The notes: generated by a model not told the origin, from the letters alone. Shown: positions 1 through 35,877, numbered from the stretch's first letter. The stretch: 35,877 bases of DNA from Candidatus Bathyarchaeota archaeon (GCA_013388895.1 JACAEK010000001.1:1-35877); one strand, 5' to 3'. Program-made: numbers and translations.

Positions 1-186
1 GCTGGATACAAAACAATAGAAGACATAAAAACTGCACCTATCGAAGATTTAATGAATCTGCCGTTAATAGGACCGAAAGTGGCGAGGCGAATTAAAGAAC
101 AAGTTGGCGGCTTCGTCAAGAAAGAAACTTGGGAGAAACTCGAAAAAGAAGAAGCTTGGAAACAAAAAGCGCTTACGGAATACTGA
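1..186 (+). CDS. C-terminal end of a helix-hairpin-helix protein, probably a Hel308/Ski2-like helicase (partial)
   Basis: The frame is open from the first base to a TGA at 184-186, giving 61 residues whose start lies outside the window. The visible part has a helix-hairpin-helix signature (LMNLPLIGPKVARRIKEQ) preceded by a typical 'GYKTIEDIKTAPIEDL' helix and followed by a charged Lys/Glu-rich tail. Such HhH modules bind the DNA backbone and occur at the C terminus of archaeal Hel308-type helicases and of some nucleases and polymerases. The helicase assignment rests only on this tail. The gene is convergent with purB, with 11 bases between the stops. Confidence 0.5.
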   Translation, partial: AGYKTIEDIKTAPIEDLMNLPLIGPKVARRIKEQVGGFVKKETWEKLEKEEAWKQKALTEY

Positions 187-197
187 GTTGCCCAGTC

Positions 198-1580
198 TTA
201 AATTAATCCTCTAGCCTTTCGTTCTTTCTCGGTTTTTTTAATTGTAAGCTTTACTTGTTCTATCGCAGTGCCAAGATAGTTTCGCGGGTTTAGAGCTTCT
301 TCAATTTCTTTCTCGCCAAGTTTTCCACGTATCTTCTTGTCTTTTAGAAGGGTTTCTTTGAAAGGTTGCTTTTCTGCTTCACTTTTTATTGTTAGCTTTC
401 TAAGTAGCTCATGAGCTTCTTGACGGTTCACTCCTTCCTTTACTAGAGCCGTCATAATTGCCTCCGCCATTACACGTCCTTGTGTTAATTCAATGTTTTG
501 TAGCATGCGTTCTTCGTCAACTCGCAAATTAGCCACGATGTTAGTGATTAGGAAAAGCATGTAGTCAACTAAAATGCATGTTTCTGGAAGAATGAACCGT
601 TCTGCAGAAGACTGTGTCAAATCACGCTCGTGCCAAGTTACAACATTTTCTAAGGCTGGAAATGCAAGACTTCTGGCAATTCTGGCTAGTCCGCAAACTC
701 GTTCGCATAGCTCTGGGTTTCGTTTCTGAGGCATCGTTGAACTGCCAACTTGCCTTTCAACTTCAAAACGTTCAAAAAGTTCTCCAATTTCGGGTCTTTG
801 CAACTCTCGAATTTCGGTTGCAAAATTATCAAGTGTTGAGGCAATTATAGCCAATAAGCATACAAGTTCTGCGTGGCGGTCTCTTTGCACGATTTGTGTA
901 GAAATTTCGGCGGGTTTCAGTCCTAAGCGTTGCATGACAAGCTCTTGAATCTTCAAGGAATGTTCGCCCAGACCTGCTTGCGTGCCAACGGCACCGCTTA
1001 TTTTTCCAACTAGAACACGGTCTTTGCTTTGTCTGAGCCTTTGAATATGCCTGGAGATTTCTCGCATCCAAACCGCAAATTTGAACCCCAAAGTTATTGG
1101 CAAAGCATGTTGACCATGAGTTCTACCCATCATCAGCGTGTCATTATACTGCAAGGACTTTTCCATCAGAATTTTCTCAAATTCGTTTAATTTCCTCTCA
1201 ATTAGTGCCAGCGCATCTTTTAACTGAAGCGCATTAGCCGTGTCCACAATATCGTAGCTTGTCGCTCCAAGATGCACGTATCCGCCACTTGGTCCACAGA
1301 CTTCTGCCAATGCTCTTACCAAAGAGGCAACATCGTGCTTTATTTCCCGTTCAATCTCTTTTATGCGACTTAGTTTGACATGTTTCGTAGAGGCCATGGC
1401 AACGATTTTTTCAGCATCTTTTCTTGATATGTTGCCTACTTCAGCATGTGCCCACGCCAAAGCGGCTTCTACATCAAGAAGCCTCTGGATGCGCGCTTCT
1501 TCTTCAAAGATTTTTCGCATTTCTGCAGTTCCATAACGACCTGTATCGATTGGGCTTGAGTCTATAGGCAGAATAGACAA
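198..1580 (-). CDS. purB: adenylosuccinate lyase
   Basis: Fumarase/aspartase-superfamily lyase that splits adenylosuccinate and SAICAR to fumarate plus AMP or AICAR in purine synthesis. The family signature loop is present (SSTMPQKRNPELCERV), as are the 'TSYDIVDTANALQ' and 'GRTHGQHALPITLG' substrate and catalytic-His regions. The longest open frame begins at a TTG at 1610, but an in-frame TTG at 1580 has a GAGGAG ribosome binding site 7 bases upstream (plus-strand 1588-1593). Starting there gives MSILPIDSSPIDTGRYGT, the usual N terminus of this family. That makes 460 residues, a normal length. It is divergent from the asparagine-synthase-like gene, with about 90 bases between them that must hold both promoters. 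Function is well supported; the exact start is inference. Confidence 0.95.
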   Translation of the reverse strand: MSILPIDSSPIDTGRYGTAEMRKIFEEEARIQRLLDVEAALAWAHAEVGNISRKDAEKIVAMASTKHVKLSRIKEIEREIKHDVASLVRALAEVCGPSGGYVHLGATSYDIVDTANALQLKDALALIERKLNEFEKILMEKSLQYNDTLMMGRTHGQHALPITLGFKFAVWMREISRHIQRLRQSKDRVLVGKISGAVGTQAGLGEHSLKIQELVMQRLGLKPAEISTQIVQRDRHAELVCLLAIIASTLDNFATEIRELQRPEIGELFERFEVERQVGSSTMPQKRNPELCERVCGLARIARSLAFPALENVVTWHERDLTQSSAERFILPETCILVDYMLFLITNIVANLRVDEERMLQNIELTQGRVMAEAIMTALVKEGVNRQEAHELLRKLTIKSEAEKQPFKETLLKDKKIRGKLGEKEIEEALNPRNYLGTAIEQVKLTIKKTEKERKARGLI

Positions 1581-1671
1581 ATTCTTTCTCCTCGGGAAAA
1601 GGTAGGGCAATTAAAGATTAATGTTTTACGATAGCGATGGCTAATGTTGAGCAATTAAAAGGTTCAGTGAC

Positions 1672-3123
1672 ATGGGAGCAATAATAGCAGTCGTGAACAA
1701 AAAAGGTGAAAACGCAATAGATGCAGCAGTAGCCATGTTAAAGACGTTAGGGTATCGAAACGTAAAATCCTTTGGAATAGCCTCATCCACAACAGTGAAA
1801 ATTGAAAAGACAATTAGAAAGCTACGAAACAAAGATTTAGACTCGCCAATAACCGTTGGACATGTATTCTCGCAAGCCCTCCCGCAGGATAAGCCTCAGC
1901 CTATGAAGCTTGAAAATGCCATGCTGGTTTTTAACGGAAGAATCTACGCAAACACGTCAGGAATCTCTGATACAGAAGGCGTTGCTAAACACCTCTCTCA
2001 AAAAGAAAGCGTTGAGAATTTTGCTAGAAAAATTGAAGGTGGCTTCGCCTTTGTAGTTGCCGAAACAGAGAAAATTGTCGCCAGTAGAGACGCACTCGGC
2101 AATTATCCGCTTTATTATGGCGAAAACAAAGGCTTTGCAGCTTTAGCTTCTGAACGGAAAGCATTGTGGAAAATTGGAATAGAAACTACAGATTCGTTTC
2201 CGCCAGGACATGTGGCTATCGTTGATAGAAAAGGTTTCAAATTTCAGCCCGTAAAAACTTTGGCTTATTCGAAGAGTAAGCAGATATCAATGGAATATGC
2301 AGCAAAAAAACTTCAAAAACTTTTGCAGCAATCAATCAAAGAAAGAGTTTCAGGGTTTAAGGAAGTTGGAATAGCTTTTTCAGGAGGGCTAGACAGCAGC
2401 ATAATCGCATTTCTCGCCAAAAATTCTGGCGTAGATGTGCATCTGATATGTGTAAGTCTAGAAAATCAGCCAGAAACAAAATATGCACAAGAAGCAGCGG
2501 AAGAGCTGAAACTGCCAATTCACGTTCACATTTATAGAGAAAAGGATGTGGCAGCTGTTCTACCAAAAATCGTGTGGCTGATTGAGGAACCAAACCCTGT
2601 TAAGACGAGCATCGGCATTCCTTTCTATTGGACAGCAGAAAAAGTTGCTGAAATGAACCTTAAAGTGCTCTTGGCTGGTCAAGGTGCTGATGAACTTTTC
2701 GGAGGATACAAACGATATGTAAGTGAATACATGCCCTATGGAAGCGAGAGAGTGCGACGAACAATCTTCAACGATATCCTTCAGATGCATGAAACTAACT
2801 TGGAAAGAGATTTCAAAATATGCGATTTTCACAATGTGGAACTACGCCTACCTTTTGCAACATATTCAATAGCAAAATTTGCCACTGAATTACCAATAGA
2901 GCTGACGATGGAAAGAAAAGAGAATGGATTGCGGAAACTAGTCTTGAGACAGGTTGCCAAAAATCTTGGACTGCCACGTTTTATTGTCGAGAAACCTAAG
3001 AAAGCGATACAATACACCACAGGTGTGAATGAAGTTCTCAGAAGGTTAGCCACAGAAAAAGGATTAACGGTTAAAGAGTATTTGCAGAAAATGTGCCGAA
3101 CAATTTTCAAAGAGTTGAGGTAG
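1672..3123 (+). CDS. asparagine synthase-like protein with a glutaminase-fold domain lacking the N-terminal Cys
   Basis: Residues 1-185 resemble the class II glutaminase domain of AsnB: the order of strands is kept and FNGRIYANTSG matches the FNGEIYN motif. The mature N terminus, however, is MGAIIAVVN instead of MCGIIAV, so the nucleophilic Cys2 is absent. The synthetase half is intact: PP-loop SGGLDSSIIAFLAK near residue 240, and LLAGQGADELFGGYKRY. It should still adenylate an aspartate-like acid, but would need free ammonia or another amine instead of glutamine. The length (483) is slightly short of classic AsnB (about 500-550). It ends 2 bases before the likely start of the HDAC-family gene, suggesting co-translation. 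The true substrate is uncertain and may not be aspartate. Confidence 0.85.
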   Translation: MGAIIAVVNKKGENAIDAAVAMLKTLGYRNVKSFGIASSTTVKIEKTIRKLRNKDLDSPITVGHVFSQALPQDKPQPMKLENAMLVFNGRIYANTSGISDTEGVAKHLSQKESVENFARKIEGGFAFVVAETEKIVASRDALGNYPLYYGENKGFAALASERKALWKIGIETTDSFPPGHVAIVDRKGFKFQPVKTLAYSKSKQISMEYAAKKLQKLLQQSIKERVSGFKEVGIAFSGGLDSSIIAFLAKNSGVDVHLICVSLENQPETKYAQEAAEELKLPIHVHIYREKDVAAVLPKIVWLIEEPNPVKTSIGIPFYWTAEKVAEMNLKVLLAGQGADELFGGYKRYVSEYMPYGSERVRRTIFNDILQMHETNLERDFKICDFHNVELRLPFATYSIAKFATELPIELTMERKENGLRKLVLRQVAKNLGLPRFIVEKPKKAIQYTTGVNEVLRRLATEKGLTVKEYLQKMCRTIFKELR

Positions 3124-3125
3124 AT

Positions 3126-4187
3126 GTGACTAAAACAGCTGTGGTTTTCTCGCCAAAATACTATCAGCATAAAACAGGTCACGGTCACCCTGAATCCGCA
3201 AAACGTCTAGGCACAATTATCAACGAACTAAGAAAAGGTAAGCTTTCGAAGAGTAAATGTTGGCAATTTGTTGCGCCGGAAAAAGCTCGCATCCAAGACG
3301 TTGAACTGGTTCACAATATAGAATACATCAAGTTTATTGAAACTTTTTGCAGGTCCGGAGGCGGTCTTCTAGATTTAGAGGATACTATGGTTTCCCCGGA
3401 AAGTTTTGAAGTTGCCCTTTACGCTGTGGGCGGAACGCTGAAGGCTGTTGATCTTGTTATGGAGAGAAAGTTTGAAAATGCCTTTGCTTTAGTGCGTCCC
3501 CCTGGACATCATGCGGAGAAGTTTCGTGCGCTCGGTTTCTGTATTTTCAACAATGTTGCCATAGCCGCACAACATCTGCTTAAAAAATACGGTTTAGAGA
3601 GAATTGCAATATTAGATATTGATGCACATCATGGAAACGGTACACAACAAGTCTTCTATGAAACTGACAAAGTTCTATGCGTAAGCCTACATCAGGACCC
3701 TCGCATCTTTCCAGGAACAGGATTCATAGATGACATAGGCGAAGGAAAAGGGCTGGGTTATAACGTTAACATTCCACTTCCTTTCAAAACAGGTGACCAC
3801 ATCTATCTAAAAGCATTGGTAGAAATTGCTGGGCCAATAATACAGCAGTATAGACCACAATTTCTGTTAGTTTCGGCTGGTTTAGATGGTCATTACACTG
3901 ACCCTGTTGCAAGCCTTTCCTTGTCAGTATCTGCTTATCAAAAAGTGTATAGAACAATAGTTGGTTTGGCGTTCAGGGTCTGTAGAAAAAGGCTTGTTTC
4001 AGTTCTGGAGGGAGGATACAGCCTCAAATTTGTTGGAAAAATAGCGGCTGTGGCCATCGCAGAAATGTGTAGTACTGTTTATTCTGCGAGTGACAACGTT
4101 CCACTAATGAGCAAATGCAGTATAAGAAGAGGCGAGGAAATTTTAGCGAAGGTAAAGGAAATTCACAGTGCCTTCTGGAACATTTAA
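3126..4187 (+). CDS. histone deacetylase family protein (AcuC/HdaH-like)
   Basis: Zinc-dependent deacetylase of the arginase/deacetylase fold. The active-site elements are all visible: PPGHHAEKF (paired catalytic His), DIDAHHGNGTQ (Asp and His zinc ligands), SAGLDGHYTDP (third zinc Asp) and EGGYSL (transition-state Tyr). A longer frame opens at a GTG at 3093 inside the upstream gene, but a GTG at 3126 has GAGGT 4 bases upstream and gives MTKTAVVFSPKYYQHKTGHGHPES, a standard N terminus, so 3126 is chosen (353 residues). Substrates in archaea could be acetyl-lysine on chromatin proteins or Alba, or acetylated polyamines. It probably shares a transcript with the asparagine-synthase-like gene. 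A second, different HDAC-family gene lies at 13676-14527. Confidence 0.92.
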   Translation: MTKTAVVFSPKYYQHKTGHGHPESAKRLGTIINELRKGKLSKSKCWQFVAPEKARIQDVELVHNIEYIKFIETFCRSGGGLLDLEDTMVSPESFEVALYAVGGTLKAVDLVMERKFENAFALVRPPGHHAEKFRALGFCIFNNVAIAAQHLLKKYGLERIAILDIDAHHGNGTQQVFYETDKVLCVSLHQDPRIFPGTGFIDDIGEGKGLGYNVNIPLPFKTGDHIYLKALVEIAGPIIQQYRPQFLLVSAGLDGHYTDPVASLSLSVSAYQKVYRTIVGLAFRVCRKRLVSVLEGGYSLKFVGKIAAVAIAEMCSTVYSASDNVPLMSKCSIRRGEEILAKVKEIHSAFWNI

Positions 4188-4197
4188 ACCTAGCAGA

Positions 4198-4380
4198 TTA
4201 TTCGATTACTTGAATCGCGTTCTCAGGGCATTGAACTTCACAGGCTCTGCACACCAAGCATTCGTCTGGTTTTACAGGAACAGACTTGCCATCCTTGACT
4301 TCATAAACTGCCACTGGACAAGTATCGACACATGTGCCGCATCCAGTGCATTTATCATTATCAACAACTATCTTCACCAT
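4198..4380 (-). CDS. small 2x[4Fe-4S] ferredoxin
   Basis: A 60-residue protein with two complete cluster motifs: C11-x2-C14-x2-C17-x3-CP and C41-x2-C44-x2-C47-x3-CP, as in clostridial-type ferredoxins. It would carry low-potential electrons in the cytoplasm for an oxidoreductase not identifiable here. It starts at an ATG and is convergent with the HDAC-family gene, with 10 bases between stops. The spacer between the motifs is charged and resembles archaeal 4Fe-4S ferredoxin-like delta subunits, so it may instead be a subunit of a larger enzyme. Confidence 0.9.
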   Translation of the reverse strand: MVKIVVDNDKCTGCGTCVDTCPVAVYEVKDGKSVPVKPDECLVCRACEVQCPENAIQVIE

Positions 4381-4485
4381 TTTTGATTTCCTCTATTGGA
4401 GTTTCATTGAGAAACCAAGCAGTAAAATAAAAGGCTTTAGGTAAGCACCGACGCTTTGTTATATTGGAACTACTAGAAATCTGAG

Positions 4486-6207
4486 CTACCGACTTTCTTC
4501 GCGAAGTCTCAGAAGAATTCCATCAATGGTTGTATTGGCCTTCTCTCTTCTGCGCTGGTAGTCCGTTAGAAACTTTCGATAGGCTTCCAATAAAAGGTCT
4601 CCACGACTGTGGCGAGCTTCAATGCTCTTGATGTTGGCTTCAACTTCGTCAATCTCGTTTTCTGCAATTTCCAGTTGCCGCACTAACTCTGCATATTGAC
4701 CACCAGCAGCACGCATTTTTTCTTCAGACTCGTTGATCGTTCTAGACAAACTGTTAAGACGTGTTTCTAGGATTTTCCTCTGTACTTTGTACCGACGTCT
4801 TGGTATCTTTCCTCTTTGTGCTCTGCTTTCAAGGGATTCAATTTCCAAGGTTATTTTTCTTTTCTCGTCATATGCACTTATGAAGGATTTAATGTCCTCT
4901 AGTCGAAGTTTTGCACTGATCGCAACAGGCATCGTAGAAATTCGCTCAGGAATCTTCGGTCTTTTCCAAATCCCAAAGACTGAGCAGCCTACAATCGCTA
5001 TAGCCCACATCCACAAAGTGGGGCGGAAGGCCAACCATAAAGGATTATACTCATAAGCAACTTGCAAAGCGGTAGTTGAGACAATGAGGCTAAGAGGGCT
5101 TATGTCTGCAAGATTTATAGTTAATGATTCCTGGAAGGGACCTTTGGCTATGTTAAAGTTCGTGTAAGTTGAGATTCTGGCACCTTCTGGCAATACAAAA
5201 GCTATTGACGCTTGTTCAACATAGTAGCTCACATTCAGAAATTGCAAAAGAGTAAGATTGAAAAGATTAGTTCCTCCTTGTGCACTGAGATAGATTTGGC
5301 TGGGTAGAGAATATTGCACAAAGAACCATGCGGAACCATTAGTCTCCACTGGCAAAGCAAAGGAAACATTATAGCGACCTATTTTTTCATCTATGAAAGA
5401 GGAGTCGGACAAAGTTCTTCCAAACTGATCCGTGGTTCTCAGGACAGAAGCATTGAGAGGTAGGATGACTTCGACGGCGCTAAGTTCACTCAGCCCAGTA
5501 TTTGTTACGTAGTATCCATCTGAAACCGCAATTTCGCCTATTTCATTCACTATTATCTCGCGGTTTAACTCTTTTACAGCCATTAATTGCACGCTACTGT
5601 CAGTCAATTGAAAAATCACATATCCAGGTGACAAAGTGAAAGCAGTAAGGTTATATTGCTGATAATTGAAACCCGTCACTGGCTGCGACCCGTTGACATA
5701 TGTTGCTCCTTCCAAGACAATCGAGCCATTGCAGGTTGCAACTGGTTTGGTAAAACTCGGAAATGCTGGAAAATCTAGGAGATAGTAGCTCGTATTCTCA
5801 GGATTCTGCGAAAGAAGGATGTTTGACACTATAAATCCCACATTGAATGTTTGCGCAGTTCCATGTGTAAAATTTATTCTCACACCGTAGAAGCCAATGC
5901 GGCCTTCAAAAGACACATTTAGACTTACTGGGAAACTGTCAGATTCGTTATAGGCTAAAGCTTGTAGAATATATGGTTGATATTTGATTGGAAACCCCAT
6001 GAAAAAGACGTTTGGCCCTTGTCCACTTATTGTTATTGTGTCGTTTATGAGGACATAGCCATTGTACAGTATCTTTATCGCATGATTCACAAATTCTATA
6101 CTGTAATCACCGTTTGATGCTTCCACTGTTCGTATGCTTAACGGAATGGAGATAAGAATAATTACTATAATTATCGTAGCTGTTAACGCTAACGCGGTTT
6201 TTTTCAC
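4486..6207 (-). CDS. predicted membrane-anchored surface protein with a cytoplasmic coiled coil
   Basis: No family was recognised. The 573-residue protein starts with a hydrophobic signal or anchor (about residues 5-25). A beta-rich region of roughly 365 residues follows, with many N-x-S/T sequons, as expected of an extracellular glycosylated archaeal domain. A single transmembrane helix (about 397-414, LWMWAIAIVGCSVFGIW) comes next. The last 140 residues are highly charged and heptad-like (ISAYDEKRKITLEIESLESR and onward), predicting a cytoplasmic coiled coil. The architecture suggests a receptor or envelope scaffold linking the S-layer side to the cell interior. The gene stands alone; the next gene in the same direction is 197 bases upstream. 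Confidence 0.75.
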   Translation of the reverse strand: MKKTALALTATIIIVIILISIPLSIRTVEASNGDYSIEFVNHAIKILYNGYVLINDTITISGQGPNVFFMGFPIKYQPYILQALAYNESDSFPVSLNVSFEGRIGFYGVRINFTHGTAQTFNVGFIVSNILLSQNPENTSYYLLDFPAFPSFTKPVATCNGSIVLEGATYVNGSQPVTGFNYQQYNLTAFTLSPGYVIFQLTDSSVQLMAVKELNREIIVNEIGEIAVSDGYYVTNTGLSELSAVEVILPLNASVLRTTDQFGRTLSDSSFIDEKIGRYNVSFALPVETNGSAWFFVQYSLPSQIYLSAQGGTNLFNLTLLQFLNVSYYVEQASIAFVLPEGARISTYTNFNIAKGPFQESLTINLADISPLSLIVSTTALQVAYEYNPLWLAFRPTLWMWAIAIVGCSVFGIWKRPKIPERISTMPVAISAKLRLEDIKSFISAYDEKRKITLEIESLESRAQRGKIPRRRYKVQRKILETRLNSLSRTINESEEKMRAAGGQYAELVRQLEIAENEIDEVEANIKSIEARHSRGDLLLEAYRKFLTDYQRRREKANTTIDGILLRLREESR

Positions 6208-6403
6208 AGTGTTTTCCCTCGCTTCGTTTTTGGATTTTTAGGTTTTTATTTATTGGTAAGCCCATTTATTTACTTTTGGAATTATGCAATCTAGGTCATG
6301 TATATACTTATACGTCAAATTAGTCAAAGCAGTTAGAGAGAAAAACACTTTGCAGCATTACATATCAAATAAGCGATTCAGACAAATTAAATCAGGAAAG
6401 CAA

Positions 6404-6781
6404 TTATTGTTGACCATGCTTTGGGTAAAAGTTCTCTTCTTTTTTTGGGCCGAAGCTTCTTACTCCCTTAGTTTCAAGTTGTTTTCTGAGTCTTTTAGCA
6501 GATTCTTTTTTTATTTCTCCCCTTTTCTCCATGTATGTGATTATCTCTTCTGCTTGTTCTTTCGTGTCGCATCGGCGGATAAAGTCTATCACGTCTGGCA
6601 TGTAATGAAGATATCTTTCTGAGGCTGCTTTTTCTCCAGCTTCAGCATTAGTGCGCACTGAATTCATTGCGACTTTGTGCTCCTCAGATTCTAGCTCCTC
6701 TGCCAAGTTTGGAAACATTTTTCTGAACTTTTCTTTGCGAAACTCCATGTTTGCACCTTCAGAGAGCTGCTGTATCTTCAT
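6404..6781 (-). CDS. conserved archaeal protein, DUF2095-like
   Basis: A small (125 residue) charged soluble protein. Two stretches recall the archaeal DUF2095 family: an N-terminal 'FRKMFPNLAEELE' followed by 'SVRTNAEAGEKAA', and a C-terminal helix pair ending in LRKQLETKGVRSFGPKKEE. The family name is from memory and unverified; the function is unknown. The first ATG (6781) may be replaced by the ATG at residue 12 (MEFRKEKF), because families of this type begin close to the FPNL motif. It lies between the surface protein and a nucleotidyltransferase on the same strand. Confidence 0.7.
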   Translation of the reverse strand: MKIQQLSEGANMEFRKEKFRKMFPNLAEELESEEHKVAMNSVRTNAEAGEKAASERYLHYMPDVIDFIRRCDTKEQAEEIITYMEKRGEIKKESAKRLRKQLETKGVRSFGPKKEENFYPKHGQQ

Positions 6782-6841
6782 TTAATCTTATCAAAAGTGC
6801 GTATTTAAACGTCTATAAAACTGAGGCAAGATTGAGCCTGT

Positions 6842-7459
6842 TTAAGAGGGAAGAAATTGTTGTGTTGGATTTTCTTTTAGCACTTTTTTCAATTTTTGTC
6901 GAGAAATACCTGTGATTTTGTCTCCGTATATTTCGCATTTTTCTTTTTCACAGCTCTCAGAATTTGGAACTATTTTGATATCAGCCTTTTCTTCGGCAGG
7001 CAACTCGGCATAGATGTGAAATGCGCCCTTTTGTTTCCCTCTTTTTGTCACAATTGCAAGTTCAGTGCGGGCTATTTTGACGTTGTTTTGCTTTAGAATG
7101 TACAAAACCTCGTTCGGTTCATCGTGATAGACGGTTATATCAATATCACTCCTGTGGTGGATTGTGCCACGCCAGACGCTTCCAGTCAGAAGAGTTTTGT
7201 AGGCTCTGAGAATTTGCATGAGTTTTAGGGCTTCTTTGCGCATTGTTATTAGGCGCTTGTGTCTGGCTTGTCCTTCGTTTTCTTCTGCTAATTTGTCAAG
7301 TTCCAGTGCAATTTCAAAGTTTGTTGGAAGAAACTTGGATTGGAGTGTTTGTGCCGCTTTCGATTTTGCTTGTTTATACTCTTTTTCAGTGCCAGAATAA
7401 AGAAGGTTGGCTGCTTCTCGTGCAATTTTCTTCCTCAGCCTTTGGGAGTTAGCTTTCAA
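6842..7459 (-). CDS. nucleotidyltransferase-domain protein (Pol beta superfamily)
   Basis: The 205-residue protein has a basic helical N-terminal third (residues 1-85), then a nucleotidyltransferase core: LLTGSVWRGTIHHRSDIDITVY supplies the GS...DxD signature, and ADIKIVPN the third acidic position. All three metal-binding Asp are kept, so it may transfer an NMP to a protein, RNA or small molecule. No HEPN or antitoxin partner is adjacent, so a toxin-antitoxin role is not supported. It is transcribed with the glycosyltransferase upstream, 30 bases apart. The start is an ATG; a Lys/Arg-rich N terminus suggests nucleic acid contact. Confidence 0.75.
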   Translation of the reverse strand: MKANSQRLRKKIAREAANLLYSGTEKEYKQAKSKAAQTLQSKFLPTNFEIALELDKLAEENEGQARHKRLITMRKEALKLMQILRAYKTLLTGSVWRGTIHHRSDIDITVYHDEPNEVLYILKQNNVKIARTELAIVTKRGKQKGAFHIYAELPAEEKADIKIVPNSESCEKEKCEIYGDKITGISRQKLKKVLKENPTQQFLPS

Positions 7460-7489
7460 AAATTCACCAGTGAATGGACTCAGGTGTTT

Positions 7490-8740
7490 TTAGCGTTTTG
7501 TTACTTGCGAGTATATTTCTAATGTTCTTTCAGCTATTTTGTCCCATGTAAACTCTTCTAGAACCCTGCGTCTGCCATTTTTTCCAAGCCATTTTCTTTT
7601 CTCAGGATTTTCGAGAGCACTGTTTATACCCCATGCAATGTCAGCTGGGTTATTTGGGTCAATGTGATAGCCGCATTGTTCTTCACCACAACAAACCACT
7701 ATTTCTCGCATTCCACTAATGCCCGCAGCGCCTACGACGACTGGGCGTTCCATACTCATAGCTTCGAGGGCTACTATTCCGAACGGTTCGTAGAGGCTTG
7801 GGAAAACTGCTACGTCGCAAGCGGCGTAATGGAGAATGCGCTCTTCTTCGGAGACAAAATCAAAGTTCAGTTTTATCGAATCTTGCAATCTAGTTATTTT
7901 AACTAGGTTAGACAGATATTCTTGGAGATCGCCAACACCTACAATGACAAGTTTCGCTTTTGGCGTTTTCTGTAAAACATGCGGCATAGCCATTATCAAT
8001 TTGTCAACGCCCTTAACCCCCACAAGTCTTCCAACAAAGAGAATCATGTATTCATCGTCTTTTATGCCATAATGCTCTCTAAGTTTCCCAATCTGCTCTG
8101 CATCTACGGCTTCAGGATCATATTTCTGTGGATCAACACCATTGTAGCTAACTTGAATTTTTTCTTTTGGAAAACCGAGTTTCACTAGTTCATCTTTCAT
8201 GGCATACGAAACCGTTACAATTAGGTCAGCTGCCTTGGCGCCGTGAAGTTCTATGTTGCTTACGACCTCTGAACCGTTTCCGAGAGTTCTCCCTTTCTCT
8301 GTAGAGTGGACATGAAACGCAAATGGTAAGTTGGCTTCTTTCTTAACGGTTATTCCACTTATTGCAGAAAGCCAGTCGTGAGCAACTACTATGTCATATT
8401 TGAAATTCTCTTTTCTAATGAGCTCATTAACAAGTTTCGAGGCGCTTAGATAATTGTAGACGAGAATTTTGGAGAATAGATGAAGCCCTCTACCCCATTT
8501 TTTAATGTCTTCAGCAAGCACGTCCGGAAGCGATTCAGAAACATCAATGTGCAAAGGTCGATGAATTTCTATGCCACGCCAAATCTCACGTGTGGGAAGG
8601 CCGCCAGAATCGTCATTCATAGTAAAAACTGTAACATCATGGTCCATTAAAACGAACTTTCGCGTGATTTCAGCAGCATAAGTTCCTAAGCCGCCGACAA
8701 TTTTTGGTGGATACTCGTAAACGAGCACAGCAATTTTCAT
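7490..8740 (-). CDS. GT4-family glycosyltransferase
   Basis: A GT-B glycosyltransferase of 416 residues. The N-terminal domain starts MKIAVLVYEYPPKIVGGLGT, where the GG loop binds the acceptor or phosphate. The C-terminal domain carries FVGRLVGVKGVDKLI and the nucleotide-sugar signature FPSLYEPFGIVALEAMS (E-x7-E motif). Related archaeal proteins are annotated as glycogen-synthase-like or as transferases for surface glycans; the sequence alone cannot decide. It is followed closely by the nucleotidyltransferase gene and preceded by about 100 bases that would hold the promoter. It may serve N-glycosylation of envelope proteins such as the sequon-rich product encoded at 4486-6207, but this is only suggested by proximity. 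Confidence 0.88.
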   Translation of the reverse strand: MKIAVLVYEYPPKIVGGLGTYAAEITRKFVLMDHDVTVFTMNDDSGGLPTREIWRGIEIHRPLHIDVSESLPDVLAEDIKKWGRGLHLFSKILVYNYLSASKLVNELIRKENFKYDIVVAHDWLSAISGITVKKEANLPFAFHVHSTEKGRTLGNGSEVVSNIELHGAKAADLIVTVSYAMKDELVKLGFPKEKIQVSYNGVDPQKYDPEAVDAEQIGKLREHYGIKDDEYMILFVGRLVGVKGVDKLIMAMPHVLQKTPKAKLVIVGVGDLQEYLSNLVKITRLQDSIKLNFDFVSEEERILHYAACDVAVFPSLYEPFGIVALEAMSMERPVVVGAAGISGMREIVVCCGEEQCGYHIDPNNPADIAWGINSALENPEKRKWLGKNGRRRVLEEFTWDKIAERTLEIYSQVTKR

Positions 8741-8838
8741 CTGCTTTCACTTCTCCGCCGCTTTTTGCCTCTATTGCTAATGGAAATATTGCTTATTTAT
8801 GTTTCTAGAAAAACTATTGATATAAGTGGCTTGCACGT

Positions 8839-9474
8839 TTATGTGGTTGCTGTGACTATCCAACGACTTTCAAAATAACCATCGTCGGATTTTCGCTCGC
8901 GTAATTTGACATTTGTGGTTTGGAAGTCTTTCAGAAGCCTCGTTATTTCTTGTTTATCAGAGAAATGGTGGGGAATACCTTTCTCTGGACCAGCTTGTTG
9001 AATAAAAGTGTCTCGTTCTACTTTTGTTCCCTTTCCATACATATGACTTTGCTTTGATTGAAAATTTATGATGAGAACACCTCTTTTCCTTAACACTCTG
9101 TGGATTTCAGAAATTGTTACTTGAATCCCTGCGAGCTTTTGATGATAGATTACAAAAAGACACATGACAGCATCAAAGTATGTATCTCTATAAGGCAGCA
9201 AATGCACATCGCCCTTCGCAATATAAGCCTTCAGATCTCGCTTTCTAAGCCTCTCCTTTGTAGAGTTTAAGCCAGTTTCCGATGTGTCCAATCCGTGAGC
9301 TTCAAATCCTTGGCTTGCCATGTAAACCAGATTTCTTCCTGCGCCGCATCCCAAATCAAGAACTCGCGTTTTTTTGTTCTGTTTTCTTAATGAAGTGGCA
9401 AAGTTGACAACTAGTTCATCGGGTTTTTCTGAACTATACCATTCTTCGCGCAGTATCTGATTCCACTCAATCAC
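8839..9474 (-). CDS. class I SAM-dependent methyltransferase
   Basis: A 211-residue Rossmann-fold methyltransferase. Motif I is RVLDLGCGAGRNLVYMA near residue 40, the acidic post-I loop is GLDTSETGL, motif II is AYIAKGDVHLLPYRDTYFDAV and motif III is EIHRVLRKRGVLIIN. The core matches Methyltransf_11/25-type small-molecule methyltransferases. No substrate-specific domain is present, and the neighbours (glycosyltransferase, HTH regulator) do not define the acceptor. The ATG start has no strong ribosome binding site, so leaderless translation is possible. Confidence 0.85.
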   Translation of the reverse strand: MIEWNQILREEWYSSEKPDELVVNFATSLRKQNKKTRVLDLGCGAGRNLVYMASQGFEAHGLDTSETGLNSTKERLRKRDLKAYIAKGDVHLLPYRDTYFDAVMCLFVIYHQKLAGIQVTISEIHRVLRKRGVLIINFQSKQSHMYGKGTKVERDTFIQQAGPEKGIPHHFSDKQEITRLLKDFQTTNVKLRERKSDDGYFESRWIVTATT

Positions 9475-9641
9475 TAATCTTTCCTCTTTTGTATTCTTTA
9501 GTTTTCACTACATTATTGTATGCATTTTTTTCCTAAAGCGTTATTTTTAAGGGTATATTGTCCTTTTAGCGTGGCGTCATTGGAAAGTAGACTTGAAAAA
9601 CATATTAGTAACATATTTAATAATTATGGGAGTGAAACAAA

Positions 9642-10202
9642 ATGAGTATATCTCCAGTTAAAAGACTAGTTCTTGAAACTATGTGGCTTCTTGATAAACC
9701 CGCTAAGGCTGCAGAAATTTCAAAAGATACTAGATTAAGCTTTCCCACGATTATGATGCACATAATTGGGCTTGCACGCATGGAATATGTGGAACAGAGA
9801 GAAAAAGGGTTCTATGTAATAACAGAAAAAGGCAAAAAAATGTTAGGTTTTCCCGAAATTACTAAGGAAAAGGCTAGCGAAATCTTGTCTTATTTACCTC
9901 TGGAGAAGTCGTTTCACTTCTATGTCGACATTGGAAAACCTTTAAACATCCATGCAGCAAGCCTTCAAGATTTCTGTGACAAAATTTTGAAAATTGACAT
10001 GGACTCAATGGAGTTTCACATCAACCGCGGAGATTTTGAGGCATGGTTTATGGATTTAGGCGACATTGAATTGGCGAGAAAAATGCTACTTCTTAAAGAA
10101 CAGAAAATATTTGGAGAAAACTTGCGCCAAAAACTCTACGAAATCGTAAAAAACCGCTACGAAGAGTTAACTAAAATAAGGAAAAACGAAAGCGTATCTT
10201 GA
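9642..10202 (+). CDS. winged-helix regulator fused to a DUF5752-like domain
   Basis: Residues 1-75 form a winged helix-turn-helix: ISPVKRLVLETMWLLDKPAK, then AAEISKDTRLSFPTIMMHII as recognition helix and the 'GFYVITEKGKKML' wing. The rest, with LEKSFHFYVDIGKPLNIHAA and MEFHINRGDFEAWF, recalls the archaeal DUF5752 family, where 'FHFYtdiG' and 'fHl-RGDFe-W' are typical; this name is from memory. It is probably a transcription factor responding to an unknown signal. A plausible TATA-like stretch (aacatatttaataattatg) lies just upstream at about 9606-9626. It converges on the FBP aldolase/phosphatase gene with only 6 bases between stops. Confidence 0.78.
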   Translation: MSISPVKRLVLETMWLLDKPAKAAEISKDTRLSFPTIMMHIIGLARMEYVEQREKGFYVITEKGKKMLGFPEITKEKASEILSYLPLEKSFHFYVDIGKPLNIHAASLQDFCDKILKIDMDSMEFHINRGDFEAWFMDLGDIELARKMLLLKEQKIFGENLRQKLYEIVKNRYEELTKIRKNESVS

Positions 10203-10208
10203 TAGGCT

Positions 10209-11330
10209 TTATGCTGGTTTGAAGCGTTCTTTGAGTTTTTCCAGAATTTGCCCTAAAGTTGTGTACTCCATCTCTTGAGGCCCGAGGCGTGCTGGTTCAA
10301 ACTCGCCCATGCGCCTAAGCATAGTGGCGTTTTCTAAGGCTTCATGTCTAGCTAATTCAAAGGCTGGGTCATTAAAGAGATCTGCCACCATAGGTTTGCC
10401 ATCATCATCCTTCGCAATTTCACCATTTGCAATTTGAAAACCTAAAGCAACCATTCTTGGAGGACCATCAAAAGCTGTGCATTTGGAATCTTCTAGTCCA
10501 ACAGGCATTATGGGTCCCCAGTGGCTTCCACGCATCCAACCCTCAACCAAATAGCTGTGCATGAAAGGAGAGAGAATTTCACCTACGGCGGGTAGCCCAT
10601 GTTGTGCCCGCACTATCATGACTGGGTCGTCTTTTCCGACGTATTTTACGGCAATCTGCGAAAGCCTGGTCACGCTGCCAGTGGCACATATTAGGTCGTC
10701 TCTAGCCCGCCAAACTCTAGAAATCATGTAACGTTGCACAGTACCAATTAGAGCAATTAGCTCGTACATTTCCTCTGGGCACTTAAGAACGACTTTTTTG
10801 TTTTCCAGCGTGTCCATAATCTCGAATTTGAAGCCTCCCGCCATGTTTGGATCAATAACAAGTCCCGCGGTGTTCATTGGGTCTGCGAAAATTCGGAAGA
10901 GCGGGAAGTTAAAGGCGCCAGCAGATGTTTTATCTGCGCCGAAAACTACGATTGGGTCAGAGCCTCTTTCTTCTATCTCCATTTCTGCAACGCCTGGACC
11001 CATTCCGCGGATGTTACCGCTGAAAGCTGTTTTCAGAAGGTCTTGTCCAGCGCCGTAGAGCTTCAGTTCTAGGGCTTTGTTTGCAGCTTCTTTAAATGTG
11101 TCCCATGCGAGCTTGTGGATGTCTGGGTTTGCTTCGCCTTTTTCATGCACCATAAGTAGTTCGAGGTCGTCTCCAGCGTTGAAAACAATGTGGTTGTTTA
11201 TTAGGCCTTTTTCGCTTGCCTGTTGAAGGTTTCTTTCGGCAATTTTGAAGAGTGGTTGGGGAACAACATGATGTCCTGCTAATGAGCCTACGTCACATTT
11301 AATTAGTGAAATTGTGGTTTTTCTAGACAT
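10209..11330 (-). CDS. fbp: fructose 1,6-bisphosphate aldolase/phosphatase (bifunctional, archaeal type)
   Basis: Catalyses both condensation of triose phosphates to FBP and its dephosphorylation to F6P, giving one-way gluconeogenesis. The 373 residues match the family's usual length (365-400). The N terminus (TTISLIKCDVGSLAGHHVVP) carries the metal-binding Asp and the GSxxGHH motif. Further family landmarks are NNHIVFNAGDDLELLM, GADKTSAGAFNFPLFRIFAD, DPNMAGGFKFEIMD and EYTTLGQILEKLKERF. The gene is divergent from a predicted DNA-binding protein whose start lies about 130 bases away, suggesting possible local regulation. Its presence implies an autotrophic or gluconeogenic carbon metabolism. 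Confidence 0.96.
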   Translation of the reverse strand: MSRKTTISLIKCDVGSLAGHHVVPQPLFKIAERNLQQASEKGLINNHIVFNAGDDLELLMVHEKGEANPDIHKLAWDTFKEAANKALELKLYGAGQDLLKTAFSGNIRGMGPGVAEMEIEERGSDPIVVFGADKTSAGAFNFPLFRIFADPMNTAGLVIDPNMAGGFKFEIMDTLENKKVVLKCPEEMYELIALIGTVQRYMISRVWRARDDLICATGSVTRLSQIAVKYVGKDDPVMIVRAQHGLPAVGEILSPFMHSYLVEGWMRGSHWGPIMPVGLEDSKCTAFDGPPRMVALGFQIANGEIAKDDDGKPMVADLFNDPAFELARHEALENATMLRRMGEFEPARLGPQEMEYTTLGQILEKLKERFKPA

Positions 11331-11463
11331 ACCACGTCACCTGATTTGGTCTTGGTCTAGAATAAACTGTTAGTTTTTGTAGCTTTGAAAAGATTCCCAA
11401 GGAAGAAGGGAAGAAACTATGAAATAATAAGGTTTCGTATAAGAGCTATAGAGGGTGACACTC

Positions 11464-11964
11464 ATGGAGAAGGTAAGGGTTGTATCAGTAAAAATGCCTG
11501 AGGACGTTTACAAAGAAATGCTTTTGCGTGTTCCAGAAGGTGAAAGAAGTGGCTTTATCTGCGACGCTGTGAAGGAGAAACTTGAAAAGACACCTAAACC
11601 CGACAAAATTCTGGAGTTGGAGCAAAGAGTTGGCAAAGTGGAAAAGGAATTGTCAGAGGTAAGGAAGTATCTTGCAGATTTAGAGTTACTCACATTTGAG
11701 CGCGGAAAGACAAATCCACATTCTTTTTGCCTAGACGAGATAGACAATAAGATAGTGGATTATCTAATTCATTATAAGGGTGCAACCACGCCTGAACTGG
11801 CGGAGTACTTGAAAACAAATAGATGGTTGGTTTTGAATCGGCTGAGGAGAATGCAAAAAGTCTCGAGAAAGCAACTCGGAGAATCAGTAATAGAATATTA
11901 TCCCGGAGAGAAATCTGGCAAGAAAAAAGCTTGGTGGATAAACGAACAACTCGTCGAAACATAA
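11464..11964 (+). CDS. predicted DNA-binding regulator: RHH-like domain, coiled coil and C-terminal winged helix
   Basis: The first 45 residues (MEKVRVVSVKMPEDVYKEML, then VPEGERSGFICDAVKEKLEK) look like a ribbon-helix-helix domain: a beta strand followed by two helices. A coiled coil follows (ILELEQRVGKVEKELSEVRK, about residues 53-80). The C-terminal 75 residues resemble a winged helix (DEIDNKIVDYLIHYKGATTP, then ELAEYLKTNRWLVLNRLRRM). An upstream GTG at 11455 extends the frame, but ATG 11464 has GGTGA 5 bases upstream and is preferred, giving 166 residues. It is divergent from fbp. A protein with two DNA-binding folds may bridge sites or bind as a higher oligomer. The ligand and targets are unknown. 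Confidence 0.7.
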   Translation: MEKVRVVSVKMPEDVYKEMLLRVPEGERSGFICDAVKEKLEKTPKPDKILELEQRVGKVEKELSEVRKYLADLELLTFERGKTNPHSFCLDEIDNKIVDYLIHYKGATTPELAEYLKTNRWLVLNRLRRMQKVSRKQLGESVIEYYPGEKSGKKKAWWINEQLVET

Positions 11965-12040
11965 TGCGAACGAGCTCTCCTCTAAGGCTCTAGACCCCCT
12001 TATATGTAGATTGAATCGAGTTTTCGATTAAAGACTGAAG

Positions 12041-12050
12041 CATATATGGT
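12041..12050 (+). promoter_or_regulatory. possible TATA element upstream of tRNA-Arg(CCG)
   Basis: The sequence CATATATGGT lies about 50 bases before the first base of the tRNA. Archaeal transcription normally starts about 25 bases downstream of the TATA element, which would leave a 5' leader of roughly 25 bases for RNase P to remove. A second AT-rich element (TTATAT) lies near 11999-12004, so the assignment is tentative. Confidence 0.35.
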
Positions 12051-12093
12051 AATAGTTAATTTGAGTTGCACCCAATTCTACTCTGCAGAAGAA

Positions 12094-12213
12094 GGGCCCG
12101 TAGCCCAGTACGGATTAAGGCGCCGAACCTACCAGAAAGAGGTGCGCAAGCCTCCGGACAATTCCAATACGGAAGAAAGCCGGAGAACCGGGGTTCAAAT
12201 CCCCGCGGGCCCG
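12094..12213 (+). tRNA. tRNA-Arg(CCG) with two predicted introns; CCA encoded at 12214-12216
   Basis: The acceptor stem is GGGCCCG (12094-12100) with CGGGCCC (12206-12212), then discriminator G and an encoded CCA. The T arm is CGGGG-TTCAAAT-CCCCG and the D loop AGTACGGATTA, both shared with the tRNA-Arg at 24500-24575. The anticodon arm is continuous only if two inserts are removed. Insert 1, 12126-12149 (24 nt, position 29/30), forms a textbook bulge-helix-bulge: central helix GCGC (12120-12123) with GCGC (12144-12147), 3-nt bulges on both sides cut after their second base, and inner helix ACCU (12127-12130) with AGGU (12140-12143). Insert 2, 12158-12177 (20 nt, canonical 37/38), has a weaker motif with one mismatch. 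The spliced RNA is 76 nt with anticodon stem CCGGC/GCCGG, loop CTCCGGA and anticodon CCG. Confidence 0.85.
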
Positions 12214-12257
12214 CCAAACTGACCAGATCCATTTCAACTCTTAAGTGGTTAAAACAG

Positions 12258-12665
12258 ATGAAAACCGAGGCTAAGGCTGCGAAAAAGAAAGACACAAGTA
12301 AAGCCTTTACGATTGATGTCAGAATTCCAACAAGAAGCCAAATTGTGGAGAACCCTCGGCGCGCGTGGTTCATTGGCGGCGGCTGGATTGACAGCCTCGA
12401 CCCCAAAGTAATTAATCTATATTGGCACAGGCGACAAAAACACTTCACCATATACAGTCTACTTCAGGTCTTGGAACATGAGACTCTACACACCGTTTTA
12501 GCAAGAATCATCGACTTGGAAACATCCCAGAAGCTTGACAATGTGCACCGCTCCATATGCGTTTGGCTAAACGATAACAAGCTTGTATTTGTAAACGAGA
12601 TACGAATAAAAGAATGGTTTTTCCCTCCATACATTGAAGAACCAACCGAAGACATGCTCGATTAA
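12258..12665 (+). CDS. small uncharacterised protein with an HExxH zinc-peptidase-like motif
   Basis: The open frame extends back across the tRNA gene, which cannot be coding; the first usable ATG after the tRNA is 12258, giving 135 residues. The central helix reads LLQVLEHETLHTVLARIIDL and contains HETLH, the HExxH signature of zincin metallopeptidases. A later His (NVHRSICVWL) could be a third ligand. The protein is shorter than most secreted zincins and has no signal peptide or transmembrane segment, so it would act in the cytoplasm. The motif can occur by chance, so catalytic activity is a hypothesis. The start lies only 42 bases after the encoded CCA and has no clear ribosome binding site. 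Confidence 0.65.
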   Translation: MKTEAKAAKKKDTSKAFTIDVRIPTRSQIVENPRRAWFIGGGWIDSLDPKVINLYWHRRQKHFTIYSLLQVLEHETLHTVLARIIDLETSQKLDNVHRSICVWLNDNKLVFVNEIRIKEWFFPPYIEEPTEDMLD

Positions 12666-12751
12666 ACATAGATTACCGACAGAACATTAACAAAAGGACT
12701 AAATCGCACTAGCTTAATGACTGTTTCTCTCAGCAAGGGTGTGCAAAAAAC

Positions 12752-13654
12752 TTGCAGGCAAAAGTGGCAGCAGCATTCGCAGCAGTCTACGTCATATGGG
12801 GTTCAACCTACCTAGCCATTAAATTCGTAATCGAAACAATCCCGCCGTTTTTCATGGCTGGCACCCGCTTCATCATTGCCGGACTAGTGCTCTATGCCTT
12901 TGCGCGAATACAGTCTCAAGGCAAGGCAATACGTGAAACAAAAGCCCACTGGGGCAGAGCCTTTATCATAGGAGGACTAATGCTTCTGGGCGGACATGGC
13001 GCGGTCGTGTGGACGGAGCAGTGGGTCCCTTCGGGACTTGTGTCTCTTTTGATTGCCACTGTACCTTTGTGGATGGTGTTTGTTGATTGGTTGCGTGGCG
13101 GTTCTGAACCAAGTGGCAGAATTGCTAGTGGACTCGTTTTAGGGTTTGTCGGTGTCGCTTTGCTTGTCGGCGGTTTAGAAAATTTAGGCGAAAGCCAAGT
13201 AGACATCGTTGGCGCCGCAATAGTTGTTTTTGGAGCATTTCTTTGGGCTAACGGTTCGCTCTACTCTCGTTCCGCCAAGCTTCCCTCATCGCCACTGTTG
13301 GCTACTGCCATGCAAATGACAGCAGGCGGATTGCTTCTACTATTAGCAAGTCTAGTTACAGGAGAATATTTGCGAATTAGACTGGATTTAATTTCGGCTC
13401 GTTCGCTGGCTTCTTGGATTTACCTAATTGTATTTGGCGCGCTTGTAGCATTCACTTCCTACATCTGGCTGCTAAAAGTAACCACTTCAGCCAAGGTTTC
13501 AACCTACGCTTATGTAAACCCAATAGTCGCAATGGTTCTAGGCTGGGCGCTTGCAGCCGAACCACTAACACTAAGAAACATATTGGCAGCTGCAATAATC
13601 TTAACAGCGGTCATACTCATAACCACCCATCAACCAAAAAGAAAGGGTGCATAG
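12752..13654 (+). CDS. EamA/DMT-family transporter
   Basis: A 300-residue integral membrane protein with about ten hydrophobic helices arranged as two EamA repeats. The first begins FAAVYVIWGSTYLAIKFVIE and the second FGAFLWANGSLYSR. Typical family markers are 'IWGSTYLAIKF' and the repeat-end 'LGWALAAEPLTLRNILAAAI'. Members export or import amino acids, nucleotide sugars or other small metabolites; the substrate cannot be told. The start is TTG at 12752; a GGGTG lies about 10 bases upstream and no ATG is available, so the start is moderately supported. It is convergent with the HDAC-family gene, with 21 bases between stops. Confidence 0.92.
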   Translation: MQAKVAAAFAAVYVIWGSTYLAIKFVIETIPPFFMAGTRFIIAGLVLYAFARIQSQGKAIRETKAHWGRAFIIGGLMLLGGHGAVVWTEQWVPSGLVSLLIATVPLWMVFVDWLRGGSEPSGRIASGLVLGFVGVALLVGGLENLGESQVDIVGAAIVVFGAFLWANGSLYSRSAKLPSSPLLATAMQMTAGGLLLLLASLVTGEYLRIRLDLISARSLASWIYLIVFGALVAFTSYIWLLKVTTSAKVSTYAYVNPIVAMVLGWALAAEPLTLRNILAAAIILTAVILITTHQPKRKGA

Positions 13655-13675
13655 CAACAAGGTGACGCAATTCTA

Positions 13676-14527
13676 TTAAACAGTTTTGGATTCATAAGCC
13701 CTCAAAAGCACGTTTATATCTTTTCCTACGGTTTCGCCTTGATAACCACCTTCCAACACAAAAAATGCAGGCTTATTTAACTCAGCCACACGCGTTCCAA
13801 TCGCTTCGTAACCTTTCTCAGTTAAACCAAGCGAAGCCAAATCGCCCATATGCGTGTCGAACCCAGCTGAAACTGCTATTAGCTCAAACCTGCTTACGTC
13901 AATGGAACTTAAAGCCTTATCAAGTGTCTTTGAGTGCACTTCGTCTCCACAGTCTGGTGGTAACGGGAAATTTAGGCAGTTCTTTTCAGAAACAGCGCCT
14001 GTACCAGGGTAATTCGGATGCCTATGTAAAGACACATACGTCACTTTCTCGTCGCCTAGAAAAATTTCCTGCGTTCCGTTTCCGTGATGTCCGTCAATAT
14101 CTAAAATCAGCGTAGGCTTGTCTAAATATTTGACTGCAATTGCAATGTTATTGAAGTAGCAGAAACCACGTGTATATGCGCCCAGAGCCGCGCCATTTCT
14201 GCCTACATGATGACCCGGTGGACGCATAATTGAAAACCCACCAACTTTAGCCGCGAGAACGGCTCCGCCTGCTGAAAGCCTCGCAAACTCGTAAATGTTG
14301 TCATACGCTGGCGTGTCAGGGTCTTCAACCAAGCTTTTCTTAACGTTCCAAACATAATCTGCATCGTGCACTTTAAGCAAGTCATCTTCAGAAGCTGGAT
14401 TAGGCTCTACAAAATCGTACCCCTGAGTCTTCAGAATCTCGGCAGCTCGTCTAACTCTTTCTGGACCTTCAATGTGCCACGTTCCATAGCCCAAACATTT
14501 TTCCGAAAAAACTATTTTTGTCCTCAT
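13676..14527 (-). CDS. histone deacetylase family protein (second copy, compact)
   Basis: At 283 residues it is shorter than the copy at 3126-4187 but keeps every catalytic element: MRPPGHHVGRNGA (paired His), ILDIDGHHGNGTQEIF (Asp/His zinc ligands), VSAGFDTHMGDLAS (third zinc Asp) and LEGGYQGET (Tyr). The beginning (KIVFSEKCLGYGTWHIEGPE, then 'RVRRAAEIL') is the usual capture loop of class II/AcuC-like deacetylases. The two copies differ clearly, so they are old paralogues, not a recent duplication. Substrates could be acetylated lysines or polyamines. It is divergent from argS, about 105 bases away, and begins with a clear ATG. Confidence 0.93.
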   Translation of the reverse strand: MRTKIVFSEKCLGYGTWHIEGPERVRRAAEILKTQGYDFVEPNPASEDDLLKVHDADYVWNVKKSLVEDPDTPAYDNIYEFARLSAGGAVLAAKVGGFSIMRPPGHHVGRNGAALGAYTRGFCYFNNIAIAVKYLDKPTLILDIDGHHGNGTQEIFLGDEKVTYVSLHRHPNYPGTGAVSEKNCLNFPLPPDCGDEVHSKTLDKALSSIDVSRFELIAVSAGFDTHMGDLASLGLTEKGYEAIGTRVAELNKPAFFVLEGGYQGETVGKDINVLLRAYESKTV

Positions 14528-14632
14528 GCACTTCTACACTCTTAATTGGATACATTTGTTTTTCAAATTAAAATATAACCTTAAACACTAAAAGATTTAG
14601 AATAATCACAGAAAAGTGGAGAAAAAGCGCTA

Positions 14633-16582
14633 ATGGTTTCTGAGAACCCGTTCGCCGTGTTTCATTCGGAATGCGAAAAAACCCTAGCGGATGCTTTGAA
14701 GAAGCTTTTTCCCAAGATCCAAATTACGAATCTAGCATTAGAGAAACCGCCAACTTCAGAATTTGGACAACTAGCTTCTTCATTATGCTTTGAGCTTGCT
14801 AAACAAGTTGCTGAAAAACCGTTTGCTTTAGCTAAACGCCTCGTTGAGTCCATGGACAAGAAGCAGTTTCACCTGATTGAATATATCGTTCCAGCTGGAG
14901 CAGGCTACATAAACTTCCATTTGGATTTTGGCAAGTTCTCGGCTCTGACAATTGAATCGGTTAAGGAATTTGACACTGATTATGGATTTGTCAAAGTCGA
15001 GAAACCGTTGAAAATCATTGTGGAACACACTAGCGTAAATCCGCTTCATCCCATACACATTGGACAAGCTAGAAATCCCGTGCTCGGCGACACAATCGCT
15101 CGCTTGCTCTCAGCACGGGGGCACTCGGTTTACAGGCATTATTACATTGACGATGTGGGTCGTCAAACCTCTGTCGTGGCTTTTGGCTATGACAAACTTG
15201 GCAAACCTAAACCCGACACTAAACCAGACCATTTTATCGGTCCAATCTACACAATCACAAGCTGCCTAATTGAAATAGACCGCCTAAAAAAGGAGCTTAA
15301 ACGCGCCAAAACTGTGCAAGCAGAAGAGGAAATCATCAAAATCAACCGAGAACTAGACGAGTGGGTAGCCATATCAGCAGAACTGGAAAGCAAGTATCCG
15401 CAGCTTTTTGGACAGCTTTTGGACAAGATAAGTGAAGATGAAGATCCTGAAAATGCGGTTAACAAGTTGAATAAGGCTTACGAGGAAGGAGAAACCAAAG
15501 CGAAAAATCTCGTACGAGAAGTCGGCACTTTATGTTTTGAAGGCTTTAGGCAAACTCTAAACCGCATTGGCGTCTCCTATGACTCGTGGGACTGGGAAAG
15601 TGACTTCGTCTTAGGCGGACATGTTGCGGAAGTAATGCAAAAACTGAAAAAATCGCCATACGTTTTCATGCAAAATCGTGTCTGGGAATTTAACGCAGAA
15701 GAAGTTGCCCAAAAACTTAATCTTAAAGCTAAGTTAGGCTTGAAAGAAGATTACAAAATTCCTTCTTTAACGCTTGCACGTTCCGACGGCACTACACTTT
15801 ACACGACACGAGACATCGCCTACACGTTGTGGAAATTCCAAAAGGCTCAAAAAGTCGTTAACGTGATCGGCATGGAGCAAGCTTTAGCACAGTTGCAGTT
15901 GAAGATTGCGCTTTATGCGTTAGGCTTCGCCGAATACGCTGACAACCTAATCCATTTTGCGTATAATTTGGTGAGTCTTCCTGGTTACAGGATGAGCAGT
16001 CGAAGAGGGCGTTATATAACATTTGACGAAGTGATGGACGAGGCGGTTAAACGAGCATACGACGAAGTTTCTAAGCGTTCGCCACAGCTTTCTAACGAAG
16101 AAAAACAGAAAATTGCAGATTTTGTTGGCATAGGCGCTGTACGCTATGCACTGGCAGAAGTTGACCCTGCAAAACCAGTGGTTTTCACGTGGGATAGAGT
16201 GCTGAACTTCGAAACAAACAGTGCACCCTACATTCAATACACACACGCAAGAGCATGCAGCATTTTACGGAAGGCAGCAAAAAAACCCGAAAAACCATCC
16301 TATGAAACGCTAAAAGAAAAGGTAGAGCATGAAATAGTCTTGAGTTTAGCAAGTTTTCCAGATGCCTTTGCAGAAGCCACAGAATACCTTAAACCTAGCA
16401 TGATTGCCGACTTTGCGAATGCCTTATCTGACAAGTTCAACACGTTCTACAATGCTTTGCCGGTTATAAAAGCTGAATCGCAAGAGCTTAGTGATGCAAG
16501 ACTTGCCTTAGTTGATGTTGTCAGAATTGTGTTAAGGAACGCGCTCAACCTAATCGGTATTGTAGCTCCAGAAAAAATGTAG
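14633..16582 (+). CDS. argS: arginyl-tRNA synthetase
   Basis: Class I synthetase that charges tRNA-Arg; two tRNA-Arg genes lie in this window. The 649 residues include the N-terminal Add-1 domain that reads the D loop (about 1-120), the HIGH-like motif in NPLHPIHIGQARNPVLGD, the MSSRRG version of KMSKS and a helical anticodon-binding DALR domain at the C terminus (TNSAPYIQYTHARACSILRK). An insert of about 90 residues rich in Lys/Glu (residues ~215-300) follows the HIGH region and looks like a helical hairpin often seen in archaeal ArgRS. The ATG start at 14633 is preceded by GGAG near 14616. It is convergent with deoC, with 2 bases between stops. Confidence 0.97.
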   Translation: MVSENPFAVFHSECEKTLADALKKLFPKIQITNLALEKPPTSEFGQLASSLCFELAKQVAEKPFALAKRLVESMDKKQFHLIEYIVPAGAGYINFHLDFGKFSALTIESVKEFDTDYGFVKVEKPLKIIVEHTSVNPLHPIHIGQARNPVLGDTIARLLSARGHSVYRHYYIDDVGRQTSVVAFGYDKLGKPKPDTKPDHFIGPIYTITSCLIEIDRLKKELKRAKTVQAEEEIIKINRELDEWVAISAELESKYPQLFGQLLDKISEDEDPENAVNKLNKAYEEGETKAKNLVREVGTLCFEGFRQTLNRIGVSYDSWDWESDFVLGGHVAEVMQKLKKSPYVFMQNRVWEFNAEEVAQKLNLKAKLGLKEDYKIPSLTLARSDGTTLYTTRDIAYTLWKFQKAQKVVNVIGMEQALAQLQLKIALYALGFAEYADNLIHFAYNLVSLPGYRMSSRRGRYITFDEVMDEAVKRAYDEVSKRSPQLSNEEKQKIADFVGIGAVRYALAEVDPAKPVVFTWDRVLNFETNSAPYIQYTHARACSILRKAAKKPEKPSYETLKEKVEHEIVLSLASFPDAFAEATEYLKPSMIADFANALSDKFNTFYNALPVIKAESQELSDARLALVDVVRIVLRNALNLIGIVAPEKM

Positions 16583-16584
16583 AA

Positions 16585-17253
16585 TTAGGGTGCGCCTTTG
16601 ATTATTGCCACCGCAGTGCTTGTTCCTATGCGGTTTGCGCCCGCATTTATCATGGCTACTGCATCAGCGTAAGTTCTTATGCTGCCTGCAGCCTTAACGC
16701 CCATGTTTTCGCCCACTGTCTGCCGCATAAGCTTGATATCTTCTACGGTTGCTCCGCCAAACAAGCCAGTTGAGGTTTTGACAAAATCTGCGCCAGCCTC
16801 TTTGACAAGTTTGCACGCGGTGACTTTCTCGTCTCTTGTTAACTGGGCAGATTCGATTATTACTTTGACTATTACTTTCTTCGCTAATCGCCTAGCGTCT
16901 ACGACTGCTGCTATATCCTGTTTTACAAGTTCATAATCGCCTGATTTTAAGGCGCTCTGGTTAATGACCATGTCCAATTCTTGTGCGCCATCTTCAACGG
17001 CTTTAACTGCCTCAAATGTCTTTATTTCTGGCAACGAAGCGCCGAATGGGAAGCCTATTGTTGAGCAGACTTTAACATTAGAATTTTTTAAAAGGTCTGC
17101 AGCGAGTTTCACGTAGAACGAGTTGGCAACAGCACATTTAAAGCCATATTGAATGGCTTCTTTGCAAAGTTTTGTAATTTCGCTCTTTGTTGCAGTTGCC
17201 TTCACATTAGTAGAATCTATCATTTTAGCCAGCTCTTCTTTTTGAAGCCGCAA
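16585..17253 (-). CDS. deoC: deoxyribose-phosphate aldolase
   Basis: Class I aldolase that interconverts 2-deoxyribose 5-phosphate and acetaldehyde plus glyceraldehyde 3-phosphate in deoxynucleoside breakdown. The TIM-barrel landmarks are all visible in 222 residues: MIDSTNVKATAT, CSTIGFPFGAS, the Asp of 'AQELDMVINQ', the Schiff-base strand VIVKVIIESAQLTR, 'AGADFVKTSTG' with the second Lys, and the phosphate-binding GVKAAGSIRTYADA and 'GANRIGTS'. The start is TTG at 17253 with GGTGA 6 bases upstream; the alternative ATG at residue 11 would remove only a few residues before the first strand. Confidence 0.96.
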   Translation of the reverse strand: MRLQKEELAKMIDSTNVKATATKSEITKLCKEAIQYGFKCAVANSFYVKLAADLLKNSNVKVCSTIGFPFGASLPEIKTFEAVKAVEDGAQELDMVINQSALKSGDYELVKQDIAAVVDARRLAKKVIVKVIIESAQLTRDEKVTACKLVKEAGADFVKTSTGLFGGATVEDIKLMRQTVGENMGVKAAGSIRTYADAVAMINAGANRIGTSTAVAIIKGAP

Positions 17254-17408
17254 CTAATTTCACCTTGTTAATTTTACACTTAGCCTAGATGCATTTAGCA
17301 GTTTCTAGAATAAACCTCTGATTCTCTGCTTCACTTCCAATGCTAAGTCAAATTTTAACAAGAAATTTCTTATACTGCGCCATTAATCCATAAGCGAGAG
17401 GCATAGAC

Positions 17409-18470
17409 ATGGCAGATTTACCGCTTAAGAGAAAAGTAGAACCTATCGAAATAAAAGAGAAAAGCGTCGCTCAGCTTTTGGGCGAAATGGCAAAAACAGC
17501 TTATCAAGGAAGAAAACTGGGCGAGGCAGTGGAAGTTTGGGAACAAATGCTGAAAGAAAGAGACTTGACAATTATCATGGGATTAGCCGGATCAATGAGC
17601 ACTGCTGGACAATGGACAATTGTTAACTGGCTCATCCAAAACCATTTCATCGACGTTCTGGTTTCAACAGGCGCAAACGTCTCCGAAGATATTGTAGACG
17701 CCATGGGATTCGGATATTGGCAAGGTTCCCCATATGTTAACGACGCAGAACTCGTGAAAGCTGACATTAACAGATACTACGACGTTTACGGACGAGAATC
17801 TGATTACCGAAAAATGGAAGAACTCATGACCGAATTCATGCTGACTTTGAAGACTGATTTTACTTATTCTTCCATGGAACTTCTCTGCTTATTTGGCAAA
17901 TGGCTCAACCAAAAAGGAATAAAAAGCATAGCTGCAGTAGCCGCAGAAAACAACGTTCCAATCTTTTGCCCAGCAATATCAGACAGCGCCTACGGCGAAG
18001 CCTTCTTAATGGCAAAAAACCAAGGACACAACATCCAATTAGACCAAGTGAAAGAATTCAACCAGTTCGTGGGCATAGGCGAAAAAACCAAAGACGTAAG
18101 TGTCATCTACATAGGCGGCGGTGTGCCAAAAGACTTCACTCAACTCATAGCCATATCTGTATCGCCAAAAACAATGGACCAAGGCGTGCCAGGAAGAGAA
18201 GGCTTCCTCCGCCAAAGCGTAAAAGAATACTATTATCCACACAAATACGCAATCCAAATCACGACTGATTCGCCTCAGTGGGGTGGGCTTTCAGGCTGCA
18301 CTTTGGAAGAGGCTGTAAGCTGGGGGAAAATCCTTAGTGAAGGGAAAAGAGTCACATGCTACTGCGACGCAACAATAGCCTTACCACTAATAGTGCATGC
18401 GCTTAACGAGAGAGTGAAATTCAAGAGGACAGCACCTGACCTAACATGGCTTTTCAGAGAAATCCACTAA
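17409..18470 (+). CDS. deoxyhypusine synthase-like paralogue with altered active site
   Basis: The 353-residue protein has the deoxyhypusine synthase fold: LAGSMSTAGQWTIVNWL corresponds to the SFTANL..TG NAD-binding loop, and LEEAVSWGKILSEGKRVTCY holds the catalytic Lys of SWGK. However, the canonical GGG-x-x-KHH segment is GGGVPKDFTQL here, so the His pair that acts on spermidine is lost, and DGSxSGA is QWGGLSGCT. These changes are typical of the bacterial and archaeal 'DHS-like' branch, whose members have been linked to homospermidine-type or agmatine chemistry. It overlaps the last 4 bases of the convergent canonical copy at 18467-19402. It probably acts in polyamine metabolism, not on aIF5A, but this is inference. 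Confidence 0.85.
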   Translation: MADLPLKRKVEPIEIKEKSVAQLLGEMAKTAYQGRKLGEAVEVWEQMLKERDLTIIMGLAGSMSTAGQWTIVNWLIQNHFIDVLVSTGANVSEDIVDAMGFGYWQGSPYVNDAELVKADINRYYDVYGRESDYRKMEELMTEFMLTLKTDFTYSSMELLCLFGKWLNQKGIKSIAAVAAENNVPIFCPAISDSAYGEAFLMAKNQGHNIQLDQVKEFNQFVGIGEKTKDVSVIYIGGGVPKDFTQLIAISVSPKTMDQGVPGREGFLRQSVKEYYYPHKYAIQITTDSPQWGGLSGCTLEEAVSWGKILSEGKRVTCYCDATIALPLIVHALNERVKFKRTAPDLTWLFREIH

Positions 18471-19402
18471 ATCTTATTTAATCGAGTTATGAGCGAGCTA
18501 ACCATTATTGGAAGAATCAACGAAGCGTCGCCTTCAATCATGATGCGGTCTGCCTTAACGTTTATTTTGCCCCATGAAACCGCTTCGCGTGGTCTTGCAC
18601 CAGACAAGCTACCATCCCACTCATCAGCTGTGCTGACATAAACAGCGTAGTCTAATCCTTCTCTGAACTGGTTCCACCAAAGCGTATGATGCTTTGAAAT
18701 GCCACCGCCAACTAATAAGGCGCCAGCCTTCTTCGCATCATATACAATATCATTTAATTCGCCCGAATCCTTCAGCAAATCAACCTTGAAATCGTGGTCT
18801 TGCGAAAAAAGCCATAGCTGATATCCAACGGCGCCGTCTGTAATGCCAGGCACGTAAATGGGTATATTGTTTTTTGCCGCCCAGTAGAGAATGGAGGTTT
18901 CATTGCATATCTGCTCTCCTATTTCATGACACAGTTTACGCGTTGTGATTTCTCTGACGCCTTCCTTCCATAAACTTTGAAGTAACTTTTGCATTTTCTC
19001 CTCAATTATCATACCATAGCTTTCGTTTGGAACCAAAACGTTTCCCAGACGATTCACTTCTTTTTCACGAAGTCTAGCGTCGCTCATCAAAAACGAGCCT
19101 CTGTAATAGTTTTTCCAGCATCTGGCAATATCATGGTCCAGTGTTCCACAAGTGGTAATTACGACATCAACAAGTTTCCGTTTTACAAGCTCTTTTAAAA
19201 CGCCTCGGGTTCCAGTAGCCACTAGGTTTCCAGTGAAAGAAAGAAACTTTGTGCATTTTTTCTCTTTAATCATTTCTTCTAGGATTTTTACTCCTGAAGC
19301 CAGTTTGCCTGCAGTAAAGCCCCAAGCCTTTTCCATCTGCAAAACAAGCTCATTAACCGACATTTCACTGGGCAAATCATAATCTTCAACAGCAATCCTC
19401 AT
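18467..19402 (-). CDS. dys: deoxyhypusine synthase
   Basis: Transfers the aminobutyl group of spermidine (or an archaeal substitute) to a lysine of translation factor aIF5A, using NAD. The 311 residues match archaeal DHS. Diagnostic motifs are FLSFTGNLVATGTRGVLKEL, VVITTCGTLDHDIARCW, GGGISKHHTLWWNQFREGLD (catalytic His), the STADEWDGSLSGARPREA loop and SWGKI with the Lys that forms the enzyme intermediate. Compared with the paralogue at 17409-18470, every active-site feature is kept, so this copy is the likely true aIF5A modifier. The aIF5A gene itself is not in the window. The ATG start is upstream of a clear family N terminus. Confidence 0.94.
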   Translation of the reverse strand: MRIAVEDYDLPSEMSVNELVLQMEKAWGFTAGKLASGVKILEEMIKEKKCTKFLSFTGNLVATGTRGVLKELVKRKLVDVVITTCGTLDHDIARCWKNYYRGSFLMSDARLREKEVNRLGNVLVPNESYGMIIEEKMQKLLQSLWKEGVREITTRKLCHEIGEQICNETSILYWAAKNNIPIYVPGITDGAVGYQLWLFSQDHDFKVDLLKDSGELNDIVYDAKKAGALLVGGGISKHHTLWWNQFREGLDYAVYVSTADEWDGSLSGARPREAVSWGKINVKADRIMIEGDASLILPIMVSSLITRLNKI

Positions 19403-19523
19403 GCCATATTCTCCTCACATCATCATGCAAAGTGTCAATGTTAAAATAAATAGCTGTCGAAAAAGTGGCAAACTATTTTACCAGTAAGGCAGTCGTATTC
19501 AACAATAGCGGGAATAGAGAAAC

Positions 19524-20309
19524 ATGAAGATTGGAGCACAATATCCAACTGTTGAACATGAGCAAGCTGCAAAAGCTATTGTAGAGTTTTTCTCCTCACT
19601 TCCAGACGTAGAAGCAGTGATTCTTGTGGGGTCATGCGCACGTGGAAAAGCTAGCCCTGATAGTTGCCTTGATATTACCATTCTCGTGTCTCCAGAAACA
19701 CCCGCAGTTAAGAGAACGCTACTAGAACAAAAATGGGACGACTTTTATGAAAAAACAAATATCTTCAAAACATTGCAGAAAGTGGGAAAATACTCCCATG
19801 TTGACTTGAGTTTTATTGACGGATGCTTCACACCGAAGCCGCGTGGTTGGACCTCTGGACCAGACGAGTTTGAATTAGAAATAGGCAATGCACTCGTATA
19901 TGCAGTGCTTTTGTGGGAACATAGCGACTACCTTAGACGCCTCAAAAGTAAATGGTTGCCATATTATGACGAAACTCTACGACGCGAAAGACTGGATATG
20001 GTAAGACTTTATTGCATTAATAATCTAGACCATGTTCCTCTGTATGTGAATCGAAGCTTATATTTTCAAGCTTTTGACCGATTATACAATGCTTTCCAAG
20101 AATTTCTTCAGGCGCTTTTCATTTCTAGGCGCGTTTACCCCATTGCTTATCACAAGTGGATTCGAGAACAAATTGAGGAAAATTTGGGCATGCCTGAACT
20201 TTACAAGCAATTGCCGAAACTATTTGAGATTAGGAATTTTGAAAGCAGACAAATAGCAGAGAAAGCGAAACACCTGCGTAACCTTTTCGAAAATTACATT
20301 AAAGAATAA
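19524..20309 (+). CDS. nucleotidyltransferase-like protein with a helical C-terminal domain (first metal Asp replaced)
   Basis: The N-terminal third has the Pol-beta nucleotidyltransferase signature AVILVGSCARGKASPDSCLD, but where the family has S-D-x-D this protein has S-C-L-D, so the first of the paired metal ligands appears to be Cys. A later Asp (HVDLSFID) is kept. The C-terminal half is helical with QAFDRLYNAFQEFLQALFIS and VYPIAYHKWIREQIEENLG, as in kanamycin-nucleotidyltransferase-like or DUF4037-like proteins. It may be a catalytically weakened or substrate-sensing member. It is 261 residues with an ATG start. It converges on the interrupted ATP-grasp gene with 20 bases between the final stops and is probably unrelated to that cluster. 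Confidence 0.72.
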   Translation: MKIGAQYPTVEHEQAAKAIVEFFSSLPDVEAVILVGSCARGKASPDSCLDITILVSPETPAVKRTLLEQKWDDFYEKTNIFKTLQKVGKYSHVDLSFIDGCFTPKPRGWTSGPDEFELEIGNALVYAVLLWEHSDYLRRLKSKWLPYYDETLRRERLDMVRLYCINNLDHVPLYVNRSLYFQAFDRLYNAFQEFLQALFISRRVYPIAYHKWIREQIEENLGMPELYKQLPKLFEIRNFESRQIAEKAKHLRNLFENYIKE

Positions 20310-20329
20310 TTAAGGACATTTGTGAAGGG

Positions 20330-21208
20330 TTAGTCAACTAGGTAAGCTATTATTTTGCGGTATAAATCCCAATCTCTAAGATCTTCCTGTCCGGCGTAAA
20401 TGCTTGGATTATCATTCACTTCCACCACAACATAGTCGCCGTTAACCTCTTTTAAGTCCACTCCATAAAGCCCATGCCCAACCACTTGGCACGCTTTTAA
20501 CGCTGTTTCTTTCAGTTTTGTCGGCGCATTTTCTCTTTTAAGCGATATTGTTCTTCACCAGACAAAGCTAGGTTTGCCTCTTCGTTTGGCACCATGTTTC
20601 CATCTGCCCTTAGGCACCATATACTTACAAACGTACAACACTTCGCCATTTAAGACCCCGACCCTCCAGTCGAAGGCTGTAGGCATAAACTCCTGCACTG
20701 CTAAGACATCAGATTTTCTGAAGAATTTTTTGGTAACCTCTCGAAAACTTGTTTCGCATGCCACTTTTTCCACATATCGTGAGAAGCTAGTGTAAGGCGC
20801 CTTAACGACAACTGGTCTTCCAAACGTGCGGAAAATACTCATTATCTTTTTGTGGTGCAGTTCATCTTTATTGAGGAAAATTGTGGGAATGGTGGGAACA
20901 TTATGTTTCTGAAAAAGCGAATACAAATGAATCTTGTTTCCGCAAATTTGTATCGATTTCGGGTCGTCAACTACTTTTAAGCCCATTTCCCATGCTGTTT
21001 TAGAAACTATGTAGGCCGTGAAAAGCGGGTCTGTGGTTGCTCTGATGAAAAGAGCATCATGCTTCGAGATTTCTTGTAGATTATCTCTAAACATGAAATT
21101 GAATGTGTGACCTCTTTTTTCCGCTGTTGTTTTAAAGTTTTGGAGAGCCCTAGCTTCTTTCGGGTCTGTAAAATTATACTTTTCAACGAAGCAGGCTACA
21201 CTAGCCAA
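20330..21208 (-). pseudogene. RimK-like ATP-grasp ligase interrupted by an in-frame TGA (20555-20557)
   Basis: Starting at TTG 21208 (GGTGA 8 bases upstream), 217 residues run to a TGA. The same frame then continues for 74 codons to a TAA at 20330-20332. The first part holds the ATP-grasp pre-domain and ATP-binding strands (RPVVVKAPYTSFSRYVEKVA, VLAVQEFMPTAFDWRVGVLN). The part beyond the TGA holds the rest of the catalytic fold, including GLYGVDLKEVNGDYVVVEVN followed by 'DNPSIYAGQED', which supplies the Glu/Asn that binds magnesium. Translation ending at the TGA would therefore lack the metal site. Either the gene is freshly broken (GGA to TGA is one change), or the TGA is read through, or the base is an assembly error. 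It overlaps the RLAN-like gene by 8 bases, implying translational coupling. Confidence 0.8.
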
Positions 21209-21893
21209 CTAAGAGTTCACCATTCTTGGAAAGTTGAGAAATCTCTTCAGACAGAACCTGCAAATCTCTCGGGCTTAACTCTGCGTTTTCTAAAGGTTGA
21301 AGCCCACATAGATACGCTTTTTCTTTAAGGAGTTGAACGTGCAGCTTGCAGAGTGGAATCTTGAATACGTCATAAACTTTTTTAGAAATTCGCTCCACAT
21401 CCCCTTCTAATTCGCATTTTCCAAAGATAGACTTAAACGAAATAATTTCGCTTTTAAATGGTTGTGCACAAATGTCAAACTTGTAATTCATTCCCAAACT
21501 TTTCATAGCTCTGTAGAGCGCGCTTCTGTTTTTGGCAATCTTGAAGCCGTCGTAAGAAAAGGGGTTGACAGCGAATACGACTACGGGGAAGCCAATTTCA
21601 GAAATTATTTGTTTTACCGAGCTTGTTACTAGATATGGAAAGGTTGGGATTCCGGCTTTTGAGGCTCTAAGGAGCAGAATTGGGGTTCTGTGGGCGTCAA
21701 GTATGTTTTCGCTTTTTGGAATAACTGCATTGTCTAGAATTTCTGCATGTAAAGAAACATAGTAACCAGTTTTGAGATAGCGGTAGTCATTGTTGATGTT
21801 GAGAGTGAAATCTTTAATTGATGATTCAAGAAACTTTGATGGCTTCATTGTAGGCAAGTTTGTTGTTAGGTCGATGTTTGAGACGACCAACAC
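21201..21893 (-). CDS. stand-alone RLAN-like (RimK-like ATP-grasp N-terminal) protein
   Basis: Near residue 30 the product reads FTLNINNDYRYLKTGYYVSL followed by 'HAE'. This matches the hallmark of the RLAN domain, normally fused in front of RimK-like ATP-grasp ligases (compare N-x-Y-x-Y-x-x-x-GYYVSLLAE). The middle (RASKAGIPTFPYLVTSSVKQ, then 'EIGFPVVV') resembles an eroded ATP-grasp nucleotide domain. A longer frame starts at ATG 21956, but that ATG lies on the far side of the TATA-like element at 21938-21946. GTG 21893 has a GGTG about 9 bases upstream and starts directly at the first strand, VLVVSNIDL, so it is preferred (230 residues). It probably works with the overlapping ATP-grasp gene as a split version of the fused enzyme. 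Confidence 0.72.
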   Translation of the reverse strand: MLVVSNIDLTTNLPTMKPSKFLESSIKDFTLNINNDYRYLKTGYYVSLHAEILDNAVIPKSENILDAHRTPILLLRASKAGIPTFPYLVTSSVKQIISEIGFPVVVFAVNPFSYDGFKIAKNRSALYRAMKSLGMNYKFDICAQPFKSEIISFKSIFGKCELEGDVERISKKVYDVFKIPLCKLHVQLLKEKAYLCGLQPLENAELSPRDLQVLSEEISQLSKNGELLVG

Positions 21894-21937
21894 GCATTTG
21901 ACACCAGATATTGAATGGTCGGTATTGTAACAGTCAT

Positions 21938-21946
21938 ATTTAAAAT
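21938..21946. promoter_or_regulatory. shared TATA-like element in the divergent ligase promoter
   Basis: The near-symmetric sequence ATTTAAAAT can be read as a TATA box on both strands. On the minus strand, transcription about 25 bases away would start near 21915, about 22 bases before GTG 21893. On the plus strand it would start near 21968, before the AGAGGAG at 21989-21995 that precedes the GCS2-like gene. This would give coordinated expression of both arms of the cluster. No BRE was confidently seen. Confidence 0.5.
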
Positions 21947-22019
21947 TAACTGACATGCATATTCATATTTCAGAGCCAACACATTCAAAGAGGAGCTGAA
22001 CACGTACAAAACCCTAGAA

Positions 22020-23192
22020 GTGTTAGGTCCAGAACACGAATTTTCATTGGTCAACGAAGAACTGAAAGCCTTACCAATAGTTGATAAAGTAATAAGAGAC
22101 TTCCGTGGACGGATCGTAAATTTCGTAGAGTTATCACATTTTACTTTTGGAAAAGAACTTCAAATGCACGTTTTGGAAATCAAACCCAACGCACCATTCA
22201 GGTCACCAGACATATTTGAAGAAACAATGCAAGATGCCGTCTTGACCTTAACAGATTTTTTAGAACGCAAGTACAAGGCGCAACTTCTCGGAACAGGCAT
22301 GCACCCTCTGCTGATGCTTAAGGAAACGGCTGTGTGGCCTCATCGTCATAAACAAATTTACCAAGCTTACAGCAAAGTCTTCAACCTAAAACGTCACGGT
22401 TGGCTTAACATCCAAAGCTTTCAACTGAATCTTCCTTACTCCGATGAAAAAACAGCCATCTTAATGCATAATCTGCTTGGGGAAATCTGCGCTTATTTGC
22501 CTGCGATTTCTGCTTCTTCCCCCATTTTCGAAGGAAAAATCGGAGATCTTGTCGACAACAGGTTGCGTTTTTACATGCAAAACCAGAAGGAAGTGCCTTC
22601 AATAGTTGGAGATGTAATCCCCGAATATGTTTCATCATTAAAGCAATACAAGCGAGAGATCATCGAGCGATATTCACAGGATTTAGCAAACGTCAGCGTC
22701 GACAAATGTATTCTGTACAGAGATTGGGTTAATTCGCGAGGGGTGATCTTTAGATTTGACAGGAAAGCTCTCGAGATTCGCGTTATGGACGAGCAGGAAT
22801 GCGTCAAATCAGATGTCGCCCTGAGCTGTTTCATAAGGGCATTAATCAGAGGAATGCTCAATGAAGAGCCCCATTTTTTGCCACACGAAATTTTGGTAAA
22901 AGACCTCCATGCAGTTATTGCAGAAGGATTAGATGCAAGAGTCATGCATCCAAAGGGGCAGACCGCCCGCCAAGTGTGTGGACATTTTTGCACAGTTGCT
23001 TGGAAGAACGCAACAGAGGAAGAGAAGAAATATATTCCGATAATAGAAAAAAGAACGAGGCATGGGAGTTTGTCTGATATCATAAAGAAAAAAGTTCAAA
23101 AAAAGGCTCAAAAAACAGACTTCAAAGAATCGATAGTCAGTGTTTACTCAAGCCTTGTAAAGAGTCTTATTAGAAACCAACCATACCTTTGA
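22020..23192 (+). CDS. GCS2-family carboxylate-amine ligase (glutamate-cysteine ligase-like)
   Basis: The fold is that of GCS2 ligases, relatives of glutamine synthetase that use ATP to join an amino acid carboxylate to an amine. Visible family elements are LGPEHEFSLVNEEL (first metal-binding strand), 'GTGMHPLL', WLNIQSFQLNLPYSDEKTAI, 'ISASSPIFEG' and KALEIRVMDEQECVKSDVAL. The open frame continues upstream to a TGA at 21951-21953 with no ATG, GTG or TTG before 22020. Yet the codons before GTG 22020 (YKTLEV) fit the normal first beta strand, and an AGAGGAG lies at 21989-21995. The real start may be a non-standard codon such as ACG 22002 or CTG 21996. It shares its promoter region with the divergent RLAN/ATP-grasp genes and is followed after 20 bases by a Cys-rich protein gene. 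Confidence 0.88.
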   Translation: MLGPEHEFSLVNEELKALPIVDKVIRDFRGRIVNFVELSHFTFGKELQMHVLEIKPNAPFRSPDIFEETMQDAVLTLTDFLERKYKAQLLGTGMHPLLMLKETAVWPHRHKQIYQAYSKVFNLKRHGWLNIQSFQLNLPYSDEKTAILMHNLLGEICAYLPAISASSPIFEGKIGDLVDNRLRFYMQNQKEVPSIVGDVIPEYVSSLKQYKREIIERYSQDLANVSVDKCILYRDWVNSRGVIFRFDRKALEIRVMDEQECVKSDVALSCFIRALIRGMLNEEPHFLPHEILVKDLHAVIAEGLDARVMHPKGQTARQVCGHFCTVAWKNATEEEKKYIPIIEKRTRHGSLSDIIKKKVQKKAQKTDFKESIVSVYSSLVKSLIRNQPYL

Positions 23193-23212
23193 TATGACGG
23201 AGAAAAAATCCT

Positions 23213-23758
23213 ATGTCAACAGAAGACGAGAGGCAGAGCAATTTTTTCAATGTCTGCAAAGATTGTAGAGACAGCTGTTGCCGAAATGCGAGGTCTCCGA
23301 TAAGCAGTAGACGTAAGAAAATAATAGAAGGATATTTGAAGAAGCATCAGATTTTTGTTGAAAAACCGTTTGTCGAGGCACTATACGTTTTTCCTAGGGA
23401 AGATAGCGAAGGATACTGCGTATTCTATAATAAGGCATCAATGAGATGCGTTGTGCATCCAGTAAAACCAGAAACGTGCGTCGCTGGACCGGTAACCTTT
23501 GACATAGACTTGTCTCATCGAAAGATTGGATGGTTTCTTAAGAAGGAGAGAATCTGTTTGCTTGCTGGACTGCTGTACAAGAATAAGAAGAATTTTAAGA
23601 GACATTATGAATCAGCCAGAAGAGAAATACTGACTCTTATACACGAGTTAAACACTGAAGCCCTAAATGCGATATTGAAAATAGAGGAACCAGAAACCTT
23701 CAAAATAGGCGAGAGCAACATCGAAGTTTTTCTTAACAAGAAAATCATGAAAGAATAA
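23213..23758 (+). CDS. YkgJ-like Cys-cluster (putative zinc- or iron-binding) protein
   Basis: The N terminus has CKDCRDSCCRNA, the CxxCxxxCC pattern of the YkgJ/UPF0153 family. A further pair of Cys follows in GYCVFYNKASMRCVVHPVKP and 'ETCVAGP', giving the complete set of proposed metal ligands. The last 60 residues are helical and charged. Family members are thought to hold zinc or an Fe-S centre and have been connected with protein methylation or redox steps in other systems; the exact role is unknown. It begins 20 bases after the GCS2-like gene and is likely in the same operon, which ties it to the ligase cluster. The ATG start has GGAG 11 bases upstream. Confidence 0.78.
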   Translation: MSTEDERQSNFFNVCKDCRDSCCRNARSPISSRRKKIIEGYLKKHQIFVEKPFVEALYVFPREDSEGYCVFYNKASMRCVVHPVKPETCVAGPVTFDIDLSHRKIGWFLKKERICLLAGLLYKNKKNFKRHYESARREILTLIHELNTEALNAILKIEEPETFKIGESNIEVFLNKKIMKE

Positions 23759-23849
23759 AATGCGATGACGGGCATGGTACATCTAAATTCCCGTTTAAAT
23801 TCCCCACGCAGCAATAATCATTCTATAATCTGAATCGAACGCCAAAAAA

Positions 23850-24359
23850 TCAGTTTTTAAAATAGTAAGCTAAATACTTATTCCAAATAAGTGATGTTAG
23901 GTAACCTGCAACAATTCCATTAATAACCCCGATAACAAAGATTATGACGTATAAGATTGATGTTAAGGGCATTAATCCTACTGATGTGGCAACGTAAATT
24001 GACATAAAGCCAATTATTGCTGTGCTAAGAGAAAGGGCGCTGAGCAACCTGCCGTTTCTAACGCAATTTTCTGTCTTAACTTTTGATATGAAAAATAAGC
24101 CGTCTATTAACAATCCATAAAGGATAGAGAAAAATATACTGAACGGGAAAAATTCTGCCTTTATAATGCTTAGAAGAGCGCCATTTACCACTGACGCGTA
24201 CGTGGCTCCTCCGCGTATTAACAATGAAGCTAGTGCAAAGGCGAGGGCTTGAACCACTATAAACATCTTATCAACCGGTGTAGGAAGAAAACCTTTTGAT
24301 ATGAAAGCAATAGCTCCGAGCAAAGTCGTAAGGGCCAATCTCTTACTATTAGTCACCAT
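23850..24359 (-). CDS. predicted membrane protein, ECF-transporter S-component-like
   Basis: The 169-residue protein has about five hydrophobic helices, a short N-terminal 'SKRLALTTLLGAIAFISKGF' and a loop rich in small residues (LLIRGGATYASVVNGALLSI). This size and pattern recall substrate-binding S components of energy-coupling factor vitamin transporters (ThiW/HmpT-like), but no ligand motif was identified and no EcfA/T genes are adjacent. A GTG at 24365 opens a slightly longer frame; ATG 24359 has GAGGGA 8 bases upstream and is chosen. It could serve as a solitary S component sharing a module encoded elsewhere. Confidence 0.7.
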   Translation of the reverse strand: MVTNSKRLALTTLLGAIAFISKGFLPTPVDKMFIVVQALAFALASLLIRGGATYASVVNGALLSIIKAEFFPFSIFFSILYGLLIDGLFFISKVKTENCVRNGRLLSALSLSTAIIGFMSIYVATSVGLMPLTSILYVIIFVIGVINGIVAGYLTSLIWNKYLAYYFKN

Positions 24360-24499
24360 TTTCACATTCCCTCAAGTCTGCATGTTGTCTCATGAACTTT
24401 AGGCTTTTATGCCTATTCAATTATGAGACTAATATAACTAAAATCAGGTTGCACCACAAAAAGAAGTAGTTGACGAGCAAGTACAACCACCAAATTTAA

Positions 24500-24575
24500 C
24501 GGGCCCGCTGGGATTTGAACCCAGGATCTCCGGCTCCGCAGGCCGATGTCCTAATCCGTACTAGACTACGGGCCC
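24500..24575 (-). tRNA. tRNA-Arg(GCG), intronless
   Basis: A full cloverleaf of 76 nt: acceptor GGGCCCG/CGGGCCC, D arm GTCT-AGTACGGATTA-GGAC, anticodon stem TCGGC/GCCGG, loop CTGCGGA with anticodon GCG, variable AGATC, T arm CTGGG-TTCAAAT-CCCAG, discriminator G. CCA is not encoded. It shares its D loop, T loop and acceptor stem with the intron-containing tRNA-Arg(CCG) at 12094, showing recent common origin and providing a built-in reference for placing that gene's introns. Confidence 0.97.
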
Positions 24576-24614
24576 CTGTAGAAACAAGTTTAGACTGTTG
24601 TCATAAAAGGGTTT

Positions 24615-25460
24615 TTAATGCTGAAACTCTTGCTGAACAATTGCGTCCACTTCTTTCCATGATGCCATTCGTTTTATGGCTGGTTTACCATTTATGTAGA
24701 CCCCCCTTGAAATGCCGCGTTTTTCAATAACCCTTCTGTCATCAGTATTAATCTCGTTAACTATTGCTCCATACTTTTTCGTGTGACGTTTGATTTTGTC
24801 AACCATCCATCTTGACCAAGGACATTGACTATTGTAAAAGGCATCCAAAACCAGCCTATCGCCTTTTGCAGCAACTTTGGCTTTAGAACGAATCAGCTCA
24901 GGCGGTTCACAAGCGCTCAAATCTAAATGAAGCAAAACACGAGTCTGGTCGCGGTCAACCTCTCTGAATCCATATTTTTTAAAGAAACTAACAGGCATGT
25001 ATGGGAAGAAACCAAACCACTTATCGCCTTCATAAGCCAATACGCTGGCACCACCGTAAGCTCTAGCATCTGCAATGAACTTTGTCAAAAGACTCTCTGC
25101 TATGCGTTTATGCCAAAATCTTGGTAGAACCCAGACGCAATTAATGAAAAGCGAATTCCTGCCTCTAACTGGCTCAAGCGCAAATTCGATGGGCACATAT
25201 TCGATCAATCCTTGAGGGATTTCATCATTCACCATTAATTCTCGAATCTTTCTGCTCCTCATACTACGAGGATTCAGAGCTTCAGCTTTTTCAATTGCAA
25301 CTAACACTTTCAGCCCTTTGTGCATCATCGCCGTCAGCCATTCTTTTCGGACATCCATAGCGGGTGCCATAGCCTTTCTCCATGTCGGCGGCATCCACGG
25401 ATCCACACAAAGTCTTGCAACATAATCAAGCTCTGCAGTGGATATTTCGCGAATTTTCAT
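24615..25460 (-). CDS. GNAT-like acetyltransferase fused to a thioredoxin-like domain (YoaP-like)
   Basis: The N-terminal 180 residues look like a GNAT domain: VWVLPRFWHKRIAESLLTKF is the acetyl-CoA binding strand-helix, followed by 'YGGASVLAYEG' and 'FFKKYGFREVDRDQTRVLL'. The last 80 residues look thioredoxin-like: LVLDAFYNSQCPWSRWMVDK has a CPWS motif (CxxS), followed by VNEINTDDRRVIEKRGISRG and 'VYINGKPAI'. The CxxS form suggests mixed-disulfide or thiol-recognition chemistry. The arrangement matches YoaP-type proteins. The acceptor is unknown. It is 17 bases downstream of the lysS stop, on the same strand, so the two may be co-transcribed. Confidence 0.82.
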   Translation of the reverse strand: MKIREISTAELDYVARLCVDPWMPPTWRKAMAPAMDVRKEWLTAMMHKGLKVLVAIEKAEALNPRSMRSRKIRELMVNDEIPQGLIEYVPIEFALEPVRGRNSLFINCVWVLPRFWHKRIAESLLTKFIADARAYGGASVLAYEGDKWFGFFPYMPVSFFKKYGFREVDRDQTRVLLHLDLSACEPPELIRSKAKVAAKGDRLVLDAFYNSQCPWSRWMVDKIKRHTKKYGAIVNEINTDDRRVIEKRGISRGVYINGKPAIKRMASWKEVDAIVQQEFQH

Positions 25461-25477
25461 GGAAGCTCTCTTCCAGT

Positions 25478-27085
25478 CTAGTTGAGACTTTTCAAAGTTC
25501 GGTTTAAGGCATCTATAACATTTTGTTTTCCCATAACGAGAATATACGGGCCCAATCGTGGTCCTTGGGGTACGCCTATTAGAATTGTGTATACGGTTTT
25601 GAAGAATTCGGAAGGCTGCAAGCTATGCTTTTTGGCTGTATTGAATATAGTGTTTTGGATTTTCTCAGCGTCAGCCTCAACTGCTAGCGCTTCGATTAAT
25701 TCCTTCAAGGCGTCTTTTTGTTCCGCTGCCAACGTGATTGCGGTTTCCTTTATCTCTTCAAAATCTCTCATCCAGTTAGATGCGTATTCAATTCGTTTTC
25801 TTAAGCCATCGTCTAGTGTTTGATTCTTCTGCAAATAACCATAACTTCGAAGTTTTTCGGTCATAAACTCTTTTTCACAGCCTTTAGGCGCCATTTTAGC
25901 CAAAAAAGTAAGCAGATTATAAGGTGCCGTAACGCTTGGTTTTGCGGGCGGTTTCATAGCCAAACAATATTCGTACAAACCTCGAAGCTTAGCAAGCTCC
26001 CGCAAATCCTTCAACGTTTTCTTTTCGAAGTACAAATCCTCCAGATAATCAAGCTCATTCATATAAGTCGGTATATCTGTCACGTCTAATGTGCGAGCAC
26101 CAACGAATCGTTTCAGCATCAGCAACATAAGCGACTGAGGAGAACCATACTTAAACCACGTTTGCGGAGTGAACACTACCCCGGCAGATTTCGAAAGTCT
26201 CTTGCCACTCTTGTCCAAGAACAACTCATATTTTGCGTGACAAGGAGGCTCCCAATTAAGTATTTCTCGGCATATGCGGTCGTTTACGCGTACTGAATCT
26301 GCAACTTCCTTGCCAAACGCCTCAAACCGAATGTCTAACGCTTTCCATCTCACAGCAAACTCGCCCTTCCAACTAAGCTTGCCTTCACCTTTTCGGTAGT
26401 CTACTTCGCCCTTATGTCCACAACCCTCAAGCCATCGCCCTTTAACCTCCATCCCCTCGCACACGTAGAGAATTTTGCTCTCTTTCGACAGAAACTCGAG
26501 GGCTTTGGTCGTATAGATGCGACCACAATTTTCGCAAACAGCAAAATATGGTAAAGCTTCTAAGAATTTTTCTTGCCCAACCTCTTCTCTGACTATCTCG
26601 CCCACTTTCTTGGCGTTTAAAAGTATGGTTTCAATTTCCTTATTGAATAGGCCCGTTCTGTAGACTTCAGCGCCTGAAACGAACTTGTATTCGATTCCAC
26701 ACTGGTCCATGGCTTCTCGAAGCAGCAAAGCCATATGTTCACCATAGCTTTGGTGGCAACCATAAATGTCAGGAATATCCGTGACTGGTCGTCCTAAATG
26801 CTCCTCTAAAGATTTTGGTAAACCAGCTGGAACTTTGCGCAGTCCGTCCTTGTCGTCTGCAAAAGCAATAAGCTCAGAATTGTAGCCTTGCGCTTTCAAA
26901 GCCAGAGTCACAGCGAAAGACCTTGCAGCGTCGCTCAAGTTGCCAATGTGCGGAAAACCGGAAGCAGCTATGCCCATTTCAGTTCTGACCATGTCTACGT
27001 TTCTGCTTAGCTTTTGCTCTCTTTCAATTATTCTTGCTGCCATTTTGTCGTACCATGTGCCACGACCAATTATTTCCCCGTCCAT
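25478..27085 (-). CDS. lysS: lysyl-tRNA synthetase, class I
   Basis: Class I LysRS is largely archaeal and unrelated in fold to the common class II enzyme. The HIGH-like motif is in ASGFPHIGNLSDAARSFAVT, the KMSKS-like motif in KSGKRLSKSAGVVFTPQTW. A zinc-binding insert (FAVCENCGRIYT, then 'LYVCEGMEVKG' and 'EGCGHKGE') and a C-terminal helical anticodon domain are present. The frame opens at TTG 27097, but ATG 27085 has GAGGGG 4-6 bases upstream and is taken as the start (535 residues, normal for the family). It lies between a zinc-ribbon protein gene and the GNAT fusion on the same strand. Confidence 0.96.
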   Translation of the reverse strand: MDGEIIGRGTWYDKMAARIIEREQKLSRNVDMVRTEMGIAASGFPHIGNLSDAARSFAVTLALKAQGYNSELIAFADDKDGLRKVPAGLPKSLEEHLGRPVTDIPDIYGCHQSYGEHMALLLREAMDQCGIEYKFVSGAEVYRTGLFNKEIETILLNAKKVGEIVREEVGQEKFLEALPYFAVCENCGRIYTTKALEFLSKESKILYVCEGMEVKGRWLEGCGHKGEVDYRKGEGKLSWKGEFAVRWKALDIRFEAFGKEVADSVRVNDRICREILNWEPPCHAKYELFLDKSGKRLSKSAGVVFTPQTWFKYGSPQSLMLLMLKRFVGARTLDVTDIPTYMNELDYLEDLYFEKKTLKDLRELAKLRGLYEYCLAMKPPAKPSVTAPYNLLTFLAKMAPKGCEKEFMTEKLRSYGYLQKNQTLDDGLRKRIEYASNWMRDFEEIKETAITLAAEQKDALKELIEALAVEADAEKIQNTIFNTAKKHSLQPSEFFKTVYTILIGVPQGPRLGPYILVMGKQNVIDALNRTLKSLN

Positions 27086-27175
27086 GCTGCCCCTCAAGTC
27101 TCCAATAACATAGATTAGATTGCATAATATAAAATGTTCAGAAAAATGTATTGCTTGTAATCGGCGGTTAACTAG

Positions 27176-27928
27176 CTAGAATATTCCAAATTTGGCTGAG
27201 GGAATTTCTCCTTTTATGGCTGTTCCTGTTGTGCCGTCAATCCACAGCTGATAAGCCTTGCCTCTATATTCGTATTTTATAAGCCAGATTGGCGCGTGCA
27301 GATACACTGTTTGCCTTATTCTTATTTCGTTTTTTATTTCGATTATTTTGTCCACGTCTTGCTTGGCTAAGTAGCTATGGTGCGCAGTGATTTCTTGTTT
27401 GGCTTGTTCCACAGCCTCTTCTTTATCCATTTCACTATTGAGAATCTTGGCGAAGCTCTCAATTTTTGCGAAGTCATAAGGAAGTTTACCTTCTAACGGC
27501 ACATCATATTCCCTCGTAGGAAATTCTGTGGCTTTTCTCGCCAAGACAAGCCAACTATATTTCTTCACTAACTGCCCTTCTTTAACGACCTCAGGGGTTA
27601 TGCGCTCAAAAATTCCCTTATAAGCGGTTTCAACTTCTGCTGTTACAATCCAGAAGGGCAAGTAGGTCAAGTTTTTCTCGATTATACGTGATTTTTTGGC
27701 AAGGTCGGAAGGCTTCAAAAAGCCAGAGCGCATCCAGGTCTTAATCTGTTCTTCAATTTGTGTCGGGTCATACTTGTTCAGTAACATGGAGTGTTCGTAG
27801 GAGAAGGCTTTGCCAGTTTCAATTACAACTGTGTAGCCGCAGTATCTGCATGTTGCCACTATTTCGCCAGGCTCAAAAGAGATTGGCGCGCCACAGTTTG
27901 AGCAGCTTAGTTTTTCGACTATTGCCAT
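27176..27928 (-). CDS. uncharacterised zinc-ribbon protein
   Basis: No function could be assigned. The first 35 residues are a zinc ribbon (EKLSCSNCGAPISFEP, then 'ATCRYCGYTVVIE': two CxxC knuckles 16 residues apart). The remaining 215 residues contain two similar beta-rich segments, each with an aromatic-rich core (NLTYLPFWIVTAEVETAYKG and YLHAPIWLIKYEYRGKAYQL) joined by a helical Glu/Lys linker. No transmembrane helix is present. The internal resemblance of the two segments suggests duplication. It follows the FAD dehydrogenase gene after 5 bases, so the two are likely co-transcribed. Confidence 0.72.
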   Translation of the reverse strand: MAIVEKLSCSNCGAPISFEPGEIVATCRYCGYTVVIETGKAFSYEHSMLLNKYDPTQIEEQIKTWMRSGFLKPSDLAKKSRIIEKNLTYLPFWIVTAEVETAYKGIFERITPEVVKEGQLVKKYSWLVLARKATEFPTREYDVPLEGKLPYDFAKIESFAKILNSEMDKEEAVEQAKQEITAHHSYLAKQDVDKIIEIKNEIRIRQTVYLHAPIWLIKYEYRGKAYQLWIDGTTGTAIKGEIPSAKFGIF

Positions 27929-27933
27929 TGGTT

Positions 27934-29316
27934 TTACGCCTTCGGCTTTTCTCTGTCAACTATTTCCTTAGCCACAATAACGCCTGAAGCCGAAGCCTGA
28001 ACAAGTCCTCGAGTGACGCCTGCACCGTCGCCGACGGTGAACAGGTTGCGGATTTTAGTTTCTAGATGGTTGCTTAGCTGTAGCCGTGAAGAGTAGAATT
28101 TCACTTCAATGCCATAGAGTAGCGTGTCTATGGAGTGTATTCCAGGTGTGATTTTGTCTAGGGCTTGGAGCATTTCGCGTATGTCGGCTAAGTAGCGATA
28201 TGGTAAAACGAAGCTTAAGTCGCCTGGCGTAGCGTTCTTCAAAGTGGGTTTAACTACGCTTCTTGCGATTCTTTCTGGTGTTGACCTTCTTCCAGATTCT
28301 AAGTCGCCTAGGCGTTGTATCATTACGCCGCCGCTGAGCAGGTTTGACAGTCTGGCTAAGTATTTGCCGTAGGCTATTGGTTCTTTGAAAGGTTCGGTAA
28401 ATGATGTGCTGACTAGGATGGCGAAGTTTGTGTTTTCTGTTTTTCTTTCTGCGTAGCTTTGACCGTTTACAGTTAAGACGCCGTTGTATGATTCTGTTAT
28501 GACTTCTCCGTATGGTGCGACGCAGAATGTGCGGATTTGGTCGTCGAATGATTTGGAGTAGTAGACGAATTTAGGTTCATAGAGAACGCGTGTTAGTTCT
28601 TCCATGACAGAAGCCAAGATTTCGACGCGTATGCCTACGTCGACGGTGTTGTTGAGTGTTTTTAGGCCTAGTGCTTGTGCTTCTGATTGGAGCCATTCTG
28701 CTCCGCTTCTTCCTGGGGCAACGATTACGTATTTGCTGAGGAATTTTTCGCCGTTTACGGTTTCGACGCCTTCGACTGCGCTGTTTTTGACTAGGAGCCC
28801 TTTTATGTCTTTTCGTGGTTTGAATTCGACTTTGTTGTTTAGTTCTTGGCGCATTTTTTTGAGTGTTTGGGCGCATTTTTCTGTGCCCATGTGGCGGATT
28901 TTTTGGCGGATAAGCTTTAAGCCGGCTAGAGAGGCTTGTCGTTCGATTTCTTCTACTTTTTCGACGTTTTCCCCATAAACATGATTAGGTGCGCCGAATT
29001 TCAAGTAGATGTTGTCCACGTGGCTTACGAGTTCCGCAAGCTCTTTGGGTGACACGTATTCGTTGAGCCATCCGCCTACTTCTGTGGATATAGTGAGTTT
29101 TCCGTCGCTGAAGGCTCCTGCTCCTCCCCATCCTGATAGGAGCCCACATGGGTCACAGTGGACGCATTCGAAGCCGCGGCTTGCGGGGCATTTGCGTTGG
29201 TTGATGTCTGGTCCTCTGTCTAGCATGAGGATGTTGAGTTTGGTTTTTTCTGTGAGTTCTAGGGCGGAGAATATGCCTGCGGGGCCTGCTCCAACAATTA
29301 TTACGTCGTACTTCAA
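27934..29316 (-). CDS. FAD-dependent dehydrogenase (COG2509-like)
   Basis: An FAD enzyme with a complete dinucleotide-binding motif (DVIIVGAGPAGIFSALELTE). It also has the Cys-rich 'CPASRGFECVHCDPCGL' region, the WGGAGAFSDGKLTISTEVGG signature, 'APGRSGAEWLQ' and a C-terminal FAD loop (FTVGDGAGVTRGLVQASASG). These features fit the COG2509 group of uncharacterised dehydrogenases. The longest frame starts at ATG 29364, but that ATG lies in a TATA-like sequence. TTG 29316 has GGGAG about 9 bases upstream and gives MKYDVIIVGAGPAG, a normal start (460 residues). The substrate is unknown; the paired Cys could bind a cluster. The zinc-ribbon gene follows immediately. Confidence 0.9.
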   Translation of the reverse strand: MKYDVIIVGAGPAGIFSALELTEKTKLNILMLDRGPDINQRKCPASRGFECVHCDPCGLLSGWGGAGAFSDGKLTISTEVGGWLNEYVSPKELAELVSHVDNIYLKFGAPNHVYGENVEKVEEIERQASLAGLKLIRQKIRHMGTEKCAQTLKKMRQELNNKVEFKPRKDIKGLLVKNSAVEGVETVNGEKFLSKYVIVAPGRSGAEWLQSEAQALGLKTLNNTVDVGIRVEILASVMEELTRVLYEPKFVYYSKSFDDQIRTFCVAPYGEVITESYNGVLTVNGQSYAERKTENTNFAILVSTSFTEPFKEPIAYGKYLARLSNLLSGGVMIQRLGDLESGRRSTPERIARSVVKPTLKNATPGDLSFVLPYRYLADIREMLQALDKITPGIHSIDTLLYGIEVKFYSSRLQLSNHLETKIRNLFTVGDGAGVTRGLVQASASGVIVAKEIVDREKPKA

Positions 29317-29360
29317 AGGGCTTGTTCTCCCGTGAAACCCAGAAGTAGATGTAACAACTA

Positions 29361-29374
29361 GCATATATTTTTAA
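29361..29374 (-). promoter_or_regulatory. probable TATA element for the FAD dehydrogenase gene
   Basis: Read on the minus strand, the stretch TTAAAAATATATGC is a good archaeal TATA box. Transcription about 25 bases downstream would start near 29340, leaving about 25 bases of leader with GGGAG before TTG 29316. The stretch overlaps the ATG of the longest frame, which is why that ATG is not used as the start. Confidence 0.55.
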
Positions 29375-29387
29375 CGAGTGCCTATTT

Positions 29388-29720
29388 TTATATGGGCACA
29401 AGGCAGAGGAATTTTAGGGTTTTTGCGCCAGTGTTTTTGAACTGGTGTTTCTCATTTGGAAGAACAAAAACAACGTCGCCTGTTCTAAACTTCTTGTCCC
29501 CTTCTTCGCTTACCACGGATCCTTCGCCTTCTAGGATGTAGACTTCGTGTTCCCAAGGATGACTGTGAAGTGGGCTGTAGCCTTTTGGTTCCATTTCGAA
29601 AAGTCTCATTGCAAAGTTTGGAGCGCCCATCTCTTTTGTGATGAGCCACCGCACTTTCAGTTTTGAAGCTCCTTCATCTGCGTTCTTTGCTTCAACACTC
29701 TGATTAGGGAATACTTTCAT
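29388..29720 (-). CDS. small single-domain cupin
   Basis: A 110-residue protein with both cupin motifs: SPLHSHPWEHEVYILEGEGS (G-x5-HxH-x3,4-E) and 'RTGDVVFVLPNEKHQFKNTG' (G-x5-P-x-G-x2-H-like). Three His and one Glu would bind a divalent metal. It may act as a dioxygenase, isomerase or sugar/metabolite sensor; a Trp-containing 'WEHEVYIL' is common in stress-linked archaeal cupins. It starts at ATG 29720. It is on the same strand as the FAD dehydrogenase gene, about 70 bases upstream of that gene's start, with the dehydrogenase TATA element between them. Confidence 0.9.
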   Translation of the reverse strand: MKVFPNQSVEAKNADEGASKLKVRWLITKEMGAPNFAMRLFEMEPKGYSPLHSHPWEHEVYILEGEGSVVSEEGDKKFRTGDVVFVLPNEKHQFKNTGAKTLKFLCLVPI

Positions 29721-29838
29721 TAAGCATGCATCCTAAATCAGAAATAGAAGATACCTTATGCACGCATATTAATCTTCTATCGCTTCCAAAAACCTGAGTA
29801 GCGACATCTCCCGCAACACCCTCTTTTCTACGTGTATG

Positions 29839-30669
29839 CTACTTGTTTGGCATGACGAAGAAAACTATGCCTCCAAATTGGCTAATTCGCTTGCCTGCTA
29901 CCGTTTCCGCCTTGACTATCCTTGTTTTCACTTCTCTATTCTTTGAAATCTGCAATACCCTATGAATCCTGTTCTTGTCCCCAGCTTCAGCAAGATACTT
30001 GTCTGTGAGTAAAAGACATTTCATTCTAGAGTTATCGTTCCGCTCTCGATTATAGACCATCTCTTCGATTTCCTTGAGCGAAAACAGGACAATCCAGTCA
30101 CTGCCGATGCTGTAAAGATGCTTCTCCAATGCATTGACAATGTGATCAGCTTCTCCCGAGGTTGTCTCTGCGATTAGTTCGCGGAATTCTTTAGTTTTCA
30201 CCAGTTGAGCCACTTTGGCAGGCTGGTCTGCGGAGCCAACCAGCTTGGCGAACGTTGCTCTATTCGGATTGTTCGATTGAACCAGATAGTTGTGATGTTT
30301 TCGGACGTGATCCAGAAAATCCTCGGCATAAGTGGTTATCATCGGAGCTACGACTACGATGCTTTTTACCCCCTCCCTAAGCATTGGTTTCAACGCCTCA
30401 ACCACGGATTCGTGAAAATTGTATAAAACTCTCTCATCTGTTCTCTTTCGTCCAAGCTCCAACGTAAGATGCAGTTTAACGACGTGGCTGAATACGTGCC
30501 ATAGAACCGCATTGGCATTTTCAAAGCCTACAAGAAGTGCTACAGGGTAGCCGCGTTTGTAGCCTTGTTTCCGCTTCACCTTTGTCACCGTGTCTATTGC
30601 CCTTTCCCTATTCCAATGCAGAAGTCCTTTATGAGGATAGGTGATCCTACATATGATAATAGATACCAT
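29839..30669 (-). CDS. Pelota/eRF1-like protein lacking domain 1
   Basis: After a short basic N terminus, the 276-residue protein resembles the middle and C-terminal domains of the eRF1/Pelota/Vms1 superfamily. One strand reads YPVALLVGFENANAVLWHVF, followed by VVEALKPMLREGVKSIVVVA, 'FLDHVRKHHNYLVQ', a helical KEFRELIAETTSGEADHIVN and a closing ISQFGGIVFFVM that matches the GGIxAxLR end of Pelota. The mRNA-reading domain 1 is absent, and the GGQ loop of true release factors is not seen (GRKRTDERV lies in that region). It may act on the ribosome or on peptidyl-tRNA in quality control, like Vms1/VLRF1-type proteins, or may be a non-catalytic relative. The family link is by pattern recognition only. 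The ATG at 30669 may lie too far upstream. Confidence 0.6.
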   Translation of the reverse strand: MVSIIICRITYPHKGLLHWNRERAIDTVTKVKRKQGYKRGYPVALLVGFENANAVLWHVFSHVVKLHLTLELGRKRTDERVLYNFHESVVEALKPMLREGVKSIVVVAPMITTYAEDFLDHVRKHHNYLVQSNNPNRATFAKLVGSADQPAKVAQLVKTKEFRELIAETTSGEADHIVNALEKHLYSIGSDWIVLFSLKEIEEMVYNRERNDNSRMKCLLLTDKYLAEAGDKNRIHRVLQISKNREVKTRIVKAETVAGKRISQFGGIVFFVMPNK

Positions 30670-30983
30670 TATGGTGTCGAGAAAGTTTTGTCTCCAGTAA
30701 CACTTTTTACTTAGAAATCCTTTAGTCCTGAATGGGTTTCCTGATTCAGTCCAAAATTGCAGCTGGTGCCTGTCAGTCTGCTACAGGGCTGAATCGTTGG
30801 AGACCTCTCCCGCAATTCTGATTAGTCCCGTGTAACTTCAGAAAAATGCATTAACCCAACCTAGTAAAAGGCAGCAACTTGGTCTTCATCAACCTTTCCA
30901 TTCATCACATGAATTAAAATCGACACAGCATATTTGGATCCTATTAGAGGGGCTAGATGGCGTTGCACGCACACGCATTGCGC
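30670..30983. other. gene-poor stretch with a possible structured RNA (30728-30817)
   Basis: No credible coding frame was found. Between 30728 and 30817 there are several nested complementary segments: CTGAAT (30728-30733) with ATTCAG (30744-30749); AATTGC (30755-30760) with GCAATT (30812-30817); and within the latter pair CCTGT (30769-30773) with ACAGG (30783-30787) and GGAG (30799-30802) with CTCC (30807-30810). The arrangement would fold as one hairpin next to a three-way junction. The strand is undetermined, and no box C/D, H/ACA, RNase P or SRP signature was seen. Stems are short, so chance is possible. Confidence 0.3.
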
Positions 30984-31262
30984 TTAGTCCTTAATCGCTT
31001 CTATAAGGCTCATAACATTCCACAACTTCACACGCGTATAAGGCGGCATATTCGGATCCTGCAAAATATCATCCAACAACGAAATAGCATTAGAAGCCCT
31101 AACAGCAGGCGTAAACTCCCCAGTCTGCAAAGCCTCCATACTATCCTTCGCAGCCCTCCTAATATTCCTAGGCGTAGTATTATCCTCAGAAACCATACTC
31201 AACACAGCCAACGCCTGCCTAATCCGCTCCTCATACTCCTCCAACTTCCTCTTCCTAACCAC
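30984..31262 (-). CDS. UPF0147 family protein
   Basis: A small all-helical protein found nearly only in archaea. The family pattern is clear: NTTPRNIRRAAKDSMEALQT, then ASNAISLLDDILQDPNMPPY and 'TRVKLWNVMSLIEAI'. Its cellular role is unknown. The longest frame begins at TTG 31295 with an unusual Cys/Val-rich stretch (VVCVCLGVSG); GTG 31262 has GGGGGTG 6 bases upstream and gives MVRKRKLEEYEERIRQAL, the usual start, so 92 residues are preferred. It is divergent from the Auto_anti-p27 gene. The coding strand is strongly G/T-rich, opposite to its neighbour. Confidence 0.9.
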   Translation of the reverse strand: MVRKRKLEEYEERIRQALAVLSMVSEDNTTPRNIRRAAKDSMEALQTGEFTPAVRASNAISLLDDILQDPNMPPYTRVKLWNVMSLIEAIKD

Positions 31263-31341
31263 ACCAGACACCCCCAAACAAACGCAAACAACCAACTTAT
31301 TATAGACTTCTACTATAAATCCATCTCCGAGGCTTTAAAAC

Positions 31342-31710
31342 TTGCCACAACCAAAAACACAAAACAACCAACACATCAAAAAAATGGCAGACTTACTACG
31401 CCAAGGTGCAACCCTAACAAACCTCGCATGCCCCGCATGCCACAGCCCACTCTTCAAACTAAAAAGCAACGACCTCTGGTGCGCAAAATGCCAAAAAAAA
31501 GTCATAGTCATAAAAGAAGGAGAGGAAACAGCAAAAGCAACAAGCCACATGGTTTTAGACACAATGGAAGCAACACTATTAGCAAAAGTGCAAGAAATAC
31601 AGAGCAGAATGCAACAAGAAAAAAACATAGAAGAAATACAGAAACTAGGCACTACGCTCTCAGAATTATTAGAGAATTTGGAGAAAATAAGAAAAATTAA
31701 AAGAAGCTGA
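31342..31710 (+). CDS. Auto_anti-p27 (SSSCA1) family zinc-ribbon protein
   Basis: Residues 15-55 match the archaeal/eukaryal autoantigen p27 family: KKMADLLRQGATLTNLACPA, then CHSPLFKLKSNDLWCAKCQK and 'KVIVIKEGE'. Two CxxC pairs bind zinc. The rest is a charged coiled coil (MEATLLAKVQEIQSRMQQEK). The family is widespread in archaea and of unknown molecular role. The TTG at 31342 has GAGG 9 bases upstream and is kept; the ATG at 31384 (MADLLRQG) is an alternative that would remove 14 residues. An unknown protein gene follows after 16 bases. Confidence 0.88.
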   Translation: MPQPKTQNNQHIKKMADLLRQGATLTNLACPACHSPLFKLKSNDLWCAKCQKKVIVIKEGEETAKATSHMVLDTMEATLLAKVQEIQSRMQQEKNIEEIQKLGTTLSELLENLEKIRKIKRS

Positions 31711-31726
31711 GGCGGAGTCACGGCTA

Positions 31727-32236
31727 ATGCTCGGCGTTTATGAGCACTTCCCAATAAACATTCACAAAATAACAATTTTCTCTGCATCAGTCCCAAGCAA
31801 AAAGCTACAGCAAATGCTGACAAAAACACTCTCCAAGATGAATAAAGAAAACTTTAGTTCAGAGGATATTGCCATCCAATCCCTATCCCAATGTACAGTG
31901 ATTTTTGAATCTGGAATAGCAGAAGCCAACAACTTCAACTACCTAGACGAAGAAGAAACAAACAAAGCGCTAAAAGCCATACAGAAAAAACCCCTGCAAA
32001 TTATGGACTTTTTCTGCGCACTGCGATATTACAAAATACAGAATGAAAAGAAGACTTCCCTGAAATTTGATTACTACATGATGCGCTTCATATTCAATAA
32101 AGATCTAATGGAAATGCAAGTTTTCCATGAAAAAGGCCCAAGATACGTGTCACCAGAAGACATTACAAGGTTTATTGCAGATAGAATTAACAAAGCTTCT
32201 TCCAAAAAAATGTTAAAAGCTCCTGAAAAGCCCTAA
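31727..32236 (+). CDS. conserved-looking protein of unknown function
   Basis: No family was recognised. The 169-residue soluble protein is alpha/beta with a strand-rich start (YEHFPINIHKITIFSASVPS), a middle 'TVIFESGIAEANNFNYLD', and a C-terminal part with MMRFIFNKDLMEMQVFHEKG, 'PRYVSPEDITRFIADRINKA' and a basic tail. The regular alternation of strands suggests a small ligand- or nucleic-acid-binding fold. It follows the Auto_anti-p27 gene closely (GGAG 9 bases before ATG) and overlaps the stop of convergent tmk by 4 bases. Confidence 0.68.
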   Translation: MLGVYEHFPINIHKITIFSASVPSKKLQQMLTKTLSKMNKENFSSEDIAIQSLSQCTVIFESGIAEANNFNYLDEEETNKALKAIQKKPLQIMDFFCALRYYKIQNEKKTSLKFDYYMMRFIFNKDLMEMQVFHEKGPRYVSPEDITRFIADRINKASSKKMLKAPEKP

Positions 32237-32835
32237 CCACGATTTCTTAAACACCCAAGCGTTACCTTCAAAATAGCGTCTGCAACATCTTCTTTTGACT
32301 TGTTTCCATCAATTCTAACAAGCTCTCCATTCTCGACAAATTTCACGTAAAATTCTCGAACTTTGCGTTGAGTTTCCAAGTTTTCCATAACCGACTTTTT
32401 TGACTTTAACCGTTGAATTACAATCTCAGGCTTGACGTCGAGGAATAAGGCCAAGTCAGGCTTTATTGCATGCTTGTTTATCGCTTCAATCCATTTCAAA
32501 TCCAAGCCAGCAGCGCCCTGATAAGCCAAAGAAGAATAAACGTATCGGTCAGAAACAACGATCTTTCCTTTTTTCAACGCTGACGTGACTTCACTTTCTA
32601 CATGTTCATACCTATCGGCAGCAAACAGCAATGCTTCGATGACTGCCGAAATCCTTCCTTTGCCATGTAAACAGTATTTTTTAACAAATTTTCCAATATG
32701 ACTGCGACTCGGTTCAGCTGTATAAATAGCATTATAAGTCATTTTTTTAAGCGTTTTCACGAGAAACTTGGCTTGTGTCGTTTTTCCGCAACCATCCAAC
32801 CCTTCTACGCAGACGAAAAGCCCTTTTTTCTCCAT
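32233..32835 (-). CDS. tmk: thymidylate kinase
   Basis: Phosphorylates dTMP to dTDP. The P-loop is FVCVEGLDGCGKTTQAKFLV, the dTMP-binding segment EPSRSHIGKFVKKY, and the Asp-Arg motif VVSDRYVYSSLAYQGA; the LID region is 'IQRLKSKKSVMENLETQRKV'. The longest frame starts at ATG 32868, but this overlaps probable promoter sequence. ATG 32835 gives MEKKGLFVCVEGLDGCGKTT, the normal start for the family, so 200 residues are preferred. It is divergent from the HD phosphohydrolase gene and overlaps its convergent neighbour by 4 bases. Confidence 0.95.
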   Translation of the reverse strand: MEKKGLFVCVEGLDGCGKTTQAKFLVKTLKKMTYNAIYTAEPSRSHIGKFVKKYCLHGKGRISAVIEALLFAADRYEHVESEVTSALKKGKIVVSDRYVYSSLAYQGAAGLDLKWIEAINKHAIKPDLALFLDVKPEIVIQRLKSKKSVMENLETQRKVREFYVKFVENGELVRIDGNKSKEDVADAILKVTLGCLRNRG

Positions 32836-32922
32836 CTTATCAGCCCAATGATTTAAGGCGTTAGGCATTATAAGAGTGAAGATGCATTAATAATTATTCT
32901 AAAAATCTTGGAGAATCGATCG

Positions 32923-34203
32923 ATGGCTAGGAACTATTGAGGTGAAATAAAAGACCCAGTACATGGCTACGTTTACATAACCGCCGAAGAAAAAGAGATA
33001 ATTGACTCTTTTCCAGTGCAGAGGCTGCATAGACTGCGCCAATTAGCAGGTGCAGAATACGTTTATCCGGGAGCGAATCACACGCGGTTTGAACATTCTG
33101 TCGGTGTCATGTATCTGGCGGGCAGAGCTGTAGAAAATCCAAATGTTTCGCAGAAGATTAGTGAAGAAGAGGCTGAAATTGTTAGAATTGCGGCTTTGCT
33201 TCATGATGTTGGACATGGTCCTTTCTCGCATGTTTTCGAACATTTACTCACTAACGAGTTGGGTAAGACCCATGAGGACATAACTCGTTGGATAGTCACA
33301 AACAGCGAAGTAAAAGACGCTCTGAACAAAATCGGCTATGATTCAAAGGAAATTGGGAAACTTGCTGTAGGCGTTCTTCACAAGCCAGCGAAGGCGTTCC
33401 TCGACCAGATAATAAGCAGTGCTGTTGACGTAGACAAGCTAGATTTTGTAGTGCGCGATACGCATCACACGGGCGCAGAATATGGTTATGTGGACATTTT
33501 CCGATTAATTCACGCATTAGACGTTTTGGGCGAGAATTTGGCAGTTGATTTGGGAGCACTTTCTGCTCTAGAATCTTTTATAATTGCTCGCATAGAATCC
33601 TTTAAAAGCATATATTTTCACCGTGTTGGAAGAGCAGCGCAAATAATGCTTGCTATGGCCATGGAGAAAGCGAATGAAGAGCTTGGTTTGACAAGTTTTA
33701 AAACGCCAGAAGAGTATTTGGACATGGATGACTATAGTGTTTGGACTCGGCTGAAAAACTGCACCATGTCCCGTGAAATTATAGAAAATCTCGAAAGACG
33801 CAGAATGCTCAAATGTGCTTATGAGAGAACCTTTTACGAAAAAGACGCAGTGATTTCCAACATCTTCAGTCAAGAAACGCAGAGAAAACAGATACAGGTT
33901 GACATAGCAAAAAAAGCAGATGTTAAAGCTGAGGCTGTGATAATAGATGTGCCTACTGTTCCATCTGTGCCCTATCATCATTCAGTCCTATTGGAGCCAA
34001 TGGAGATTCCAACAATTTATACTACGCACGAAGGCAAAAGAGTTCTGCAACGTTTGAGTGAAGTATCAAGAATTTTTGAAGTTCTAAAAGGCTTCATAAA
34101 CATATTACGCGTCTATACTGACGAGAAGAACCGTGAAGAAGTCAGTAAAGCTGCAGCAAAAATTTTAGGCGACATTCCAATCTCTGCAAAAATATCCTAT
34201 TAA
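32923..34203 (+). CDS. HD-domain phosphohydrolase with an in-frame TGA at codon 6
   Basis: The metal-binding motifs of an HD superfamily hydrolase are intact: HTRFEHSVGVMYLAG, IAALLHDVGHGPFSHVFEHL and AVDVDKLDFVVRDTHHTGAE, as in SAMHD1/dGTPase-like proteins. The family N-terminal motif 'GEIKDPVHGYVYITAEEKEI' lies upstream of the first usable start of the uninterrupted frame (GTG 33016). It joins, in the same frame, an ATG at 32923 with GGAG 9 bases before it, but codon 6 of that reading is TGA (32938-32940). The start is therefore unresolved: read-through, a non-standard start, or an error or mutation. Starting at 33016 would remove the conserved DPVHGY segment. The phosphomevalonate dehydratase genes follow directly. 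Confidence 0.85.
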
Positions 34204-34204
34204 A

Positions 34205-34627
34205 GTGCACAAAATGCTACCGACAATATTGAAGGGAAGGAAAATCGTTGAGGGCTACTGCAAAGCTGAGGCACTAGTGTCCACAAAGCCGATAAGCTTC
34301 TTGGGAGGAGTTGACCCAGCAGATGGCAAGATAATTGAGAAGAATCATGACCTATGCGGCGAATGTGTGAAAGGCAAAGTTTTTTGTTTTCCTCACGGAC
34401 ATGGCTCAACAGTAGGTAGCTACGTGCTTTACTCTTTGGCTAAGAAAGCTCTTGCGCCAAAGGCAATAATCAATCAAACAGCGGATCCTGTTGTGGTGGT
34501 TGGAGCCATAATATCGAATATTCCCATGACGGATCAAATAGACATCAAACAAATAAGAAGCGGCGATTTGCTAGAAGTTGACGCAGACAAAGGCTTAGTT
34601 AAAATTCTGAAAAGAAAAAGGGGTTAA
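34205..34627 (+). CDS. phosphomevalonate dehydratase small subunit (aconitase X swivel domain)
   Basis: With the next gene it forms the [4Fe-4S] enzyme that dehydrates mevalonate 5-phosphate to trans-anhydromevalonate 5-phosphate in the archaeal mevalonate pathway. The 140 residues match the DUF126/AcnX swivel domain: ILKGRKIVEGYCKAEALVST, 'SFLGGVDPADGKI', CVKGKVFCFPHGHGSTVGSY and the 'ALAPKAIINQTADPVVVVGA' strand. The GTG at 34205 begins 1 base after the upstream stop; ATG 34214 (MLPTILKGRK) is an equally likely start. The tight spacing to the HD gene and to the large subunit argues for one operon. Confidence 0.92.
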   Translation: MHKMLPTILKGRKIVEGYCKAEALVSTKPISFLGGVDPADGKIIEKNHDLCGECVKGKVFCFPHGHGSTVGSYVLYSLAKKALAPKAIINQTADPVVVVGAIISNIPMTDQIDIKQIRSGDLLEVDADKGLVKILKRKRG

Positions 34628-34634
34628 GGCGCAC

Positions 34635-35807
34635 TTGTACTTGACCAAAGAGGAAGAACGTATCTATAATGGCGAATGCGGTTGGGCAAATCAAGTTTGT
34701 ATGAAAATTCTTGTTCGCTTGGGAGAGCTTTTCAACGCTACGAAGCTTATTCCTATAAGTTCTGCTCATGTTTCTGGGGTCTCATACAAAACGCTCGGTG
34801 ATGCCCCAACCGAGTTTCTAGAGGCATTGGCGTATGCTAATACAAAAGCGTACGTTAAGGCGACATTGAATCCCCAGAGTTTTGATAGAGAATATCTATG
34901 TAAGAAACTGCCACAGAATTTGTTTAGGAAACAGTTGCGTGTTATGGAATATTTTGAGAAAATGGATTTTGTGCCATCTTTAACGTGTACGCCCTACTAT
35001 TTGGAGAAGCCAGAGAAAGGTGCACATCTTGCTTGGGCTGAATCTTCAGCCGTAGTTTACGCGAATTCTGTTATTGGAGCCTGGACAAACCGCGAAGGAG
35101 GACCAAGTGCCTTAGCCGCGGCAGTAATTGGTAAAACGCCAGATTATGGAATGCACAAAGCTGAGAATCGACAACCAAAAGTTTTGGTGAAATTGGGAAC
35201 AAGATTAAGAAGCGACGTAGAATTTGGTGCCTTAGGGATTTTTTTGGGTAAGGTTTTGAAAGATGAAATCCCATTTATTCAAGGTTTGCAGAAAGCATCA
35301 GCAGATAATTTGAAGCAGCTAGGGGCTGCTATGGCGTCAACTGGAATGGTCAACATGTTTTATCATTGTAATGACACTCTGAAAAGCGGAATTGAAAAAA
35401 TAAGTATAGAAGCTAAAGACATACTGCGAACAGTTGAAAACTTGACTACAACTTCAAAGCAAAAACCAAACTTGGTTTTCGTGGGATGCCCACACTGCTC
35501 TCTGGCTGAGATTAAACTGATTGCAAGCTTAATTCACCACAGAAAAGTCAAAGAAGAAACAGAGTGCTGGATCTGCACGTCAAGACATATCCAAGAAAAA
35601 GCCAAAAAGTATGTGACAAAAATAGAACAGACAGGAGCTCGTGTGATTACAGATACTTGTGTAGTCGTCACGTGGACAGACAAACTTGGAATAAAAACGA
35701 TTATGACTAATTCTGCGAAAACAGCCCACTATGCACCAACAATGAATAAAGCAGAAACTGTGCTTGTCTCACTAAAAGAGAGCTTGGACGCAGCATTTAG
35801 AGGATAA
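34635..35807 (+). CDS. phosphomevalonate dehydratase large subunit (aconitase X catalytic domain)
   Basis: Catalytic subunit of the enzyme described for the small subunit. The 390 residues match the AcnX/DUF521 family: MYLTKEEERIYNGECGWANQ, 'ISSAHVSGVSYKTLGDA', LTCTPYYLEKPEKGAHLAWA, 'ESSAVVYANSVIGAWTNREG' and VFVGCPHCSLAEIKLIASLI. Conserved Cys in 'LTCTPYY', 'GCPHCS' and 'VITDTCVVV' would bind the cluster. The start is TTG 34635, with AAGGC just upstream; no better start exists. It follows the small subunit after 7 bases. The presence of both subunits implies lipid synthesis through the modified route with a UbiD-like decarboxylase encoded elsewhere. Confidence 0.94.
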   Translation: MYLTKEEERIYNGECGWANQVCMKILVRLGELFNATKLIPISSAHVSGVSYKTLGDAPTEFLEALAYANTKAYVKATLNPQSFDREYLCKKLPQNLFRKQLRVMEYFEKMDFVPSLTCTPYYLEKPEKGAHLAWAESSAVVYANSVIGAWTNREGGPSALAAAVIGKTPDYGMHKAENRQPKVLVKLGTRLRSDVEFGALGIFLGKVLKDEIPFIQGLQKASADNLKQLGAAMASTGMVNMFYHCNDTLKSGIEKISIEAKDILRTVENLTTTSKQKPNLVFVGCPHCSLAEIKLIASLIHHRKVKEETECWICTSRHIQEKAKKYVTKIEQTGARVITDTCVVVTWTDKLGIKTIMTNSAKTAHYAPTMNKAETVLVSLKESLDAAFRG

Positions 35808-35835
35808 GGTTTATTCGAGCGAAGACATATTTTCC

Positions 35836-35877
35836 ATGGTGCTCCGGAAAAAGGAGGCTCCGGTAGAAAAGCCGTTA
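35836..35877 (+). CDS. start of a further gene (partial, unknown)
   Basis: An ATG at 35836 opens a frame that runs off the window after 14 codons (MVLRKKEAPVEKPL). It begins 29 bases after the stop of the large dehydratase subunit, on the same strand, so it may continue the operon. Nothing about its function can be told from this fragment, and no strong ribosome binding site is visible. Confidence 0.35.
   Translation, partial: MVLRKKEAPVEKPL

Follow-up and report, generated by a model that had tools for sequence, protein, structure and literature searches.

In a draft genome of the Bathyarchaeia, four genes encode a RimK-type ATP-grasp ligase, a separate RLAN protein, a GCS2 carboxylate-amine ligase and a cysteine-cluster protein with a CxxCxxCC motif. 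On balance, these genes appear to constitute one functional module for the production of a small glutamate-containing amide metabolite of the gamma-glutamyl type. This reading is favored because the proteins match the profiles of their families, the genes co-occur across related genomes and share operons that have been re-ordered in some lineages, and the neighborhood of the module is largely preserved in a relative that lacks it. It is also favored because the predicted RLAN fold is that of ATP-grasp enzymes, the metal motif of the ATP-grasp is kept, the predicted GCS2 fold is nearest to YbdK and plant glutamate-cysteine ligase, and a Legionella locus carries homologous parts side by side.

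Gene layout and protein families

The window, i.e., the whole stretch of 35,877 nucleotides that was analyzed, is contig C28 of a 58-contig draft genome (1.58 Mb, 95.8% complete). The initial annotation had placed the four genes in two divergent arms, with an 8-base overlap between the RLAN and ATP-grasp genes, and this arrangement was borne out (Table 1). Its RLAN, GCS2 and YkgJ-like assignments likewise hold in profile searches, with matches above the cut-offs to PF14401 (5.7e-18; 65.5 bits, cut-off 25), PF04107 (5.4e-32) and PF03692 (2.8e-8; 34.8 bits, cut-off 23), respectively. The RLAN protein is shorter than the 251 amino acids first given, and its length is corrected to 230 residues, as the start in relatives aligns with the GTG at 21893.

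Table 1. Features of the four-gene locus (positions counted from the first letter of the window).
Feature	Position	Strand	Remarks
RimK/LysX-type ATP-grasp ligase gene	20330..21208	-	TTG start 21208, stop 20330-20332; profile match, alignment to relatives
In-frame TGA within the ATP-grasp gene	20555..20557	-	singleton; GGA in same-genus genome
RLAN gene	21201..21893	-	230 aa from conserved GTG start; ORF extends to 21956
Overlap of RLAN stop and ATP-grasp start, 8 bases	21201..21208	-	
Divergent intergenic stretch between the arms, 126 bases	21894..22019	no strand	from gene coordinates
GCS2 carboxylate-amine ligase, 390 aa	22020..23192	+	PF04107 match; predicted YbdK / plant glutamate-cysteine ligase fold
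CxxCxxCC (YkgJ-like) protein, 181 aa	23213..23758	+	PF03692 match; eight conserved cysteines

The overlap of stop and start codons is kept in relatives, where it measures 1, 4, 8, 13, 26 or 32 bases, and the two genes are probably coupled in translation. A programmed frameshift that would fuse RLAN with the ATP-grasp was ruled out: the overlaps fall into two different frame relations, and RLAN and the ATP-grasp are therefore two proteins. A separate RLAN gene had been called unusual; among the archaeal loci surveyed it is the normal arrangement, whereas the bacterial homologues examined are indeed fused.

Co-inheritance of the four genes

The host genome was compared with 60 relatives, nearly all of the named ones being Candidatus Bathyarchaeota MAGs. 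Of these 61 genomes, 22 contain RLAN; 21 of the 22 contain GCS2 and 21 the CxxCxxCC orthologue, while neither orthologue was found in any of the 39 genomes lacking RLAN. The association is highly significant when kinship is ignored (Fisher p = 1.8e-15; 1.3e-9 inside the host's own family), and the two missing cases (G024 and G034) are draft genomes in which the module contigs are short. The survey of related genomes, on which the initial annotation had staked its proposal, thus found the genes kept together. Among 300 sampled genomes of the phylum, RLAN occurs in nine, eight of them from the host's family; the ninth (G158), from another family, also has a divergent four-gene locus. The 100%-complete genome of the relative G022 lacks the module; most of the neighboring genes are kept there and one block is inverted, as expected if the module was gained or lost as a unit.

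A scan of public genomes, supplemented by other searches, also revealed the module in one Asgard-labelled MAG, several Archaeoglobi and one further archaeon. Five loci from Archaeoglobi and the Asgard-labelled MAG (L102, L105, L150, L151 and L154) have all genes on a single strand in the order RLAN, ATP-grasp, GCS2, CxxCxxCC, and in the further archaeon (L153) the last two are swapped. A re-ordered gene set is recorded under genome G396. That the set stays constant while its gene order varies is a good indication that the genes work as a unit. In those Archaeoglobi in which GCS2 is not adjacent, it is found elsewhere in the genome alongside the ATP-grasp, and it is present in none of nine neighbors without the ATP-grasp. 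No GCS2 match was found in G392 and G401, which contain RLAN and the ATP-grasp; thus, this pair can occur without GCS2. Conversely, G350 (1.1 Mb) has GCS2 and gave no ATP-grasp match.

These distributions bear on whether the genes are chance neighbors that share only ancestry, or two unrelated pairs, RLAN with ATP-grasp and GCS2 with CxxCxxCC, lying side by side. The two arms are indeed apart in G013, G018, G033 and G058, and G392 and G401 carry the first pair only. However, all four genes are retained even where the arms are apart, the operon order varies by lineage while the set is constant, and genomes without one pair also lack the other, so that mere coincidence is strongly disfavored and very improbable.

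The genes flanking the module differ between clades. In one Bathyarchaeia clade it is adjoined by a pair of deoxyhypusine synthase (DHS) genes, and in L102, L105 and L085 a single DHS gene is located near it. A functional link was set aside as housekeeping synteny, because the DHS pair is also found together in the module-less genomes G002, G017, G022, G025, G027 and G029. In a second clade, the module is adjoined by genes for an ODP/FprA-like flavodoxin fusion, a hemerythrin/DUF438 protein, an LMW phosphatase and a thioredoxin-like protein; a link to these redox genes was also set aside, as they are confined to that clade.

The ATP-grasp ligase and its in-frame stop codon

The in-frame TGA, which had escaped the initial annotation, shortens the ATP-grasp ORF to 217 amino acids. 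In the profile search of the locus proteins this ORF scores below the Pfam cut-offs, because the TGA cuts it. The ATP-grasp assignment stands once the gene is read through the TGA (37.5 bits, above the PF08443 cut-off) or taken from an intact relative. Downstream of the TGA, the same frame runs on to 20330 and contains the D and E-x-N metal motif (GVDLKE and VVVEVNDNPS), the metal-binding residues of which (D251, E263 and N265) are invariant. The intact ATP-grasp of a same-genus genome (291 aa) matches rimK_fam (1.3e-20), LysX (3e-18) and MptN (4e-17), and it remains under every curated cut-off, including the subfamily cut-off of rimK_fam and the equivalog cut-offs of LysX (65.9 versus 275.6 bits), MptN (62.3 versus 350) and CofF (27.6 versus 300). 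By sequence, the protein belongs to the RimK family (PF08443) and is closest to RimK, LysX and MptN, and its nearest relative of solved structure is ArgX (3vpb).

In all aligned relatives, the codon at the TGA site encodes the glycine of a VWGRT motif; with glycine there, the gene would encode 292 aa. Recoding of TGA as a family feature was ruled out, as no aligned relative has TGA at this position. It is rather unlikely that the module is dead in the host genome, with the TGA marking a recent pseudogene, and this would concern the host copy and not the module as such. Such a loss would agree with a TGA that sits before the ENDNP metal motif and is missing from all aligned relatives. Nevertheless, the ATP-grasp gene carries no other damage: 7 of 72 codons after the TGA and 23 of 217 before it differ nonsynonymously from the same-genus copy. 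As the divergence is no greater after the TGA than before, the TGA either arose very recently by mutation or reflects an error in the assembly. In addition, the RLAN, GCS2 and CxxCxxCC genes are intact, and a single wrong base is possible because the genome is a 58-contig draft.

RLAN as a putative inactive partner

No credible sequence match of RLAN to any solved structure was found. Its AlphaFold model, with 28 archaeal RLAN proteins, has a pLDDT of 91.0 and a pTM of 0.88, and the 50 top-ranking PDB entries in a Foldseek search all have the ATP-grasp fold, comprising mostly D-Ala-D-Ala ligases, LysX/ArgX, RimK and PsnB. The best matches are DdlB, LysX and ArgX with E-values of about 1e-10 (top score: E 1.3e-10, probability 1.00, TM 0.65 by query length, rmsd 5-6 A). 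Sequence support that is independent of the fold model comes from the RLAN profile, which aligns in register with the true ATP-grasp of two Archaeoglobi (2.3e-6 and 2.5e-4). A profile-profile alignment of only 27% probability (E 6.6e-4) places RLAN Phe107 opposite Lys136 of the ATP-grasp, and the metal ligands are absent from the matching RLAN strands, as judged by eye from the strand order.

According to these predictions, RLAN has a degenerate ATP-grasp fold that lacks the catalytic lysine. The initial annotation had regarded RLAN as the front part of ATP-grasp ligases; the predicted fold makes it more than a front domain. RLAN and the ATP-grasp probably pair up, as suggested by their adjacency, their overlap and the bacterial fusions, and because RLAN is predicted to lack the catalytic lysine, the split pair is probably a heterodimer of an active and an inactive ATP-grasp.

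Possible function of the module

GCS2 falls under all NCBIfam equivalog cut-offs. Its model (pLDDT 77) matches YbdK (2.9e-9) and plant glutamate-cysteine ligase (GCL; 1.5e-8), and the protein is a member of the GCS2/YbdK carboxylate-amine ligase family with a predicted GCL-like fold. Eight cysteines (15, 18, 22, 23, 69, 79, 89 and 115) are conserved in the CxxCxxCC protein, for which a sequence search gave no match among solved structures. Its motif is conserved, with a variant C-C spacing in two sequences and a divergent N-terminus in one.

In the scheme that we infer for the ATP-grasp pairing, the step order, the substrates and the role of the metal protein, built on folds predicted by model, GCS2 would link an amine to the gamma-carboxylate of glutamate or a related acid, and the RimK/LysX-type ATP-grasp would form a second amide bond via an acyl-phosphate. 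By analogy with GshA and GshB, this chemistry is considered the most likely, with GCS2 making a gamma-glutamyl amide first and the ATP-grasp/RLAN pair adding the second amide. The catalytically dead RLAN paralogue would pair with the active ATP-grasp and aid substrate binding or shape the active site, and in bacteria the same inactive and active parts would be fused in a single chain. The Cys-cluster protein may bind a metal or an iron-sulfur cluster and act on, or along with, the product. Three observations count against a metabolite-producing module: the genomes G392 and G401 without a GCS2 match, the plasmid-borne bacterial fusions, most of those examined having no adjoining GCS2, and the stop codon in the ATP-grasp gene of the host.

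Both ligase families also have protein-modifying parallels, such as RimK acting on ribosomal protein S6, LysX on LysW, and PafA/Dop with Pup. The ATP-grasp and GCS2 might instead attach glutamates or a tag to the side chain or C-terminus of a protein; the Cys-cluster protein could serve as target or carrier. This would be in line with the ATP-grasp having among its nearest solved sequence relatives ArgX, which acts on the LysW carrier protein, with LysX and ArgX among the matches of the RLAN fold, with the resemblance of GCS2 to Dop and PafA, and with the retention of the Cys-cluster protein together with the ligases in nearly all genomes. We nonetheless consider protein modification unlikely: Dop and PafA are far weaker fold matches to the GCS2 model (4e-4 and worse) than YbdK and GCL, and, unlike LysW or Pup, the Cys-cluster protein shows no conserved tail at its C-terminus.

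A metabolite product is thus the preferred reading. A more specific version, which we put forward as doubtful, is a novel low-molecular-weight compound of archaea, either a gamma-glutamyl thiol or a peptide that binds metal, made by GCS2 and the active/dead ATP-grasp heterodimer and loaded or altered by a Cys-cluster protein containing zinc or an iron-sulfur cluster. Since archaeal thiols include gamma-glutamylcysteine in halobacteria (PMC7278568), a glutamyl thiol product is plausible. Of the two-ligase pathway proposed initially, the functional link is well supported by the presence/absence pattern in 61 genomes, the re-ordered complete sets and G022, while its thiol, peptide or tag product stays conjectural.

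For most archaea, the inventory of low-molecular-weight thiols and peptide-like metabolites is poorly mapped, and the module offers a compact, testable set for an amide metabolite, consisting of four small genes that form one operon in several Archaeoglobi. The RLAN family gains a predicted fold, and that of a dead ATP-grasp partner is a plausible role for it. If this is true, the bacterial fusions would be tandem inactive/active ATP-grasp enzymes, which hints at how they may work.

Comparison with known systems

A tblastn search of a plasmid collection yielded 11 homologues. In Legionella adelaidensis (NZ_LR134436.1), a fused RLAN-ATP-grasp protein ('RimK family protein', PF14401 and PF08443) is followed by GCS2 and an N-formylglutamate amidohydrolase, and the whole length of this GCS2 is covered by its match to the archaeal GCS2 profile (4.9e-87). 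GCS2 does not lie beside the copy on a P. aeruginosa plasmid, nor was it seen next to three further plasmid loci. Since RLAN and the ATP-grasp are homologous to the bacterial parts and lie next to each other, the archaeal module is grouped with the bacterial RLAN-ATP-grasp/GCS2 pair, a type of pairing that was reportedly predicted in the 2009 amidoligase survey by Iyer and colleagues. The two differ in that the bacterial homologues have RLAN and ATP-grasp in one chain, whereas the locus and its archaeal relatives have separate overlapping genes. The third partner in Legionella is the N-formylglutamate amidohydrolase, which is not adjacent to the module at the host locus, and that in archaea is the CxxCxxCC protein. 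Judged by these sequences, the archaeal form, split and with an eight-cysteine protein as fourth partner, is new compared with the recognized but uncharacterized bacterial kind; a literature search of partial coverage found no published description of the four-gene module.

The Cys-cluster protein shares Pfam PF03692 with the YkgJ/CxxCxxCC proteins. FliB, which bears a similar motif, binds [4Fe-4S] (PMC8598068); the comparison covers the motif and implies no methyl transfer for the protein of the module. In the LysX/ArgX and LysW systems, ArgX is the nearest solved sequence relative of the ATP-grasp, but the LysX equivalog cut-off is far from reached and the module has no LysW-like partner. 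The glutathione-forming enzymes GshA (of the GCS2 type, as in plant GCL) and GshB (an ATP-grasp) come from the same two superfamilies of ATP-dependent amide ligases, and the GCS2 model resembles plant GCL. In contrast to GshB, the ATP-grasp of the module is closest to RimK, LysX and MptN, and RLAN and the Cys-cluster protein are additional to the glutathione pathway.

Neighbourhood of the module

The genes surrounding the four-gene module in the window are compiled below, together with the single in-frame TGA of the ATP-grasp gene, which is otherwise conserved; the corresponding codon is GGA in a genome of the same genus.

Features in and around the module in the window
Feature	Position	Location	Remarks
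Two deoxyhypusine synthase (DHS) paralogues	17409-19402	adjoin the module	convergent; 353 and 311 aa
Nucleotidyltransferase-fold gene	19524-20309	between DHS and module	weak match to MntA antitoxin family
In-frame TGA	20555-20557	ATP-grasp gene	
tRNA-Arg, anticodon gcg	24500-24575	near the module	ARAGORN call

The DHS pair is also found in genomes lacking the module, and single DHS genes lie at most a few kb from it at three other loci (L102, L085 and the Archaeoglobi operon L105). A counterpart of the nucleotidyltransferase-fold gene was absent from all neighbourhoods compared. In a second clade of module loci (L051, L052, L053, L054, L055 and L058), the neighbours include an ODP/flavodoxin protein and hemerythrin/DUF438, and further a LMW phosphatase, DUF166 and a thioredoxin-like protein; the surroundings of these six loci are redox-flavoured.

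ATP-grasp and RLAN in the absence of GCS2

A Planctomycetota MAG (locus L107) encodes a 406-aa ATP-grasp protein with 43% identity to the archaeal ATP-grasp; its 106-aa N-terminal extension has no RLAN match, and GCS2 was not found in this genome. Two 3-Mb genomes, G392 and G401 (loci L147 and L148), contain RLAN and ATP-grasp, and neither has a GCS2 match. The pair at L148 adjoins ribosomal protein S19e. RLAN and ATP-grasp may have a role that is independent of GCS2.
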